64,000 bases of DNA from Desulforamulus ruminis DSM 2154 (GTDB taxonomy: Bacteria > Bacillota > Desulfotomaculia > Desulfotomaculales > Desulfotomaculaceae). The translations under genes and the position numbers were made by a program. The DNA lies in contig NC_015589.1 in assembly GCF_000215085.1 (NCBI RefSeq), forward strand, positions 992,001 through 1,056,000, read 5' to 3'. This document shows positions 1 to 64,000 of the stretch, piece by piece (positions within the stretch are counted from its first letter, which is position 1; each line of letters opens with the position of its first letter). Under the pieces are notes generated by a model. The model saw only the letters and a program-made list of their open reading frames with translations, had not been told where the DNA came from and did no database searches.

Positions 1-16
1 TTTTTTACTTATCAAC

Positions 17-154
17 TTAAAAAAGTAACAGGAAAGCAAGTAACAATAATATGCCAATTAGTAAAGCGATGATAAAACCAATGATAAAACCAATACCTAT
101 GCCGAAAAAGGAGTCGTCGAAGCTTCCACCACAGCCACTATTTCCAAAACCCAT
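17..154 (-). CDS. small hydrophobic YjcZ-like sporulation peptide
   Basis: Predicted 45-residue peptide. The first 16 residues are Gly/Ser/Phe-rich with one Cys (GFGNSGCGG), and the rest is a single long Ile/Leu/Phe membrane segment. A longer reading frame starts at 205, but the ATG at 154 has a good GGAAGGAG site and lies about 30 nt below a sigma-K-like promoter (184-211), so I chose it. Composition resembles the YjcZ-type small sporulation proteins of Firmicutes, but similarity is by pattern only. It is the last of three such genes in a row on this strand, each with its own promoter. Likely made in the mother cell late in sporulation and placed in a membrane or the spore surface. Confidence 0.7.
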   Translation of the reverse strand: MGFGNSGCGGSFDDSFFGIGIGFIIGFIIALLIGILLLLAFLLLF

Positions 155-183
155 ATCAATTCTCCTTCCCTTAAATGATACTT

Positions 184-211
184 CATAATATAGAAAAATG
201 ATCAAAACGTT
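184..211 (-). promoter_or_regulatory. sigma-K-like promoter of the 45-aa peptide
   Basis: Read on the minus strand there is AACG, 15 nt, then TATATTATG. This is close to the sigma-K pattern (mACm, 16 nt, CATAnnnTA), but the first base of the -10 is T and the spacing is one short. Three better copies lie upstream of the genes at 425, 672 and 38218. Confidence 0.5.
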
Positions 212-402
212 ACAAAAAAAGACAAGTAAACCAATTTATTGGGCAAAATTTAAGGGATTACCCAAAGAAAATAAAGCCACAGATATACATTTTGGTATAA
301 CTTGGTTATTACTTAGGAGGCTTTATTAAACTTCTCTATCGATTCCTTATAATGGAGAGGTGGTTATTAATATAACTCATTTGTTAGTATAATACGGAAC
401 CC

Positions 403-427
403 GGCTCCCTCCAGGGGCCTTTTTTTA
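403..427 (+). terminator. hairpin followed by a T-run
   Basis: GGCTCC pairs with GGGGCC across a five-base loop and is followed by seven T on the plus strand. No plus-strand gene was found upstream. The stretch 212-424 shows no supported gene beyond this hairpin. Confidence 0.45.
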
Positions 428-496
428 ATTTTCTACACCATATCCACCACAACCACAGCCACCGCCGCAACCCCCACCGCATCCGTAGCTCACCAT
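425..496 (-). CDS. 23-residue Gly/Cys-rich peptide
   Basis: ATG at 496 opens a 23-codon frame: MVSYGCGGGC, then a second Gly/Cys-rich block, ending in GYGVEN. It holds 11 Gly and 4 Cys and no hydrophobic segment. Support: an AAGGAAGGGG ribosome site 6 nt upstream, and a near-perfect sigma-K-like promoter at 523-551. The SYGCGGG opening matches the start of the peptide at 672-785 (SYGYGG) and of YjcZ-like proteins, but the membrane tail is missing. It may be a coat or exosporium peptide cross-linked through Cys or Tyr, which is inference. Too short for standard gene calling. Confidence 0.6.
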   Translation of the reverse strand: MVSYGCGGGCGGGCGCGGYGVEN

Positions 497-522
497 GCAT
501 GCCCCTTCCTTATGTGATGGTC

Positions 523-551
523 CATAATATGGGAATAAATGCTGGAATGTT
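523..551 (-). promoter_or_regulatory. sigma-K-like promoter of the 23-aa peptide
   Basis: On the minus strand: AACA, 16 nt, CATATTATG. This agrees with mACm-N16-CATAnnnTR. The -10 lies about 27 nt before the ATG at 496. Confidence 0.65.
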
Positions 552-632
552 ACGGAAAAAAGGTAAACTTCCAGTCGCTGTTAAAGGGTTTGCTTTGAGA
601 GAGGAACCTGGTGATTTTTCCTTTAACAAAGC

Positions 633-664
633 AAACCCTCCAGAGATATCTCCGGAGGGTTTGC
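633..664 (-). terminator. terminator-like hairpin after the 37-aa peptide
   Basis: An 11-bp near-perfect inverted repeat (GCAAACCCTCC paired with GGAGGGTTTGC) lies just past the stop codon at 672 on the minus strand. The following T-run is poor. Confidence 0.5.
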
Positions 665-671
665 TCCATAC

Positions 672-785
672 TTACTTACTGTTACATCCGTAACCGTAGC
701 CACTGCCTCCAAGAAGCAGCAGGATAAGAATTAAGAAGATGATGAAAGCACAACTGTCATAGCAACCGCCATATCCGTAACTCAT
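672..785 (-). CDS. 37-residue YjcZ-like sporulation peptide
   Basis: ATG at 785, preceded by a strong GGAGG site, opens a 37-codon frame. It begins MSYGYGGCYDSC, continues as one hydrophobic segment (AFIIFLILILLLL), and ends in a second Gly/Tyr tract, SGYGYGCNSK. The Tyr/Gly/Cys head followed by a membrane helix is the usual plan of YjcZ-like sporulation peptides. A sigma-K-like promoter sits 30 nt upstream, and hairpins flank it on both sides, so it is probably a single-gene transcript. Function unknown; a late-sporulation membrane or coat role is likely. Confidence 0.75.
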   Translation of the reverse strand: MSYGYGGCYDSCAFIIFLILILLLLGGSGYGYGCNSK

Positions 786-814
786 TATACATCCTCCTTT
801 CCTCTAGGATACTC

Positions 815-843
815 CATAATATGGAAATGAAAGTGAGAATGTT
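815..843 (-). promoter_or_regulatory. sigma-K-like promoter of the 37-aa peptide
   Basis: On the minus strand: AACA, 16 nt, CATATTATG, about 30 nt before the ATG. Element, spacing and distance are the same as in front of the 23-aa peptide gene. Confidence 0.65.
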
Positions 844-845
844 AC

Positions 846-889
846 AAAGAAAAAAGTAACCCCTTAGCTGGCTGCTGCTAAGGGGTTAC
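846..889 (-). terminator. strong terminator upstream of the spore-peptide genes
   Basis: A 13-bp perfect stem (GTAACCCCTTAGC with its complement) is followed on the minus strand by TTTTTTC. It insulates the small-peptide genes from transcription entering from 890-990. That stretch holds no supported gene, only a second short hairpin near 949-963. Confidence 0.7.
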
Positions 890-991
890 TGGAAGAGGGT
901 ATAGTACCTACGCAGTGGTGCCTTTTACCTATACACTTATAACTAAAAAGGGACTTCCCTTTCCTTCTCGACTATTTTATTTCGACAAAAT

Positions 992-2191
992 ATGTTAAAG
1001 GAGCAAAGAAGAACTTATGGAATTAGACAAGTAAAAGATAAACTAATGGAGAGAACCGTATTGCCAACAAATGCTAATTTGACAAAGAATCATACAAAAA
1101 AAATTATAAATTTACAAATGTTTAGAGGTCTAGCCGCAATGATGGTGCTGGTTTCACATGCAAATCTAATCGTTGACAAAAGTTTGTTTAGTGGGCTGTT
1201 GGTAGTGGGACGATGCGGGGTAGATTTCTTTTTTGTACTTAGTGGTTTTATTATTTACCATGTGAATTATTATTTTATTGGTCATCCAGTAAGGTATGGT
1301 TATTACATTAGAAAAAGATTTAATCGGATTTATCCTATATACTGGATATACACCTTGGTAACGTTAGCGATACACTTTGTATTAATGAAATACACCGGAA
1401 AAGGCTTAATTTACTGGATAAATGTTAACCTGGAAAATATACTAAGATCATTGTTTTTATACCCAGTTAACACAGCTATTCAAGAAGCATCTATAATACC
1501 AGTAGCCTGGACACTAAGTTATGAAATCGTCTTTTATGTTATGTTCAGTTTGCTAATCTTATTAAGAAAACAAATATCAATGTTTTTTATAACGATATGG
1601 GTGGTCGCTGTTATAATAAACTCGGTTTTTTCTTTTCAAACTGGTAACTTACTAATGAATGTTATTCTGAATGTTAAAAACCTGGAGTTTTTTATGGGTT
1701 GCATGGCAGCTTATTTTTTTAGAAAATATAGCTGCAAACTACCTAAGTATCAACTTAGATTACTAATGACTTTTGCAGTTCTTTTATTGGCAATATCGTG
1801 GTGCTATAGCCTTCACGCCGGGCATATATATGATGTAATCCATAAAATGGATGTAATTACTTTTGGTATTCCATTTTTTATAATTATATTGTGCGCTGTG
1901 TTGCTTGAGGAAAAAGTGCCTGCAAATAAAGCTAGTTTAAAAAACATTTTTATATATCTAGGGGATGCATCATATTCTATTTACCTAACACATTTTGTAA
2001 CAATAACATTGGTTAATATTAAACTTGGAAAAAGTTTTAACTCTTTTTTAATATTTTCTATATCAGTTTTAACCTCCATCATTGTAGGGTGCTTATTGTA
2101 TCGTTTCATTGAAAAACCTTTGCACAATTGGCTAAATAAAAATCCTGTTAAGATAGAAACAGCACAAATGTCCAATATGTCACCACATTGA
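992..2191 (+). CDS. acyltransferase 3 family membrane protein
   Basis: A 399-residue polytopic membrane protein of the acyltransferase 3 (OafA/YrhL-like) family, which transfers acyl groups to cell-surface sugars. Seen: the N-terminal signature around residues 45-95 (FRGLAAMMVLVSHAN, then GVDFFFVLSGFII), the positively charged stretch YIRKRFNRIYPIYW that usually follows, about ten hydrophobic helices, and the typical end FIEKPLHNWL. The first ATG has no clear ribosome site, and Met-19 is an alternative start. Base composition is much richer in A+T than the genes around it, which suggests recent gain. No sugar-pathway neighbours are present, so the substrate is unknown. Confidence 0.85.
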   Translation: MLKEQRRTYGIRQVKDKLMERTVLPTNANLTKNHTKKIINLQMFRGLAAMMVLVSHANLIVDKSLFSGLLVVGRCGVDFFFVLSGFIIYHVNYYFIGHPVRYGYYIRKRFNRIYPIYWIYTLVTLAIHFVLMKYTGKGLIYWINVNLENILRSLFLYPVNTAIQEASIIPVAWTLSYEIVFYVMFSLLILLRKQISMFFITIWVVAVIINSVFSFQTGNLLMNVILNVKNLEFFMGCMAAYFFRKYSCKLPKYQLRLLMTFAVLLLAISWCYSLHAGHIYDVIHKMDVITFGIPFFIIILCAVLLEEKVPANKASLKNIFIYLGDASYSIYLTHFVTITLVNIKLGKSFNSFLIFSISVLTSIIVGCLLYRFIEKPLHNWLNKNPVKIETAQMSNMSPH

Positions 2192-2291
2192 GATGGTCGG
2201 GAAAGAACGTTCCTTTTTTGTTTTTTTATCAACCTAAAGAGTTTTCAAAGTCGCTACTGGCTACAAATGATTAAATTTTGTTCCCCGTGAC

Positions 2292-2323
2292 AAAAATAAG
2301 AGCTCCGGCGAATGACCGGAGCC
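2292..2323 (-). terminator. terminator after the SDR gene
   Basis: GCTCCGG pairs with CCGGAGC across a seven-base loop, then TTATTTTT on the minus strand. It lies about 120 nt beyond the stop of the reductase gene. The stretch 2192-2443 holds nothing else I can support. Confidence 0.65.
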
Positions 2324-2443
2324 CTTAATATTTCTGGAGTAATGGTGGAAAAAATTTTTACGGTTAGGCAGAAATTCTTATCGCCTGATCTTTAAATAGA
2401 AGGCAGAGAACCTCAGTTGGACTGCCTTTTTCACGCTGTTTGC

Positions 2444-3211
2444 TTAGATGGCAGTCCAACCGCCGTCGATGGCGAGGTACTGACCAGTGGTGTAGCTCGA
2501 AGCATCCGACGCGAAGTAGACGATAGCGCCGTCCAGTTCGCCATCTCTGCCCGTTCTGCCCATAGGGCAGTATGCCTTGACGGCAAGATCGAAACCCTCT
2601 GCTGCGATGGCGTCCACGGTCATCTCGCTGGGAAAATAAGCCGGTCCGATGGCGTTGACGGTGATGTTGTATTTTGCCCACTCATTCGCCAGTGCCTTGG
2701 TCAGCATGAGTACCGCTCCCTTAGATGCACAGTATGCCGAGATAGGGGAGCCGGCCATAGCGACCATCGAGTGGATGGAGCCGAGGTTGATAATTTTGCC
2801 GTAGTTTTGCTCAATCATCACCTTGCCGACCTCGCGGGCAACAAAGTACACCCCGTCGAGGTTGATGCGTGTGGTGGAAAGCCACTCCTCGTCGCTCTGT
2901 GTGGCAGCCGGAATCCCCTTGCCTACGCCCGCGTTATTGACGAGGATGTCGATTCTGCCAAACTCCTCCTTAACGGTGTTAACCATGGCGGTAATCTGTT
3001 CCGACACCGTCACATCGCAGAAAACGGCAATGCAACGAACACCCATCGCTTCGATTTCCTTCTTAACCTGCTCGAGTCTATCGACACGACGTGCGGCGAT
3101 GGCAACGTCCGCACCCTGATTGGCAAGCGCCTTTGCAAACTGAACGCCCAATCCTGATGATGCGCCGGTGACCAATGCAACCTTACCCTTTAAATCAAAT
3201 AAATTTTTCAT
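2444..3211 (-). CDS. SDR-family NAD(P)-dependent oxidoreductase
   Basis: A 255-residue classical short-chain dehydrogenase/reductase, the usual family length. The Rossmann motif TGASSGLG is near residue 15, NNAG near residue 91, and the catalytic YxxxK (YCASK) near residue 159 with a Ser about 15 residues before it (GSIHSM). The family converts alcohols and ketones with NAD(P); closest patterns are gluconate 5-dehydrogenase and FabG-like enzymes, but substrate cannot be told. The ATG at 3211 has a GGGGAGG site. It stands alone on the minus strand with its own terminator. Its G+C is higher than its surroundings and far above the acyltransferase next door, so it too may have been acquired. Confidence 0.88.
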   Translation of the reverse strand: MKNLFDLKGKVALVTGASSGLGVQFAKALANQGADVAIAARRVDRLEQVKKEIEAMGVRCIAVFCDVTVSEQITAMVNTVKEEFGRIDILVNNAGVGKGIPAATQSDEEWLSTTRINLDGVYFVAREVGKVMIEQNYGKIINLGSIHSMVAMAGSPISAYCASKGAVLMLTKALANEWAKYNITVNAIGPAYFPSEMTVDAIAAEGFDLAVKAYCPMGRTGRDGELDGAIVYFASDASSYTTGQYLAIDGGWTAI

Positions 3212-3353
3212 AACAGATCCTCCCCTTTTTTTCCATCATAACAGTTTCCGTCCCACTTGTAAGTGGATTTTACAATGTTTTCCTTAAGTATTGGTTTACA
3301 GTTATTGTTTTTATACCCGGCACAAAGGAAAAAGAACCCCTTTTCTTTCCACA

Positions 3354-3380
3354 AATAAAAAAACGCTCCTCAAAGCGTTT
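3354..3380 (-). terminator. terminator downstream of tRNA-Arg
   Basis: AAACGCT and AGCGTTT form a stem around a six-base loop, then TTTTTTTATTTG on the minus strand. It is about 210 nt below tRNA-Arg. The stretch 3212-3590 otherwise has no gene, only a G+C-rich segment (3395-3490) and a tRNA T-arm-like piece (3521-3541). Confidence 0.6.
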
Positions 3381-3590
3381 GCCTCAATAAAGCGTTTTGG
3401 TGCGGTCGAAGGGACTACGCACCTGCTCGCTGCGCTCGCATCTGCCGTCCTGCGCCTGTGCGAAAGGCTTGGACCGCCCGCCTAAAAACAATCCGCGACT
3501 GTTTTCTTCACGGCGGACGCCCTTCCGGGTTCGAGTCCCTCGTATGACTTAGACAAAAAAAGACACTCCATGCGGAATATCTTTTCTTTC

Positions 3591-3667
<77 letters not shown>

Positions 3668-3691
3668 AAATATTTTAAAGCAACACAAATT

Positions 3692-3720
3692 ATTTTAACA
3701 TAACTTCTAATACTGTACAA
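3692..3720 (-). promoter_or_regulatory. sigma-A-type promoter of tRNA-Arg
   Basis: On the minus strand TTGTAC, 17 nt, TAAAAT, ending 25 nt before the tRNA. Confidence 0.6.
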
Positions 3721-3867
3721 TAAGGAATAATACTCAATCCTATTCTCTACGGTAAGCTATTTAATTTTAATAGAACCGGACTTTCAAGTCAAGGCTGCAG
3801 AGGGGCGGGAAGGGAAAATGGTGAGGACGTAGAATGTTATTTAAAATAGCGGTAAAGGGAGTGCCCC

Positions 3868-4251
3868 GTGCAGAAGGAACAAATGATTAAAACTATTATT
3901 TTTGTAGCACAAAACTGGCATAAATCTAGGAAGAAGGCGGAGAAAAAATTATCCGAGATTCTTCCTTTCTTTTCTCAGTGCCAGCAATGCAAGGATTCAT
4001 TCATTGGCAAAGATATTTTTTGGATTGTGGAAGAAGTAAAAAAAGGTTTGCTCATTAAACGGTATGAGACGGATCTATTTTCCGTGTGCTGTCTAAAATG
4101 TTTTTTTGACCGGGGATTAAAGAAAAAGGCCTATTATTCCATAGTGGTGAAACAGGCCTCCGGAAGGGTGCTTTCAACGGGGTTCTCCGGGCCCAATGCC
4201 GTGGCCATTCACCAGTTTACCATGGAGTTGTCAGCACCGGAAGAATTATAA
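3868..4251 (+). CDS. hypothetical protein with two CxxC pairs
   Basis: A 127-residue soluble protein I do not recognise. GTG at 3868 follows an AAAGGGA site by 7 nt; an ATG five codons later is possible. Two Cys pairs, CQQCKDSF near residue 37 and CCLKCFFD near residue 73, could bind a metal as a split zinc ribbon. The N-terminal third is rich in Lys and the C-terminus ends in a helix-like ELSAPEEL. It lies alone between tRNA-Arg and another small unknown gene. A structural zinc site is inference; no function is assigned. Confidence 0.6.
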   Translation: MQKEQMIKTIIFVAQNWHKSRKKAEKKLSEILPFFSQCQQCKDSFIGKDIFWIVEEVKKGLLIKRYETDLFSVCCLKCFFDRGLKKKAYYSIVVKQASGRVLSTGFSGPNAVAIHQFTMELSAPEEL

Positions 4252-4387
4252 AAAGCACATCTTTAAACTGCAAATTTTGTCATAAAAAAGACAACCCCAA
4301 AACCGGATCTTCATATTGAAGTTGTCTGTTAAATTTGGCATAATCAAAATGAGTAGTATGGAATCTGTTTTAGGAGGAGTTGCCTGG

Positions 4388-4639
4388 ATGGAACTGGATC
4401 GTGGTACGGTTAAGCAGGATTCCTTGGCCGCCAATCTGGTTAATAAAATTTGTAGGCAAAATAGCTGCGGAACAAGTTTGCAGTCTATTTTCTTACAGCC
4501 CAATGACTCCATTGAAGAAGTCTGGAAAGAATTCGTTAAAAACAATTTAGATCCCGATTCCCCTTGCTTGGTGTATTTTGTTGATAGCCCAACGGAGAAA
4601 GATATTATGGTGAAAGTTGTATGTAAAAAATCCTGTTGA
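4388..4639 (+). CDS. hypothetical 83-residue protein
   Basis: The open frame runs from 4316, but the ATG at 4388 follows the good AGGAGG site at 4372, so the product is 83 residues starting MELDRGTVKQ. It has no membrane segment or signal. Cys occur at NKICRQNSCG and at the C-terminus (VVCKKSC). A strong terminator follows 26 nt after the stop. A 7-bp inverted repeat (AGACAAC/GTTGTCT) lies upstream at about 4289-4327. I do not recognise the family. Confidence 0.55.
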   Translation: MELDRGTVKQDSLAANLVNKICRQNSCGTSLQSIFLQPNDSIEEVWKEFVKNNLDPDSPCLVYFVDSPTEKDIMVKVVCKKSC

Positions 4640-4664
4640 TTTCAACTGCATAAATTTTGAAATG

Positions 4665-4691
4665 AACTCCCTTGCCGGGAGTTTTTCTTTT
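4665..4691 (+). terminator. rho-independent terminator
   Basis: ACTCCC, five-base loop, GGGAGT, then TTTTTCTTTT. It ends the transcript of the 83-residue protein. Confidence 0.8.
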
Positions 4692-4697
4692 ACAATA

Positions 4698-4724
4698 AGT
4701 AAACCCTGCCGGAGCAGGGCTTAC
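4698..4724 (-). terminator. hairpin after the 119-aa protein
   Basis: GTAA(A)CCCTGC pairs with GCAGGG(C)TTAC around CGGA just past the minus-strand stop at 4731. The T-run is weak. Confidence 0.45.
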
Positions 4725-4730
4725 AGCTTA

Positions 4731-5090
4731 TTATTCCGAAGAACGGCTTTTTCGAATACATTCACACATTTGGCACATGGAGTCAAACTCATCATCATCG
4801 GCGGTACGAAGCCTTGATAAAAAGTTGATTAAACTTTCCTCCATGTTTTTTTGGTTTAGTTCAAGCCTCTCCTGGTCATTCATGGGGGACCGACTGCCTT
4901 CCCGGATGTCGTTAACCATAGCCATCATTTTTTGGGCGCTATCTTCATTAAGCTGCATGGGAATGTAGCGCTTTATGATTTCCTGTTCTTCCTTGGATAA
5001 TGCGGTAGGGGGGACGGTCTCATCCGCAAGAGCCATGCTTCTTGCCTTGGTTAATAGATTACACAGATCTTGTTCTGAAAATTGGGTCAT
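4731..5090 (-). CDS. hypothetical acidic helical protein
   Basis: A 119-residue acidic protein predicted to be mostly helical, with no signal peptide or membrane segment. ATG at 5090 has a clear GGAGGGC site 6 nt upstream. The C-terminal end carries a CQMCEC cluster (CxxCxC) close to a basic tail, a possible metal-binding or redox site. It converges with the gene at 4388 and is divergent from the histidinol-phosphatase. Family not recognised. Confidence 0.6.
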   Translation of the reverse strand: MTQFSEQDLCNLLTKARSMALADETVPPTALSKEEQEIIKRYIPMQLNEDSAQKMMAMVNDIREGSRSPMNDQERLELNQKNMEESLINFLSRLRTADDDEFDSMCQMCECIRKSRSSE

Positions 5091-5199
5091 TTTTTGCCCT
5101 CCGTTCTTTTATTCAGAAATATTCTTTGTCTTGTATTTTATCAAATTACCGTGAAATTCGGTAATCATAATTTTTTGATTGAGGGTCTTAAAAATAGAA

Positions 5200-5228
5200 T
5201 TGATTTTTTCCACCGGTGCTTATATAGT
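5200..5228 (+). promoter_or_regulatory. sigma-A-type promoter of the histidinol-phosphatase gene
   Basis: TTGATT, 17 nt, TATAGT, 30 nt before the ATG at 5258. An inverted repeat (ATTACCG/CGGTAAT) about 40 nt upstream could be an operator. Confidence 0.65.
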
Positions 5229-5257
5229 ATGCTTTATAAAACACCTTGGAGGAAAAA

Positions 5258-6079
5258 ATGCTGACAGACTATCATATACACATTGAACGAGGTCCCTACA
5301 CAGTGGAATGGCTCCGCAAATTCGCCCGGCAGGCTCAGGTTGTGGGTATTACGGATTGGGGAGTATCCGAACACGCCTACCGGTTTATAGAAACCCGCAG
5401 TATTTTTATGAATGACTGGGTGGCAGCCCGCCAAACGGAGAAAATAGAGGATTACCTGTCCCTGATTCTCCAGGCCCGGGAGCAGGGAATAAAGGTTAAG
5501 TTCGGTATTGAGATGGATTATTTCCCAGGCAAAGAAAAGGAAATAGCCGAATTTATTCAGAAATATCCCTTTGATTATGTTATCGGTTCCGTTCATTGGA
5601 TTGACCAATGGGGTATTGATTTGGCGGAGATGAGAGGGGAATGGGACCGGAGAGAAGCGCAGGATGTTTGGGTTGCCTATTTTGACCGGATTCAGAGCCT
5701 GGCTGAAAGTAAGCTCTTTGATATTGCCGCCCATCTTGATTTAGCCAAAATTTTTAAATACATTCCTGGGGATTCAAAATTCTTGCAGCAGCAGTATGAC
5801 CGAGTGGCTAAAGCCCTGGCGGAAAACGGCACCTGTATTGAAATCAGTACCGCCGGTCTAAGGAAGCCCGTGGGAGAGATGTACCCGCACCCGGAACTTT
5901 TAAAAACCTGTTATAGTCATGGAATTCCCATTGTATTAAGTTCGGACGCCCATTGTCCTGAAGATGTGGGGGCTGATTACGCCAAAGCGGTCCGCTTGGC
6001 CAGGGAAGTGGGATATTCCAAAGTTCAGGTATTTTCCGCAAGAAAGGCTGAAAAATACCCTTTAAAAAATGGCCGTTGA
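5258..6079 (+). CDS. histidinol-phosphatase, PHP family
   Basis: A 273-residue PHP-domain phosphoesterase of the HisJ/HisK type. It would dephosphorylate L-histidinol phosphate, the penultimate step of histidine synthesis, using a cluster of metal ions. Metal-binding motifs in order: DYHIH at residues 4-8, HAYRF with its His near 39, an EMDYFPG near 85, GSVHW near 110, and SSDAHCPEDV near 228. A frame opens at 5246 with TTG, but that codon is part of the TTGGAGG ribosome site, so I start at the ATG 5258. No other his genes are nearby, which is common for this enzyme. Related PHP phosphatases with other substrates cannot be excluded. Confidence 0.85.
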   Translation: MLTDYHIHIERGPYTVEWLRKFARQAQVVGITDWGVSEHAYRFIETRSIFMNDWVAARQTEKIEDYLSLILQAREQGIKVKFGIEMDYFPGKEKEIAEFIQKYPFDYVIGSVHWIDQWGIDLAEMRGEWDRREAQDVWVAYFDRIQSLAESKLFDIAAHLDLAKIFKYIPGDSKFLQQQYDRVAKALAENGTCIEISTAGLRKPVGEMYPHPELLKTCYSHGIPIVLSSDAHCPEDVGADYAKAVRLAREVGYSKVQVFSARKAEKYPLKNGR

Positions 6080-6104
6080 AATACTGTATTCATGAAAGGC
6101 CCGG

Positions 6105-6133
6105 TTGAAAGAGCGGCCTTCTGGTGGTATAAT
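6105..6133 (+). promoter_or_regulatory. sigma-A-type promoter of the nitrogenase-like gene
   Basis: TTGAAA, 17 nt, TATAAT: close to ideal. It sits inside an inverted repeat AAGGCC (6096)/GGCCTT (6115) that may be a terminator of the upstream gene or an operator. Confidence 0.7.
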
Positions 6134-6231
6134 CAAAAAAACGGAATAAAACAGATTGATTGGCAATGGTGCTGGGGAAAGAAACAGTACCATTTTTTGT
6201 TGTCTTTGATACTTTGCCGGAGGTGTTTGAT

Positions 6232-6972
6232 ATGGCAATTCAGGAGGCGGTTATCTTCAATTCTCAAGGAGAACAAAAATGCTTGGCCAATTTAATTGGG
6301 GAGTTTCATAACCAGGCAGAGATAAAAGAGATAAAGGATTTATTATTGGCCTTGGGTATTAAGGCAGAGTATCTGCCGGGTGATAACATAAAGTCGGGGG
6401 TATTGCAAAAGGTCCATTTAAATCTTTATCATTCCCCGATCAGTGAGTTGTTCACCAAAGAAAGGCTGCAGGTTCGTTTTGGCCACCCTTATTTAACCGT
6501 TTCCTTTTTCGGTCCTTCAGAAACAGCGGGATCATTGAGGGATATTGGATCTGCCCTGGGTTTGCCTTCGCTCCAGGTGGAGCAGGTCATCCGGCAGGGT
6601 CTGCATTGTGTAACCGAAGGAATCAATCACTATGGTTCCGAACTTTTTGGCAAAAGAGTACTGGTTTTGTTGGAGGATCATAAAAAGGATTTGATTAGCC
6701 GGATCCTGGATGATCTGGGCATGAAAATAATTCCTATTCATCAGATTAAAAATCGTTATTTAAATCCGGATACTTTAAGGATGTTTATCCATGAAAGCCG
6801 GGTACAACTGGTAATTGGTGCGGATCAATACTGGCGTAGAAACGGGATGGGCTTTCCTTATCTGGAGTTGCCGGATTCCCGTCGGTCCTTTTTGGGGTTC
6901 AATGGTTTTAACAATCTTGCCAAGTCTATGGTGCTGGCTTTACACGGGGAATCTCCGTCATTCCATGAATAA
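6232..6972 (+). CDS. half-length nitrogenase component 1-like protein
   Basis: A 246-residue protein that looks like one half of the nitrogenase component 1 superfamily (NifD/K/E/N, BchN/B, CfbD). Seen: REI-like EIKEIKDLLLALGIK near residue 34, a middle block PYLTVSFFGPSETAGSLRDI, the Rossmann-type start FGKRVLVLL, then VQLVIGADQYWRRNGMG and a final FLGFNGFNNLAKSM that matches the superfamily's conserved end. The N-terminal Cys ligands of the P-cluster or Fe-S site are absent, so it is not a working nitrogenase subunit. ATG 6232 has a GGAGGTG site; upstream starts are weaker. The stop overlaps the next gene by 8 nt. Confidence 0.6.
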   Translation: MAIQEAVIFNSQGEQKCLANLIGEFHNQAEIKEIKDLLLALGIKAEYLPGDNIKSGVLQKVHLNLYHSPISELFTKERLQVRFGHPYLTVSFFGPSETAGSLRDIGSALGLPSLQVEQVIRQGLHCVTEGINHYGSELFGKRVLVLLEDHKKDLISRILDDLGMKIIPIHQIKNRYLNPDTLRMFIHESRVQLVIGADQYWRRNGMGFPYLELPDSRRSFLGFNGFNNLAKSMVLALHGESPSFHE

Positions 6973-8083
6973 AATACCCGGCCTGCAGTTGATCGGAGCC
7001 AGGATTTTAAAAACCGGTATTGCCGTGTCCCTGGCCATCTATCTTTGTACATTGTTGAATCTTGAACCCAAAGTTTTTTCCGCCGTTAGTGCCGTAATAA
7101 ACGTTCAGCCCTCCATTTACCGTTCTTTTAGAAACGCCGTGGAACAAATATTAACCCACTTGGTTTCTGTAATCATTGCCGTCATCAGCGGCTACGCCTT
7201 AGGAACAAACCCCATAGTCATGGGGTTAACCTCCATTTTAATTATTGCCGCCAATGTAAAGTTAAAACTGGTGCATGGCATTGCCATGGGTGTGGTTGCC
7301 GGCATTTTTGTGCTGGATGCGCCCCAACATGATTTCTTAAGCCACGCCCTCACCCGGTCCTATGTCATTTTTGTAGGTTTGGCCTCGGCCCTGCTGGTGA
7401 ACAGCCTTTTACCCCAGCCGCGGTACAACCGGTTGGTCTTAAAAAATCTAGTTGATTTAAATGACCAAGCCGCCAAGTTTTTTGAAGAATTGGTCAGGGG
7501 TTTTATTACCCTGGATCTCATCAGTCAAGAACAATTTGAGCAAAAGAGAAGCAAAATTAAGGAACATTTAAGGTTAACCCGAAGTCAGTTTGATCTTTTT
7601 AAGGATCAAAATAAGTATCTTAAAGGGAATTCCTCTGAGGATCAGGAAATCTGGGAAAGATACCTGGATTTTAGTGTCCGCTTATTTTATAAAAGTGTGG
7701 AGATATACAGCGCCACCCAGCAGCGGCTGCAGTGGCGGACCGAGAGAGGAGACCCTCCCATAACCAGCGAATTCCAAGAGGTTTTGGCCATGCTGGAAAG
7801 GGGGATCGGGTCTTTTGCCCAGTTGAATCATCAGCTCCGCCAGTATATTTTACACGGAGAGCCAATGCCCCGGGTTTCACCCAACGAGCAATTCTGGGAG
7901 GAATTAAGTTACTTTATTGACCGCTGGCATACAAGAATGACCGGAGCCAACTTCCTGCATGCGTTTATGTATGTTTCGGTGGTGGCGAACGATATCAAAT
8001 GGGGCAACAGAACCATTAAAGAATTTTCTCTGACTGCAGAACCTGAATATGAAAAAGGAACACAACTAAAAAATAATGGTTAG
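6965..8083 (+). CDS. FUSC/aromatic acid exporter family protein (DUF939-like)
   Basis: A 372-residue protein with a membrane N-terminal half and a soluble helical C-terminal half. About five hydrophobic segments occupy residues 10-150, including the family-like LEPKVFSAVSAVINVQPS and the repeated Gly-rich helices; the remainder is predicted coiled and acidic. This matches the aromatic acid exporter/FUSC family of Firmicutes (YqjA and YgaE type), whose substrates are unproven. ATG 6965 overlaps the end of the nitrogenase-like gene by 8 nt, so the two are translationally coupled. A clear terminator ends the pair. The frame extends upstream to 6815, but that lies within the previous gene. Confidence 0.75.
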   Translation: MNKIPGLQLIGARILKTGIAVSLAIYLCTLLNLEPKVFSAVSAVINVQPSIYRSFRNAVEQILTHLVSVIIAVISGYALGTNPIVMGLTSILIIAANVKLKLVHGIAMGVVAGIFVLDAPQHDFLSHALTRSYVIFVGLASALLVNSLLPQPRYNRLVLKNLVDLNDQAAKFFEELVRGFITLDLISQEQFEQKRSKIKEHLRLTRSQFDLFKDQNKYLKGNSSEDQEIWERYLDFSVRLFYKSVEIYSATQQRLQWRTERGDPPITSEFQEVLAMLERGIGSFAQLNHQLRQYILHGEPMPRVSPNEQFWEELSYFIDRWHTRMTGANFLHAFMYVSVVANDIKWGNRTIKEFSLTAEPEYEKGTQLKNNG

Positions 8084-8114
8084 AACACTGCCGGTGCGCA
8101 GTGTTCTTGCTTTT
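8083..8114 (+). terminator. terminator of the exporter transcript
   Basis: GAACACTG, eight-base loop, CAGTGTTC, then TTGCTTTT. Confidence 0.75.
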
Positions 8115-8249
8115 GGTCCCATGGCTTGTGGACCGGGCGGCATGATCAATCCATTTTTGTAATAAGTTAACAAGGATTTTTACGCATGGCTGTTTATCCA
8201 GGTGCCAAACTAAAGAGGAATTAAAAATGCATTCAATGAAGGGATTAAG

Positions 8250-8984
8250 ATGGCTTTAAAGGGATTTCATCAAAATAAAAAATCCAAAGCCCTTTACATC
8301 GGGCTACTGCTGTTGCTGGTAGTGCCGTTATTTCTAGCCTTTAGAATCAAAGACTTGTCTCCCAGCAGCGGTCATGCTTCGGTTGGACCTCAGAAGAAGC
8401 CTCTCCAGGGGCCGGTGGTGATCGTTGATCCCGGCCACGGCGGGACCGATCCCGGGGCCTGCCGGGAGGGGGTTATGGAAAAGGATATTAACCTGGCCAT
8501 TGCTAAAGAAATGAAAAAACTTACGCCTGACCAGGGATTTCAAGTGCGCCTTACTAGGGAAAAGGATATGGATTTTACCTCACAGGGTGTTTACAGCAAA
8601 AGGGCGGAACGATATGACCTTAATCAGAGAATTGCAGCCGCCCACCGGTGGGGAGGAAGTATTTTTATCAGCATCCATGTAAATTCCGGAGTCGGCCGGA
8701 ACAAGGGACCGGAAATCTATTATTCGCCGCAAAATAAGGCTAGTTTAAGGCTGGCCGAGGCCATACAGCAGCAGTTAAACGAAGTCGCCGCAACCCCGGC
8801 CAAGGAGCCGAAGGCCGAAGAATTTTACCTATTTGATCATCTTAATATACCGGCAGTCATCGTTGAAACCGGGTGGTTGTGTAATGCGGAGGACCGCAAT
8901 AAGCTTCAGGATCCGGCCTACCAGCATCAATTAGCCCTGGCCATCAGTCAAGGGATCAAAGAATTTGTTGAAGAGGGAAATTAG
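8250..8984 (+). CDS. cwlD: N-acetylmuramoyl-L-alanine amidase, CwlD-like
   Basis: A 244-residue zinc amidase of the Amidase_3 family that cuts the bond between muramic acid and the stem peptide. An N-terminal anchor (ALYIGLLLLLVVPLFLAF) is followed by the catalytic domain: VDPGHGGTDPG near residue 63, a Glu in MEKDINLA, SIHVNS with the third zinc ligand near residue 143, and the catalytic Glu in VIVETGWLCN near residue 208. Length and plan match CwlD, which makes the muramic lactam of spore cortex, though vegetative amidases of this family also exist. The ATG lacks a strong ribosome site. Monocistronic; nothing regulatory is obvious upstream (8115-8249). Confidence 0.8.
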   Translation: MALKGFHQNKKSKALYIGLLLLLVVPLFLAFRIKDLSPSSGHASVGPQKKPLQGPVVIVDPGHGGTDPGACREGVMEKDINLAIAKEMKKLTPDQGFQVRLTREKDMDFTSQGVYSKRAERYDLNQRIAAAHRWGGSIFISIHVNSGVGRNKGPEIYYSPQNKASLRLAEAIQQQLNEVAATPAKEPKAEEFYLFDHLNIPAVIVETGWLCNAEDRNKLQDPAYQHQLALAISQGIKEFVEEGN

Positions 8985-9093
8985 AGGGCTCAGGTAAAGC
9001 AATTTATCTGCCGGAGCGTCTGTGGCAAATGATATTGTTCCTGGAAGAGGGAATGGTATAATATTCAAGAACAACAGAAGAGGAGACGGCAAC

Positions 9094-10170
9094 TTGAAAA
9101 AATTCATCTTTGCTTTATGCACACTGATCATCTTAATTACAGCAGGGTGTGGTGAAAGGGCGGAAGTAACAACCCGGTCTGAAATAAAGGGAAAGGATGA
9201 CGGATCTCTACAGCTTCATTTTATCGATGTGGGACAAGCGGATGCCATACTGGTTACCACAGGAGAAGCCAATATGTTAATTGACGCAGGAAATAATAAT
9301 GATGGGGAACTGGTGGTCAAATACCTGCAGGATCAAGGCATTGGCAAACTGGATGTGGTGATGGGCACGCACCCCCATGAAGATCATGTGGGAGGCTTGG
9401 ATGTTGCCATTAAGCGCTTTGATGTGGGTGAGGTCTATTTGCCCCGGGTAACCCATACTACCAAAACCTACAGGGATGTTCTTGCCGCCCTGAAGGAAAA
9501 GCAAATCAAAGCGGTTGCAGCCGGCGGAGGTCAGAGCTTCCAATTGGGTCAGGCCAAGGTTGAACTGCTGGCCCCCAATAGTTCAAAATATAAAGAGCTC
9601 AATAATTACAGCATTGTTTGTAAAATAACCTTTGGAGATACCCGGTTTCTCTTAGCCGGAGATGCGGAAGAATTATCCGAACAGGAAATACTTCAAAAAG
9701 GCTATGACCTGAAGGCCGATTTACTGAAAGTTGCTCATCACGGCAGCCGTTCGTCCACCAGCGATGCCTTTTTAAAAGCGGTTTCTCCGAAAACAGCCAT
9801 TATTTCCGTGGCCAAGGAAAACGATTACGGGCATCCTCACCGGGAAACACTGGAAAGACTCCGGCAGAGTGGGATTAAGGTTTATCAAACGGCAGAGTCA
9901 AGAACCATTAAAGTGGTTTCCGATGGAAAAAATATTGATATAAAAGAGAGCCGGCCCGCTCCTAAACTCCCTGCCGATCAGGAGATTCAGGGTGAAAAAA
10001 TATATGTAGATAACACAGGGAAAGGTTTAATTAAAGGCAATATTAACAATAATGGAGATAAAATCTATCATTTACCCGGCCAGGTAAACTATGAACAGAC
10101 CAAAGCCGAGCAATGGTTTAAAACCGAGCGGGAGGCCAAAGAGGCTGGTTTTAGGAGGGCGAAAAGATGA
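9094..10170 (+). CDS. ComEC-like metallo-beta-lactamase lipoprotein with sunset domain
   Basis: A 358-residue secreted lipoprotein. TTG 9094, behind an AGAGGAG site, starts a signal peptide ending in the lipobox ITAGC (Cys at residue 20). A metallo-beta-lactamase domain follows (about residues 40-280): GTHPHEDHVGG, LLAGDAEELSE, VAHHGSRSS and a final GHPH. This is the soluble domain found in ComEC, expected to be a phosphodiesterase or nuclease facing outside the cell. Residues about 310-355 (KGNINNNGDKIYHLPGQ and the TKAEQWFKTEREA stretch) look like the sunset domain attached to secreted nucleases. ATGA overlap couples it to the DUF3006 gene. Confidence 0.85.
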   Translation: MKKFIFALCTLIILITAGCGERAEVTTRSEIKGKDDGSLQLHFIDVGQADAILVTTGEANMLIDAGNNNDGELVVKYLQDQGIGKLDVVMGTHPHEDHVGGLDVAIKRFDVGEVYLPRVTHTTKTYRDVLAALKEKQIKAVAAGGGQSFQLGQAKVELLAPNSSKYKELNNYSIVCKITFGDTRFLLAGDAEELSEQEILQKGYDLKADLLKVAHHGSRSSTSDAFLKAVSPKTAIISVAKENDYGHPHRETLERLRQSGIKVYQTAESRTIKVVSDGKNIDIKESRPAPKLPADQEIQGEKIYVDNTGKGLIKGNINNNGDKIYHLPGQVNYEQTKAEQWFKTEREAKEAGFRRAKR

Positions 10171-10370
10171 GGGCCATTGTGGATCGTTTTGAAGAAGAAT
10201 GGGCTGTTTTGGAAGTGGAAGGATCTTTAATGTGGAATGTTCCAAGAGATTTTTTGCCCGAAGAGGTAAAAGAGGGGTCCGTGGTACAGTTCTTTTTCAG
10301 CTTTGATCCCGATGCAACGGCAGAGGCGGAAGAAGAAATTGAAACTCTGATTAACGACGTCTTTAAGTAA
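10167..10370 (+). CDS. DUF3006 domain protein
   Basis: A 67-residue acidic protein starting MRAIVDRFEEEWAVLE, the pattern of DUF3006, with a small beta-barrel-like front and a Glu-rich helical tail. It overlaps the end of the ComEC-like gene by 4 nt, and DUF3006 genes often follow such metallo-hydrolases in Clostridia. Function unknown; a partner role for the hydrolase is inference. Confidence 0.8.
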   Translation: MRAIVDRFEEEWAVLEVEGSLMWNVPRDFLPEEVKEGSVVQFFFSFDPDATAEAEEEIETLINDVFK

Positions 10371-10452
10371 ATTTGATCTTGAATGTATTAGAATCACAAT
10401 AACTGGTAATAATATCCTCGTACTCATAATTTTTACGAGGAGTTGATTGTAA

Positions 10453-10680
10453 GTGGAAATGCTGACAAGAGTCGCCATGGTACTGGTGATTATTGGGGCG
10501 CTGAACTGGTTGTTGGTTGGTTTATTCAGCTACGACCTGGTTGCAGCCCTCCTGGGCGGCAGCTCGATGCGGGAATCCTCTCTTTTGAGCAGGATTATCT
10601 ACAGTCTGGTAGGTTTGTCCGGCATTGTACTGATCCCAACCTTGTTCCGTGACAAAGCTCCTGCAGAAGAAAAACACTAA
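10453..10680 (+). CDS. DUF378 family membrane protein
   Basis: A 75-residue membrane protein with two hydrophobic segments. The first (ALNWLLVGLFSYDLVAALLG) carries the DUF378 hallmark GALNWLLVG, and the second spans IIYSLVGLSGIVLI. GTG 10453 lies 10 nt after the GAGGAG site; an ATG two codons on is possible. It is a single gene followed by a strong terminator. Function of the family is unknown. Confidence 0.85.
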   Translation: MEMLTRVAMVLVIIGALNWLLVGLFSYDLVAALLGGSSMRESSLLSRIIYSLVGLSGIVLIPTLFRDKAPAEEKH

Positions 10681-10682
10681 AT

Positions 10683-10716
10683 AAAATAAGCCCCGGCCGG
10701 GGCTTATTTTATTTCT
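10683..10716 (+). terminator. strong bidirectional terminator
   Basis: AATAAGCCCC, loop GGCC, GGGGCTTATT, then TTATTTC. The A-rich 5' side could also serve the other strand. Confidence 0.8.
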
Positions 10717-10787
10717 ATGTACCTTGAAGTATAAAAAAGGTACATTTTTTATTATGATGCTATAAATAGAAAACAACCTTTACTTTA

Positions 10788-10840
10788 CTAGAGTAATATA
10801 TTACAATGTTGACCTAGAGCAATATATAATAACAATCATA
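10788..10840 (+). promoter_or_regulatory. direct repeat in the promoter region of the amino-acid ABC operon
   Basis: CTAGAGTAATATATTACAAT at 10788 and CTAGAGCAATATATAATAAC at 10813 are near-copies 25 nt apart, with TTGACC between them. This may be a repeated operator over the promoter. The binding protein is unknown. Confidence 0.4.
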
Positions 10841-10869
10841 AAGAATATTATTAATGGGAGGGTATTAAT

Positions 10870-11667
10870 ATGAGAAGGTATGTTATTCTTAGTTTTATGG
10901 TGATGATGGCATTATCATTGTTTACTGGATGCGGGAACAATAATGATTCATCGGGCAATTCCGCTCCAGAAAAAGCCACTTTTACAGTGGGGTTTGATAA
11001 AGAATTTCCCCCCATGGGCTTTGTGGCTGAAGACGGTTCTTATACAGGCTTTGACCTTGATCTGGCCAAAGAAGTGGCCACCCGCTTGGGTCTTGAATTA
11101 AAACTTCAACCAATTGACTGGAATGCAAAAAATATGGAACTGGATTCCGGAAATATTGACTGCGTCTGGAATGGGTTTACAATCAACGGACGCGAAAGGG
11201 AATATGAGTGGACAAAACCCTATATGAATAATAACCAGATTGTTGTGGTACTTGCCGATTCCAATGTGACCAAATTATCCGACCTGGCAGGAAAGATTGT
11301 AGGGGTCCAGGACGATTCCAGCGCCTTGACAGCCATTGATGGCAATGCGGAATTTAAGAATTCCTTAAAATCTCTGGTGAAAACACCAACGAATTTAAAT
11401 GCTTTGATGGAACTGGAGTCAGGAGCGGTGGATGCGGTGGTGATGGATGAAATTGTTGCCCGGTATACCATTGAGAAAAAGGGCGCCAATTACAAAGTAC
11501 TAGATGAATCCATCGGCGCTGAGGAGTTTGGCGTAGGCTTTAAGTTAGGCAATAAGGAATTACGTGATAAAGTAGAGGCTGCATTGATTGAAATGGCCAA
11601 AGACGGCAAGCTTGCAGAAATCTCAGATTCATGGTTTGGTAAAGATATTACAACAATTGGCAAATAA
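10870..11667 (+). CDS. polar amino-acid ABC transporter, solute-binding lipoprotein
   Basis: A 265-residue family 3 extracellular solute-binding protein. Signal peptide with lipobox FTGC (Cys-21), then the family start FTVGFDKEFPPMGF and the signature GFDLDLAKEVATRLG near residue 63. The ligand-contact region WNGFTINGRERE is clear. Likely brings a polar amino acid such as cystine, glutamine or arginine to the permease encoded next. GGGAGG site 7 nt before the ATG. First gene of a three-gene operon with permease and ATPase; a 25-nt-spaced direct repeat lies in the upstream region. Confidence 0.9.
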   Translation: MRRYVILSFMVMMALSLFTGCGNNNDSSGNSAPEKATFTVGFDKEFPPMGFVAEDGSYTGFDLDLAKEVATRLGLELKLQPIDWNAKNMELDSGNIDCVWNGFTINGREREYEWTKPYMNNNQIVVVLADSNVTKLSDLAGKIVGVQDDSSALTAIDGNAEFKNSLKSLVKTPTNLNALMELESGAVDAVVMDEIVARYTIEKKGANYKVLDESIGAEEFGVGFKLGNKELRDKVEAALIEMAKDGKLAEISDSWFGKDITTIGK

Positions 11668-11704
11668 ATTGCAGCCAGGAAAAATACGGGAGTGCTAATA
11701 GGTC

Positions 11705-12376
11705 ATGGGAAACGGTTTTTTATCCGATGAAATGTCGGCCATCCTTAGTCAGTTGACTGCGGGATTATTCACCACGGTAGAAATTTTTATCTTAACATTG
11801 GTTCTGTCAATGCCACTAGGATTACTAGTGGCATTTGGCCGAATGTCAAAAAATCCATTTTTGCGCTGGATCATTAAGATCTATATTTCGATTATGCGCG
11901 GTACGCCGCTGATGCTGCAACTGATGATGGTTTACTTTGGACCTTACTATATTTTTGAGGTATCCATCAGCAGCGAATACAGATTTTATGCTGTTTTAAT
12001 CGGTTTTGTACTGAATTACGCCGCCTATTTTGCAGAGATATTTCGTGGAGGCATCGAGTCAATGCCCGCCGGACAATATGAGGCAGCGCAGGTACTGGGA
12101 TTTGGCAGAGTACAGACCTTTTTCCGGATTATTTTGCCACAGGTTATCAAACGGATATTGCCGGCCATAACCAACGAAGTGATTACGCTGGTCAAAGACA
12201 CCTCCCTGGCAACGGTTATCTCTGTGGGAGAGATGTTTACTGCGGCAAAGGCCCTGGCGTCCTCACAAGTATCCGTTCTTCCCTTTATTGTGGCCGGAGT
12301 ATTTTATTACATTATGAATTATGTGGTGGCATGGATCATGGAAGGCTTTGAGAAACGAATGAATTATTTTAAATAG
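11705..12376 (+). CDS. polar amino-acid ABC transporter, permease
   Basis: A 223-residue inner-membrane permease of the His/Glu/Gln/Arg type with about five membrane helices. The PTLM-like SIMRGTPLMLQLMMVYFG and the EAA loop EAAQVLGFGRVQTFFRIILP (near residue 138) are present; the EAA loop docks onto the ATPase. Ribosome site before the ATG is weak. It lies 37 nt after the binding-protein gene and 12 nt before the ATPase, and would work as a homodimer. Confidence 0.92.
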   Translation: MGNGFLSDEMSAILSQLTAGLFTTVEIFILTLVLSMPLGLLVAFGRMSKNPFLRWIIKIYISIMRGTPLMLQLMMVYFGPYYIFEVSISSEYRFYAVLIGFVLNYAAYFAEIFRGGIESMPAGQYEAAQVLGFGRVQTFFRIILPQVIKRILPAITNEVITLVKDTSLATVISVGEMFTAAKALASSQVSVLPFIVAGVFYYIMNYVVAWIMEGFEKRMNYFK

Positions 12377-12388
12377 GGGCATAAAACC

Positions 12389-13153
12389 ATGAATTTACTT
12401 GAGATAAAAAATATCCGTAAATCCTTCGAAGAGTTAGAGGTATTAAAAGATATTTCTCTGACCGTAAAAAAGGGACAAGTGCTGGCCATTATCGGACCTT
12501 CCGGCTCAGGAAAGTCCACTTTGCTTCGTTGTGCCACATTGCTGGAAAGAGTGGATTCCGGCAGTATCTACTATAAAGGGGAACCCATGGTCGTCAATAA
12601 CAGAAATGGACAAGCGGTCTATTCTGAGCCGGCGCAATTGAAGAAAATCCGCTCCTATTTTGGTCTGGTTTTTCAAAACTTTAATTTGTTTCCCCATTTT
12701 TCAGTGCTGAGGAATATTACCGAAGCACCCATTCATGTAGCCGGCCAAAGGAAGGAGCAGGCCCTGGAAACCGCTCTTGATTTACTGCGGCAAATGGGCT
12801 TAGAAGATAAAGCGGAGGCCTACCCCTATCAATTGTCCGGCGGTCAGCAGCAGCGTGTTTCCATAGCGCGGGCACTGGCCCTGCAGCCCGATGTTTTATT
12901 TTTTGATGAACCTACCAGCGCCTTGGACCCGGAGCTGACGGGCGAGATTCTTAAAGTGATTCGGGAGCTGGCCGGCAAGCATATGACCATGGTGATTGTT
13001 ACCCATGAGATGGACTTTGCCAGAGAAGTGGCCGATCATATCATCTTTATGGACGGCGGCGTGATTGTAGAGCAGGGCAAGGCCTTTGACCTGGTCAATA
13101 ATCCGCAGCAGGAAAGAACCAAATTGTTCCTGAAGCGATTGGGAGCAGAATAA
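12389..13153 (+). CDS. polar amino-acid ABC transporter, ATPase
   Basis: A 254-residue ABC ATPase of the GlnQ/ArtP type. Walker A GPSGSGKST near residue 36, Q-loop at FQNFNLF, signature LSGGQQQR near residue 150, Walker B VLFFDEPTSALDP, and H-loop in VTHEMDFA. It powers the permease encoded just upstream. Ligand cannot be read from sequence; the gene context offers no decisive hint. Confidence 0.93.
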   Translation: MNLLEIKNIRKSFEELEVLKDISLTVKKGQVLAIIGPSGSGKSTLLRCATLLERVDSGSIYYKGEPMVVNNRNGQAVYSEPAQLKKIRSYFGLVFQNFNLFPHFSVLRNITEAPIHVAGQRKEQALETALDLLRQMGLEDKAEAYPYQLSGGQQQRVSIARALALQPDVLFFDEPTSALDPELTGEILKVIRELAGKHMTMVIVTHEMDFAREVADHIIFMDGGVIVEQGKAFDLVNNPQQERTKLFLKRLGAE

Positions 13154-13221
13154 ATAATGTGCAAAAAGAACCCTAAATGATTGAATTGCGCAGCCTTTTG
13201 GTTTTCCAAACATAAAAAAAG

Positions 13222-13321
13222 AATAGAACGCGGATTTTTCGGATTTCCACGGATTCTCGCGGATTTTATAATTTTTTATATCCGCGTAAATCCGTATCAT
13301 CCGTTCAATCCGCGTTCTATT
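13222..13321. repeat. inverted-repeat element rich in CGGATT units
   Basis: A 100-nt element with perfect 15-bp ends (AATAGAACGCGGATT and its complement). The left arm carries four CGGATT units at about 8-11-nt steps and the right arm carries the complementary ATCCG units, so the whole can fold into a long hairpin. Such elements recur between genes in many bacteria. Here it separates the amino-acid ABC operon from the convergent sulfur operon and may act as a bidirectional terminator. The rest of 13154-13402 shows no gene. Confidence 0.75.
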
Positions 13322-13402
13322 TCTTATAGCCCGGTTGTTCACTGGCTTATCTACCTGTTCTTTGAGGCTCTATTCTAAGGCGTTTTGCGATTTTTATCTT
13401 TG

Positions 13403-13870
13403 TTAAATAAATAGGTTTACATTGGCGCTATCCGCTTCGCCCAGATAAGTGGCCACTCCTGCAAACTCCAAGCCGTCGATTAACTCCTCGGGCCGAAAGC
13501 CCATGACCTCCATGGACATGGTGCAGGCAATCAATTTTACTCCCAGGGTGGTGGCTGTGGCCATTAAATTTTGCAGGCTTTCAACCTTTTTTTGTTTCAT
13601 AATGCTTTTCATCAGGATGGCCCCCAAGCCACCAAAGTTCATTTTGGAAATCCCCAGTTTTTCCGGTCCCTTGGGCATCATCCAACCAAACATTTTTTCC
13701 ATGAAAGACTTTTTACCCGGCATATACTCCGGTTTGCGCAAAATGTTCAATCCCCAAAAGGTAAAGAACAAAGTGACCTCGTCGCCCATGGCTGCCGCGC
13801 CGTTGGCAATAATGAAAGAGGCCATGGCTTTGTCCAGGTCGCCGCTAAAGACGATAATGGTTTTTTTCAA
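13403..13870 (-). CDS. DsrE/DsrF-like family protein
   Basis: A 155-residue DsrE-superfamily protein. The start TIIVFSGDLDKAMASFIIAN and GDEVTLFFTFWGLNIL are typical of the peroxiredoxin-like DsrE group that goes with CoA-disulfide reductases. A Cys in LIACTMSMEVMG (near residue 114) is the expected persulfide-carrying residue. I start at TTG 13870, 9 nt after a GGGGG site; the longer frame to 13948 runs into the TusA gene. Last gene of the ArsR-CoADR-TusA-DsrE operon; likely accepts sulfur from TusA. Related family members act in sulfur oxidation and sulfur relay. Confidence 0.85.
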   Translation of the reverse strand: MKKTIIVFSGDLDKAMASFIIANGAAAMGDEVTLFFTFWGLNILRKPEYMPGKKSFMEKMFGWMMPKGPEKLGISKMNFGGLGAILMKSIMKQKKVESLQNLMATATTLGVKLIACTMSMEVMGFRPEELIDGLEFAGVATYLGEADSANVNLFI

Positions 13871-13884
13871 TGGGACATGCCCCC

Positions 13885-14109
13885 TTACTCTTTTTGCATC
13901 ACTGCTCGGATAACGCCGTCCTGTTCTTCCAGGGAAAGGATCTGGCAATGGGTCTTTTGGGCCCAGACGTGGACATCTTTCTTAAAACCCGGATCCGTTA
14001 CCTCAATAATTAGGGTGTCTCCGCTGTCCGCTTCTTTGTAGGCTTTAAACAACTGCACAATGGGTCCCGGACACTGAAGGCCCCGGGCGTTAATCGTAAT
14101 CTCAGCCAT
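13885..14109 (-). CDS. TusA/SirA-like sulfur carrier protein
   Basis: A 74-residue sulfurtransferase of the TusA family. The family motif GLQCPGPIVQL near residue 10 contains the Cys that carries the persulfide. The ATG at 14109 lies 9 nt after a GGGAGG site; a TTG three codons earlier is less likely. It sits 14 nt upstream of the DsrE-like gene and about 20 nt downstream of the CoA-disulfide reductase, so it probably shuttles sulfane sulfur between these two proteins. Confidence 0.92.
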   Translation of the reverse strand: MAEITINARGLQCPGPIVQLFKAYKEADSGDTLIIEVTDPGFKKDVHVWAQKTHCQILSLEEQDGVIRAVMQKE

Positions 14110-14129
14110 ATAAAGCAACCTCCCTGATT

Positions 14130-15791
14130 TTATTGTAGTTCAAAGGGGTAGCCCACAATACCGCCATCCAGTATAGAGACGTTGGTAAAGCCCATGTTTT
14201 TTAATTTCAGGCTGGCCACATAAGCCCGCAAACCGACCTTGCAGATCAGAATAATTTCCTCACTCCGGGGACGGTCCTTCAGCCTTTCCGTTAAGCGTTC
14301 GCCTGGAATAGAGGTGGAACCGGGAATGCTGTAAAGAATATATTCCTCCGGCGACCTCACATCAATGATAGAGGCTCCGGCAGCCAGCCGGTCCGCCAGT
14401 GCAAAGGGCGACACCCCCCGAAATTTACCGGTTAACTTGTTTAACATAACATTGGCCGCCAGGATGGTGGGACCCATGGCGGAAGAAAAGGGGGGCGCAT
14501 AAGCTAAATCCATGGCGCTTAAGTCCTCAACCCGGGCCTTTAAGCTAATGGCCGTGGCCAGGATATCCACGGTCTTATCAATGGCGCCCTCTCCCACAAC
14601 CTGACCTCCCAACAACCGATGGGAGGACTTTTCCGCCACCAGCTTAACCAGGAGTTGGCGGCTTCCCGGGTAATAATGCGCTTTATCCAGGGAGGGAACC
14701 AGTACGGTTTCAATATTGTAGCCCTGGGAACGGGCCTCCTTTTCGGTAAGACCGGTTTTGCCCGCGGCCATCTTAAACACTTTTACAATGGCGGTGCCCA
14801 GGGCGCCGGGTAAAGAGGCCCGGTTTTCGCCCACGGCGTTGGCGCCGGCGACCCTGCCGGCCTTATTGGCAATGGAACCCATGGGCATCCAGGCGGCTTG
14901 GTTGGAGACCAGATGAGTGACTTCCGCACAATCCCCCACCGCATAAATGTCCGGAAGATTGGTCTGCATATGAGCATTGACCTGGATGGCGCCCGTGGAG
15001 CCCAGAGCAACGCCTGCCCGGGCGGCCAGCTCAACATTGGGACGAATACCGGTGGATACCACCACCAGATCCGCCGGAATATTTCCTGCACTGGTTTCTA
15101 CCGCGGCGACTTTACCCTGTCCTTGATCAAGGAAACCGGTCACCTTGCTGCCAAGTCTCAGTTCCACACCCTGCTCAATTAAGTGAGACTGGATTTTTAA
15201 GGCCATCTCCGGGTCAAAGGGGGCTAAAACATGATCCGCCAGTTCAACGATCACCGTTTTAATGCCCCGGTGGGCAAGGTTTTCAGCCACCTCCAGGCCG
15301 ATGAGCCCGCCGCCGATAACCACTGCCTGCTTAACGTTTCCCCGGTCAATCAATTGGCGGATAAAGCTGCCGTCGGTGACCTTACGCAGCGTATAAATAT
15401 TGGCTAATTGAATGTTGGGAATGGGGGGAAGTACCGGGTAGGCGCCGGTGGCAATAATTAATTTATCGTAAGGGTATTCCTTGCGTTCCCCGGTAGCCAA
15501 ATCCTCAGCCAGCACCCGCTTTTGGTCGGGTAAAATATCGGCCACCTCATGGCGGATCAAGATATCAATATCATAGTTCGATTTGAAATCTTCCGGGGAG
15601 CGGACCAGCAGTTCCCGTTCCTCGTCGATGACGCCGCTTAGATAATAAGGCAATCCGCAGCCGGCGTAAGAAATATGCTGATCCCGGGTCAGGATGGTAA
15701 CCTGCCAGTGGGGATTTTCCCTCTTGGCCTTCACGGCCGCCTTGGTTCCCGCGGCCACGCCACCAATAACCAATAAAGCAGGATGACTCAT
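14130..15791 (-). CDS. CoA-disulfide reductase with C-terminal rhodanese domain
   Basis: A 553-residue flavoprotein. An FAD/NAD(P)-dependent disulfide reductase (residues 1-450) has the FAD site GGVAAGTKAA, the single redox Cys in YAGCGLPYYL near residue 45, a NAD(P) site VIGGGLIGLEVAE and the second FAD contact DIYAVGDCAEV. A rhodanese domain (about 465-553) carries IIDVRSPEEY and the active Cys in ICKVGLRAY. Such CoADR-Rhd fusions reduce CoA persulfide or polysulfide with NAD(P)H. ATG follows the ArsR gene by 4 nt. In this operon it probably handles elemental sulfur or polysulfide. Confidence 0.92.
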   Translation of the reverse strand: MSHPALLVIGGVAAGTKAAVKAKRENPHWQVTILTRDQHISYAGCGLPYYLSGVIDEERELLVRSPEDFKSNYDIDILIRHEVADILPDQKRVLAEDLATGERKEYPYDKLIIATGAYPVLPPIPNIQLANIYTLRKVTDGSFIRQLIDRGNVKQAVVIGGGLIGLEVAENLAHRGIKTVIVELADHVLAPFDPEMALKIQSHLIEQGVELRLGSKVTGFLDQGQGKVAAVETSAGNIPADLVVVSTGIRPNVELAARAGVALGSTGAIQVNAHMQTNLPDIYAVGDCAEVTHLVSNQAAWMPMGSIANKAGRVAGANAVGENRASLPGALGTAIVKVFKMAAGKTGLTEKEARSQGYNIETVLVPSLDKAHYYPGSRQLLVKLVAEKSSHRLLGGQVVGEGAIDKTVDILATAISLKARVEDLSAMDLAYAPPFSSAMGPTILAANVMLNKLTGKFRGVSPFALADRLAAGASIIDVRSPEEYILYSIPGSTSIPGERLTERLKDRPRSEEIILICKVGLRAYVASLKLKNMGFTNVSILDGGIVGYPFELQ

Positions 15792-15794
15792 AAC

Positions 15795-16082
15795 TCATAC
15801 TCCTTCCGGGTCTTCCAGCAAGACCCTGACAATTTTTTTTACCTTTTCATTGACCACCGAGTAAACCACTTCCGTACCCTGGCGCCGTCCTTCGATAATT
15901 CCCTTGGCCCGCAGAATGGATAACTGCTGGGATACCGTGGACTGGGGTATATCCAGGCAGGCCTGGATTTTACTGACGTTGCACTGGCCCCCCATTAAAC
16001 CCTCCACAATACATAGCCGGGTTGGATGAGCAAGGGCCTTTAAGAGTTCTGCCGGGGCTTCAAACTTATGAACTTGTGCCAT
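15795..16082 (-). CDS. ArsR-family regulator of the sulfur operon
   Basis: A 95-residue winged-helix repressor. Signature: LLKALAHPTRLCIVEGL, recognition helix STVSQQLSILRAKGI, and wing RRQGTEVVYSV. Three Cys (24, 34, 42) lie around the first helices; the ELCVC-type metal site of arsenic or cadmium sensors is absent, so these Cys may instead sense persulfides as in BigR/SqrR-like regulators. That is inference. ATG 16082 has a GGAGG site; the frame extends to 16109 without one. It leads the sulfur operon and has a good promoter just upstream. Confidence 0.85.
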   Translation of the reverse strand: MAQVHKFEAPAELLKALAHPTRLCIVEGLMGGQCNVSKIQACLDIPQSTVSQQLSILRAKGIIEGRRQGTEVVYSVVNEKVKKIVRVLLEDPEGV

Positions 16083-16118
16083 AGGGCCCTCCGCAAAGTT
16101 TATTATCAACTTATTTAA

Positions 16119-16147
16119 ATATTACAATAATACGATTATAGGGTCAA
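16119..16147 (-). promoter_or_regulatory. promoter of the ArsR sulfur operon
   Basis: On the minus strand TTGACC, 17 nt, TAATAT. The AT-rich palindrome ATTTAAAT sits over its 3' edge and could be the repressor site. Confidence 0.7.
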
Positions 16148-16188
16148 GAATGATTTATTGATAAAGCCATTATTTTTTAGCAGTCGGT

Positions 16189-16506
16189 TTAATCGATCAC
16201 GGTTCCCTGCTCCTGGACCTGAGTGAAAATATCCAGCCACTCCTCTTTATAGATAATCATATTGGGATCTTCAGGGTGTTCCCCCTCCCGGTAATCCAAA
16301 AGTTTCAAGCTTTCTAAATTTCTCAGGGCCTGGTTTACCTCCAGTTCGGAATAGCCCAGATTTTTTCCCATTTCCCGGAGGGGATAAATCAGCATGCCGT
16401 CCGGAGAGGCATGTTCTTTTACAAAAAGAAGTACATTCCGGTCCAATTCTTCCAGGCTGGCTAGACTTCGTGCTTTACGCAAGGCGGATCCCTCCTTTTT
16501 GGGCAT
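16189..16506 (-). CDS. hypothetical winged-helix-like protein
   Basis: A 105-residue protein with a helical core: LEELDRNVLLFVKEH, then PLREMGKNLGYSELEVNQAL and NLESLKLLDYREG, the helix-turn-helix-wing order of a small winged-helix domain. It has no partner domain. ATG 16506 follows a GGGGG site by 6 nt. Divergent from sbcD and upstream of the sulfur operon on the same strand, but separated from it by that operon's own promoter. Target unknown. Confidence 0.6.
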   Translation of the reverse strand: MPKKEGSALRKARSLASLEELDRNVLLFVKEHASPDGMLIYPLREMGKNLGYSELEVNQALRNLESLKLLDYREGEHPEDPNMIIYKEEWLDIFTQVQEQGTVID

Positions 16507-16657
16507 AGTATTCCCCCAAAAGGGAAAAAAGCTTTCGAATATCCTGCATCTTCTTCATTTTGGTCCAATTTAATAAAAGGGTTGTCCCAAAGGCAAACTG
16601 GTATTACCCGGCAGGGTTGGTTATAATTGAACCAGAAAATGTCACGGAGGAATGACC

Positions 16658-18025
16658 ATGTCCCTTTTAAAATTTGTTCACTGTTCGGATATTCATTTGG
16701 GAAGACAGCGCCTGGGCGGTAAACTGCCTGATTCCGATTTTGCCCGGGCCTTTGCCTATATCGTAAATTACACGCTGGATACCGGGGCCGATGCGCTGCT
16801 CATTGCCGGAGATCTCTTTGACTCGCCTAATATTCAGCCGCCCTTTTTACAGCAGGCAACCGCTTGCCTGCGGCCTTTGCAGGAAGCGGGTATTCCGGTT
16901 TTTGCCGTAGAGGGAAACCACGACCGGGCCACGGTGACCGGGGAATCCATCAGTTGGGTCCGCTATTTAAGCGATGCCGGCATACTTCACCTTTTATCCA
17001 TCCCCTTTACTCCGGAAGGTCCGGTGCTGACTCCCTGGGATTTGCAGAGCCGGCAGGGTTCTTACTATGATTTTAAAGGCGTCCGCATCGTCGGTTCGGC
17101 TTATCTGGGGGCCGGGACCATCCGGAGAGCCCGGCTGATTGCCGAGGAAATGGCCCGCTGGGACCGGAAAGAAGTGGCAGCGGTGATCATGCTATTGCAC
17201 GCCGGACCGGACTACATCGTGCAGGAGGGCGGGGGGTTCTCCAAAGAAAACCTGGAATTTCTCCATGAGCGGGTGGATTATCTGGCCCTGGGACATATTC
17301 ACAAACCGATGATGCACGGAGGATGGGCCGTTAACCCGGGCTCACCGGAACATGTGCGCCTGGAAGAGTGCCGGTATGACGGACAGCCCCGGGGAATGGC
17401 GGTGCTGGAAATGGATCCTGCCCTGCCGGAACCGCTGCTTAAGGTGGAAATCCGCTCTCTGCCCAGACGGAAAATTTATACCCTGCGCTATGACTGTTCC
17501 CCTCACGGAAATAAAATCAAGCGGGCCATGGAAGGAATAAAGGAAGATATCGAGGCGGCTGTAAGGAGTAAAGATATGGAACCGGAGGCAGCCCTGCGGC
17601 TGGAACTGACCGGGGCGGTTAATCTGGGGCGCATCCGGCTGGACACCGAAGCACTGGCTCAATACCTGGAGGAGAAGATTCCCTTGCAAGCAGTGGAGGT
17701 CCATTCCGGAGCGCTCCAACCGACCCGTGCCGAAAGCAGCAGTCATGAGGGTCCAGAGGGGCCTCCCTCCCGGGAGGCCTTAGAGCTTGCGGCCATTGAA
17801 GAACTGGTTGCCAACCAGCCCCTTCCGGGACTGGAAGGGGAGGCCGGTGAGCTGGCCCGGTTTTTTTATCAATTAAAAGAAGATGTTCGGAACCGGGCCT
17901 CTGTTCAGGAGATAAGGGAAAGGCTGGAATGCAGTCCGCTGGTATCCCGGCTGCTGTCCCAAACCGAGGAGCTGGTGCAGCCCGAAGCGGTGGTGGCCGC
18001 TGCCCGGGACAGGAGGGAAGTTTAA
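16658..18025 (+). CDS. sbcD: exonuclease subunit SbcD (Mre11-type)
   Basis: A 455-residue calcineurin-like nuclease. Metal-binding motifs in order: HCSDIHLG near residue 8, GDLFD near 52, EGNHD near 87, LLHAGP near 183 and GHIHKP near 213. The last 200 residues form the capping and Rad50-binding part. With SbcC it processes DNA ends, hairpins and cross-strand structures. The first ATG (16652) is only 1 nt from the GGAGG, so ATG 16658 is chosen. The stop codon abuts the ATG of sbcC. Confidence 0.93.
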   Translation: MSLLKFVHCSDIHLGRQRLGGKLPDSDFARAFAYIVNYTLDTGADALLIAGDLFDSPNIQPPFLQQATACLRPLQEAGIPVFAVEGNHDRATVTGESISWVRYLSDAGILHLLSIPFTPEGPVLTPWDLQSRQGSYYDFKGVRIVGSAYLGAGTIRRARLIAEEMARWDRKEVAAVIMLLHAGPDYIVQEGGGFSKENLEFLHERVDYLALGHIHKPMMHGGWAVNPGSPEHVRLEECRYDGQPRGMAVLEMDPALPEPLLKVEIRSLPRRKIYTLRYDCSPHGNKIKRAMEGIKEDIEAAVRSKDMEPEAALRLELTGAVNLGRIRLDTEALAQYLEEKIPLQAVEVHSGALQPTRAESSSHEGPEGPPSREALELAAIEELVANQPLPGLEGEAGELARFFYQLKEDVRNRASVQEIRERLECSPLVSRLLSQTEELVQPEAVVAAARDRREV

Positions 18026-20983
18026 ATGTGGATACAAAAAATCCGCTTGAAAAATATTAAAAGTTACGGTGAGGGAGACCAGGGCCAGGGAATTTTTATT
18101 TCCCTGGAGCCGGGGGTCAATCAAATTGCCGGTAAAAACGGCGTTGGCAAAAGCACCATTATCGAGGCCGTTGGGTATGTGCTTTTTGATGCCGATCCCG
18201 TGATGGGGAATGCCAGAATGGCCAGGAATACCTACTTGCTCAGAAACGGCTCAAAATCCGGAGAAATTGATCTGTGGGTGTGGGGGCAGGATTGCCTCTA
18301 CCGGGTGGAACGGGACCTGGGCAACGGAGGCCGCCGCTGGAAAGTGGTGCGGGAAGACGATCACTTTATTGAGGCTGAAGGAGATAAGGAAGTCCGGGAA
18401 TTTTTGGCCAAGCTTGCCGGAGTGGACCGGCCTGAACGATTGCCGGAGGTTTATTACAGCCTGTTGGGCGTAAAACAGGGCCGCTTTACTCTTCCCTTTG
18501 ATTTGAAGCCCGGGGAGGCAAAAAATCACTTTGACCCTTTACTGGACGTGGATATCTTCCGGCAGTGTTTTGACCAGTTGAAAGAACCCGCGGACCAGAT
18601 TCGCCAGGACATCCATACCCTGCTTACTGAAATCAGCGGACTGGAAGGACAAATGGCCCAGCTTCAGGACGCTCCGCTGCGGCTGGAGGAAGGGATTAAG
18701 GAGGCGGCTCATTGGGAAGAAATGGTGCTGCAGTGCCAGCGAAGTCTACATAAAACTTCCGTGGTGGTAAAACAGTTGGATGAACAACTGAACCGTCTGC
18801 AAAAAACCCGGTTAGAAGTCACCCAAATCCGGGGCCGGATGGAGGGATGCCAGGCTGAGGTAGAGGTGGCCCGGGCCAGAGTTGCGGAGGCCCGGCAGGC
18901 TCAAGAGACGCTGGAGCAATGGCAGGAACATTACCGGGCTTTTCTGGAGGTGGAAAAACAAAGGACCCTGCTGGAAGAAAAGCGCCAATCCCGGGACCGG
19001 CTGCTAAAGGAATTGGCTGCCCTGGAGCGGGAGGAAACCGGTTTAACCCGGGAGATGGAAGCTGCCGGCAGCGCAGCGGCCAAGGACCGGGGGCAGGCCG
19101 AAGCAAAAAACAAGGAATATGTCTCCCGGTGGCAAACCTGGACCCGGGAGCGGGACCGGCACAGGACAGGAGAAACGGAGGTCAAAAAACTCAGCCAGCG
19201 GGCGGAGGAGATGAAAAATGCCTTGATTCAGGTGGTGGAGTGGCTGAAGGCCATGACCACCCTGAACAAGCAGGCCATTGATCAAATGGCTGAACTGGAG
19301 ACCGTCTACAGTTCCCTGGATGATCAAATGGACTCCCGGGTGACAACCGCCAGGGAGGCCCTGAAACGGGCTGAAAAAGCTGAAGAGGATTGTCGGAGCA
19401 GGCTGGAGCGGATCTGTCAGGATCAAATCGGCCTGGAAAAACAATTAAAGGAACTTTCTTCGGGAATGTGCCCCTTGCTGGGGACCGCGTGCAATCAGTT
19501 CAATCCGGATAAGGCCAAAGAGGATTTAGCCCATTTAAAGGATACGGTAAAACAGGTGACCGAAGAATTTGACCGGCACAGGTTAAACAGCCAAGGATGC
19601 AAAAAAGAACTGGATCTTTGGCTGGAGGCCGAGAAAAAACAAGTGGCAAAGCTGGCTCAGGAACGGCAGTTGGCCAGCAATATTTTCGGTCTGGCTCGGC
19701 AAATGGAGGACGCCCCGGCCAGGGCAGCCGCTGAAAGACTGGGTTTAGAAATACAGGGTCTGCCGCCGGAGATTCCTCCCATCCCGGGGCTGGAGGAAAT
19801 CAAGGTGTCCACGGTGGAGAGCTGCCGGACCTTGGTCGAATCCATGAAAGCAAGGCAATTGAAGCTGTATGGGTACTATCAGCAGTGGTTTCCCATAGTA
19901 GAGGATTTAATCAAAGGGGCACAGGATGCGGCAACCCTGCGGGTTGCCCAGGCCAAAGAACTGGCCGGGGAGGAACGGGCTTTAAAATCCCTGACCCAGG
20001 ACATTCAGACCTTGCTGCAAAGTGCCGAAGGGGCTGAAAAAAGGGTTATGACTCTTCAACAAAACCTGGAGGAACTGGGGCAAAAGATAAAGGAGCGGCT
20101 CAAGAATCTTCAGGAATATGAACACTTAGACGCCCAAGGGGTTGAGAACGACCGGAGGAAAGCAGAGTATCAGCCGGGATACACCCGGTATCTGCAAAAC
20201 CTGCCTGCTGCGGAAAGGTTCAATGCATACAGCCAAGCCCTGCAAAATAACCTAAAAGCTCTGGAACAGGTAAAGCTGCAACGGACGGAAGCGGAACAAA
20301 GGCTGCAGGAGGAACAGGACCGCTACAGCGAAGAGGAGCACCTAGGAGCCAAAGAGGAGTTGGCCCGGGCCAATCTCCTGCTGGGAGAGGCCAAAAGTAA
20401 GCAAAAGGACGCCCAAAGAATTTTGCAAGAACAGCAAAACCGCGTGCAGATTTTAAACAAGCTGAATCAACTGCGGGCAAAACAAATGGGGGAACGGGCC
20501 CGCCTGCAGGCCCAGGAAAAAATAATCGAGAAAGCCCGGCAAATTTTAAAAAATTCTCAGGAATTAGTGGCCAGGAGCCTCACTTCCCGGGTGGCGGCCC
20601 GGGCTCAGAATATTTACAACGCCATGACCCGGGATGCCTCTCAGTTTAGCTGGCGGTCCGGGGATTACAGCTTAAGTTTAACCACCGTGTCGGGAGAGAA
20701 AAGGTTTGCCAGTCTTTCCGGAGGTCAGCAGATGAAGGCGGCCTTGGCCATGCAGTTGGCTTTGGTGAAAGAATTTTCTTCAGCGGGGTTCTGCGCCTTC
20801 GACGAACCCACCTACGGGTTGGATGTGGAGGGCCGGGAACTGCTGGCCGAGGCCATTGCCAGTTCCCAGGAGGAATGCCGGTTTGAACAACTGCTTTTGG
20901 TTTCCCACGACCAGGCCTTTGATGACAAAGTTGAATATGCGGTGAAGCTGGATTATTCTCCTCTGGAAGGAACCAGAATTTAG
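18026..20983 (+). CDS. sbcC: exonuclease subunit SbcC (Rad50-type ATPase)
   Basis: A 985-residue SMC-like ATPase. N-terminal Walker A IAGKNGVGKST near residue 36; two long coiled-coil arms (about 170-480 and 490-850); C-terminal signature LSGGQQMKAALAMQLAL near 897 and Walker B AFDEPTYGLD near 926, with VSHD following. The hinge has MCPLLGTACNQF near residue 481: two Cys six residues apart instead of the usual zinc-hook CxxC. It holds DNA ends for SbcD. Length is near the family's usual 1000. It starts directly after the sbcD stop. Confidence 0.92.
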   Translation: MWIQKIRLKNIKSYGEGDQGQGIFISLEPGVNQIAGKNGVGKSTIIEAVGYVLFDADPVMGNARMARNTYLLRNGSKSGEIDLWVWGQDCLYRVERDLGNGGRRWKVVREDDHFIEAEGDKEVREFLAKLAGVDRPERLPEVYYSLLGVKQGRFTLPFDLKPGEAKNHFDPLLDVDIFRQCFDQLKEPADQIRQDIHTLLTEISGLEGQMAQLQDAPLRLEEGIKEAAHWEEMVLQCQRSLHKTSVVVKQLDEQLNRLQKTRLEVTQIRGRMEGCQAEVEVARARVAEARQAQETLEQWQEHYRAFLEVEKQRTLLEEKRQSRDRLLKELAALEREETGLTREMEAAGSAAAKDRGQAEAKNKEYVSRWQTWTRERDRHRTGETEVKKLSQRAEEMKNALIQVVEWLKAMTTLNKQAIDQMAELETVYSSLDDQMDSRVTTAREALKRAEKAEEDCRSRLERICQDQIGLEKQLKELSSGMCPLLGTACNQFNPDKAKEDLAHLKDTVKQVTEEFDRHRLNSQGCKKELDLWLEAEKKQVAKLAQERQLASNIFGLARQMEDAPARAAAERLGLEIQGLPPEIPPIPGLEEIKVSTVESCRTLVESMKARQLKLYGYYQQWFPIVEDLIKGAQDAATLRVAQAKELAGEERALKSLTQDIQTLLQSAEGAEKRVMTLQQNLEELGQKIKERLKNLQEYEHLDAQGVENDRRKAEYQPGYTRYLQNLPAAERFNAYSQALQNNLKALEQVKLQRTEAEQRLQEEQDRYSEEEHLGAKEELARANLLLGEAKSKQKDAQRILQEQQNRVQILNKLNQLRAKQMGERARLQAQEKIIEKARQILKNSQELVARSLTSRVAARAQNIYNAMTRDASQFSWRSGDYSLSLTTVSGEKRFASLSGGQQMKAALAMQLALVKEFSSAGFCAFDEPTYGLDVEGRELLAEAIASSQEECRFEQLLLVSHDQAFDDKVEYAVKLDYSPLEGTRI

Positions 20984-21102
20984 CGGGTTGCTGAATGAAT
21001 CAGGTTTAATAATTTGGTAAAGGCCAAATTAAATTCGGTGATCTTGGTTTTTAATTCTTTATTAATTTGCTGCAGGTTTTCAACAGACTTTATTAATCCC
21101 AC
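20980..21102 (-). CDS. 40-residue hypothetical coiled-coil peptide
   Basis: GTG at 21102, 7 nt after a GAGGAGG site, opens a 40-codon frame: MGLIKSVENLQQINKELKT, a Phe/Leu-rich middle (ITEFNLAFTKLLNLI) and HSATR. The whole is one amphipathic helix with heptad-like hydrophobics. It ends tail-to-tail with sbcC, overlapping its stop by 4 nt. It is too short for ordinary calling and rests on the ribosome site and the tight fit to the neighbour. Not recognised; it lacks the SQELD motif of Spo0E-like peptides. Confidence 0.45.
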   Translation of the reverse strand: MGLIKSVENLQQINKELKTKITEFNLAFTKLLNLIHSATR

Positions 21103-21205
21103 GGTTCATCCTCCTCTGCTTTTATATTCGTTTTACAGCAAAATTGTTAATAAATGAGGATTTCGCGGTTAAAAATAGACGAAGAATAATTAAAATATGA
21201 TGATG

Positions 21206-21232
21206 AAAAGGCACCGGCCTCCGGTGCCTTTT
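21206..21232. terminator. bidirectional terminator hairpin
   Basis: AAAAGGCACCGG, loop CCT, CCGGTGCCTTTT: a perfect 12-bp stem with A and T tracts on either side. Confidence 0.7.
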
Positions 21233-21242
21233 CACTATGGTT

Positions 21243-21273
21243 ATCAGGGCACCGGTCATTCCGGTGCCCTGAT
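21243..21273. repeat. second hairpin sharing the GGCACCGG core
   Basis: ATCAGGGCACCGG, loop TCATT, and its perfect complement. It shares GGCACCGG/CCGGTGCC with the hairpin 10 nt upstream but has no T-run. The stretch 21274-21575 beyond it holds no gene I can support; a 39-codon frame at 21450-21569 has no ribosome site. Confidence 0.55.
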
Positions 21274-21575
21274 GATTTAAGATCCATAACCTTGTATTCG
21301 TTGTATTTCCAACGGTTCTCTAGACCCGGCAATGACCGGGGAACAGGGGTGAAAGGAAAGCGGAGGGTTGTTATGTAAATTACCCCCCGGTTATGGCCGT
21401 TGGCGGTGTGCCTGTGCCATTGGCGCCGGCGTAAATAATGTTTTTATCCATGATCCGGGGCCTGCTGCCAAGAGATGCGTTAAACGCCCGAATATGGCAT
21501 TTGACCGAAAATGAATGGGAAGGTCAAGAGTTGGCGGCTATAATTACATCACCAAAAAAAGCGAGGTGATGGTTG

Positions 21576-21950
21576 ATGGAAAAGATCAGAGGAACCGATG
21601 CAACCCCAGGGGTTGGCTGTTCCGGGGCGGGACCCGTAGAAAACCCAAGGACCATGGATGTTCACAGCCAGGAATATTTAGCACTGATTATGTCCCAGCA
21701 ACTTCGATTGAGTTTAGGACTCTTTGCCATCTTTATTATCATTCTTTTGGGTTTGCCTTTATTTAATTTTTATTTGCCGGAACTGGCCAATGCTCGTCTC
21801 TTTGGTTTTACCCTGAGCTGGCTGTTTCTGGGGGTTCTTTTCTATCCCCTTACCTGGGCGGTGGCCTACATTTATGTAAAGCGTTCATTAAAGCTGGAAT
21901 ATCTCATTGCCCAACGGGTTGTGGGTCTTAAAAGGGAGGGAAGGTCGTGA
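21576..21950 (+). CDS. DUF485 membrane protein, acetate symporter partner
   Basis: A 124-residue protein with a 45-residue soluble head and two membrane helices (LSLGLFAIFIIILLGLPLF and LSWLFLGVLFYPLTWAVAY) followed by a basic tail. The two-helix part fits DUF485 (YjcH-like), which accompanies ActP-type symporters. The ATG 21576 lies 6 nt after GAGGTGA and is preferred to the TTG one codon earlier. It overlaps the symporter gene by 4 nt. The longer head (family usual length about 100) has no recognisable motif. Confidence 0.82.
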   Translation: MEKIRGTDATPGVGCSGAGPVENPRTMDVHSQEYLALIMSQQLRLSLGLFAIFIIILLGLPLFNFYLPELANARLFGFTLSWLFLGVLFYPLTWAVAYIYVKRSLKLEYLIAQRVVGLKREGRS

Positions 21951-23989
21951 GTGAGATTGCCTGGATTCCATTTGCCTTTGTAACACTGCTGGTGGTCGGT
22001 ACCATTGGTTTAGGATTTTATGTTCAGCGGTCGGTACGCAGCGCGGCGGACCTCTACGTGGCTTCCCGCTCAGTCAGCGTATCTTTAAATTCCGCCGCTG
22101 TTTCCGGGGAATACCTTTCAGCAGCTTCCTTTATGGGCATCGCCGGCATGGTTATGAAATTTGGCTATGATGTACTATGGTATCCCACCCTTTATGCAGC
22201 CGGCTATCTGTTTTTGTTGCTTTTCATTGCCAGCCCCCTGCGGCGTTTTGGCGCCTATACCATTCCGGATTTTGCCGAGGGGCGTTTTTCCAGCCCTCTT
22301 TTTCGTAAAATTGCGGTAATCTTCGTGCTGATTATTGGGTTGTTTTACACCATGCCTCAGATGAAAGGGGCCGGGGTGGCCCTGGTTAATATTCTGCACA
22401 CTCCTTATTGGGTAGGAGTCCTTTTAGTTGGCGCGGTGATTACTTTTAATGTATCCCTGGGAGGAATGAAAGGAATTACCTTTGTGCAGGCCTTTCAATA
22501 CTGGATCAAAATGTTTGCCATTTCCCTTCCCCTGTTTATTCTTTTTTCGGTGCTGGGGGGCTACCCCGGTCATATGGCTCAGATTGGCAGCACCGGTGAA
22601 GAAGGAAACAAGCTGCCCCGGTTTACGGAGGACAGCACCATAGTCTACAAGCCCACGGCGCCGGCCAACGAAATTACTTTTCCGGCTGCCGCTCAGGCCA
22701 CCTTTGTGAACGGAGCCCAAGTGGCCATTACCACCGCCAAGCCCCTGGAAAAGGGAAGCGGCTCCATTTTACCGGAGAATCTGGTGCTATCCGGACTGCC
22801 CCAGCAAAAATATACTCGGGAAATGGCGGGCAAAAAGGTGACCCTGTATCAATTTCCGGCGGGCAGTTTGGTTACGGTGGCAGACCCCATGGCGGTATCC
22901 GGCAGCGGAAAAACCGTACCGGTCAAAATGACGGTATATCCTGTGGATAATCAGGAAAGCGTACAAATTTTTTATGCCAAGGGCGAGATCGTACCCAATG
23001 CTCCCCCGGATAGAGCCTGGATTGAACCCTATGGTCCCTTTACCGATAAATATGGACACCCGCTGCTGTACACCTATTCACTGATCCTGGCCATCATCTG
23101 CGGTACGGCGGGCCTTCCCCATATCCTGGTGCGATTTTACACCAATCCGGACGGCCAAACGGCTAAGCGGACGGCTTTCTGGGTCATTATATTGCTGGGC
23201 TGCTTCTATCTGTTTCCGCCCATGTGGGGCGCTTTGGGCCGAAACCTGGTACCGCAACTTTACGCCGTTACCGGGGGGGCCTTCAGCACCGACTCGGTGG
23301 TGCTGATGCTGCCGCGTTTATTAAACGGCACCTTCCCTTACCTGGGGGATCTGCTGGCCGGGATTACTTCAGCCGGAGCCTTTGCGGGATTTATGACTAC
23401 TTTTTCAGGGCTGCTGGTATCCATTACCGGGGCGCTGGCCCATGACATTTACGGCAATATGATCAATCCCCAGGCTTCTCCGGGCCAACGTCTGACCGCC
23501 TTCCGGGTGGCGGCCGCCGCCGGCGGAATCATGGCCGTACTGCTTGGCACCGTGGTTGAGAATTTTGATATTAACATGATGGTGGGGTGGGCCTTTGCCA
23601 TTGCTGCGGCTTCCTATTTCCCCATGCTGATTGTAAGCGTATGGTGGCGGCGGACCAGCGTTGCCGGTGCGGCCGCCGGGATGCTGGGAGGGGGAATTTT
23701 AGCCCTGCTGGCCATTGTATCGGTTATGCTGGCGGATAAAAAGGTGATTCCGGCCCTAAACGCCTATTACGCAGCCCATCCGGTCATCCGTTCCCTGGCG
23801 GAACAGCCCGCCATTTGGGCCGTTCCCCTGTCCCTAAGCCTCATTTTTATTGTTTCCTTACTGACTCCGGGGGGAGTGCCCAAGGATGCGGGGTACAAAA
23901 TGCTGGTGCTGCATGCACCTGAAGAATTGGGGTTGCGGGATGAATACATTAAGGAAGAATCCAAGCAGACACCGGCAGGCGCCCATTAA
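21947..23989 (+). CDS. sodium:solute symporter, acetate permease (ActP/VC_2705-like)
   Basis: A 680-residue sodium/solute symporter with about 13 membrane helices. Typical SSS stretches: YVASRSVSVSLNSAAVSGEYLSAAS (split here; residues 38-62) near the front and ITSAGAFAGFMTTFSGLLVSI near residue 482. Most likely imports acetate or another short monocarboxylate with sodium. Between about residues 211 and 364 there is a long hydrophilic, probably extracellular insertion that ordinary 550-residue ActP proteins lack; its beta-rich sequence has no motif I know. GTG 21947 overlaps the DUF485 gene by 4 nt. Confidence 0.85.
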   Translation: MSEIAWIPFAFVTLLVVGTIGLGFYVQRSVRSAADLYVASRSVSVSLNSAAVSGEYLSAASFMGIAGMVMKFGYDVLWYPTLYAAGYLFLLLFIASPLRRFGAYTIPDFAEGRFSSPLFRKIAVIFVLIIGLFYTMPQMKGAGVALVNILHTPYWVGVLLVGAVITFNVSLGGMKGITFVQAFQYWIKMFAISLPLFILFSVLGGYPGHMAQIGSTGEEGNKLPRFTEDSTIVYKPTAPANEITFPAAAQATFVNGAQVAITTAKPLEKGSGSILPENLVLSGLPQQKYTREMAGKKVTLYQFPAGSLVTVADPMAVSGSGKTVPVKMTVYPVDNQESVQIFYAKGEIVPNAPPDRAWIEPYGPFTDKYGHPLLYTYSLILAIICGTAGLPHILVRFYTNPDGQTAKRTAFWVIILLGCFYLFPPMWGALGRNLVPQLYAVTGGAFSTDSVVLMLPRLLNGTFPYLGDLLAGITSAGAFAGFMTTFSGLLVSITGALAHDIYGNMINPQASPGQRLTAFRVAAAAGGIMAVLLGTVVENFDINMMVGWAFAIAAASYFPMLIVSVWWRRTSVAGAAAGMLGGGILALLAIVSVMLADKKVIPALNAYYAAHPVIRSLAEQPAIWAVPLSLSLIFIVSLLTPGGVPKDAGYKMLVLHAPEELGLRDEYIKEESKQTPAGAH

Positions 23990-24012
23990 GCAAACCGTTA
24001 GGAGGGATTAAT

Positions 24013-24180
24013 ATGGCTGCGAAGACTCGCTGGAGGGGTTTTTTCCTCTACAGTTCTTATCTGGCGTTTTTAATCATGGTGGGGTCTGCGGTGGAAGCCG
24101 CCCTGCTGTCCGTAACAGCCGGCTTTGGCCTGGCGGTACTGCTGGGAGCGGGTATGGCCGTCTTCTGGCCCCGCTGGTAA
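24013..24180 (+). CDS. 55-residue membrane peptide in the symporter operon
   Basis: ATG 24013, right after GGAGGGATTAAT, opens 55 codons: MAAKTRWRGFFLYSSYLAF, then two short hydrophobic helices and a final FWPRW. It lies 23 nt after the symporter and 12 nt before the exonuclease gene, so it belongs to the operon. Its size and site are like small accessory subunits of transporters, but I do not recognise the family. Confidence 0.65.
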   Translation: MAAKTRWRGFFLYSSYLAFLIMVGSAVEAALLSVTAGFGLAVLLGAGMAVFWPRW

Positions 24181-24192
24181 AGGGGGAGGGGG

Positions 24193-24894
24193 ATGGTGGC
24201 CGTAAGCCTTTTATTCCAATATATTCGCTCTCTGAGCAGGGGGACGGCTGTGGAGCGGGTTTCGCCGCAACGGACCGGGGGACGTTTTGGTGCCTGGGAT
24301 CCCGAGGTGCCTTTGCGGGAACAGCGTTTTCTGGTATTGGACTGTGAGACCACCGGTCTGATGCACTGGAATGGGGACCGGATTATGTCCCTGGCCGCAG
24401 TGCGTTTGGAAAAAGGGGAAATAAACCCGGAATATTTCAACACCTTGGTTAATCCTCAGAGAGACGTACCTTCCCTGGCCGCCGATATCACGGGCCTCAG
24501 CGGTCCCATGCTGTTGGAGCAACCCCTGCTGCAGGAGGTTCTGCCGGAATTTCTTGATTTTGCCCAAGGGGGCATTATCACCGGCTTTAATGTGGGGTTT
24601 GATTTAGCCTTTCTTAATGCCGAACTACAGGATCATGGAAGAGAACCTTTTTGTGCGGCCCATAGTTTAGATGTCTTTGTCCTGGCCCGGCTGCTCTATC
24701 CCAACTGCCGGCAGCGCAGCCTGGAAGACTTGGCTCAGGACTATGGTGTTCCGGTGGAGGGACGCCATACCGCCCTTGGGGATGCGGTCATGGCTGCGCG
24801 ATTGCTGCAGGCGATGCTGGCACATCTTGAGCAAAAGAGAGTTCATACCCTTCAGGATTTGGCCGATTTCTTATCTTACTGCAGGCTGTTTTAA
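24193..24894 (+). CDS. DnaQ-like 3'-5' exonuclease domain protein
   Basis: A 233-residue DEDDh exonuclease like the epsilon subunit of DNA polymerase III. Exo I is LVLDCETTG near residue 47, Exo II GFNVGFDLAFLN near 135, and Exo III HTALGDAVMAARLL near 195. The first 40 residues are an extra lead. GGGGGAGGGGG precedes the ATG. In many bacteria an exonuclease of this type sits with an ActP-type symporter and a CBS/DUF294 protein, as here, so its task may be nucleotide signalling rather than repair (inference). Confidence 0.85.
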   Translation: MVAVSLLFQYIRSLSRGTAVERVSPQRTGGRFGAWDPEVPLREQRFLVLDCETTGLMHWNGDRIMSLAAVRLEKGEINPEYFNTLVNPQRDVPSLAADITGLSGPMLLEQPLLQEVLPEFLDFAQGGIITGFNVGFDLAFLNAELQDHGREPFCAAHSLDVFVLARLLYPNCRQRSLEDLAQDYGVPVEGRHTALGDAVMAARLLQAMLAHLEQKRVHTLQDLADFLSYCRLF

Positions 24895-24922
24895 AAATCG
24901 ATTGTCCTTTGTCCAATAGGAA

Positions 24923-24954
24923 ACAGACGGCATGCTCACCGGCATGCCGTCTGT
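24923..24954. terminator. hairpin between convergent genes
   Basis: ACAGACGGCATGC, six-base loop, GCATGCCGTCTGT: a perfect 13-bp stem between two convergent stops. No long T-run on either strand. Confidence 0.6.
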
Positions 24955-24985
24955 TCAATGGTATCCGGGCTGCAGGCCGATGGTC

Positions 24986-26425
24986 TTACCGGGGCATATT
25001 AAAATATTTGCCGGTTTGTTTTTGCAGCCGAACAATCACCGAGAGGCCGCTGCGCAGAACATCCTGCTCCCGGCGGCTTAACTGGTGAGGTTTAATGGAA
25101 TCATCGGGTTCCAGGCCGCAACGGAACTTGCGCAGATTTTCCCTTATGCGGAAGCTCATAATGGCTTCAAAGGCATCTTGAATATATTCGGACTCGTCCC
25201 GATCAATGGCTTTCAATGCAGCTAACTGCTGCAGCCTGCCCAGGGTGGAGGTTTCGGTAATACCATAATGAAGGGCAAAAATGCGCAGGCAGTTGACGAT
25301 GTGCAGGGCGGCGGCTGTTTTCAAATTAATCTCATCCCGGTGAGGACCGGATTTCTCGGTGATAAAACGTTTGCCCAAGCCCAGGGGGGGATGGTGTTGA
25401 AGCTCATCTCCGGTTAACCTGTGGGAGGCCGGAGAGCCGGCTCCTAAAGACCGGAAGATTTGTTCCCACAAAGCCTGTGTCAGAAAAGAAGGGCCGTTCA
25501 GGGGACGAAAGTCAAGAAAGATGGTTAAGTCCCGTACTTCAGAAGAGCTCAGCCGCCCTCCCCAGTGGTCGATGGTTTTCTGCCAATCCGAAAGGGACCG
25601 GCACCACTTGGGATTGGCAGCCATAATCTTTCCCCTGCATTTGGTAAAGCCGCATTGGGCTAATCCTTCCACCACTTTTTCACCCAGGAGCAGGAAATAT
25701 TCAGCGGCGGCAGCGGCTTTATCCCCCGGCGGGTCGGCATAAACCATGGCATTATCCTGATCGGTGCGCAGGGTTTGTTCCTTTCGTCCGGCACTGCCCA
25801 GGTCAAGCCAGTTATAAGGCACCGGGGGAGGGCCGTAACCCTCCCTTTCCATATCCTTTTCACAGAGCGTGATGATCTGCCGGGTTAGACGCCGGTGCAT
25901 TTCAGACATGATTTCAAAAAGAACAGGGACCGGCGCTCTCTCTGCAATCAGGGCGCTAAGCAGCAGATCTACCTCCCGGCCGGCTTCCTGCAGCCCGGCC
26001 AGTGTGTCTTGAGATTCAATGGTGCGGGCTACCCAGAGAGTACCGGTACTGCGGGTTTTCACCAGGTCCATCAGGGTGACGATACCCACTAGTTTTCCCT
26101 CTTCCACCACGGTCAGGTGTTTTACTCCTTCCTTGATGACAGCCAGCAGGGCCTCATAAAGAAAGGCTGAAGGGGGGAGGGTGATCATTTTGGCTTCCAT
26201 GACGGTTTCTGCAGTACAGCTTCCCATATCTCGGGGCACGGCAATTAATTTTTTCACCAGGCCTTTTTCCGTAATGGTTCCTACCGGCTCGTTGTGGTCG
26301 TTAACAACCATGACGGCGCTGATGTTCCGGCGAATCATGATGTTGGCCACTTGGCTTACCGGGTCTGTGGGGCGACAGGTAATGACAGGCCGGGACATGA
26401 ATGTATCGATACGACGGTTCACCAT
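24986..26425 (-). CDS. CBS-domain DUF294 putative nucleotidyltransferase
   Basis: A 479-residue protein. Two CBS domains fill residues 1-115 (FMSRPVITCRPTDPVSQVA, then VMEAKMITLPPSAF). A DUF294 nucleotidyltransferase-like region follows with GSAGRKEQTLRTDQDNAM near residue 215, and a C-terminal helical domain (about 330-479). CBS pairs usually bind adenine nucleotides; the DUF294 part resembles GlnD-type uridylyltransferases. The cyclic-nucleotide domain found in front of many relatives is absent. ATG 26425 follows GGGAGG by 5 nt. Convergent with the exonuclease and symporter genes, whose activity it may control. Confidence 0.82.
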   Translation of the reverse strand: MVNRRIDTFMSRPVITCRPTDPVSQVANIMIRRNISAVMVVNDHNEPVGTITEKGLVKKLIAVPRDMGSCTAETVMEAKMITLPPSAFLYEALLAVIKEGVKHLTVVEEGKLVGIVTLMDLVKTRSTGTLWVARTIESQDTLAGLQEAGREVDLLLSALIAERAPVPVLFEIMSEMHRRLTRQIITLCEKDMEREGYGPPPVPYNWLDLGSAGRKEQTLRTDQDNAMVYADPPGDKAAAAAEYFLLLGEKVVEGLAQCGFTKCRGKIMAANPKWCRSLSDWQKTIDHWGGRLSSSEVRDLTIFLDFRPLNGPSFLTQALWEQIFRSLGAGSPASHRLTGDELQHHPPLGLGKRFITEKSGPHRDEINLKTAAALHIVNCLRIFALHYGITETSTLGRLQQLAALKAIDRDESEYIQDAFEAIMSFRIRENLRKFRCGLEPDDSIKPHQLSRREQDVLRSGLSVIVRLQKQTGKYFNMPR

Positions 26426-26467
26426 AAACACCTCCCGGTGACCGGATAAAGTGAATTAATTTATGGT

Positions 26468-26788
26468 TTACATTAATTTATTCAATAGAACCACCATCAT
26501 CATTCCCGTAATAACGGTAACAAAAATATTTTTGCTGTAGATACCGGCAATAAAACAGGGAATGGCAGCCAGCATATACGTGTTGGACAGATGCAGGTTG
26601 AGTTCTCCGTTTTTTATCAGGAGTTCGGGAGCCAGGAGGGCCGACAACACCGCCACCGGCACATAGCCCAGCCAGTCCAGGACTCCCTTGGAAATAGTCA
26701 CTCTGGATAAAATGGCCAGGGGCAGCATTCTGGGAATATAGGTAACAATCATCATACCGATGATGACAGTGAGGACTTTTGCATCCAT
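26468..26788 (-). CDS. azlD: AzlD-family branched-chain amino-acid exporter subunit
   Basis: A 106-residue protein with about four membrane helices and the AzlD start VLTVIIGMMIVTYIPRMLPL. It forms a two-part exporter with AzlC. Its ATG lies 37 nt inside the end of azlC, so translation is coupled. In other Firmicutes AzlCD exports branched-chain amino acids or analogues. Confidence 0.9.
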   Translation of the reverse strand: MDAKVLTVIIGMMIVTYIPRMLPLAILSRVTISKGVLDWLGYVPVAVLSALLAPELLIKNGELNLHLSNTYMLAAIPCFIAGIYSKNIFVTVITGMMMVVLLNKLM

Positions 26789-27456
26789 TTATCAATACAC
26801 ACTCCGATCGTGGCTGAGATGATGGTAGCCAGGATAATGTTCCAGTTCCCGGCCAGGTTGAGTTTAAAGCAAATGGACAATATCGAAGATACAAGGATAA
26901 TGGCAACGGCCTTTTTATGCCGTACTTGAAGAATCAGCAGGGCAATGAACATGGCCGGCAGAGCAAAGTCCAGACCAAATTTTTGCGGCTCGGGGATGAA
27001 GTTTCCCAGTACCGCGCCCAGGACGGTGCTGGAAAGCCATGCCAGGTGGGCGGTTATAAAAAGACCGAAGAAATACCCCTGGCTTTTTTGTTTTTTTACC
27101 ACCGTGCTGATGGAAACCGCATAGGTCTCATCAGTTACCCAGAACCCCAGCAGTGATAAAATCTTGGGGCTGATGTTCTTGACAAAGGGCGCCAGAGAGG
27201 CGGTCATTAACAGATGGCGGCAGTTAACCAAAAAGGTTGTCAAAAGAATGGCTCCAACGGACGCCTGGGCTGCCAGTAAACCTGCAGCGATAAATTGTGA
27301 GGAACCGGCATAGACCAGCAGTGACATCATAAAAATCTCGGCAATGCTCATTCCGGACTGGACTGCCAGCACGCCAAAGGCCATGCCGATGGGAAAATAG
27401 CCGAAAACCAGCGGTACAGCGGCCTGTACGCCTTCCTTAAATTCTAAGCGCAACAA
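26752..27456 (-). CDS. azlC: AzlC-family branched-chain amino-acid exporter subunit
   Basis: A 234-residue membrane protein. Family motifs: GYFPIGMAFGVLAV near residue 18, YAGSSQFIAAGLL near 48 and NCRHLLMTASLAPF near 78. TTG 27456 lies 7 nt after a GGGAGG site. First gene of azlCD. Promoter not clear in the 155 nt shared with the divergent EamA gene. Confidence 0.92.
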   Translation of the reverse strand: MLRLEFKEGVQAAVPLVFGYFPIGMAFGVLAVQSGMSIAEIFMMSLLVYAGSSQFIAAGLLAAQASVGAILLTTFLVNCRHLLMTASLAPFVKNISPKILSLLGFWVTDETYAVSISTVVKKQKSQGYFFGLFITAHLAWLSSTVLGAVLGNFIPEPQKFGLDFALPAMFIALLILQVRHKKAVAIILVSSILSICFKLNLAGNWNIILATIISATIGVCIDKWMQKSSLSSSV

Positions 27457-27632
27457 TTACGAACCTCCCTGCTTACTAGAGCTAAAAATATTGGCCTAAT
27501 CATAGCAAAACCTTCAGGGAATTGTACATATCCAATCTTTTAAATTTTACCTGTCCAATTTCACTGTTCCGCCAGAAGGCCATATGCCGATTCGGTTGAA
27601 TGTGCTAAAATATGCTTCGGGAGGTGTACCCT

Positions 27633-28547
27633 TTGCATCAATATGTTCGGGGTTTTTTATTTTTAGTGGGTGCCACCAGTTTGTGGGGTATTTCCGGAAC
27701 AGTGGCGAAATATTTGTTCAATCAGCAGGTGGACCCCTTTCATCTGGTTACCGTCCGCTTGACTTTGTCCTTTCTGATTTTATTTGCTTATCTGGCCTTT
27801 GCTAAACCAGATCTGCTGCGGGTAAAGAAATCCGATTTACGCTACCTTACCATCCTGGGTCTGGGAATTGCCATGGTGCAGTTCAGTTATTTCTATACCA
27901 TCAGCCAGACCAATGTGGCCACCGCTGTTTTTTTACAGTATTTAGCCCCCGGTATGATGGTTGCCTATGCCTTTGCCTTTCAAGGGGAAAGGGTGGGGGG
28001 AGCCAAGCTGGCCGCCTTGTTATTGACCCTGGGGGGTGGTTACCTGATTTTGGTAGGAGTTCCCGGCGGGGGATTTGCCGTCAACACCCGGGGATTCATC
28101 AGCGGCATCGTATCTGCCCTGTCCCTGGCTTTTTATACCATTTACGGCAAGATCGGTTTATCCGGTTTAAATCCCTGGACCCTGCTGGTTTATGGATTTG
28201 GTTTCGGGGCCCTGGGAGCGAACCTTTTAACGCCACCCTGGGTAACCCTGGTGGGGCACAGCGCCAACGAATGGGGATTCTTTCTTTATATTGCCGTTTT
28301 CGCCACGGTGATTCCCTTTGGCCTGTATTTCAAAGGGCTTAAAGATTTGAGCACCGTGATTACCGGCTTAACCAGCACGTTGGAACCGGTTGTGGCCGCG
28401 GCGGTGGCTTTTCTGGTGCTGGGAGAGAGGATGTATCCGCTGCAGTTGCTGGGATGCGGTATGATCTTGTCCGGCGTGGTTTTCATCCAGTGTTTACCCC
28501 GGGCCGGGGCGGTTAAAGTCACCAAAACACAAAAAAGTCCTATTTAA
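27633..28547 (+). CDS. EamA (DMT) family transporter
   Basis: A 304-residue protein with ten predicted helices in two EamA repeats (about 8-140 and 150-295): LVGATSLWGISGTVAKYLF at the front and VAAAVAFLVLGERMYPLQLLG (split at residue 272) at the end, both typical. Drug/metabolite exporters of this family move amino acids, nucleosides or other small molecules; substrate unknown. The ATG at 27612 lies before the GGGAGG site, so TTG 27633, 8 nt after it, is preferred. Single gene, divergent from azlCD. Confidence 0.87.
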   Translation: MHQYVRGFLFLVGATSLWGISGTVAKYLFNQQVDPFHLVTVRLTLSFLILFAYLAFAKPDLLRVKKSDLRYLTILGLGIAMVQFSYFYTISQTNVATAVFLQYLAPGMMVAYAFAFQGERVGGAKLAALLLTLGGGYLILVGVPGGGFAVNTRGFISGIVSALSLAFYTIYGKIGLSGLNPWTLLVYGFGFGALGANLLTPPWVTLVGHSANEWGFFLYIAVFATVIPFGLYFKGLKDLSTVITGLTSTLEPVVAAAVAFLVLGERMYPLQLLGCGMILSGVVFIQCLPRAGAVKVTKTQKSPI

Positions 28548-28597
28548 GTGGAGCCGGTTGGAGGAATATCCTGGTTGATCACGAATAAAAATAAAAA

Positions 28598-28705
28598 CAG
28601 ACGGTGCCATGGAGGCACTGAGAGATAAGTATTGCTTAGAGCAGGAAAGCCAAAAAGGTATGCATCCGGAAGGACCGGGGCTCCGTTGGCTTTTTATTTT
28701 TTAGG
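28598..28705 (+). promoter_or_regulatory. structured leader of the cobalt transport operon
   Basis: About 108 nt directly before cbiM. GTGCC/GGCAC forms one hairpin (28604-28618), CCGG/CCGG a second (28666-28678), and AAAGCCAA (28646)/TTGGCTTT (28686) closes the second domain, followed by TTTTATTTTTT and then the AGGAGG site. This is the plan of an attenuating riboswitch. I cannot find the cobalamin-riboswitch box or other class I know by heart; NiCo-type is one option to test. Confidence 0.5.
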
Positions 28706-28716
28706 AGGCGATATGG

Positions 28717-29367
28717 ATGCATATTCCAGATGGGTTTCTGGACACCAAGACTTGGGCTGCTGCTGCGGTTTTAAGTGCCGGGGCGTTAAGCTACAGTCTT
28801 AAAAAGACCCGGGAACAGCTTACCGACCGGCAGGTCCCGACCCTGGGCGTGATGGCGGCCTTTGTGTTTGCAGCCCAGATGATCAATTTCCCCATTGCCG
28901 GAGGCACCTCCGGACACCTTTTGGGAGCGGCCTTGGCCACAGCCCTGCTGGGACCCTTTAGTGCCAGCATTGTTCTAACCAGCGTATTGGCCATTCAGTG
29001 TTTTGTTTTTCTTGACGGAGGGCTGACCGTTCTGGGAGCCAACATCTTCAACATGGGCGTTGTGGGGGTTTGGACCTCGGTAGCCATTTATGGCCTTTTT
29101 AAAAAGTATACCAAGAGTCCGGCGGGCATTGCTGTTGTCGCCTTTTTAGCCTCATGGACTTCGGTCATGATGGCTGCTTTGGCGGTAGCCCTGGAACTGG
29201 CTGTTTCCGGAACGGTTCCCTTGTCGGTGGCCTTGCCGGCAATGCTGGGAGTCCATGCTCTGATTGGCATTGGAGAAGGTTTAATCACGGCTGTGGTGGT
29301 GCTGGTGGTTTTGAATGCGGGCTACTGTCCCAACGGATTGAAAAAGGGGGAAGCCTGTTATGAATAA
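28717..29367 (+). CDS. cbiM: cobalt/nickel ECF transporter substrate-binding component CbiM
   Basis: A 216-residue membrane protein starting with MHIPDGFLD, the conserved metal-binding N-terminus whose His-2 ligates the ion. Six hydrophobic segments follow, with QMINFPIAGGTSGHLLGA near residue 50, the second family signature. It selects Co2+ (or Ni2+) for the ECF importer. The ATG at 28713 is out of frame; 28717 is right. Overlaps the next gene by 8 nt. Confidence 0.93.
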   Translation: MHIPDGFLDTKTWAAAAVLSAGALSYSLKKTREQLTDRQVPTLGVMAAFVFAAQMINFPIAGGTSGHLLGAALATALLGPFSASIVLTSVLAIQCFVFLDGGLTVLGANIFNMGVVGVWTSVAIYGLFKKYTKSPAGIAVVAFLASWTSVMMAALAVALELAVSGTVPLSVALPAMLGVHALIGIGEGLITAVVVLVVLNAGYCPNGLKKGEACYE

Positions 29368-29695
29368 AAAACTATGTTATGGTTTGCTAATATCTCTCCT
29401 GGTGGCGTCCTTTTTATCTCCCTGGGCTTCGCCGCATCCGGACGGTCTGGAGAAGGTTGCGGAGGAGCTTCATTTTCTGGTCAACGCGGAGGGCAAAGAG
29501 GTTCTCAACTCCCCCATACCGGATTATATCATGCCCGGCATTGGCGATGAGTCTGTAGCCACCGGGGCAGCCGGTATTGTGGGAACTCTGTTGACCTTTG
29601 GTCTGATTGTGGGTCTCCGGAGACTGCTGGTTAAAAAAGAGACCCATCCTGCCGCTGATGCCATGGGGAACCGCGAAGCGCATGAGGGGCGTTGA
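29360..29695 (+). CDS. PDGLE-domain cobalt transporter component (CbiN-like)
   Basis: A 111-residue protein with an N-terminal membrane helix, an extracellular loop containing SPHPDGLEKVAEE, which holds the PDGLE signature near residue 26, and a second helix. PDGLE proteins take the place of CbiN in cobalt and nickel ECF importers. Overlaps cbiM by 8 nt and cbiQ by about 14 nt. Confidence 0.88.
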   Translation: MNKKLCYGLLISLLVASFLSPWASPHPDGLEKVAEELHFLVNAEGKEVLNSPIPDYIMPGIGDESVATGAAGIVGTLLTFGLIVGLRRLLVKKETHPAADAMGNREAHEGR

Positions 29696-30485
29696 GGACA
29701 GCAGCGTGGGCCGATCCTGGGTCCGGCAGGTGGATCCCAGAGTCAAAGTGGTTTCCCTGATGATCTTTATTATCACGATAACCACGCTGCAGCATAAAAC
29801 CATGTTAATGGCTGCGGGAATTTTTCTTCTGACCGCCGCCCTTTTGGCAGGCGTCCCTCTGAAGCGTATCCTCATGCGGCTGCTCTACCTGATTCCTTTC
29901 GGAGGGCTGGTCATCGTCACCCTGCCGCTGGTAATTCCCGGCGAGCCTTTGTTCAGTCTGGATTTGGGTTTTGTTCAACTGGTGGCTTCCAGGGAAGGCT
30001 GGGAAAGCGCCGTCCTTCCCTGCCTGCGCATGACCGCCGCTTTCTTGGGAATGATCTTTTTAACCGCCACCACCTCCATTGGCGACATTGGCAGCGCCTT
30101 TCGCCAATTGGGTGTACCGGCCTTCTTAATTATGATTATTGAATTTACTCTCCGGTATATTGCCGTGCTGCAGGAGGAGCTGGTCCAAATGCAGAGGGCG
30201 GCCAAGTCAAGGGGATTCCGGATGGGCAGAAATTTTTGGCACGGTCATACCATGAAAACCCTGGGCCGTTGCATTGCCATGCTTTTTTTACGGTCCCACG
30301 AAAGGGCTGAAAGGGTGTATTATGCCATGCTCTCCAGGGGGTACAGCGGCCAATGGAAGGGCTCCGGTCCTGTTGCTAAAATCCGCCTTTTGGACCTGGG
30401 CTGGGGAACGGCCATGATCGCGGTGGCCTGGACCATAAAATTTCTTGAACTGGGGGGAGCCCGATGGTTTGGGCATTTGAAGTAA
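29682..30485 (+). CDS. cbiQ: cobalt ECF transporter transmembrane component CbiQ
   Basis: A 267-residue T component with about five membrane helices. The coupling motif AKSRGFRMG near residue 175 and the later ERAERVYYAMLSRGY are typical of CbiQ. ATG 29682 overlaps the PDGLE gene; GTG 29706, seven nt after GAGGA, is an alternative start. It links CbiM to the ATPase CbiO. Overlaps cbiO by 22 nt. Confidence 0.9.
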   Translation: MRGVEDSSVGRSWVRQVDPRVKVVSLMIFIITITTLQHKTMLMAAGIFLLTAALLAGVPLKRILMRLLYLIPFGGLVIVTLPLVIPGEPLFSLDLGFVQLVASREGWESAVLPCLRMTAAFLGMIFLTATTSIGDIGSAFRQLGVPAFLIMIIEFTLRYIAVLQEELVQMQRAAKSRGFRMGRNFWHGHTMKTLGRCIAMLFLRSHERAERVYYAMLSRGYSGQWKGSGPVAKIRLLDLGWGTAMIAVAWTIKFLELGGARWFGHLK

Positions 30486-31297
30486 AAGACCTTTCCTTTC
30501 AATATAAAGACGGTACCAAGGCTTTGGACAGGCTGACCCTCAATATTGAGCGGGGAAGCCGGGTGGCCCTGCTGGGACCCAATGGATCCGGCAAAACCAC
30601 CCTGCTGCTGCACTTTAATGCCATTCATCCGGTGCAGCAGGGAACTCTTAAAGTATTAGGAGAAGTGGTCACCGCCAAAAACGAAAAATGGGTCAGGGAT
30701 CAAGTGGGCCTGGTGTTTCAAGATCCCGATGATCAGCTCTTTTCCTCCAGTGTCTGGGAAGACGTGGCCTTCGGACCGGTTAACCAGGGACTGCAGGGGG
30801 AGACTTTAAAAGAAAGGGTCAGGGAGGCCCTGCGTTTTGTCAACATGGAAGCCTATGCCGCCAAAGTCCCCTACCATCTCAGCTATGGTCAAAAAAAGCG
30901 GGTGGCCATTGCCGGGGTGATAGCCATGAATCCCGAGATGATTGTGCTGGACGAACCCCTGGCCTTCCTGGATCCAGCGGGGAAAAGGGAACTGTTTTCC
31001 CTGCTGGATCGTTTAAAACGGGAGGGCAAGACCATTGTAATGGCCACTCACGATGTGGATATGGCCGTTCAGTGGGCCGATAAGGTACTGGTAATGAAAG
31101 ACGGGAGGCTGGTGGCGGAAGGCAGTCCCAGACTGCTCACGGACCGGGAAATTGTGGAAAGCGCTCATTTAGAATTTCCTACAGTCAGCCGGATTTTTTT
31201 GCATTTTCCTTCCTTATGTGGAGAGACTGTTCCGGCCACCGTGCAGGAGGCGGTGGCGATGATAGAGGGGCTGCTTGCAAAAAATGAATCTAAATAA
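30464..31297 (+). CDS. cbiO: cobalt ECF transporter ATPase CbiO
   Basis: A 277-residue ABC ATPase. Walker A GPNGSGKTT near residue 41, Q-loop FQDPDDQLFSSSV, which is typical of ECF ATPases, signature LSYGQKKRVAIAG near 144, Walker B MIVLDEPLAFLDP, and H-loop ATHDVD. Last gene of the cobalt operon; GGGGGGAG precedes its ATG inside cbiQ. The importer would supply cobalt for the corrinoids that anaerobes of this type need. Confidence 0.93.
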   Translation: MVWAFEVKDLSFQYKDGTKALDRLTLNIERGSRVALLGPNGSGKTTLLLHFNAIHPVQQGTLKVLGEVVTAKNEKWVRDQVGLVFQDPDDQLFSSSVWEDVAFGPVNQGLQGETLKERVREALRFVNMEAYAAKVPYHLSYGQKKRVAIAGVIAMNPEMIVLDEPLAFLDPAGKRELFSLLDRLKREGKTIVMATHDVDMAVQWADKVLVMKDGRLVAEGSPRLLTDREIVESAHLEFPTVSRIFLHFPSLCGETVPATVQEAVAMIEGLLAKNESK

Positions 31298-31398
31298 ATG
31301 AACCAATAAATAAATGAAGGTTTAACAAGGCATATTAAAGGATGTAAAGGAATAAGACTTTATTGCAAAAGTTTGCTCTAGTCAGGGCTGAATGACCC

Positions 31399-31427
31399 TT
31401 GACAACGTAGGCACACTTTGGTAATAT
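31399..31427 (+). promoter_or_regulatory. promoter of the four-tRNA cluster
   Basis: TTGACA, 17 nt, TAATAT, 36 nt before tRNA-His: a near-consensus sigma-A promoter. Confidence 0.8.
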
Positions 31428-31463
31428 AAATCCTGCGAGTTTGAAAGCATTTAAAAGCATTGT

Positions 31464-31541
<78 letters not shown>

Positions 31542-31562
31542 TATTTTTATATCCGAAATTGT

Positions 31563-31637
31563 TGGGGCGTCGCCAAGCGGTAAGGCACCGGTCTTTGGAA
31601 TCGGCATTCGTTGGTTCGAATCCAGCCGCCCCAGCCA
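31563..31637 (+). tRNA. tRNA-Gln (anticodon TTG)
   Basis: A 75-nt cloverleaf; acceptor TGGGGCG/CGCCCCA, anticodon loop CTTTGGA gives TTG, T-loop TTCGAAT, CCA encoded. Confidence 0.95.
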
Positions 31638-31648
31638 TTTTATTTTTT

Positions 31649-31724
31649 GACCCATTAGCTCAGTTGGTAGAGCACCTGACTTTTAATCAGGGTGTCCCGC
31701 GTTCGAGTCGCGGATGGGTCACCA
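31649..31724 (+). tRNA. tRNA-Lys (anticodon TTT)
   Basis: A 76-nt cloverleaf; acceptor GACCCAT/ATGGGTC, anticodon loop CTTTTAA gives TTT, CCA encoded. Confidence 0.95.
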
Positions 31725-31734
31725 ATAATTTTAA

Positions 31735-31819
31735 GCGGATGTGGCGGAATTGGCAGACGCGCTAGACTTAGGATCTAGTACCGCAAGGTGTGGGGGTTCA
31801 AGTCCCTTCATCCGCACCA
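31735..31819 (+). tRNA. tRNA-Leu (anticodon TAG)
   Basis: An 85-nt class II tRNA with a long variable arm; acceptor GCGGATG/CATCCGC, anticodon loop CTTAGGA gives TAG, CCA encoded. Confidence 0.95.
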
Positions 31820-31850
31820 CTTGAAATGACCTGAGTGTTCATAACGACAA

Positions 31851-31885
31851 GAACAAGCTGGCGTACGCCAGCTTGTTCTTGTTTG
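31851..31885 (+). terminator. terminator of the tRNA cluster
   Basis: A perfect palindromic stem, GAACAAGCTGGCG with CGCCAGCTTGTTC around TA, then TTGTTTG. Confidence 0.8.
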
Positions 31886-31887
31886 TA

Positions 31888-32243
31888 ATGCGTAAAAAGA
31901 GTGGTAAAAATAAAAACAGCGAAACAAGTACTTACTATACGTCCGGCGGGCGCCTTTACGGCCCCGAAGCAAACCGTGCAAGCATTGAGAACGGTAAAGA
32001 AATCGTTCTTTACCGTTCCCTGTTTTCCGATAAAGGTGGCAATATCTACAACGCACAGGAATACGCAGAGCGCCCTGAGTTGTTGGAGGAGTTTCCTTAC
32101 GCCCATATTATCAAATGCAAGTTTTATAATTGAACCTTTCTAGACGGGGAGAGTTCCCAGACCGAAATTCACGGATTTGATGCGATCTTCCACACCGACC
32201 CATTCTTAATGGAGTTGATCACATTTATATAAAAGCACCGGCG
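31888..32243 (+). pseudogene. probable remnant of a mobile-element gene
   Basis: Frame 31888-32133 gives about 81 residues with no ribosome site and with a terminator directly before it (core: GGRLYGPEANRASIENG, then a soluble mixed sequence ending KCKFYN). After its stop, another frame from about 32154 to 32243 continues with ETQ-like SSQTEIHGFDAIFHTDP and ends LITFI. The two together look like one coding sequence broken by a frameshift and missing its start. The site, just after a tRNA cluster and before a toxin-antitoxin pair, fits leftover integrated DNA. Family not recognised. Confidence 0.4.
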
Positions 32244-32313
32244 GGAGGTGCAGTTATACCCTTTTTACTGCCTTCAAATTCACATAGATGACAATCATGA
32301 ATTATAGAGTTAT

Positions 32314-32640
32314 TTAGTTTTCGTCTGCTTGCGGCTCTCCGAACAGAATTTTTATATAGTCGCGTCTGCCGTAAAGAACGCGAACGACATAGACGCTGTC
32401 GCCCTCGTACCGATAAAAAACGAGATAACTGCCGCTCACCAAGAAGCGGTAATTGTTCTGCACATCCATAACGGATGATAAGGGCGCTCCGCTGCCGGGA
32501 AAATCCGAAAGCCTGCGAATCGCTTTGGTTAATTTTGAAACCGTATTAAGGGCAGCTGCGGGATTCTCAAGCTCTACAGCAATATATTCCTTGATACCCC
32601 GCAAATCGCTTTGTGCTTGGGGAGATATGTGGAGTTTCAT
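32314..32640 (-). CDS. type II toxin, RelE/ParE family
   Basis: A 108-residue toxin of the RelE/ParE superfamily: MKLHISPQAQSDLRGIKEYI at the front, SGSYLVFYRYEGDSVYVVRV and the ending LYGRRDYIKILFG. Depending on subtype it cuts ribosome-bound mRNA or poisons gyrase; the sequence favours the ParE side. ATG 32640 begins 1 nt after the stop of the antitoxin gene, so translation is coupled. Confidence 0.88.
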   Translation of the reverse strand: MKLHISPQAQSDLRGIKEYIAVELENPAAALNTVSKLTKAIRRLSDFPGSGAPLSSVMDVQNNYRFLVSGSYLVFYRYEGDSVYVVRVLYGRRDYIKILFGEPQADEN

Positions 32641-32641
32641 A

Positions 32642-32887
32642 CTACACCCCCAAGTTTTTCTCGACTTCCTCTACGGCCAGCCAGCCTTTTTCACGGCCGG
32701 CCTTTTCACCCTCGGCAAGCTGTGACATGAGCTTGATGGTGGCCTGCATTTTCTCGTAGTCCGCAATATCAACAAGCGCGTAGCGTCCTCTGCCATTCTT
32801 GGTTAAAAAGACCGGCTCGCCCGCGGCAACATCCCTTAAAACCTCATTGTAATTTCGCAAATCGGAAACTGGCTTGATGTTTGGCAT
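32642..32887 (-). CDS. type II antitoxin, Phd/YefM family
   Basis: An 81-residue antitoxin: MPNIKPVSDLRNYNEVLRDV, then the family motif PVFLTKNGRGRYALVDIADY near residue 25, and a charged C-terminal tail that would wrap the toxin. GAGGTGATCGC gives the ribosome site. First gene of the pair and the likely autorepressor. An extended -10 (TGATAATAT) is about 25 nt upstream. Confidence 0.88.
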   Translation of the reverse strand: MPNIKPVSDLRNYNEVLRDVAAGEPVFLTKNGRGRYALVDIADYEKMQATIKLMSQLAEGEKAGREKGWLAVEEVEKNLGV

Positions 32888-33022
32888 GCGATCACCTCTT
32901 TCTTTGTTGATATTATCATACTCAAATTATTCGTAAAATACAACAGCAAAAACAGCGGCGTTTAGTGGACACTGAAAAATATTCTTGGTCTAGACCGATG
33001 TTTATAAAAAAGCCCATAAACT

Positions 33023-33058
33023 GAAGAAAGCCGGGAATCATATTCCAGGGCTTTCTTC
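33023..33058 (-). terminator. terminator-like hairpin of the helicase gene
   Basis: GAAGAAAGCC pairs with GGCTTTCTTC about 45 nt past the helicase stop. A T-run follows only 13 nt later. The stretch 32888-33102 holds otherwise only the toxin-antitoxin promoter. Confidence 0.6.
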
Positions 33059-33102
33059 GGCATAACCCTACAGCTTTAAACAACTAACGAAAAAATAATA
33101 AA

Positions 33103-36100
33103 CTAAAGATTAAAAAGACTGACCTGCTTAAATTGGGGACCTTGCTTGGGCGTACCGGCCTTCTCTGTGACAAGATTTTCTTCCGGCAAGTCGTCAATAA
33201 AGGGAGAAGGGGTGCGGGACGTCAGCAGGAGCAGTTCATCCCGGGCTCGGGTCAGACCTACATAGAAAAGCCGTCTTTCCTCCCCGGGATCAAGATCTTG
33301 CTTACTGTTCTTTAAAGGAATCAGCCCATCGTTTACGCCGCACAGAAACACCACAGGAAATTCAAGACCTTTGGCCCCGTGCAGGGTCATTAAAGAAACC
33401 GCATCGGAGGAATAAGCCTTGCCACCATTGCGGACAACATCACTTTCCTGCCCCAACACCAGGTTTTGCATAAAAGAAGGCATTTTATCATACAAAACCG
33501 CTGTTTGTAAAAGCAGCTCCATGGATTTTAGATCTGACAGGGCGTTGTCGTTGATCCAGGCGGCCATCAGTTTTCCGGGCTTTTCTTTATGCACCATGGG
33601 TTCATATTTCCTCAGCCTTTCAATTAAATTCCCGTGTTTATCCGGGATATTTGGCGGAGGAGCGATCCTTTCCAGGATTCCCACAAGGGAAGACACATTT
33701 TTCTCCAGAGCCGCGTACTCTTCCAGAACTTTTTGTCTCAGGTCTGCGGTATAGGTGCTTTCTGCTTGCAGGAATAGCCGCAGGGAAAGCATATCCCCCG
33801 GGTTAAGCAAAAAACTGAAAAAGGCAATGGCCTCGCGGACCGGCTGCTCCCCAAGGAACTCGTCCCGTCCCGCCACCACATATTGAATGCCTTCTTGAAG
33901 CAGGCACTGCTCCAGAATGCGCGCCTGACGGTTGGTACGGTAGAGTATCGCAATGTCGGAAAAGGCCCGGGGATGTTCCGGCACGGGTCTTTTTTTATTG
34001 GCTGCAGATCCTTTCAGGGTATCCAGCATATCAATGCCGCCAACCATGCGATTGATCTCCTTGGCCACAAACAAAGCCTCGGAAAATTCATTCTGAGCTT
34101 CGATCAGACGCACCGGGGCGCCCTTGGCTCTTTTGGCTTCCAGGCAACGTTCGGGGCCTAGGAAGGGTTCCCTGGAAATGACCGATGTGGCGCAATGGAT
34201 AATTTCAGGAGTGGAACGGTAGTTCTGTACTAGCCGGACCTGACAGAGACCGGGAAAATCCTCTTTGAACTTTTCGAAATAACGGAAATCCGAACCCCTA
34301 AAGCCATAAATGGATTGGTCCGGGTCACCAATAATAAATATATTTTCGCTTTTCCTGCCCCAGGCTTTCAACAGGCGGTATTGGACCTCGTTGATATCCT
34401 GGAACTCATCCACCAGAAGATAGGAGAAAGGCTTCTCCAGACGCCGGTTCTTGCGCTCTTCCGGGCTGCCTTCAAAGAGCTTGAGTACTTCCAGGAGGAG
34501 ATCGTCATAGTCCAGGACACCGTAACGCTGCAGTTGTGAGCGGTATAATTCGTGGACCTCCGCAGGAACATCCGATTTTTTCTTGTCTCCCGTCGCTGAT
34601 GCGTCGTTTTTCAGCAGTGAGATCTGCTTCATGGCCTCCCGGGGAGAGATTTTTAATTGAAGGTCCTTTAAGATGTCCCCGACCATGGAAAGGGCATTCT
34701 GTTCATCAATAAGGACAATGTTCTTCCCATCCTTTCCTTTGGACAGGATTTGCAGGCACAAAGAATGAAAGGTGCCGATGGTCATTGCCCGGGCAGTTCG
34801 CTTATCCCCAAAATGTATCTCCAGGCGGAGGCGCATTTCCTTGGCGGCCTGATTGGTAAAGGTGACGGCGGTGATCCGGGAGGGATCTACACCGCAGTTT
34901 TCAACCATATGAGCAATACGGCCTACCAAGGTTTTGGTTTTTCCGGTTCCGGGACCGGCCATGACCGCAATGGCCGGGTGGGGGGATGAGACTGCTTCCC
35001 ACTGCTCCGGGTTCAGCCCGTAAGGCCTGTCCGGAGAATCCGTTTTAATAGCAGCTTCACCACCCTCCGGGAGACAGGCATCCGGCGAAGTGGGTGCCGG
35101 AGGCAGCGCTTGGGCCGCCTTTTTTTCCTTAAGGGCGGAAGGTTGGTTTTCTGTAGTAGAAGAACTCAAAAAGCATAACTGGCCTGAAAGCAGGGTGATT
35201 TCGCTTTTGTCCATGACTTTAATTTTGCCGTATTCTCCGTCAAATCCCGGCTGTATGTCAATCTTACCGCATCTCAACCTGCGGACGCCTTCGGCGATAT
35301 AGGGCCCTGCGGCCAATTCAATATCCTGCAGCGTGGCCTCGCGAAGGATAAAGAGCTCCGGTCCCAGGTTTCGGATCAGGTCCTGGTATTTTCCTTTTAC
35401 CTTGACGCTGGCCGCAGAAAGACCCATGGAGGAAGCAATTACCTCATGAAGCGGCACCAGGCTTTCAAAATGTTTGGCCGCCGGGGGGATATACCCCTCT
35501 TTCCGGTCTGCCAGGGCTTCCAACCGGTGAAGCACGCCCACGGTAATTTTGCCGCCGCAAACCGGACATAAGCCTGCCGCAGCGATTGTGTCCGCCGGCT
35601 TCCAGCATACTTTGCACGCCCGGTGTCCGTCATAGTGGTATTTTCCTTCCTCCGGAAAAAACTCCAGGGTACCGTAGAACTCCTGGCTATGGCGGTTTTT
35701 TAAAGCCTGCAAGATGCCGGGATAGGAAGGCTCGGCAGCAAAAAGATTGGCTTCCCTGGCCAGGTTGGCCGGGGAATGGGCGTCGGAGTTGGAAATCAGC
35801 GTAAATTGATCCAATGCGGAAAGGCGCCAGTTCATGGGCGGGTCGGAGGAAAGGCCCGTCTCCAGCGCATAAATATAGGGGGTTAAATCTTCAAAGCACT
35901 CCTGGATATGGTCAAAGCCGGAATAGGCGCCATACAGAGAAAAATGCGGGGTCCAGATATGAGCGGGAATAAAGATGGCTTCCGGGCACTGCTCCAGCAC
36001 GATTTCCAGCAGATCCCTGCTGTCCAGACCCAATATGGGCCTGCCGTCGGAATGCAGATTGCCGATAGCCTCCAGGCGGCGAGAGATGGATTCGGCATAG

Positions 36101-36438
36101 TCTAAGCCGGGCAGCAGGATCAGGTTATGTACCTTGCGAACCCTTCCGTTCTTCTTGTAGATGGAGCTGATTTCGCCGGAAACAATGAATTGAGGTTGGA
36201 AATCGGCTCCCGCCACCGGATCCTCCTGGCGAAAATTGTTTTTCAGGACATAAAGACCTTCTCCAGAAGGGATCAGCTTCTCCTTTAATTCTTCACGCCA
36301 GGCCGGATGGGTGAAATCCCCGGTTCCGATCACGTTGATCCCTTTGCGTCTGGCCCACATTTCCAGGATTTCGGGGACACAGTCCCTGCTGGTAGCCCTG
36401 GAGTATTTGGAATGGATATGGAAATCGGCAATAAACAT
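33103..36438 (-). CDS. PHP domain-zinc ribbon-UvrD helicase fusion protein
   Basis: A 1111-residue three-part protein. Residues 1-270 are a PHP phosphoesterase with FHIHSKYSRA near residue 6, GTGDFTHP, HIWTPHFSLYG and NSDAHSPANL. Residues 278-300 hold a zinc ribbon (CKVCW, later CPVCGGK). After a Pro/Ala linker, residues 475-1090 are a superfamily 1A helicase: Walker A MAGPGTGKTKT near 493, VDEFQDINEVQY, GDPDQSIYGFRG, QNYRST and TLHGAKGLEFPVVF. The front part resembles the YqxK/endonuclease Q-type PHP nucleases. A single chain with nuclease and motor would cut and unwind damaged DNA. The start is ATG 36438; no partner genes adjoin. Confidence 0.9.
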   Translation of the reverse strand: MFIADFHIHSKYSRATSRDCVPEILEMWARRKGINVIGTGDFTHPAWREELKEKLIPSGEGLYVLKNNFRQEDPVAGADFQPQFIVSGEISSIYKKNGRVRKVHNLILLPGLDYAESISRRLEAIGNLHSDGRPILGLDSRDLLEIVLEQCPEAIFIPAHIWTPHFSLYGAYSGFDHIQECFEDLTPYIYALETGLSSDPPMNWRLSALDQFTLISNSDAHSPANLAREANLFAAEPSYPGILQALKNRHSQEFYGTLEFFPEEGKYHYDGHRACKVCWKPADTIAAAGLCPVCGGKITVGVLHRLEALADRKEGYIPPAAKHFESLVPLHEVIASSMGLSAASVKVKGKYQDLIRNLGPELFILREATLQDIELAAGPYIAEGVRRLRCGKIDIQPGFDGEYGKIKVMDKSEITLLSGQLCFLSSSTTENQPSALKEKKAAQALPPAPTSPDACLPEGGEAAIKTDSPDRPYGLNPEQWEAVSSPHPAIAVMAGPGTGKTKTLVGRIAHMVENCGVDPSRITAVTFTNQAAKEMRLRLEIHFGDKRTARAMTIGTFHSLCLQILSKGKDGKNIVLIDEQNALSMVGDILKDLQLKISPREAMKQISLLKNDASATGDKKKSDVPAEVHELYRSQLQRYGVLDYDDLLLEVLKLFEGSPEERKNRRLEKPFSYLLVDEFQDINEVQYRLLKAWGRKSENIFIIGDPDQSIYGFRGSDFRYFEKFKEDFPGLCQVRLVQNYRSTPEIIHCATSVISREPFLGPERCLEAKRAKGAPVRLIEAQNEFSEALFVAKEINRMVGGIDMLDTLKGSAANKKRPVPEHPRAFSDIAILYRTNRQARILEQCLLQEGIQYVVAGRDEFLGEQPVREAIAFFSFLLNPGDMLSLRLFLQAESTYTADLRQKVLEEYAALEKNVSSLVGILERIAPPPNIPDKHGNLIERLRKYEPMVHKEKPGKLMAAWINDNALSDLKSMELLLQTAVLYDKMPSFMQNLVLGQESDVVRNGGKAYSSDAVSLMTLHGAKGLEFPVVFLCGVNDGLIPLKNSKQDLDPGEERRLFYVGLTRARDELLLLTSRTPSPFIDDLPEENLVTEKAGTPKQGPQFKQVSLFNL

Positions 36439-36628
36439 TAATCATACACCTTTTCTTAAAATAATCAGTCATATTATACCATAAAATACAGATTGAGCCG
36501 GAAGATATCGCATACGGAGTAGTTTTTTGAAAATATAAATCTTATTGCCATTGAACTTTTATCTTGCGGCGTTTTCATTTTTAGGATAAATTGTGTCACA
36601 TAGGGGAGAGGAGAACGGACGGTTAGAA

Positions 36629-38107
36629 ATGTTAGAAGAGGTTAATTTAAATCAAAAAATGGATAAAGAGGATTTTAAAAAGCTTTTTTCTCCCCTGGAA
36701 ATGAAACTGGCGGAACTGCAAAGGCGGATCCGGGAACTGAAGATTCCGGTGATGGTTGTTTTTGAAGGCTGGGATGCGGCCGGCAAGGGGACTTTAATCA
36801 ACCAGATGATTCAGGCCCTGGATCCCCGGGGTTTTCACGTCTACTCCATCCAGGAACCTACGGAGGAAGAACGGCTTTATCCTTTTTTATGGCGGTTTTG
36901 GATTAAAACTCCGGCCCAGGGCAGGATTGCAGTATTTGATCGCAGTTGGTACCGCAGGACGTTAATTGATAGGGTGGAAAAGGTTGTTGCTAAGAAAGAA
37001 TGGCAACAGTCCTATGAGGAAATCAATGTTTTTGAAAGACAGCTTACGGATAGCGGATGTTTAATCGTAAAGTTTTTCCTGCATATCAGCCAAAAGGAGC
37101 AAAAGGCCAGGCTGGAGGAATTGGCCGAGAACCCGGCCACCGCCTGGAGGGTGACGGAACGGGACTGGAAACACCACCGGCAGTATGGCCTGTACCAAAA
37201 GGCTGCCAATGAAATGCTGGAAAAAACCAATACCCGGCACGCTCCCTGGACGGTGGTGGAGGCCCATCATCAAAGATTCGCAACGATAAAAATATATTCC
37301 ACCCTGGTTAAGGCCATAGAGGACGCCGTTCATTTGCGGCAATCCCTTTCCCGGGGTTCCGGGGAAATGACAAAAGGCGGGGAATCACTGCCAAAGGCAG
37401 CCAAGGCGGGTCTGCTGGAGGTGAATTTAAAGCTCTCCCTGGACCAGGAGACATACCGGGAACAATTAAAAAAATATCAAAAGAAAATCCGGGAAATAGA
37501 ACATGCCCTCTATCTTAAAAGGCTCCCCCTGGTTATCTTATATGAAGGCTGGGATGCGGCGGGGAAAGGGGGAAACATCCGGCGGGTAACTGAAAAAATG
37601 GATCCCCGGGGTTACCGGGTGGTTCCGGTTGCCATACCCAATGATCTGGAGAAGGCACACCATTATCTCTGGCGATTTTGGAACTACCTGCCTAAGGCCG
37701 GTCATATAACCATTTTTGACCGGAGTTGGTACGGCCGGGTGTTGGTGGAAAGGGTGGAGAATTATTGTACCCGGTCGGAATGGCAAAGAGCCTACCGGGA
37801 AATCAACGAAATGGAAGAGTATCTGGTTGGCGCCGGGGTTCTGCTGGTCAAGTTCTGGCTGCACATAGAGCAAGAAGAGCAATTAAAACGCTTTATAGAA
37901 AGGCAGCAGCGTAAGCCGTGGAAAATCACCGAGGAGGACTGGCGAAACCGGGATAAATGGCCCCTTTATCTTGAAGCGGTGGAAGAGATGCTTCAACGGA
38001 CCAGTACGTCTCATGCGCCCTGGACCCTTGTGGAAGCCAACTCCAAATATTATGCCAGGATAAAAACCATGAAAACCATCATTGAAGCGGTAGAAAAAAG
38101 ATTGTAG
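36629..38107 (+). CDS. pap: polyphosphate:AMP phosphotransferase (tandem PPK2)
   Basis: A 492-residue protein made of two PPK2 domains. Each has the P-loop (FEGWDAAGKGTLINQ near residue 48; YEGWDAAGKGGNIRR near 303), a lid region (RFWIKTPAQGRI; RFWNYLPKAGHI) and FDRSWYxR. This is the plan of polyphosphate:AMP phosphotransferase, which makes ADP from AMP and polyphosphate. The frame opens at GTG 36593; ATG 36629 (MLEEVNLNQK) is where related proteins begin, but the GGGGAGAGGAG site is 15 nt away, so the start is uncertain. Single gene with strong terminator. Confidence 0.88.
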   Translation: MLEEVNLNQKMDKEDFKKLFSPLEMKLAELQRRIRELKIPVMVVFEGWDAAGKGTLINQMIQALDPRGFHVYSIQEPTEEERLYPFLWRFWIKTPAQGRIAVFDRSWYRRTLIDRVEKVVAKKEWQQSYEEINVFERQLTDSGCLIVKFFLHISQKEQKARLEELAENPATAWRVTERDWKHHRQYGLYQKAANEMLEKTNTRHAPWTVVEAHHQRFATIKIYSTLVKAIEDAVHLRQSLSRGSGEMTKGGESLPKAAKAGLLEVNLKLSLDQETYREQLKKYQKKIREIEHALYLKRLPLVILYEGWDAAGKGGNIRRVTEKMDPRGYRVVPVAIPNDLEKAHHYLWRFWNYLPKAGHITIFDRSWYGRVLVERVENYCTRSEWQRAYREINEMEEYLVGAGVLLVKFWLHIEQEEQLKRFIERQQRKPWKITEEDWRNRDKWPLYLEAVEEMLQRTSTSHAPWTLVEANSKYYARIKTMKTIIEAVEKRL

Positions 38108-38146
38108 ACTATAAGGACTGCTTTTATATAGGAAGGAATCTTTATA

Positions 38147-38194
38147 AAAGAGGCTGAGAGTAAACATAACACTGTTTACTCTCAGCCTCTTTAC
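38147..38194. terminator. bidirectional terminator
   Basis: An 18-bp perfect stem, AAGAGGCTGAGAGTAAAC with its complement, loop of eight, between two convergent genes. Confidence 0.85.
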
Positions 38195-38217
38195 AAAAGC
38201 AAGAAATTTTATCATCC

Positions 38218-38733
38218 TTAGGGGCAGCCGCAGCGATTGGGTTCTATTTCGGCGGCGGTAAAGGTAATGGGACCAATAATGGTAGCGGCGCTGCCTGTCA
38301 GGGGCAGTTCGGCAGTTAGGTAATAGGGAACAATATGTTGTCCCGGTGTCAGAACGGGAGTTAGATCCACGTGTATAAAACTGGTTGTTTGGTCTATGTC
38401 TAAAGCAGCGGCACTGTCTAAGGTGCTAAAAATTAAAGTGCCTGTAATGGGAGCGGTACGCCAGATTCTAAACATCACATCCACCCGGCCCACCGTAGCC
38501 GGGGTAACAGCCCTCCAACCCACCGTGCCGGTTAGCCATACCCGGTCATTGACACTATTCACCCGGATGGCGGATGTGTTGGCCAAGGCGGCCAGGGTGG
38601 TTGGTGTTGTGGCCAGAGGAATGGCGGTGGCGCCGTTAATATTGTTGGGTAGGACGGAAGCGCTGAATTCGGACAATAAACCTCGTTCAAACAAAGCGGA
38701 AGATTTGACTTTTTCCCTTCCCATATCGGACAT
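38218..38733 (-). CDS. putative spore-surface beta-rich protein
   Basis: A 171-residue protein rich in Thr, Ala, Val and Pro, without a signal peptide or membrane helix, and ending NRCGCP. After a 25-residue charged lead the rest reads as a beta sandwich (alternating strands such as RVWLTGTVGWRAV and SFIHVDLTPVL). Its composition is like exosporium proteins of spore formers. It has a GGAG site before ATG 38733 and a sigma-K-like promoter matching those of the small peptides at 425 and 672, which supports a spore outer layer role. Family not recognised. Confidence 0.6.
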   Translation of the reverse strand: MSDMGREKVKSSALFERGLLSEFSASVLPNNINGATAIPLATTPTTLAALANTSAIRVNSVNDRVWLTGTVGWRAVTPATVGRVDVMFRIWRTAPITGTLIFSTLDSAAALDIDQTTSFIHVDLTPVLTPGQHIVPYYLTAELPLTGSAATIIGPITFTAAEIEPNRCGCP

Positions 38734-38766
38734 GATAAAAGACTCCTTTCAAAATCAGTTACAGTC

Positions 38767-38795
38767 CATATTATGAAGAGGGAAGCGGAAAAGTT
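38767..38795 (-). promoter_or_regulatory. sigma-K-like promoter of the spore-surface gene
   Basis: On the minus strand AACT, 16 nt, CATAATATG; the -10 is 34 nt before the ATG. Same element and spacing as at 523-551 and 815-843. Confidence 0.62.
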
Positions 38796-38806
38796 AAAAA
38801 TAATAC

Positions 38807-38911
38807 TTAAGATTTTGTTTTAAAGTATTTAAATCCCGTCCATAAAATAACGGCAACCACCAGAGTGACCAGTACCCAGGAAATGGCTTGGTAAAGAGTC
38901 CAACCTGTCAT
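38807..38911 (-). CDS. 34-residue single-helix membrane peptide
   Basis: ATG 38911 after a GGGAGG site opens 34 codons: MTGWTLYQAI, the membrane helix SWVLVTLVVAVILWTGF and a basic tail KYFKTKS. Too short for standard calling. It lies between the zinc-finger gene and the spore-surface gene. Unknown function. Confidence 0.6.
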   Translation of the reverse strand: MTGWTLYQAISWVLVTLVVAVILWTGFKYFKTKS

Positions 38912-38980
38912 AGCTAAAACCTCCCGACTTTTTATGGCAATTAGCATTTCCCGAGGCAGATAAAGTCATGAGAGGTAAAA

Positions 38981-39010
38981 AATAACCCGGAGCCATGGCT
39001 CCGGGTTATT
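38981..39010 (-). terminator. terminator of the zinc-finger gene
   Basis: A perfect palindrome, AATAACCCGGAGCC with its complement, overlaps the stop codon and is followed by TTTTTTACC on the minus strand. Confidence 0.8.
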
Positions 39011-39206
39011 CGGAATTTCTTAACTGGTCAGCGTAACAATGATCGCAAAGATGAACTCTTTTATAAATACAAATGAGATGGCGATGACAGAACCACTGTT
39101 TGCAGGAATTGCATTGTTCATAACAGGACGAACATACTTCATTTCCACAGAGCGAGCATTCCAATAATCGGCTGACTTCTTTGTTGCAAATAGAACAAGT
39201 TGACAT
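39006..39206 (-). CDS. small Cys-rich zinc-binding protein
   Basis: A 66-residue protein with twelve Cys and two His in the order CSICNKE, CSLCGNEVCSSC, CNSCKQWFCHRHL, CDHC. The spacing suggests two or three cross-braced zinc sites, like FYVE/B-box fingers. GGAGGG site before ATG 39206. Single gene. Perhaps a binding adaptor; family not recognised. Confidence 0.7.
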   Translation of the reverse strand: MSTCSICNKEVSRLLECSLCGNEVCSSCYEQCNSCKQWFCHRHLICIYKRVHLCDHCYADQLRNSE

Positions 39207-39353
39207 GAATTTCCCTCCTAATAAGCTATTTTAACATAATTTTCAGTGTTTTTTCAATTGTCAACCAAATGTATACAGTGTATTTAAAGAATGGATCTAA
39301 AAAATGTGGGTTTGTCTTTATAGAATGCATAGAAACAGCCGTCAAGTATTGTT

Positions 39354-39425
39354 TTGCAAACCCAAAACATTATGATATAATTGGGCTTAAGCTGGATAAC
39401 CAGGGTTATGCCCTGGTATTTTAAT
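39354..39425 (+). promoter_or_regulatory. promoter and leader hairpin upstream of tig
   Basis: TTGCAA (39354), 16 nt, TATAAT (39376-39381) is a good sigma-A promoter. About 18 nt later CCAGGG/CCCTGG (39400-39416) is followed by TATTTTAATT, like a weak attenuator. The leader to the tig ATG is about 245 nt and has no other gene; nothing else is seen in 39207-39631. Confidence 0.6.
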
Positions 39426-39631
39426 TACTGAGCCATCTGGAAAAAATTGCCCTTTTTGGCTTTAAATGATTTGCAAGCTGGCAGGAGTTAACTAACCTTC
39501 GTAGAACTAGATAATATGCCATGAATTCGGGAAAGCTAATAGATGAAAAATTTTCCGGGTGGAAGATACATTGGCAAAAGTAATGACTTATTTACCAAAT
39601 AAACCATGTTTTTAAGGAGGAGCACTGTATA

Positions 39632-40936
39632 ATGAAAGCCACCGCGGAAAGGATCGAGAAAAACACCGTCCTTTTGCAAATTGAGGTAGAGGAAGAACAG
39701 GTAAACAAGGCGTTGGACAAAGCCTATCGTAAAGTTGTAGGTCAGGTAAATATTCCTGGATTCCGTAAAGGAAAAGCCCCCAGGGCGATGGTTGAGAGAT
39801 ACGTCGGTGTGGAAACCCTCTTTGGGGAAGCGGCCGAAATTCTCATTCCGGAAACCTATATGCAGGCCTTGAAAGAAACGGAAACGGAACCCATCAACCA
39901 GCCTAAAATTGATATTGTCCAGGGAGAAGCGGGTAAAGCGCTTATTTTTAAAGCCACTGTGGAAGTTAAACCGGAAGTTGCTCTGGGTGAATATAAAGGT
40001 TTGGAAGTAAATAGGCCTTCCGAGGAAGTAACGGAAGAGGATATACAAAAGGAATTGGAAAAACTACAGGCCCGCCACGCCAAGCTGGTTACCGTAGAAG
40101 GAGAAATTCAACAGGGTGATACGGCCATCATTGATTTTACCGGCTATGTGGACGAAGAAGCCTTTGAGGGTGGAACCGCAGAGAATTATTCTTTAAACAT
40201 TGGCTCCGGCACCTTTATTCCAGGCTTTGAAGAACAACTGCTGGGCGTCAAGACCGGGGAGTCCAAAGAGGTCAATGTGACCTTCCCCGAAGAGTACCAC
40301 GCCGAAAATCTGGCTGGGAAACCGGCCACCTTTAAAGTAACCGTCAAAGAATTAAAAAGGAAAGAACTGGCTCCGCTGGATGATGAATTTGCCAAGGACG
40401 TCAGTGAATTTGATACTCTGGAAGAATTAAAGTCCGACATTCGGAATAAATTAAGTGAAGCTGCCAGTAGCAAGGCTAAATCGGCAGTGGAAAATGGTGC
40501 CGTAGAAGCAGCGGTGGCCAATGCCACCGTAGAAGTACCGGAGATTATGATTGAGCGCAAGCTGGAAGAAATGTTAAATAATCTGAATCAGCGTTTAATG
40601 CAACAAGGGATTAATCTCGAACAGTACTTTAAATATACCAATACCAGTATTGATGAGATGCGGGAACGGATGAAGCCGGACGCAGAAACCAACGTTAAAA
40701 ATGAACTGGTTTTGGATGCCATTGCCAAGATTGAAAAAGTTGAAGTTTCCGAAGAGGAAATTAGCGAAGAAATTCAAAAAATTGCTGCCTATGTAGGCCA
40801 GGACGAGAAAATCGTACGTAAAACTTTGGAATTACAGAATGAGATGGGGAATATTATTCAAGATATAGCCCGTCGCAAAACCGTTGCCTTCCTGGCTGAG
40901 AATGCTAAAGTTGTAGAAAGCACAAAGGAAGCATAA
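39632..40936 (+). CDS. tig: trigger factor
   Basis: A 434-residue ribosome-bound chaperone and prolyl isomerase. The ribosome-docking signature is [21 protein letters not shown] (split: [10 protein letters not shown] at residue 39), an FKBP domain runs 150-245 ([24 protein letters not shown]), and the C-terminal helical arms follow. AAGGAGGAG precedes the ATG. First gene of the tig-clpP-clpX order that is common in bacteria; a promoter and leader hairpin lie 250 nt upstream. Confidence 0.97.
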
Positions 40937-41000
40937 AAAACATAGACTATGCAGTAAGCCTAACATCTACCCTTTTAAAAGATCCAAGGAGGCGATAAAC

Positions 41001-41588
41001 TTGTCAGGTTTGGTGCCAATTGTAGTTGAACAAACAAACAGGGGTGAACGGGCCTACGACATTTATTCAAGACTATTGAAAGACAGAATCATCTTTATTG
41101 GCGGCCCCATTGAGGATCACATCGCAAATTTGGTCATTGCCCAGTTTTTGTTCCTGGAGGCGGAGGATCCGGAAAAGGATATCCACCTTTACATCAACTC
41201 CCCGGGGGGAGTTGTAACTGCCGGAATGGCCATCTATGATACCATGCAATACATCAAGTGCCCGGTATCCACCATTTGCCTGGGCCAAGCGGCAAGCATG
41301 GGTTCTTTTCTGCTGGCCGCCGGCACCAAGGGAAAACGCTATTCACTGCCCTATGCCCGCATTATGATTCATCAGGTCCTGGGCGGTGTACAAGGGCAGG
41401 CGACCGACATTGATATTCATGCCAAAGAAATTTTAAGAATCAAGGAAGTTTTAAATGAAAGATTATCCCATCATACGGGTCAGCCCCTGGATAAAATCGC
41501 CAGGGATACCGAGCGGGACTTCTTCATGTCGGCGGAAGCGGCCAAGGAGTACGGAATCATTGATGAGGTGATGCCGTATAGGAAGTAA
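41001..41588 (+). CDS. clpP: ATP-dependent Clp protease proteolytic subunit
   Basis: A 195-residue serine protease forming the ClpP barrel. Catalytic Ser in [14 protein letters not shown] near residue 98, His in [11 protein letters not shown] near 123 and Asp near 172 (DRD-type region TERDFFMS). TTG 41001 follows AAGGAGG by 8 nt. It works with the ClpX encoded 19 nt downstream. Confidence 0.97.
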
Positions 41589-41607
41589 AGATAAAAGAGG
41601 TGGAGAC

Positions 41608-42858
41608 ATGTTTAATGAGAAAGGCCAGCTCAAATGTTCCTTCTGCGGTAAGATGCAGGATCAGGTTAAAAAGCTTGTAGCAGGACCCGGGGTCTATATC
41701 TGCGATGAGTGCATTGAGTTGTGCAACGAAATCATCGAAGAAGAGTTAAGCGATGACCTCAATTTGGACATGGGCGATCTACCAAAACCCAAGGAAATTA
41801 AAACGATTCTGGACCAGTATGTGATTGGTCAGGAGTCAGCCAAGAAACAACTGGCCGTGGCCGTTTATAATCACTACAAGCGAATTAACCTTGGCGGCAA
41901 GGTAGAAGATGTGGAACTTTCCAAAAGCAACATTGTAATGTTGGGCCCCACCGGCAGTGGTAAAACATTGCTGGCCCAGACGCTGGCTCGCTTGTTAAAC
42001 GTGCCGTTTGCCATTGCAGATGCCACCTCTTTAACAGAAGCAGGTTATGTGGGTGAAGATGTTGAAAACATCCTGCTGAAATTAATACAAGCTGCTGATT
42101 ATGATGTTGAAAAAGCGGAAAAGGGCATTGTTTATATTGATGAAATAGATAAAATTGCCCGCAAGTCCGAGAATCCATCCATCACCCGGGACGTTTCCGG
42201 GGAAGGCGTGCAGCAGGCGCTGTTAAAGATTCTGGAAGGTACGGTTGCCAGTGTGCCGCCCCAGGGTGGGCGTAAGCATCCGCACCAGGAGTTTATTCAG
42301 CTTGATACCACCAATATTTTATTTATCTGCGGTGGTGCCTTTGATGGTATTGAAAAGCTTATTTTAAACCGGATCGGTAAAAAACAGATGGGCTTTGGGG
42401 CCGAAATCCAAAGCAAAAAAGATCTTAAAATCGGTGAAATTTTGGCCAGTATTCTGCCTGAAGATCTCTTAAAGTTTGGCTTAATTCCCGAATTTGTGGG
42501 TCGGTTGCCGGTGATCGTTACCCTGGAAGCCCTGGATGAGGAAGCTTTGGTGCGTATCCTTACCGAACCCAAGAATGCTCTCTCCAAGCAGTATGAAAAG
42601 CTGTTTGAGCTGGACGGGGTGGCGCTGGAAATCCAGCCGGAAGCCCTGCAAGAGGTGGCCAAGGAGGCTCTCAAGCGCAAAACCGGAGCCAGAGGCTTAC
42701 GGGCTATCATGGAGGATGCCATGCTGAACATTATGTATGACATCCCTTCCAGGGAGGATATTTCTAAAGTGGTGATCACCAAAGAAGCCATTCTTAAGAA
42801 GGGTGATCCTCTATTTATTACGGTGGACAGTAAAAAAAAGAAAGAAGAAACCGCGTAA
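41608..42858 (+). CDS. clpX: ATP-dependent Clp protease ATPase subunit ClpX
   Basis: A 416-residue AAA+ unfoldase. N-terminal zinc-binding domain with CSFCGKMQ and CDECIELC, Walker [13 protein letters not shown] near residue 115, Walker [10 protein letters not shown] near 180, and sensor [10 protein letters not shown] near 363. It selects and unfolds substrates for ClpP. A strong terminator follows. No CtsR or CIRCE operator was seen upstream. Confidence 0.97.
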
Positions 42859-42870
42859 CCTAAAAGGTCA

Positions 42871-42902
42871 AAAACACGGAGCTTAATACTCCGTGTTTTT
42901 TC
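42871..42902 (+). terminator. terminator after clpX
   Basis: AAAACACGGAG, seven-base loop, CTCCGTGTTTTTTC. Confidence 0.85.
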
Positions 42903-42927
42903 ATTTTTTGGCTCAGTTTAGACGATC

Positions 42928-43031
42928 GGTTTTTCTTTAGGATCTTGTCCTTGGCCGTTTTAACAATCAATAATAGGACTACAGGGAATCCCTTAAGGAC
43001 AATCACCAGCAACTGGACCCTAAAGAAAAAC
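42928..43031. repeat. 104-nt imperfect inverted repeat before lonB
   Basis: GTTTTTCTTTAGG (42929) pairs with CCTAAAGAAAAAC (43019), and inside it TTGTCCTT (42945) pairs with AAGGACAA (42995). The loop contains a smaller palindrome, GGGAATCCC. Either a folded leader of lonB or a small non-autonomous element. Confidence 0.5.
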
Positions 43032-43110
43032 AGATTCGCTATTTATGTGTAAAAAAAAGTTTTTTTAGCAATAATACAAGATAAGTTGTATCAATAAGGA
43101 GGCATGGTTC

Positions 43111-44823
43111 ATGGGGGAACTAACCAGTCTTGGCGGGTTTCTAACCTTCATACAGGTATTTTTTGCTGTGGTCATCGGTTTATATTTCTGGAATTTGCTG
43201 AAGGCCCAGCAGGGAAATAAAACGGCTGTGGAAAAGGAATCCCGGAAAGAGATGGAGAAGCTCCAGCGCCTGAGAGCCATTTCTTTGACCGAACCTTTGT
43301 CGGAGAAAACCCGACCCAAAAATTTTAATGAAATTATTGGGCAAGAGGAGGGCTTGAAATCCCTCAGAGCTGCTCTGTGTGGACCCAATCCCCAGCATGT
43401 TATTGTTTACGGACCTCCGGGGGTGGGAAAAACCGCGGCTGCCAGGTTGGTTCTGGAAGAGGCCAAAAAGGCTCCAAGTTCTCCTTTTAAAGAAAAGGCT
43501 AAATTTATCGAACTGGATGCAACAACAGCCCGGTTTGATGAAAGGGGCATTGCCGATCCCTTGATTGGTTCGGTCCATGATCCCATTTACCAGGGGGCAG
43601 GCCCCATGGGCATGGCCGGTATTCCCCAGCCCAAACTGGGGGCGGTTACCAAGGCTCACGGCGGGTTGCTTTTTATTGATGAAATCGGGGAGTTGCACCC
43701 CACCCAAATGAATAAGCTATTAAAAGTGTTGGAAGATCGCAAGGTGTTTTTGGAAAGCGCTTATTACAGTTCTGAAGATACCAATATTCCAACCCATATT
43801 CATGATATTTTCCAAAACGGTCTGCCGGCGGACTTCCGCATGGTAGGGGCGACCACCCGTACTCCGGAGGAAATTCCGCCTGCCATTCGTTCCCGTTGTT
43901 TAGAGATCTATTTTAGACCCCTGCTGCCGGATGAAATTGAGAAAATTGCCGCCAATGCCGCGGAAAAAATTGGCCTGCCCCTGGAGGAAGGGGCCTTGGA
44001 GGTAATTAAACGCTACGCCACCAGCGGGCGTGAAGCGGTAAATATTGTGCAAATTGCCGGCGGGCTGGCGTTAACGGAAGATAGAAAGGAAATTTTGGTC
44101 CGGGACATCGAATGGGTAGTGCACAGCGGACAGTATTCGCCGAGACCGGAACGCAAAATTAACCCGCAGCCTCAGGTAGGCGTGGTCAACGGCCTGGCGG
44201 TATATGGTCCCAACATGGGAGTTTTATCGGAAGTTGAAGCCACCGTGATTGCTGCCGAGGAAGGCCGGGGCCAGATTACGGTAACCGGTGTGGTGGAGGA
44301 AGAAGAAATTGGCGGAAATAGCAAAAGAATCAAAAGAAAGAGCATGGCCCGCAGTTCGGTGGAGAATGTGCTGACGGTACTGCGCAGGGTCATGGAGGTG
44401 GAACCCAAAAATTACGACATTCACGTTAATTTTTTGGGCAGCGGCTTGGTGGACGGTCCGTCGGCCGGAGTGACCATTGCCACGGCGGTTTATTCAGCCA
44501 TTAAGGGAACCGCCGTTGACAACAAAGTAGCCATGACCGGAGAAATTTCCATCCGGGGGCTGGTTAAACCGGTGGGCGGGGTTTTGGCCAAGGTGGAAGC
44601 GGCCCGTCAGGCAGGTGTAAAAAAGGTATTGATTCCCAAGGAAAACTACCAGGAAATCTTTAAAAATATGGAAGGGATTGAGGTTGTAGCGGTAGAAACC
44701 TTGCATGAAGTGATTCAGGGAGCTTTAGTGAAGCAAACGGAGAAGCCGATGCAGTGGGAACCGGTGACCACTTCCCTGGATGTTCCGGCGGCAGCCTTTT
44801 TATCGCCTTCTGCCAAATCCTGA
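43111..44823 (+). CDS. lonB: ATP-dependent protease LonB
   Basis: A 570-residue Lon-type protease of the sporulation-linked LonB group. N-terminal membrane helix (GFLTFIQVFFAVVIGLYFW), AAA+ domain with Walker [16 protein letters not shown] near residue 103 and Walker B LLFIDEIGELH near 185, and C-terminal protease domain with catalytic Ser in DGPSAGVTIATAV near 452 and Lys near 495 (KVEAARQAGVKKV). It lies just upstream of lonA, the usual order in Bacilli and Clostridia. AAGGAGG precedes ATG 43111. Confidence 0.94.
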   Translation: MGELTSLGGFLTFIQVFFAVVIGLYFWNLLKAQQGNKTAVEKESRKEMEKLQRLRAISLTEPLSEKTRPKNFNEIIGQEEGLKSLRAALCGPNPQHVIVYGPPGVGKTAAARLVLEEAKKAPSSPFKEKAKFIELDATTARFDERGIADPLIGSVHDPIYQGAGPMGMAGIPQPKLGAVTKAHGGLLFIDEIGELHPTQMNKLLKVLEDRKVFLESAYYSSEDTNIPTHIHDIFQNGLPADFRMVGATTRTPEEIPPAIRSRCLEIYFRPLLPDEIEKIAANAAEKIGLPLEEGALEVIKRYATSGREAVNIVQIAGGLALTEDRKEILVRDIEWVVHSGQYSPRPERKINPQPQVGVVNGLAVYGPNMGVLSEVEATVIAAEEGRGQITVTGVVEEEEIGGNSKRIKRKSMARSSVENVLTVLRRVMEVEPKNYDIHVNFLGSGLVDGPSAGVTIATAVYSAIKGTAVDNKVAMTGEISIRGLVKPVGGVLAKVEAARQAGVKKVLIPKENYQEIFKNMEGIEVVAVETLHEVIQGALVKQTEKPMQWEPVTTSLDVPAAAFLSPSAKS

Positions 44824-44901
44824 TAAGCAGCATAATTAATGAGAAAGGTGAAAAATCCTGTCAGGGAGAATGGGACTAAATCAGTTTGCTCTAGCTTTTA
44901 T

Positions 44902-44927
44902 AACCCAGCGATTGCTGGGTTTTTTCC
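44902..44927 (+). terminator. terminator between lonB and lonA
   Basis: AACCCAGC, loop GATT, GCTGGGTTTTTTCC. lonA therefore probably has its own promoter in 44928-45020. Confidence 0.85.
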
Positions 44928-45038
44928 GTTATTAGCAATTATTGCTGTGGCAAGGCTTTTGCTTTTTGTGTTATTATTACTGTATTCTGAATCACTAGTT
45001 AACCAACATAAGATTACAGTATACAAGGAGGTGCGGCA

Positions 45039-47471
45039 GTGAATTCCGAAATTAAAACCCTACCCTTGCTTCCTCTGAGGGGTATTCTTGTTTTCCCTTA
45101 TATGGTGATTCATCTTGATGTGGGGCGGGAAAAATCTGTTCAGGCCATTGAGGAGGCAATGGTTGATAATAAAATGATTTTCTTGGCCACCCAAAGGGAA
45201 GCGCAAACCGATGAACCCGGGGTAGACGACATTTATCAGGTAGGAACGGTAGCCGAGGTTAAGCAGTTATTAAAACTTCCCGGAGGAACCATCCGGGTGC
45301 TGGTGGAGGGCATTGCCCGGGCCAAAATAAGAACATATGAAGGATTGGAACCCTACTTCAAAGTGGAAATTGACCAGTACTCTGAGGAATTTGAAAAGAG
45401 TTCCGAAATAGAAGCTTTGATGAGAAGCCTGGTTTACCAGTTTGAGCAATATGTCAAACTTTCCAAACGGATTCCGCCTGAAACTGTGGTTTCTGTGGTG
45501 AACCTTGAGGAACCGGGGCGTTTGGCCGATATTATTGCCTCTCATCTGGCCCTGCGCATTGAAGACAAACAAAAGGTTCTGGAGTCCATTGATATTGTTG
45601 AGCGTTTAGAAAAGCTTTGTTCCATTGTGGCCAAAGAATTAGAGATTGTGGAACTGGAGCGCAAGATCAATATCCGGGTTCGCAAGCAAATGGAAAAAAC
45701 CCAGAAGGAATATTACCTTAGGGAACAAATGAAGGCCATTCAGAAGGAACTGGGCGAGAAAGATGAACGGGTTGCGGAATGTGAGGAACTACGGGAGAAA
45801 ATAGCCAAAGCCAAACTTCCCAAGGAAGTGGAAGAAAAGGCCATAAAAGAGGTTGAACGGCTGGAAAAAATGCCCCCGATGGCCGCAGAGGCTACGGTGG
45901 TTCGCAATTATCTGGACTGGGTTCTCAGCCTGCCCTGGAGCAAAAGTACCCGGGACCGCCTGGAGATTAAAGCCGCAGAACAAATTTTGGATGATGACCA
46001 TTATGGATTAAAGAATCCCAAGGAGAGAATTATTGAATATTTGGCCATCCGTAAGCTGGCTAAAAAGATGAAGGGGCCCATTCTTTGTCTGGTTGGTCCT
46101 CCGGGTGTGGGGAAAACCTCCCTTGGACGGTCCATCGCCCGGGCCTTGGAGCGTAAATTCATCCGTATTTCTTTGGGTGGCGTAAGGGACGAAGCGGAAA
46201 TTCGCGGCCACCGCCGTACCTATGTAGGCGCTATGCCGGGCCGGGTTATTCAAGGGATGCGCCAGGCCGGTTCCAAAAACCCTGTATTTTTACTGGATGA
46301 AATCGATAAAATGGCCAGTGATTTCCGGGGCGATCCGGCCTCAGCCCTGTTGGAGGTCTTGGACCCTGAACAGAACAGTACCTTTAGCGATCATTATATT
46401 GAATCATCCTTTGATTTATCCAATGTTATGTTTATTACCACGGCCAATAATATGTGGTCCATTCCCCGGCCTTTGCTGGACCGCATGGAAGTAATTCAAA
46501 TTTCTGGGTATACTGAAGAAGAGAAGCTGGAAATTGCCAAGCGTCACCTGCTGCCCAAGCAGATTAAAGAACACGGTCTGACCGCGGATATGCTTAGCCT
46601 TTCCGAGACCGCCATGCGCAAGATGATCCGGGAATATACCCGGGAATCCGGCGTACGCAGTCTGGAACGCAACCTTGCCTCCCTCTGCCGCAAAACGGCA
46701 AAAAGAATTGTGGCCAAGGAAGCAACAAAGGTTAAGATTACCGCTCAGAACCTGGAGCAATTTTTGGGTGTTCCCCGCTATCGTTACGGCGTGGCCGAAC
46801 AATACGACGAAGTGGGCATTGTCACCGGCATGGCCTGGACCGAAGTGGGTGGGGATACCCTGGTAATTGAGGTAACTACCTATAAGGGCAACGGCCGCAT
46901 GACCCTCACGGGAAAACTGGGAGATGTGATGAAGGAGTCCGCCCAGGCCGGTTACAGCTATGTTCGCAGCCGGGCCGGCGAACTGGAGATTCCCGGGGAG
47001 TTATTTGAAAAATACGATATGCATATTCATATTCCCGAAGGGGCCATTCCGAAGGACGGTCCGTCAGCGGGGATTACCATGGCCACCGCCATTGCTTCGG
47101 TGCTGACCGGACGAAAGGTCCGTCACGATGTGGCCATGACCGGAGAAATCACCCTGCGGGGCCGGGTTCTGCCGGTAGGAGGCATTAAAGAGAAGGTGAT
47201 GGCCGCTCACCGGGCAGGGATTAAAATGATCATCATGCCCTTGGATAACAAGAAAGATCTGGAAGACATTCCTGGCAACATTAGAAAACAGCTTGAATTC
47301 AAACTGGTTGACCATATGGATCAGGTTTTGGAGCTGGCTCTGCTGGAAAAGGAAGAGACCAACAGTCTTTCCGTTCCTGAGGCCGCGGCAACCATGGATA
47401 ATCCACCCTTCACCACCGGTGTGGAGCATCAAGAGGTTCAGCAACAAGGAGGAACCCAGTTACCATCGTGA
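45039..47471 (+). CDS. lonA: ATP-dependent protease La
   Basis: An 810-residue Lon protease. N-terminal substrate-binding LAN domain ([20 protein letters not shown] at residue 6), AAA+ domain with [15 protein letters not shown] near 355 and FLLDEIDKM near 418, and protease domain with [14 protein letters not shown] near 675 and the catalytic Lys near 717 ([11 protein letters not shown]). GTG start behind AAGGAGGTG. It degrades misfolded and regulatory proteins in the cytosol. Overlaps engB by 4 nt. Confidence 0.97.
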
Positions 47472-48073
47472 AAATCCAGTCATCTGAATTTATAACCAGT
47501 GCTGTCAACCCCGGGGGCTATCCCCCGGGGGATTTGCCCGAGGTGGCCTTTGTGGGTCGCTCCAACGTAGGTAAATCATCCCTGATTAACAAAATGCTCA
47601 ACCGCAAAGGTTTAGCCCGGACCAGCAAGACACCCGGGAGGACACAACTGATTAATTTTTTCAGGGTGAATGAAAACTTTATGATGGTGGATTTGCCGGG
47701 CTACGGCTATGCCAAGGTGCCGGAAGAGGTGCGGGTCCGGTGGGGGAAGATGGTTGAAGGTTATCTTAAAAACCGTGCCAATTTGCAGGGCGTTTTTTTA
47801 TTATTGGACTGCCGGCATGTACCCACCGCCCAGGATAAACAAATGTACCAGTGGCTGGCTCATTACGGCGTACCGGCAGTGGTGGTGGCCACGAAAATAG
47901 ACAAACTTTCCAATAACCAGTGGGCTAAGCAGCAGGGGGTTATAAAAAGAACACTGCCTCTGTCCCCGGAACACCGCTTGGTTCCTTTTTCCGCCGAAAC
48001 CGGGCGGGGCAGGGAAGAGCTGCTGGAAGTCATTGCCCAATGGATTGCCCAAGCAACGGTCCCAAACCCATAG
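47468..48073 (+). CDS. engB: ribosome biogenesis GTPase EngB/YsxC
   Basis: A 201-residue GTPase needed for 50S assembly. G1 [12 protein letters not shown] near residue 30, G2 region TPGRTQ, G3 DLPGYGYAK near 76, G4 TKIDKL near 143, G5 FSAETGRG near 177. GTG start overlapping the lonA stop; the lonA-engB pairing is common in Firmicutes. Terminator follows. Confidence 0.96.
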
Positions 48074-48087
48074 TATAATCAATGCCT

Positions 48088-48117
48088 AAACCGCTATCCC
48101 ACCGGGTAGCGGTTTTA
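48088..48117. terminator. terminator between convergent genes
   Basis: AAACCGCTA and TAGCGGTTT pair around a ten-base loop, followed by TTTACC on the plus strand. Confidence 0.75.
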
Positions 48118-49227
48118 CCTTTGCTTTTTGGGAGAGGGCAGGATGCTTTTTTTCTCCCAGTCAACTGAGGCCCGGGACAGTTCCAGAATATCTCCGGCGT
48201 ACTTTAATAGGGGGAAGTTACTGTTATAGGCAATCTGTTTAATGACAGGCAGGGTTGCTACTGTAACAAGACGGTCGTAATCCTCGTTTTTCATGGTGTT
48301 AATAATTTCCCGAAGTCTTACGGATCTTCTCATTTCTTCATCTAGCCTTTTGGAGAGTTTATCGAAGGACAGGTTTTTAGCAATGGCACGGGCGGCCAGT
48401 ACACCGCTGCGCAGGGAGGAGATCGCTCCGAAGCCCAGGAAGGACTCCATAAAGCCCCCGGCCGATCCCACCAGCAGGATGTTTCTAACCTGATGAGGGA
48501 AAACGGTTCCGGCCACATGGCTCAGTAAAAACCCCTCCGTAATCTGGTAATCCAGGTTTTCTTTCTTAAGAAAAGTATGCCAAATTTTTTCCATTTCCTT
48601 AGCACTGGTATTGGCATGAATTAAAACCAGACTGGCACGGGTACGGTTGAAGGCGGTTAAATAGGCGTAAGCGCCCAGAGCATAGTCGGTATTGACCCAC
48701 ATTTTCAGTTCTTCGGGATTGAAGTCACCCAGAACAATGGCGCCGCGAACCATGGTAATAAATATATCTTTCCAGATACCCAAGGTAGCCGCAATTTCCC
48801 GATTGCCGCTGGCTACCACGACGTAATCGTATTCCCGGGCCAATTCGGAATAATCAGCCTGGCAATTATAATAAATTGGACTTTTAATCATTTTGTTTAA
48901 CTGCACTTCCAGGGACTGATCTCCCTGGCCGCGCTCCACAAAATAACCCAGCTTGCCGGAGTGAACCGTTTTGGAAACATGGGGGGCGTGCATGGTGAGC
49001 TTTTTCCAGGTGTTTAGAGGCTTGATTTTTATATGATAGTCTTTTTCAAGCCATTTCAGTTGATCGCGGACAGGACGGTTCATCAGTTGCAGCAAACCGC
49101 CTACATGAGGAAAGAGCTCTCCTGTTCGCGAACGTTCTTCATAGATGTCCGGGAAAATACGGAATCGTTCTAATTCATGGGCACAGGCCAAGCCCGAAAT
49201 TCCGGCTCCGATAATGGCAACCCTCAA
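48115..49227 (-). CDS. FAD-dependent oxidoreductase, geranylgeranyl reductase-like
   Basis: A 370-residue flavoprotein with the FAD-binding motif VAIIGAGISGLACAHELE at the start, a mid-chain YDYVVVASGNREIA, and LLVGSAGGFMESFLGFGAISS near residue 258, like the second FAD motif of lipid-reducing enzymes and other class A flavoprotein monooxygenases. Substrate unknown. TTG 49227 lies 8 nt after GGAGGTG. It lies 30 nt downstream of an orphan solute-binding protein gene on the same strand. Confidence 0.75.
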   Translation of the reverse strand: MRVAIIGAGISGLACAHELERFRIFPDIYEERSRTGELFPHVGGLLQLMNRPVRDQLKWLEKDYHIKIKPLNTWKKLTMHAPHVSKTVHSGKLGYFVERGQGDQSLEVQLNKMIKSPIYYNCQADYSELAREYDYVVVASGNREIAATLGIWKDIFITMVRGAIVLGDFNPEELKMWVNTDYALGAYAYLTAFNRTRASLVLIHANTSAKEMEKIWHTFLKKENLDYQITEGFLLSHVAGTVFPHQVRNILLVGSAGGFMESFLGFGAISSLRSGVLAARAIAKNLSFDKLSKRLDEEMRRSVRLREIINTMKNEDYDRLVTVATLPVIKQIAYNSNFPLLKYAGDILELSRASVDWEKKSILPSPKKQR

Positions 49228-49256
49228 GGGCTCACCTCCACTAAAGGTTTGTTAAT

Positions 49257-50357
49257 TTATTTTGCCCACAAATCCTGGAAATAAAATTTAATTTTTTCCC
49301 ACCGGCTTTTTTCTTTTTGCTGCTCCGGAGGAATATATTGCACGGTGCCGGCAGCCTTTTGGGCAAATTTCATATTGCTGCCCCGGCTATATTCCACCGG
49401 ATTGGTTAGCTCCCCGGCTTTGCGCACAAAACTTTGCAGTAATTCATAATCCTCTTTGGCAATCACCGGGGATTGATCCCATAATCCCATATCCCTGTAT
49501 TGCTGAATCATTTTTACTAGGGTTGGCTGGTTTATTTCCGGGAAAAAAGGAGCGATTACCCGGGCTGCTTCCGCAGAACCGTGATAATCCAGCCACAGCA
49601 TGGCTTTGCACAGACCATTGGTTAATTTTTGTACTTCTCTTTCATGCTGCTTCAGGTAAACGGGGGAGGCAGCCATAACCAGCGAGGGAACGGGATCCAG
49701 GGATGTGTTTAGGGCAGTTAATTTTTTCCCCAGACCGCTTTCCTCTGTCCGTGTTGCCATGGGTTCGGGCATTAAAACATAATCGCTTAAACCGGCCTCA
49801 AAGGTTCCTTCCTTCAAATCCCGGGGAATATTTTGAATGATAATGACCTGATGTTGTAAAAATAAATTATTTTTCCTTAATATTTCTTCCAAAAGAATAT
49901 TGCACTGGTCATCAGGGGGATCGCCCAGGATTGATTTTCTGCGTAACTGTTCCCAGGCAAAGGAGGAATTTTCCTCCCGGCCCAGAAGAAAGGTTCCGTC
50001 CTTGCGGGCTAACCCGGCAAAGGCTACCAGTTCTGCCCCTGTACCCAGGGGACGGGTAAACAGGCACTGGGTGAGATTGCACAACCAGACTTCCCCTCGG
50101 GCATCCGGCTTCACTTCCTCGGGCATGTCTTTAAGGAGGAGGGAATCCACCTCCAATTGCTGTTCCCGGTAAAATCCAAGGGTCAGGGCAAGATAATGGG
50201 GCAGGGCCGTCAGGGTGCGTTCAGTTTCCAGCACCCTGATTTTATCTGTTTTTTCAGGGCCCTTCCCAAAGAGTGAATAAGTTTTGATACTTAAAATAAC
50301 CATGGCGACAATCATAGCCAATAAAAACAGCAGCATGAACCACCTTTTGAAGCGCAT
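49257..50357 (-). CDS. NitT/TauT-type ABC solute-binding protein, orphan
   Basis: A 366-residue exported protein with a membrane anchor (WFMLLFLLAMIVAMVILSI) and a periplasmic-binding fold of the nitrate/sulfonate/taurine type: ALPHYLALTLGFYREQQLEVD near residue 52 (LALTLGFYREQQLEV typical), and a C-terminal lobe ending in a charged tail. No lipobox Cys is seen. No permease or ATPase adjoins, so it may serve another transporter or act as a sensor. The next gene is an FAD oxidoreductase. Confidence 0.72.
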   Translation of the reverse strand: MRFKRWFMLLFLLAMIVAMVILSIKTYSLFGKGPEKTDKIRVLETERTLTALPHYLALTLGFYREQQLEVDSLLLKDMPEEVKPDARGEVWLCNLTQCLFTRPLGTGAELVAFAGLARKDGTFLLGREENSSFAWEQLRRKSILGDPPDDQCNILLEEILRKNNLFLQHQVIIIQNIPRDLKEGTFEAGLSDYVLMPEPMATRTEESGLGKKLTALNTSLDPVPSLVMAASPVYLKQHEREVQKLTNGLCKAMLWLDYHGSAEAARVIAPFFPEINQPTLVKMIQQYRDMGLWDQSPVIAKEDYELLQSFVRKAGELTNPVEYSRGSNMKFAQKAAGTVQYIPPEQQKEKSRWEKIKFYFQDLWAK

Positions 50358-50524
50358 CCTTTCAACCTCCTAAATGGGAATTAAAAAAGAACGATTTTTT
50401 ACCGGGTCTGTTATATATCTATTAGATCAAACCATTTTCATAACCATTTTGTAGATATATAGGAATAAATTTCAGAATATCCCATACATATGTATAGAGA
50501 ATTTATTTGTAAGGAGGTTCGTTT

Positions 50525-50992
50525 ATGAGCAGGTTAACTTTTGTGCAATGGCATAAGCATGGGGTACCAGGGGACAGGCTATTAAAGAGAGAGGCCATTG
50601 GGGCGGGTTTGGTGCGGGCTTTTAGTGCAACGCTGGCGGTGTTCCTTCTCATGGGCGTTGTGGTGGCCATAACCAACCAACCGGTTTATCATTTTTCCCT
50701 GGGGGTTTTGTTTGTGGTTTTGGCCTCCGCTTTGATTGGCGGAGGGAGTGCCGGTGCAGTGGCCAGAATCCGGGGCTGGCAGCATGGCGGCGTGACGGGA
50801 TTCATTTATGGCGCCATCTTTGCCATGATTAGCGCAGGTCTGGGGCTGCCTGTTTTTGATCCGGTTATCTTGACGGTCGCCATGGCCCTCCTTGGGTCAT
50901 TGGGGGGGATTATCGGCGTAAATCTTCCGGCAGTAAGGAGACGATCCCGGGGCAGGAGAGAGATTTACCGCTTTATTGACATGGAAAGGTAA
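50525..50992 (+). CDS. small membrane protein (TIGR04086-like)
   Basis: A 155-residue protein with four membrane helices: AFSATLAVFLLMGVVVAI, LGVLFVVLASALIGGGSAG, GVTGFIYGAIFAMISAGLG and ILTVAMALLGSLGGIIGV, with a basic cytosolic tail. The Gly-rich second and third helices resemble TIGR04086 membrane proteins. AAGGAGG site before ATG 50525. The 167-nt upstream region is AT-rich with CATACATATG, a possible sigma-E -10 element. Function unknown. Confidence 0.65.
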   Translation: MSRLTFVQWHKHGVPGDRLLKREAIGAGLVRAFSATLAVFLLMGVVVAITNQPVYHFSLGVLFVVLASALIGGGSAGAVARIRGWQHGGVTGFIYGAIFAMISAGLGLPVFDPVILTVAMALLGSLGGIIGVNLPAVRRRSRGRREIYRFIDMER

Positions 50993-51011
50993 AATGATTA
51001 AACTATTGGGT

Positions 51012-51255
51012 AGGTAAAGTCGAAGATGGGGAGTTCCAGGGAATTGCACGGTCTTAGAGAAGGGGGTCCAGGGCTGGAAGGCCTCCTGTCCGGTGCCCCG
51101 GGATGTCGCCCCGGAGTTGCCAGTCTGAAAGAAAGTAGGTCTGGACGGGTGGACCCGTTATCGTCTAGAGAGTTGCCGCACGGTAGAATGCCGTGCCGGA
51201 AACAAGGTGGTACCGCGGAAAAAGACTTCCGTCCTTGAAGGATGGAAGTTTTTTA
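51012..51255 (+). promoter_or_regulatory. T-box riboswitch (tRNA-Val)
   Basis: About 244 nt before valS. The T-box core AAGGTGGTACCGCGG is at 51204-51218. The following hairpin (GACTTCC... with GGAAGTTTTTT; 51224-51252) is the terminator. The 5' part folds into the usual stem I with GTC (51139-51141) as a likely Val specifier. Uncharged tRNA-Val would prevent termination and raise valS expression. Confidence 0.92.
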
Positions 51256-51297
51256 TTTTGTTATTTAAGCCATGATTAAAAATAAGGAGAGATTAAC

Positions 51298-53946
51298 GTG
51301 TCGCAAAGCAACATCCCAACGGTTTATAATCCCAGAGAGGTAGAGGATAAGTGGTATCAGCACTGGGAGGAGAAGAAATATTTTCATGCCGAAGTAGAGA
51401 GGGATAAAAAACCCTTTTGTATCGTTATGCCTCCGCCCAATGTTACGGGTCAACTGCACATGGGTCATGCTCTGGACAATACCCTGCAGGACATTTTAAC
51501 ACGCTGGCGCCGCATGCAGGGGTACAATGCCCTCTGGGTTCCGGGAACCGATCACGCCGGCATCGCCACCCAGGCGAAGGTGGAAGAACAGTTGGCCAAA
51601 GAAGGCTTGTCCAAATATGATTTGGGTCGGGAAAAATTTCTGGAGCGGGTTTGGGACTGGAAGGAACAGTACGGCAACCGTATCACCACCCAGTTGCGCC
51701 GGCTGGGGGCTTCCTGTGACTGGGATCGGGAGCGCTTTACCATGGATGAGGGTTGCTCCAAGGCGGTGCTGGAAGTCTTTGTGCGGCTTTTTGAACAAGG
51801 TTTGATCTACCGGGATTATTATATTACCAACTGGTGCCCCCACTGCCAGACCACCATTTCCGATATTGAAGTGGAGCATCTGGATAAACCGGGACAACTT
51901 TACTATATTCAATACCTTTCCAAGGATGACCCCGGAGAATCCATCATTGTGGCCACCACGCGCCCGGAAACCATTCTGGGCGATGTGGCGGTGGCGGTCA
52001 ATCCCGAGGATGAACGCTACCAGCATCTGGTAGGAAAAAAAGTGGTGCTGCCCATTGTAGGCAGGGAACTGCCGGTGATTGCCGATGACTATTGTGATCC
52101 CACCTTTGGTACCGGTGCCGTGAAGATGACGCCGGCCCATGACCCCAATGACTTTGAAATTGGCCGGCGCCATGGCTTACCGGAGGTCCGGGTTATGGAC
52201 AAGCACGGCAGGATGAACGAGCAGGCCGGTAAATATCAGGGGTTAGACCGCTGGGAATGCCGGAAAAGAATTGTTCAGGACCTGGAGGCTTTGGGGGCAT
52301 TGGTAAAGGTAGAAGACATCAGCCATGCCGTGGGTCATTGCTACCGCTGCAACACCGCCATTGAGCCCATGCTTTCCAAGCAATGGTTTGTTAAGATGCA
52401 GCCTCTGGCGGAGCCGGCCATTGAGGCCGCCAAGGACGGCCGCATTCAGTTTGTACCGGAACGTTTTACCAAGATCTATTTAAATTGGATGGAGAATATT
52501 CGGGACTGGTGCATTTCCCGCCAACTCTGGTGGGGGCATCGCATTCCCGTTTATTACTGCCAGGACTGCCGGGAAATGGTTGCCTCCGCAGAGCCGGTGA
52601 CCCGCTGCGCTAAATGCGGGGGAGCCGTTGAACAGGACCCGGATGTTTTGGATACCTGGTTTTCCTCTGCCCTATGGCCTTTTTCCACCCTGGGGTGGCC
52701 TGAAAAAACCCCTGAACTGGAACATTTTTACCCCACCTCGGTGCTGGTTACCGGTCGTGATATTATTTTCTTCTGGGTTGCCCGCATGATTTTTTCCGGT
52801 TTGAACTTCATGGAGGAAGAACCCTTTAAAGGAGTTTTCATTCATGGGCTGGTTCTGGATTCCCAGGGCAGAAAAATGAGCAAGTCCCTGGGCAATGGGG
52901 TGGATCCCCTGGATGTGATTGAAAGCCATGGGGCGGATTCCCTCCGTTTTATGCTGATTACCGGCAATACACCGGGGAATGACATCCGCTTCCATTTTGA
53001 ACGCCTGGACGGCGCCCGTAACTTTGCCAATAAATTATGGAATGCTTCCCGTTTTGTTATGATGAACCTGGCGGATTATCATGAGCAAGCTCAAGGCGGG
53101 GATTATACCCTGGCGGATCGCTGGATCCTGAGCCGGCTGCAGAATATTGCCGCTGAGACTACCGGATTTTTGGAGAAATATGAGCTGGGTGAAGCGGCCC
53201 GGGTATTATATGAGTTTATTTGGAGCGAATTTTGTGACTGGTATATTGAACTGGCCAAGCCCCGTCTTTTTGGTAAAACAACGCCGGAAGACCGGGTTAC
53301 CGCACAGAAAGTACTGGTCCATGTGTTAAGGGAAACCTTGGAACTGCTGCATCCTTTTATGCCCTATATCACCGAGGAAATCTGGCAAAAATTGCCCCAC
53401 CGGGGAGAGACGGTGATGCAGGCCAACTGGCCCTGCCCTCAGGAGAAGTTCAGGGATGAAGCTGCGGAAATGGAAATGGCCTTGTTGATTGAGGCTATTA
53501 CCGCTATTCGCCGTATACGAGGAGAAATGAATGTTCCACCGGGCAAAAAGGCGGAAGTCCTCATGGTCGCCGGCGATCCTCGGATTCAGGGCATACTGGA
53601 GAGAAACCAGGCTTATGTTCAGGCCTTGGCCAATGCGGAGGTTCAAGTGCTGGCTGAACTGCTGGAGAAACCGGATCAGGCGGCCAGCGCGGTGACCCGT
53701 GGTATTGAAATTTTTGTGCCGCTTCGGGGGCTGATTGATATTGAGAAAGAAGTGGCCCGGCTGAATAAGGAATTAAGGACAGTGGAAGCAGATTTGCAGC
53801 GAATTCATGGTAAGCTTAACAATCAGGGCTTTCTGGCCAAAGCGCCTGCGGATGTGGTGGAGAAGGAGAAAGCCAAGAAAGAAGAACTCTCTCTAAAGGC
53901 TGCCGCCTTGAAGGATCGTTTAGCCATGTTTGAGACCAAGGCTTAG
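51298..53946 (+). CDS. valS: valyl-tRNA synthetase
   Basis: An 882-residue class I synthetase. HIGH-type motif [15 protein letters not shown] near residue 43, editing domain in the middle (about 190-330), zinc-type CX2C pairs in WCPHCQTT and CAKCGG, KMSKS motif [11 protein letters not shown] near 522, and a C-terminal coiled coil ([20 protein letters not shown]). GTG start behind AAGGAGAG. Controlled by the T-box leader upstream. Confidence 0.97.
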
Positions 53947-54017
53947 GGATATTTCTTAGGGTCTCAAACAAATACTATTGAGCTGCGAAGAAACCTTGGG
54001 AGAAAGGGAGTTTTCCA

Positions 54018-54245
54018 ATGGTACTGAAGTTTGAAGAATACGTAACCCCGCTGCCCCAGGGAGGCATGGCGGGAGAAATAAAAGTGCGCATACGGGTGCA
54101 GGTCGAGCCGGACCACCAAGACGGAGGATTTTACGTGGTGACTCCCGATGTCCCCGGCTGCGCTTCCCGTGGGGCGACCCCGGAGGAAGCGCTGGAAAAT
54201 TTTAAAGAAGCCCTGCGCTTCCTGTTAATTGAAAACTGCCACTAG
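54018..54245 (+). CDS. HicB-like protein without toxin partner
   Basis: A 75-residue protein with the HicB antitoxin fold: FYVVTPDVPGCASRGATPEE near residue 38, then EALENFKEALRFLLIE. It has neither a DNA-binding C-terminus nor a HicA gene next to it. AAGGGAG site before the ATG at 54018. It lies between valS and folC on the same strand and could be a domesticated antitoxin. Confidence 0.8.
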   Translation: MVLKFEEYVTPLPQGGMAGEIKVRIRVQVEPDHQDGGFYVVTPDVPGCASRGATPEEALENFKEALRFLLIENCH

Positions 54246-54277
54246 AAAATGAAATTATTATACAGAAGGGAATTGCA

Positions 54278-55591
54278 GTGAATTACCAACAGGCAATGGA
54301 TTACCTCAAGGGATTAACCAAGTTTGGCATTAATCTAGGCCTTGATCGGATTGAAGAATTATTACGCAGGTTGGATCGTCCCCAGCACTTGCTTAAAATC
54401 ATTCATATCGGGGGAACCAACGGCAAAGGATCTACTTCGGCCATGGTAGCCGGTATTTTAGGGGCTGCCGGGTACAGGACAGGATTGTTTACATCCCCCC
54501 ATTTGCACAGCTATACCGAGCGTTTTGTCCTCGGTGGAGAGCCTATAGAAGAAGAAACTCTGGCCCGGTTAATCTCCGAGATAAAACCTCACCTGGACGA
54601 CATGGTGTCTGAAGGCTGGGAACACCCCACGGAGTTTGAAGTCAGCACCGCCCTGGCCCTGCTGTACTTTGCCAGGGAACGTACGGACTTTGTGGTTTTG
54701 GAAGTAGGCATGGGCGGGGCCATTGACTCCACCAATGTGGTGATGCCGATGGTCTCGGTAATTACCAATGTGACCCTGGATCATATGGATTATTTAGGAC
54801 AGCGGGTAGAAGAGATTGCTCAAGTCAAGGCGGGAATAATCAAACCCGGGATTCCGGTGGTGACGGCGGCCCAGGGCAGCCCGCTGGAGGTTATCCGGCG
54901 GGCTGCTGAAACCAGTAACTGCCGGTTGGTTCAGGTAGGACGGGATGTGTCATGGTTCCCTTCGGACCATTCCGGAAATTTCAGGACACAGCAGTTTGAG
55001 GTCATGGGCCTGTTCAACCGTTATCCCGTTGAGCTGCCGCTGCTGGGCCCTTTTCAGCAGATAAACGCTGCCACAGCGGTTGCGGCGGTTGAACTGCTGT
55101 TTTCCCGTCTTGACCAGCCCATACCCTTTGACGCTGTGATCCGTGGTTTGCTTCGGGTACACTGGCCCGGCCGCTTTGAAGTAATGGGAGGCGAACCAAC
55201 CCTGGTCATTGACGGCGCTCACAACCATGCCGGCGCCATGGCCTTAAAGCAGGCTTTGCAGACCTTCTTTCCCCACCGAAAGATTATTTTTGTTCTTGGT
55301 ATGCTGGCAGACAAGGAACGCGCCAAAGTGGTGGCGGAACTGCTTCCTCTGGCCAGGGCGGTGGTGGTGACCCGATCCAACAGCCCCAGGGCCGGAGATT
55401 GGACCCAACTGGCGGATTATGTAAGAAAAGAGTTGGATCAGGTAACCCTGGTGGAGGATGTGGGGAGCGCCATAAAAACTGCCCTAGCCATGGCTTCTCC
55501 CGGAGAGGTGGTTTGTGTTACCGGTTCTTTATACATGATTGCCGAGGCCGGGGCATGGCTCAAATTAAAAGGAAAGAGAATGACTAAATAG
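54278..55591 (+). CDS. folC: bifunctional folylpolyglutamate/dihydrofolate synthase
   Basis: A 437-residue Mur-ligase family enzyme that adds glutamate to folates. ATP-binding GGTNGKGSTSAMV near residue 47, catalytic VLEVGMGGAIDSTN near 143, and IDGAHNHAGA near 311. GTG start behind AAGGGAATTGCA. Commonly found after valS in Firmicutes, as here. Confidence 0.95.
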   Translation: MNYQQAMDYLKGLTKFGINLGLDRIEELLRRLDRPQHLLKIIHIGGTNGKGSTSAMVAGILGAAGYRTGLFTSPHLHSYTERFVLGGEPIEEETLARLISEIKPHLDDMVSEGWEHPTEFEVSTALALLYFARERTDFVVLEVGMGGAIDSTNVVMPMVSVITNVTLDHMDYLGQRVEEIAQVKAGIIKPGIPVVTAAQGSPLEVIRRAAETSNCRLVQVGRDVSWFPSDHSGNFRTQQFEVMGLFNRYPVELPLLGPFQQINAATAVAAVELLFSRLDQPIPFDAVIRGLLRVHWPGRFEVMGGEPTLVIDGAHNHAGAMALKQALQTFFPHRKIIFVLGMLADKERAKVVAELLPLARAVVVTRSNSPRAGDWTQLADYVRKELDQVTLVEDVGSAIKTALAMASPGEVVCVTGSLYMIAEAGAWLKLKGKRMTK

Positions 55592-55619
55592 GGTAAACTA
55601 TGACAAAGCCTTTTCTCAA

Positions 55620-55644
55620 TTGTGAAAAAAGAATTCTGTCACAA
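55620..55644. promoter_or_regulatory. possible Rex half-sites
   Basis: TTGTGAA at 55620 and TGTCACAA at 55637 face each other, and TTCACAA recurs at 55792. These are half-sites of the Rex operator (TTGTGAA-N4-6-TTCACAA), but the spacing here is wider. Weak evidence. The stretch 55592-55915 has no gene. Confidence 0.3.
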
Positions 55645-55805
55645 ACAAGGGATATTGTATTTTTAACGTATTTAAGTTGTTTCTTTTTAAAATATAAAGT
55701 AGAATAATGTCGAAATCGTTTTTTGCTTATTTGCAGCAATGTCATCTAGACGACAGAATTGAGAGAAGCCATTAAAAGTGATGTCATAACATTCACAAAT
55801 ACTCT

Positions 55806-55833
55806 TTGCAACCTGTCTTTTTACTACTATAAT
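55806..55833 (+). promoter_or_regulatory. promoter of rex
   Basis: TTGCAA, 16 nt, TATAAT, about 80 nt before the rex GTG. Confidence 0.65.
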
Positions 55834-55915
55834 ATTAATATCAAAAAGTTTATTAAATTAAATAATATATCGCATCCTATCTTTTATATACTATTTAGCT
55901 AAGGGGAGGGAACCT

Positions 55916-56548
55916 GTGAAAGCACTTAAAATTCCAGAAGCAACCATTACTCGCTTATCGATATACTCCAGGTTTTTGAAAAGATTGGATCAAAAGGGAA
56001 TTACGACGGTTTCCTCCGGTGATATCGCCGAAGGTGTTGGAGTCAGCCCGGCCCAGGTCCGTAAAGATTTGGCCTATTTCGGCGAGTTTGGAACTCGTGG
56101 CGTAGGCTATAATGTAAAGGACTTAATCCGTTATACCGTGAAGATCCTTGGTCTTTCCGAACCATGGAATCTGGTTATGGTGGGGGCAGGGAATCTCGGC
56201 TCGGCCTTGGTAACCTATCGAGAGTTTAAGGACCGGGGTTTTACCATTGTTGGCGTATTTGACAATGATTTAACAAAAATCGGTAAACGCATTGCGGACC
56301 TTGAAGTTCTTCCTTTGGAAGAACTGTCAAGAGTTGTGAGTGAATACAAAGTTCGTATTGGCATCATTGCCGTACCGGATAAAGCAGCCCAGGAAATTTC
56401 CGATATTATGGTTAAGAGCGGCTTGGAGGCAATTTTAAACTTTGCGCCCATTTCCCTGAACCTGCCGGATCATGTGGAAGTTCGCAATGTGGACCTTTCC
56501 GTGAAGCTGGAAATACTCACTTTTAACTTGGCGTTGAAAGAAAAATAA
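55916..56548 (+). CDS. rex: redox-sensing transcriptional repressor Rex
   Basis: A 210-residue repressor that reads the NADH/NAD+ ratio. Winged helix 10-75 with [18 protein letters not shown] near residue 42 and GVGYNV, then a Rossmann domain with [10 protein letters not shown] near 86. In anaerobes Rex controls fermentation and hydrogenase genes. GTG start behind AAGGGGAGGG. Promoter and possible Rex half-sites lie upstream. Confidence 0.96.
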
Positions 56549-56558
56549 AAACAAAGTC

Positions 56559-56589
56559 GGGGTGTATTTTATCACCCCTTCTTTTATTT
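56559..56589 (+). terminator. terminator after rex
   Basis: GGGGTG, eight-base loop, CACCCC, then TTCTTTTATTT. Confidence 0.75.
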
Positions 56590-56709
56590 CCCGGATATTT
56601 ATGATAAGATCGGGGACAATTAAAAGTAAATGTATTCGCTTGTCAGAAAAAAGCCTGGATGTTAAACTTATGCTATAGGTTTCCATTACTTTCCTGACAG
56701 GTGAGTTCA

Positions 56710-56967
56710 TTGAGCAGACCATTCAGAGGGGGAAGAGGCCCCGGTACTTTAGTGATCCTGCTCCTGGCGGGCGGGCTTGCCGGAAGCGCCCTGGGACATG
56801 CCTTAACACCCTACGTTCCTTTTTTGAAAAATTTTACAACCTTTGGTTTAGACAATACGAACCTGAGTTTATTCTTCTTAAAGGTTTCTTTTGGCTTGAC
56901 CATGGCGCTGGGGCCCCTTACGGGCTTAGGGATTCTTTTGGGTTTTCTGGCTTACAGAAGATTGTAG
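56710..56967 (+). CDS. DUF4321 membrane protein
   Basis: An 85-residue protein: basic head, membrane helix TLVILLLAGGLAGSALGHAL, a loop with DNTNLSLFFLKVSFG, and a second helix. This matches DUF4321, a Clostridia protein often found near maf and mre genes. TTG 56710 after AGGTGAG is preferred to GTG 56701, which overlaps that site. Function unknown. Confidence 0.75.
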   Translation: MSRPFRGGRGPGTLVILLLAGGLAGSALGHALTPYVPFLKNFTTFGLDNTNLSLFFLKVSFGLTMALGPLTGLGILLGFLAYRRL

Positions 56968-57054
56968 CAAACCCTTTTAACTCTTGAGAATACAAATGCC
57001 CAGAAGGCTTCGGACAGCCAGGTTTTCTTTGTGAATTTACGGGGGGTTATTCCT

Positions 57055-57630
57055 GTGACGCCGATCATCCTTGCCTCCGCTTCTCCTCGACGAAGGGAAC
57101 TTTTGGCAAATCTGGGATTGGATTTTAATGTTAAAGTTAGTGAAGTCAATGAAATTATGGAAGACGGTGTACCTCCGGCCCAACTGGTGGAAAAACTGGC
57201 GGAGCGTAAGGCGGCCGCAGTGGCTGCCGAAAGTAAAGAGGGCCTGGTGATTGGAGCCGACACTTTGGTCGTTTTTGCGGGAAGACCTCTTGGCAAGCCG
57301 GCAAGCCGGCAGGAGGCCGTGCAGATGATTAATATCCTGCAGGGACAACGTCATGAAGTTTTAACCGGGCTGGCTGTCATTGATGCCGCTACCGGACAAT
57401 CGGTCATCACCCATCAATCCACAGCCGTTTGTTTTAAACCCATGACCCGGGAACAAATTGAGCGTTATGTTAATACAGGGGAGCCTTTTGATAAAGCCGG
57501 AGCCTACGCTGTTCAAGGGAAGGCTTCCATTTTTATTGACAGTATCCAGGGTTGTTATTTTAATGTGGTTGGACTGCCTGTTTCCAAACTGGCGGATGCA
57601 TTAAGGGTGTTTGGAGTCGAGATTTTATGA
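57055..57630 (+). CDS. maf: Maf family nucleotide pyrophosphatase
   Basis: A 191-residue pyrophosphatase that removes non-standard or excess (d)NTP/UTP and delays septation when overproduced. Motifs: ILASASPRRRELL near residue 5, ADTLV near 70 and KAGAYAVQGKAS near 148. GTG 57055 lies 8 nt after GGGGGG; an earlier GTG at 57031 has no site. Overlaps radC by 4 nt. Confidence 0.93.
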   Translation: MTPIILASASPRRRELLANLGLDFNVKVSEVNEIMEDGVPPAQLVEKLAERKAAAVAAESKEGLVIGADTLVVFAGRPLGKPASRQEAVQMINILQGQRHEVLTGLAVIDAATGQSVITHQSTAVCFKPMTREQIERYVNTGEPFDKAGAYAVQGKASIFIDSIQGCYFNVVGLPVSKLADALRVFGVEIL

Positions 57631-58310
57631 CTTATCCGGTCATTCGAGCGCTACCCCCTGAACAACGCCCGCGGGAGCGTATGTTAAAAGAGGGACCTGC
57701 GGCACTTTCTGATATTGATTTACTAGCGATTATGTTGAGGACGGGTACGGCCAAAACCTCGGCCATGGAATTGGCCGCAGAGATGTTGCAGAGATTTAGG
57801 GATCTGCGGATTCTTTCCCAGGCCAGTATTGAAGAACTCAGTCAGATCCGGGGCATTGGTCCGGTAAAGGCTGTTCAGATTAAAGCCGCTTTGGAACTGG
57901 GAAAGCGGTTAGCCGCTATGCCTGCGGAGGAAAGAGTGACCATTCGTTGTCCGGAGGATGTTGTTTCTCTGGTGATGGAAGATTTAAGAGGCCTGGATAG
58001 GGAATATTTTCAAGCCCTGCTGTTAAATACCAAAAATCAAGTGCTGGTTAGAGAGACCATTTCCATTGGAACGCTGAATTCTTCCGTGGTGCATCCCCGG
58101 GAGTTGTTTAAATTAGCCATTCGCCGCAGTGCGGCGGCTGTTATTTTAGTACATAATCATCCCAGCGGGGACCCTACACCCAGCCGGGAAGATATCCTTT
58201 TAAGCAAAAGATTGATCGAGGCTGGTCAAATTATTGGAATTGATGTCCTAGACCATTTGATTATTGGAGATAATAAATTTGCCAGTTTAAAAATGAAAGG
58301 ACTTATTTAA
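57627..58310 (+). CDS. radC: RadC/JAB-domain protein
   Basis: A 227-residue protein with an N-terminal helix-hairpin-helix ([19 protein letters not shown] near residue 73) and a C-terminal JAB metalloprotease-like domain with the metal motif [16 protein letters not shown] near 172. Named for a DNA-repair role now doubted. Lies between maf and mreB, the usual place in Firmicutes. Confidence 0.94.
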
Positions 58311-58330
58311 CCTATGGGGGGCAATTTATA

Positions 58331-59362
58331 ATGAGACTTGGTATGTTTTCAAAGGATATGGGAATTGATTTAGGAACTGCCAACTCCTTAGTATATGTTA
58401 AAGGAAAGGGCATTGTGCTGAGGGAGCCATCGGTGGTGGCTATTCAGAGAGAAACCGGTCAGGTGCTGGCTGTGGGAGAAGAGGCCAAGCAGATGATCGG
58501 CCGGACGCCCGGCAATATTGTTGCTATCCGTCCCATGAAGGACGGGGTTATCGCTGATTTTGACGTTACCCAAAGTATGATTAAATACTTTATTAATAAG
58601 GCCCTCCGCCAGCGTTCCTTTCTGGTTAAGCCCAGAGTTGTGGTGAGTGTGCCTTCCGGGGTGACGGCGGTTGAAGAGCGGGCGGTACGGGAAGCGGCCC
58701 TGCAGGCCGGTGCCAGAGAAGCTTACCTGATTGAAGAACCCATGGCGGCAGCCATTGGGTCGGGGCTGCCTGTTCACGAACCTACAGGAAATATGATTGT
58801 GGATATTGGCGGTGGAACCACCGAAGTGGCAGTTATTTCTCTGGGAGGGATTGTTACCAGCAAATCGGTTCGGATTGCCGGAGATGAGATGGATGACGCC
58901 ATTATCCAGCATGTGAAGCGCACCTACAATTTAATGATAGGGGAACGAACCTCCGAGCAGATCAAAATTGAAATCGGTACGGCTTATCTTCCGGATGCCG
59001 AGGAAACCACCGAAATAAGAGGACGGGATCTGGTAACCGGGTTGCCGAAAACATTGAAAATTACTTCTACGGAGATTTTTAAAGCCTTGTCGGAACCGGT
59101 GGCGGCCATACTGGACGCCATCAAAGTAACCCTGGAAAAAACCCCTCCGGAACTGGCTTCCGACATTATGGATCGCGGTATCGTCATGGCGGGCGGCGGC
59201 TCCCTGCTGCGGGGACTGGACCGGCTGGTCAGTGAACAAACCGGTATGCCGGTTCATATGGCGGAAGAACCGCTACTGGCGGTTGCTTATGGTTCCGGCA
59301 GAGTTTTGGAAAATATCGATGTTTTACGTAGAGTATTAATTCAACCTAAAAAGTTAGCCTAA
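58331..59362 (+). CDS. mreB: rod shape-determining protein MreB
   Basis: A 343-residue actin-like protein. Phosphate 1 motif [15 protein letters not shown] near residue 10, phosphate 2 [16 protein letters not shown] near 158 and adenosine motif GGGSLLRGL near 286. It forms membrane filaments that direct side-wall growth with MreC, MreD and PBP2, all encoded next. Confidence 0.97.
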
Positions 59363-59370
59363 GGGTGTGA

Positions 59371-60237
59371 GTGGTTTTGCCCCGCTTTGTTTCCTATAAA
59401 AACTTATTTTTATTGGTTCTTTTAGTAGGAATTTCCTTAATGGTGATGCGCTTTACACAGGTGGGGCGGGATCAGTTGACCCCCCTTGAGGCGGCTGTTA
59501 AGGATGCCCTGGGTCCTGTCCAGGGAATTTTTATGAAAATAGGCCAAACCTTTCACAACGGGGTGGAGTCTGTTGTTTCTCTCGGCCGGCTGGAAGATGA
59601 AAACAAAAAATTGCAAGAACAGGTGGACCTCTTAAAAGGCCAGCTTTACCTACAGGAGGAGCTGAAACAGGAAAACCAGAGGCTCCGCAGTCTTTTGCAA
59701 TATCATGAACAATATCAGCAAAATTTCAATACCACGGCGGCTATGGTTATTGGACGTGACCCGGAAAACTGGTTTGGCATCATCACCTTGAACAAGGGTC
59801 AGAAGGATGGTATAGTAAAAAATATGCCCGTGGTAACCCCTTCCGGCCTGGCGGGAAGGATCATTGCCGTATCCCGTAACACCTCTCAGGTTATGCTGAT
59901 TACCGATCCTCGCAGCGGTGTGGGGGCGATGATACAGGAAACCCGTATTCCCGGAGTTCTGGAGGGAATTACGGCGGGAAGCGGAGGTGCCCGGCTGATT
60001 CATGTGCCGAAGGATACCCAATTGAGTAACGGTCAGGTGGTAGTTACTTCCGGCATGGGGGGAACCTTTCCCAAAGGGATTCCCATCGGCCGCATCGTGG
60101 ATGTGTCCAACGAACCCACGGGATTATTTAAAACAGCCACGGTAAATCCTTTTTCCGATCTGCACCGCCTGGAAGAAGTCTTGATTATCACTACGGTATA
60201 TAATCCCGATCTTCTTCCGCCAACGGAGGGTGATTAA
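59371..60237 (+). CDS. mreC: rod shape-determining protein MreC
   Basis: A 288-residue protein with one N-terminal helix (LFLLVLLVGISLMVMRF), a coiled coil (about 70-110, LEDENKKLQEQVDLLKGQL) and an extracytoplasmic beta domain containing VVTPSGLAGRI and VTSGMGGTFPKGIPIG. It bridges MreB to the cell-wall synthases. GTG start. Next gene begins directly after its stop. Confidence 0.95.
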   Translation: MVLPRFVSYKNLFLLVLLVGISLMVMRFTQVGRDQLTPLEAAVKDALGPVQGIFMKIGQTFHNGVESVVSLGRLEDENKKLQEQVDLLKGQLYLQEELKQENQRLRSLLQYHEQYQQNFNTTAAMVIGRDPENWFGIITLNKGQKDGIVKNMPVVTPSGLAGRIIAVSRNTSQVMLITDPRSGVGAMIQETRIPGVLEGITAGSGGARLIHVPKDTQLSNGQVVVTSGMGGTFPKGIPIGRIVDVSNEPTGLFKTATVNPFSDLHRLEEVLIITTVYNPDLLPPTEGD

Positions 60238-60744
60238 TTGCGTTCTTTTATACTTTTGTTTTTAGTTCTTTTAGCCATGCTGCTGCAGGCAACCTTCTTT
60301 TCCTTTCTTCAGGTAGCGGGAGTTAAGCCGGACCTGATTTTACTGCTTGTGGTGTTTAACGGCTTCCTCCGTGGTTCCAGGGAGGGGGCTTTTTTGGGTT
60401 TTTTAGGGGGGCTCATGCTGGATATTTTTTCCGGCAGCTATATTGGCCTCCATGCCTTGGTTAAAATGTCTGTGGGTTACCTTGCGGGACTGGCGGAATC
60501 GCGCTTCTATAAGGAAAGTGTGGTTATAGCCACCTTAATTACATTTGTATTGGGGATCTTTGGCCAGCTTGCCACCTACCTGTTGCTTTTTTATTTAGAC
60601 ATTCAAGTACTGCCCTTCTACGCCTTTTTCCAGGTGGTTGTACCTACGGCCATTTATAGTGCCCTGCTGGTTCCCTTAACCTATTGGAAGTTTTACCGTT
60701 CTAATGAGCTCGGCTGGCTTAAAGAATGGGAGCGGACGGTTTAG
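60238..60744 (+). CDS. mreD: rod shape-determining protein MreD
   Basis: A 168-residue protein with five membrane helices; KPDLILLLVVFNGFLRG near residue 28 and GLMLDIFSGSYIGLHAL near 60 fit MreD. TTG start immediately after the mreC stop. Part of the elongation complex. Confidence 0.92.
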   Translation: MRSFILLFLVLLAMLLQATFFSFLQVAGVKPDLILLLVVFNGFLRGSREGAFLGFLGGLMLDIFSGSYIGLHALVKMSVGYLAGLAESRFYKESVVIATLITFVLGIFGQLATYLLLFYLDIQVLPFYAFFQVVVPTAIYSALLVPLTYWKFYRSNELGWLKEWERTV

Positions 60745-60786
60745 ATAGCACTTCCCACTGCTGAATCTTATTTGGGGGGGTATGAT

Positions 60787-62763
60787 TTGGAAAGGAAACT
60801 CATAGAGAAAAAGACCCGTGTGCTCCTCTGTATTGTTTTGCTCATTTTCATCGTCCTGGTCAGCCGGTTGGCCTACATGCAATTAATTGAAAGTGAACGT
60901 TTTGAAACCTTATCCAAACAAAATCATATGCGCTTAAACCCCATTATTGCACCCAGGGGTGAGATATACGACCTGAACGGGGTAAAGATTGTCGGCAACC
61001 AGCCGGTTTATACCGTATCTCTGGTTTACCTGGGACTAAAGGATACCGATCAAGTAGTGAAGCAGGTAGCCGGGATTTTAGGTATGGACCCGACCGACAT
61101 TTTTAACAAGCTGGAAGAACAGCAGCTTAGAATGTATCAGCCGGTAAGACTGGCCAGCAATGTGTCTCTAGAGACGGTTACGGCCCTTGAAGAACGGCGC
61201 CGGGAACTTCCGGGAGTGGTGATTGATGTGGAGCCGGTCCGCAACTATCCCTTTAAATCCATGCTTGCCCATGTATTGGGATATGTTCAGGAAATAAAGC
61301 AAGAACAGTTGGAAGCCAATAAAGACAAGGATTACCGGTTGGGAGATATGTATGGCCAGGAGGGGCTGGAGAATTCCTTTGAACAGTATTTAAGAGGGGA
61401 AGACGGCGCCAGGCAGGTAGAAGTGGATGCCCAGGCCAGACCTATCCGGGATTTGGGAATTAAAGATCCGGTACCGGGAAATAATTTGCAATTAACCATT
61501 GACACCAAATTACAAAAAGTAGCGGAAGAATCCCTGGAGCGTCAGGTTTTGGCCATGAGAAAACAGGGCTATGAATCCAAGGGCGGAGCTACGGTCATGA
61601 TTGATGTCCGGACCGGTGCTGTCCGGGCCATGGCCAGCTACCCCACCTACGAACCTTCTATTTGGATTGACGGCCTCAGCCAAAAACAATGGGAGGACCT
61701 GCAAAAAAGCGGAGCTTTGCCCAACCGGGTTTTGCAGCTTTACCCGCCGGCATCTACCTTTAAGATGGTTCTGTCTGTTGCCGGCTTGGACAGCGGCAAG
61801 ATTGACTCCCGTTGGACCATCTCAGACCCCGGCCATTATGTCTTTGGCAATAAAACCTTCAGTGACTGGAATCCCCGGGGTCATGGCATTGTGGATGTGC
61901 GTAAGGCCATCTCCGAGTCCTGCGACACGTTTTTCTGGATTTTGGGGCACCGTATGCTGGGGGTGGATACCATTGGAAAATACGCCCGGATGTTTGGTTT
62001 TGGGGAAAAAACCGGGATTGAAATACCCGGAGAGCCTGCCGGCGTTGTTCCTACCCCGGCGTACAAATACAAGCGAAATAAGGACTATCTGGATGCCATT
62101 TATAATCCTAAATTTAAAGCGGTGGAAGATAAATACCAGCCTTTGCTGGCCAATGCCGCCACTCCTGAGGAAAGGGACAAACTGGAAAAGGCCAAGGAAA
62201 AGGAACGTAGGTCCATACAAAACCAATATGACCAGTACAAATGGGATTTAGACTGGCAGGTTTACGATACCCTGAATATGTCCATCGGTCAGGGTTACAA
62301 TGAATACACGCCCCTGCAAATTGTCAATTATATCGCCGCCATTGCTAACGGCGGAACCCGCTGGAAGCCCTATCTGGTACAAAAGGTTACCCGTCCGGAC
62401 GGTACGGTCTTAAAAGAATTTGCACCCCAGGAACTGGGACGGCTGGAGGTTAAACCGGAAGCCCTTAAATTATCCCAGGAAGGCATGAGGATGGTCATTA
62501 CCCAGGGAACAGGTATGGGTGTTTACTCAGGATTTCCGGTGGAGGTGGCGGGTAAAAGCGGAACCGGAGAGGTTTTCGGACATGATAACCATGCTTTGTT
62601 TGCAGCCTACGCCCCCTATGATAAACCGGAGGTGGCGGTAGTTACCGTAATTGATTACGGTGGCCACGGGGGTTCTGCGGCGGGGCCTGTGACCAGGGAC
62701 CTGCTGGCCGCCTATTTTGGAGTGGAGTCAGGTTCCCGGCAAGTGTTCTACAGTCCGGAATAA
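60787..62763 (+). CDS. mrdA: penicillin-binding protein 2
   Basis: A 658-residue transpeptidase. Membrane helix (RVLLCIVLLIFIVLVSRL), PBP dimer domain with IAPRGEIYDLNG near residue 53, and transpeptidase domain with Ser of STFKM near 323, SESCDTF near 378 and KSGTGEV near 591. It cross-links side-wall peptidoglycan with the MreBCD complex. TTG 60787, 6 nt after a G-run, is preferred to the TTG at 60772 that contains it. Residues about 440-490 form an extra charged loop. Terminator follows. Confidence 0.95.
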   Translation: MERKLIEKKTRVLLCIVLLIFIVLVSRLAYMQLIESERFETLSKQNHMRLNPIIAPRGEIYDLNGVKIVGNQPVYTVSLVYLGLKDTDQVVKQVAGILGMDPTDIFNKLEEQQLRMYQPVRLASNVSLETVTALEERRRELPGVVIDVEPVRNYPFKSMLAHVLGYVQEIKQEQLEANKDKDYRLGDMYGQEGLENSFEQYLRGEDGARQVEVDAQARPIRDLGIKDPVPGNNLQLTIDTKLQKVAEESLERQVLAMRKQGYESKGGATVMIDVRTGAVRAMASYPTYEPSIWIDGLSQKQWEDLQKSGALPNRVLQLYPPASTFKMVLSVAGLDSGKIDSRWTISDPGHYVFGNKTFSDWNPRGHGIVDVRKAISESCDTFFWILGHRMLGVDTIGKYARMFGFGEKTGIEIPGEPAGVVPTPAYKYKRNKDYLDAIYNPKFKAVEDKYQPLLANAATPEERDKLEKAKEKERRSIQNQYDQYKWDLDWQVYDTLNMSIGQGYNEYTPLQIVNYIAAIANGGTRWKPYLVQKVTRPDGTVLKEFAPQELGRLEVKPEALKLSQEGMRMVITQGTGMGVYSGFPVEVAGKSGTGEVFGHDNHALFAAYAPYDKPEVAVVTVIDYGGHGGSAAGPVTRDLLAAYFGVESGSRQVFYSPE

Positions 62764-62793
62764 TCCCAAAATGTCAGATTATCTCGCAATATC

Positions 62794-62817
62794 GGGGCCA
62801 TCAGGCCCTTTTTTTTA
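62794..62817 (+). terminator. terminator after mrdA
   Basis: GGGCC, loop ATCA, GGCCC and eight T. Confidence 0.85.
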
Positions 62818-62888
62818 TCCAACTTTAGAAGGATTTGGTTATTGGGTGTAGAATTCAAACTAAAGCGGCAATGCGGGAGGTAAAGAAT

Positions 62889-63311
62889 TTGACCAAGGAT
62901 ACTGTAGCCAATTCGTCTGCATCAAGGCCTTCAACCGGTCATTTTCCCGTAGAATTGGAAGGATTGGTGGACGAAAATACCGTCTTAATCCAGAGAACAT
63001 TGCGTTCCGGGCAGAGCATATGCCATGACGGTAACGTCGTTGTTCTGGGGGATGTGAATCCCGGAGCGGAAATTGTGGCTTCCGGCAATATTATTGTAAT
63101 GGGGTCTCTGCGGGGTGTGATTCATGCCGGTGCGAAGGGCGATGCGGAGGCTATGATCTTGGCCTTTCGACTGAGGCCCACTCAATTGCGAATTGCCAAC
63201 CACATTACCAGGCCCCCGGAAGATGAAACTTCGGACCCAGATTACCCGGAGGTGGCCCGGATAAAAAATGGTGTTGTAACCATTGAAACCTTTAATTCTC
63301 AAATGAAGTAA
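62889..63311 (+). CDS. minC: MinC-like septum inhibitor, C-terminal domain only
   Basis: A 140-residue protein. After a 30-residue disordered lead, residues 33-125 are the MinC C-terminal beta-helix: TLRSGQSICHDGNVVVLGDV, GAEIVASGNIIVMGSLRG and AEMI-like AMILAFRLRPTQLRIA. This part binds MinD and FtsZ. The N-terminal FtsZ-inhibiting domain is missing, and there is no room for it after the mrdA terminator. TTG 62889 follows a GGGAGG site. minD begins 28 nt downstream. Confidence 0.85.
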   Translation: MTKDTVANSSASRPSTGHFPVELEGLVDENTVLIQRTLRSGQSICHDGNVVVLGDVNPGAEIVASGNIIVMGSLRGVIHAGAKGDAEAMILAFRLRPTQLRIANHITRPPEDETSDPDYPEVARIKNGVVTIETFNSQMK

Positions 63312-63339
63312 AAGCGACACAGTAAGGGGGACTTAAAAT

Positions 63340-64000
63340 ATGGGTGAAGTCATCGTAGTCACTTCCGGTAAAGGAGGGGTTGGCAAAACCACCACCACCG
63401 CCAATATCGGGACGGGACTGGCTTCTCTGGGTAAAAAGGTATGCCTGGTGGACGCTGATATCGGATTACGCAATCTTGATGTGGTCCTTGGATTAGAGAA
63501 CAGGATTGTTTATGATATTGTTGATGTTACCAGCGGGGTATGCCGTACCCGTCAAGCTTTAATCAAAGATAAAAAGTTTGAGGGACTCCATTTGCTTCCG
63601 GCAGCCCAGACCAAAGATAAAACCGCTGTGAACCCGGAACAAATGAAAGAGTTGTGCGAGGAACTGAAGAAAGAATTTGATTTTGTAATCATCGACTGTC
63701 CCGCAGGAATTGAGCAAGGCTTTAAGAATGCTATTGCGGGAGCGGATAAAGCCATTGTGGTAACCACGCCGGAGGTTTCCGCCGTGCGGGATGCCGACCG
63801 GATTATCGGTCTGCTGGAAGCGGCGGAAATCAGAGAACCAAAGCTAATTATCAACCGGCTTCGTCCTAAAATGGTTCGACATGGCGATATGATGAGCATT
63901 GACGATATGATTGAAATTTTAGCCATCGATTTGTTGGGTGTGGTGCCGGAGGACGAGCAGGTGGTCATCACCACCAACAAAGGGGAGACCGTGGTCAAGG
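63340..64000 (+). CDS. minD: septum site-determining ATPase MinD (incomplete)
   Basis: The first 220 codons of a ParA/MinD ATPase; the window ends before the stop. Deviant Walker A SGKGGVGKTT at residue 9, ADIGLRNLDVVLGLENRI (residues 39-56), and IDCPAGIEQGF near 119 all fit MinD. It carries MinC to the membrane. AAGGGGG site 11 nt before ATG 63340. Membrane-binding tail is outside the window. Confidence 0.96.
   Translation, partial: MGEVIVVTSGKGGVGKTTTTANIGTGLASLGKKVCLVDADIGLRNLDVVLGLENRIVYDIVDVTSGVCRTRQALIKDKKFEGLHLLPAAQTKDKTAVNPEQMKELCEELKKEFDFVIIDCPAGIEQGFKNAIAGADKAIVVTTPEVSAVRDADRIIGLLEAAEIREPKLIINRLRPKMVRHGDMMSIDDMIEILAIDLLGVVPEDEQVVITTNKGETVVK

Follow-up and report, generated by a model that had tools for sequence, protein, structure and literature searches.

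The window analyzed here is a stretch of 64,000 nucleotides of Desulforamulus ruminis DSM 2154 (NC_015589.1, positions 992,001 to 1,056,000), which carries a long gene whose product joins an endonuclease Q (EndoQ) domain to a UvrD/PcrA-type helicase (Table 1). A sequence-only reading of this DNA had placed both parts in one chain, and this was confirmed by a frame that matches its coordinates exactly but lies on the minus strand, running from 36438 to 33103 (the plus strand of the interval is full of stops), and by 75 related loci holding both parts in one frame, some of them cut by contig ends. Chance is excluded by these loci together with the family E-values given below, and an assembly artefact is ruled out by the number and spread of the loci. 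In the predicted structure (pTM 0.56), which does not fix the orientation of the two halves, pLDDT falls below 50 for residues 421-470 and 1098-1111.

Table 1. Features of the EndoQ-helicase gene and of its product
Feature	Position in window	Strand	Basis or remark
EndoQ-UvrD fusion gene, 1111 aa	33103..36438	-	ATG start, TAG stop
EndoQ domain, residues 1-410: PHP catalytic domain, zinc ribbon, C-terminal helical part	35209..36438	-	phmmer and Foldseek
Zinc ribbon, H272 to C294	35557..35625	-	alignment with PfuEndoQ
Linker, residues 411-473, mostly predicted disordered	35020..35208	-	pLDDT <50 for 421-470
Internal beta-clamp-like motif QLCFL, residues 420-424	35167..35181	-	conservation and shuffles
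UvrD/PcrA-type SF1A helicase, residues 474-1097	33148..35019	-	PF00580, PF13361, fold match
C-terminal beta-clamp-like motif QVSLF, residues 1105-1109	33112..33126	-	QxxLF conservation and shuffles

The nuclease half matches EndoQ over its whole length

The front of the chain had been thought to resemble EndoQ, and it does so beyond the PHP part: residues 4-410 align with residues 5-384 of Pyrococcus furiosus EndoQ (PfuEndoQ, 5zb8), spanning the whole enzyme (phmmer, E = 2.2e-44), and Foldseek matches it to 5zb8 with a TM-score of 0.87 of target and an rmsd of 2.9 at about 30% identity. The description of the PHP domain as having its motifs intact was also correct, as D5, H7, H9, E89, H104, H160, E193, D219 and H221 correspond to Pfu D6, H8, H10, E76, H84, H139, E167, D193 and H195 (for the roles of E76, H84 and H139, see PMC8307549), and the aligned PHP metal ligands and SDAH motif are all identical to those of Pfu, leaving no sign of an inactivated ligand set. 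The pocket residues that admit uracil or hypoxanthine and exclude thymine and adenine (Pfu H139, G169 and S171) are H160, G195 and S197; the Gly and Ser are found in 81 of 81 fusion-type rows and the His in 80, with one gap.

The zinc site is unlike that of PfuEndoQ. The four Cys of the reported ribbon are literally present (C275, C278, C291 and C294), but the first zinc Cys of EndoQ (Pfu C249) is replaced by His (H272), as in 81/81 fusion-type rows against Cys in 30/30 standalone rows. Three of the four EndoQ zinc Cys positions are retained, and the additional C278 is not invariant, being Cys in 63/81 fusion-type rows. The invariant set of putative zinc ligands in the fusion type is H272-C275-C291-C294, and C278 could substitute for the first zinc Cys.

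The gene is the sole TIGR00375 match in its genome and scores 170 bits, below the curated cut-off of 326.6; as only 2 of 398 phylum genomes pass this cut-off though 206 match, it looks too strict for the group. Standalone bacterial EndoQs of the TIGR00375 type, among them Bacillus homologues named in print, share the domain and, in 30/30 rows where ungapped, its catalytic residues. They have no helicase, however, and the fusion-type EndoQs form a clade of their own on a long stem (tree built without L069 and L108, which are N-terminally cut). Twenty-five columns differ consistently between fusion-type rows and the standalone rows, the latter taken from the 30 best-scoring Bacillota standalone loci of the phylum sample, and PfuEndoQ has the fusion's letter at several of them. 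By homology, the EndoQ half is predicted to nick 5′ of deoxyuridine, deoxyinosine and AP sites.

The helicase half and two beta-clamp-like motifs

That the chain also holds a complete UvrD-type helicase is borne out by matches to PF00580 (8e-67) and PF13361 (8e-46) and by SF1A motif residues that do not vary across all 31 aligned fusions (Walker A positions 495-497 and 499-501, D677-E678-x-Q680-D681, R714 and T1063-R1064), and Foldseek matches this half to solved UvrD-DNA complexes with TM-scores of up to 0.78 of target. The fold and motifs are common to PcrA, UvrD and Rep; however, the protein scores 383.6-392.6 bits on the PcrA equivalog model, below its cut-off of 911.2, and a separate, true PcrA (1013.9 bits) is encoded in the same genome. 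UvrD/PcrA motors move 3′-to-5′, and UvrD-type enzymes usually require a nick or a 3′ tail to start.

New here are two conserved motifs that, from their sequence, are beta-clamp-like: a C-terminal QxxLF and one just after the EndoQ domain. Strict QxxLF occurs within the last 20 residues of 63 of the 70 complete fusions (shuffled mean 0.43; the other 6 of 76 fusions have no stop in the contig) and is absent from 7, whereas none of 30 ordinary PcrAs has it at the C-terminus. Among 622 other ORFs of the loci the tail motif appears in only five, each of which is one half of a split or broken EndoQ-helicase pair. The internal motif (Q-x-x-hydrophobic-F/L within 25 residues of the end of the EndoQ domain) is present in 66 of the 72 fusions that have the end-of-domain anchor (4 lack it and were left out), where shuffling gives a mean of 3.0, and its Q420 is invariant in 31/31 aligned fusions. 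The conserved C-terminal motif, of the Q-L-x-L-F type, sits in a flexible tail, and the beta-binding consensus is given as QLxLF (PMC4549789).

Clamp binding by EndoQ has an archaeal precedent, in which a C-terminal motif binds PCNA and is required for stimulation (PMC4858679); the P. abyssi enzyme is a second, although the motif itself was not mutated in that work (PMC3820547). The fusion shares with the EndoQs of P. furiosus and Thermococcus kodakarensis (5zb8, 7k30) the whole domain, the PHP ligands, the pocket, a zinc ribbon and, following the domain, a sliding-clamp motif that is a PIP box in the archaea and of beta type here; it differs from them in sequence (about 30% identity), in the zinc-site His, in the joined helicase and in the second clamp-like motif. 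The statement in the 2016 paper that bacterial EndoQ homologues carry a beta motif near the C-terminus (PMC4858679) is at odds with the 30 standalone Bacillota EndoQs above, which end soon after GGxYGK with a C-terminal clamp motif in 0/30. Both motifs of the fusion are putative binding sites for the DnaN beta clamp, which makes the earlier description of the enzyme as self-contained doubtful and suggests that it acts while bound to the replication clamp.

Distribution and split forms of the family

A full-length query, which favors fusions, returned 585 relatives, and the best 80 loci all contain both parts, 75 in one frame and 5 split or broken. The fusion, which had been ascribed to Clostridia, ranges more widely, through Bacillota and about ten other phyla as titled in the records (mostly metagenome bins), including Gemmatimonadota, Latescibacterota, Calditrichota, Chloroflexota and Spirochaetota. 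Identity to the window protein within the family is 53.5-84.1% for the EndoQ half and 30.6-66.7% for the helicase half.

In the split pairs L097, L102 and L104 the two genes are 9, 6 and 135 bp apart, and in L133 the frames are separated by one stop; L089 and L103 are broken frames, read as they stand. Both proteins end with a clamp-like motif in three of the four split pairs (EndoQ ends GQGTLF, QLEMF and GQLGLF and helicase ends QMGLF, QLTIW and QLTLF in L097, L102 and L104, respectively), and in L133 only the helicase does. Of the 64 places in the phylum sample that hold a fusion-type EndoQ, 12 show neither a helicase in the stretch fetched nor a clamp motif (the contigs of L128 and L137 end 1.4 and 0.5 kb downstream), which suggests that some lineages can do without the helicase.

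Uracil-DNA glycosylase and gene neighborhood

Of the 59 genomes that carry fusion-type EndoQ, 18 lack uracil-DNA glycosylase (UDG), compared with 16 of the 144 whose EndoQ is of other types only and 7 of the 195 that have no EndoQ (Fisher test, with kinship considered through a rough family count only); the 144 include G162, which is a fragment at a contig end within a long frame, along with weak matches such as G193 and G353. The window's own genome retains two UDG-family genes, so the fusion is not its sole means of uracil repair. In four loci nth or mutY adjoins the fusion gene, and HhH-GPD base-excision glycosylases are the commonest immediate neighbors (4 of 119 flanking genes scanned, from 137 listed). 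The sequence-only reading had left the choice between repair and defence; repair is favored by the commoner lack of UDG in carriers and by the adjoining nth and mutY, and little speaks for defence.

The nearest four genes scanned in the window are a ParE/Phd-type toxin-antitoxin pair, the PPK2 gene and a short ORF that matches no Pfam family. No conserved neighborhood was found: the largest recurrent group of neighbors within 6 kb is seen at 11 of the 81 loci, the window included, and its two scanned members are ABC transporter ATPases. LexA/SOS control was rejected as far as the GAAC-N4-GTTC type of box can tell, since such a box lies within 250 bp upstream in only 1 of 75 fusion loci, two of them without upstream DNA. 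EndoV, considered as a missing partner, was uninformative, being present in only 7 of 398 genomes and in no carrier.

A proposed clamp-docked excision repair of deaminated bases

We propose, with a probability of about 0.62, that the fusion carries out excision repair of deaminated bases while docked on the clamp. Its EndoQ half would find a uracil, hypoxanthine or abasic site, flip the lesion out and nick the strand on its 5′ side, leaving a 3′-OH and the lesion at the 5′-phosphate end. The tethered 3′-to-5′ motor would enter at the nick by loading onto the undamaged strand and would then peel up the 5′ end bearing the lesion, while a polymerase on the clamp would extend the 3′-OH and a 5′ nuclease would trim the flap. 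Each of the two motifs may occupy a pocket of the beta clamp, and such docking would keep the two halves on DNA that is being, or has just been, replicated. For this proposal we draw on whole-domain EndoQ homology with intact ligands and all tested catalytic and pocket residues kept, on the helicase motifs, the two conserved motifs and the genome statistics, and on the linkage of the halves throughout the family, fused or adjacent in distant phyla; the divergent zinc site speaks against it. Lesion cleavage, clamp binding, the order of steps and the motor polarity, which is taken from UvrD/PcrA, are what we infer beyond these observations.

It is rather unlikely that the order is reversed, the helicase first opening DNA in front of the fork or in its wake, EndoQ inspecting single-stranded or distorted DNA and ordinary base-excision enzymes taking the nick, given the usual need of UvrD-type enzymes for a nick or 3′ tail, but the present data do not separate this order from nicking followed by peeling. 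The predicted flexible linker would suit it, as would the action of EndoQ on both single- and double-stranded DNA (PMC8307549) and the importance of helix instability at the lesion for recognition and cleavage (PMC11354406).

Anti-phage defence, in which the enzyme would attack foreign DNA with a high uracil or hypoxanthine content, whether native or produced by a deaminase, and the helicase would destroy it as in other nuclease-helicase systems, is improbable. The protein does score with the PADLOC GajB and DRT helicase models, but its PADLOC matches (best 25 of 55) fall in the helicase part, as for any UvrD, and were discounted as generic; Gabija (GajA and GajB) likewise links a nuclease to a UvrD-type helicase, but the nuclease here is PHP/EndoQ, and the four nearest genes scanned include no GajA-type partner. 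Flanking genes match 33 PADLOC families (E up to 1e-10); among the matches listed, however, only REase_II occurs in more than one of the 119 flanking genes, and its four matches are most likely the same four HhH-GPD glycosylase genes, the counts being equal. Close to the gene are the toxin-antitoxin pair and a tRNA cluster, and its distribution is patchy, with 1 of 9 genomes of its genus carrying it; both would suit defence. Since the flanking PPK2 gene is also absent from the 8 others, no empty site can be defined for a possible mobile island. A review names antiviral defence as a possible further role of bacterial EndoQ (PMC8307549), but a search with the EndoQ part at 1e-5 found nothing in 50,697 phage and 72,556 plasmid records, and the clamp motifs fit replication-coupled repair. 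Least probable is a helicase half acting in transcription-coupled or recombination repair like PcrA, with an EndoQ half drifted to another phosphodiester substrate, for although the clade is divergent (long stem, about 30% identity to PfuEndoQ, altered zinc ligand, 25 differing columns), the tested metal and pocket positions are all kept and the EndoQ half is better conserved within the family than the helicase half.

Clamp-docked excision repair as proposed here has two relatives. In mismatch repair by the MutL nickase and UvrD, a clamp-linked nick is followed by helicase-driven strand removal, and the fusion would share this logic, differing in that its nick is specified by the damaged base and made within the same chain; no MutS or MutL similarity was seen among the family matches of the window protein. 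The part of UvrD in mismatch repair has been doubted for Caulobacter (PMC8034640). The PCNA-scaffolded repair proposed for Thermococcales likewise combines clamp-bound EndoQ, displacement of the lesion end, flap removal and ligation, but in the path that its authors set out the displacement falls to a strand-displacing polymerase acting with Fen1, with no helicase mentioned there (PMC4858679), whereas a helicase is fused here.

The steps after the EndoQ nick (polymerase strand displacement, Fen1 and ligase on PCNA) stand as a proposal in the papers examined, and for bacteria this family suggests a physical answer, a nickase with an attached helicase and two clamp-like motifs, by which the question of what follows the nick becomes testable with one purified protein. 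The fusion appears to be a widespread, unstudied repair machine, not a phage-defence gene, and draws attention to an uncharacterized repair gene that gut Lachnospiraceae share with many other bacteria and that is commoner where UDG is missing. Quite tentatively, it may do for deaminated bases, in a single polypeptide, what mismatch repair does for mispairs, docked by its two motifs on clamps left behind the fork, nicking uracil or hypoxanthine in newly made DNA and itself unwinding that strand, and may stand in for UDG in many lineages; if so, one chain would unite the nick, the helicase and the clamp coupling that are spread over several proteins in MutS/MutL/UvrD repair.

Domain build and residues of the fusion protein

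The frame picked out by the sequence-only reading was recovered intact (table below). Its front, which that reading had likened to endonuclease Q (EndoQ), indeed aligns over residues 4-410 with residues 5-384 of the 400-residue chain of Pyrococcus furiosus EndoQ (PfuEndoQ, PDB 5zb8; phmmer, E 2.2e-44), and the protein scores 170 bits (E 8.9e-50) against TIGR00375, whose curated cut-off is 326.6. Residues 475-1076 match UvrD/PcrA helicases (PF00580, 8e-67; PDB 1pjr, 1.4e-85), and the helicase motif residues are invariant in 31/31 aligned fusions, in line with the claim of a complete UvrD-type helicase. An AlphaFold2 model, for which 31 related sequences were used, has a mean pLDDT of 82 and a pTM of 0.56. 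Its front superposes on PfuEndoQ (TM 0.87 of target, rmsd 2.9), and the rear fits UvrD-DNA complexes with a TM of up to 0.78 of target; residues 421-470 and 1098-1111 are predicted to be disordered. Given this pTM, the way in which the halves sit relative to each other in the model is not reliable.

With 112 EndoQ domains aligned, the window's protein retains D5, H7, H9, E89, H104, H160, E193, D219 and H221, so that the PHP motifs are intact as had been proposed, and pocket residues G195 and S197 are likewise kept. Across 81 rows of fusion-type EndoQ, the clade to which the window's domain belongs, these positions are invariant save gaps and one E-to-D change. Activity of PfuEndoQ is abolished by changes at E76, H84 or H139, and its H139, G169 and S171 stand in the way of normal bases (PMC8307549). 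The zinc ribbon, suggested to be of the four-Cys kind, shows one consistent difference: where PfuEndoQ has its first zinc Cys, 81/81 fusion-type rows carry His and 30/30 standalone rows (the best-scoring Bacillota loci without helicase) carry Cys. Cys278 is conserved in 63/81 fusion-type rows. As sequence assignments, these features of the fusion protein are secure.

Features of the fusion locus and of related loci
Feature	Location	Strand	Remark
Fusion gene	36438 to 33103	-	1111 codons; single open frame, ATG start, TAG stop
Second clamp-like motif			SGQLCFL, shortly after EndoQ domain
ParE-type toxin and Phd/YefM-type antitoxin pair	32314-32887	-	directly downstream of fusion gene
Double-domain polyphosphate kinase 2	36593-38107	+	divergent from fusion gene
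Four-tRNA cluster (His, Gln, Lys, Leu)	31465-31819	+	~1.3 kb from fusion gene 3' end
Topoisomerase gene, closest relative's locus	L032:3637-5814		upstream of fusion gene; also strong PADLOC DpdF model score
Stronger UDG-family gene, window's own genome (L112)	3669270-3669710		by sequence, appears to adjoin uvrB-like frame

A clamp-like motif behind each half

QxxLF, resembling peptides that bind the beta sliding clamp (DnaN; consensus QLxLF, PMC4549789), lies inside the last 20 residues of 63 of 70 complete fusions (shuffled mean 0.43 of 70). The window's protein ends in KQVSLFNL, and several of the seven exceptions show near forms, e.g. QLSFF. Such a tail occurs in 5/622 other ORFs of the loci, each of them one half of an EndoQ-helicase pair that is split or broken, and in 0/30 ordinary PcrA proteins of the phylum, the window's own included. 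Shortly after the EndoQ domain, Q-x-x-hydrophobic-F/L is found in 66/72 fusions (shuffled mean 3.0) and strict QxxLF in 43/72 (0.4), the Gln being invariant in 31/31 aligned fusions. Three of the split pairs, distant from one another, have an EndoQ protein that terminates exactly at the motif and a helicase with its own terminal motif, QLTIW in one case; in a fourth pair, L133, only the helicase has one. The motif is absent from 30/30 standalone Bacillota EndoQs, and inspection by eye revealed none in 12 lone fusion-type EndoQs.

In archaea, EndoQ makes its contact with PCNA by means of a motif at the C-terminus, with a KD of 55 nM for the two T. kodakarensis proteins; the same paper mentions a beta-type motif for bacterial EndoQ homologues (PMC4858679). 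The P. abyssi EndoQ homologue has been reported as a PCNA partner (PMC3820547). Neither the helicase fusion nor the two-motif arrangement was found in searches of open-licence papers.

Distribution and evolution

Searching genome contigs with the full-length protein, a query that favours fusions, gave 585 relatives; in the best 80 of these both halves were matched in every case, and in 75 as one frame. The halves are separate genes on the same strand in L097, L102 and L104 (9, 6 and 135 bp apart; titled Nitrospirota, Peregrinibacteriota and Desulfobacterota, respectively), and L089 and L103 are broken frames. Contig ends truncate some loci (L095, L069, L108), and L082 matches the helicase half only partially. 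Phylum labels are record titles, mostly of metagenome bins, and both Latescibacterota rows sit among near-identical Gemmatimonadota rows in the EndoQ tree, so single taxon labels should not be leaned on.

Within the phylum, a profile of the EndoQ half separated two types, one contig-end fragment excepted; with types assigned by hand, 59 of 398 genomes have fusion-type EndoQ, 144 only the other type and 195 none. The 64 fusion-type places listed comprise 45 frames of at least 980 aa, three fusions cut by a contig end, one split pair (L133), 12 EndoQs with no helicase found nearby and three fragments. Loci L125-L132 and L134-L137 hold lone fusion-type EndoQs, with neither a helicase found nearby nor a clamp motif, and some of their genomes also carry a full fusion elsewhere. 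TIGR00375 matches in 206 of the 398 genomes and its cut-off is passed in two, so that it would leave most EndoQ of the phylum unnamed.

The EndoQ tree sets the fusion-type rows (76 fused, 12 alone and 4 from split pairs) apart from PfuEndoQ and the 30 standalone ones, at an SH-aLRT of 100. On this tree, six changes are needed to account for fusion status, from which the halves seem to have both joined and parted. Within the window's genus, the fusion occurs in 1/9 genomes, the window's own; the polyphosphate kinase 2 gene is likewise in one of nine.

Links to uracil repair

The uracil-DNA glycosylase (UDG) family (PF03167) is missing in 41/398 phylum genomes: 18/59 with fusion-type EndoQ, 16/144 with the other EndoQ only and 7/195 without EndoQ (Fisher, fusion-type vs none, p 5e-8; vs other EndoQ, 0.002). 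A conservative hand count of families, the only handling of kinship in a sample where some genomes are incomplete, gave p 2e-4. The window's genome has two UDG-family genes, and no EndoV was found in it. Of the 119 immediate neighbours that were scanned, four match the HhH-GPD base-excision glycosylase family, more than for any other Pfam family. L041, L042 and L050 each have an nth-named gene immediately downstream on the fusion's strand (gaps 9-51 bp), and L053 has mutY 160 bp upstream. Since L041 and L042 are close kin, these amount to about three independent cases.

Proposed mechanism

Homology and the comparative evidence together argue strongly that the fusion functions as a repair enzyme; an anti-phage defence role has little support. 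The closest rival, plausible if less likely, is a scan-then-cut order, in which the helicase would act first and EndoQ would inspect the opened DNA. We favour the order nick-then-peel. EndoQ cuts 5' of a lesion, producing a 3'-OH and a 5'-phosphate; the EndoQ half of the fusion would do likewise. UvrD/PcrA helicases move 3'-to-5'; for that reason the motor, starting at the nick on the intact strand, would probably move beneath the lesion-bearing end and lift it, freeing the 3'-OH for a polymerase. The beta ring has two pockets for such motifs, and those of one ring could hold both motifs of one chain. For archaea, a strand-displacing polymerase, Fen1 and ligase have been proposed to follow EndoQ on PCNA (PMC4858679); the fusion would place a helicase where that polymerase acts. 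Nicking and then peeling on the clamp would account both for the joining of a helicase to this nuclease in particular and for the presence of a motif behind each half.
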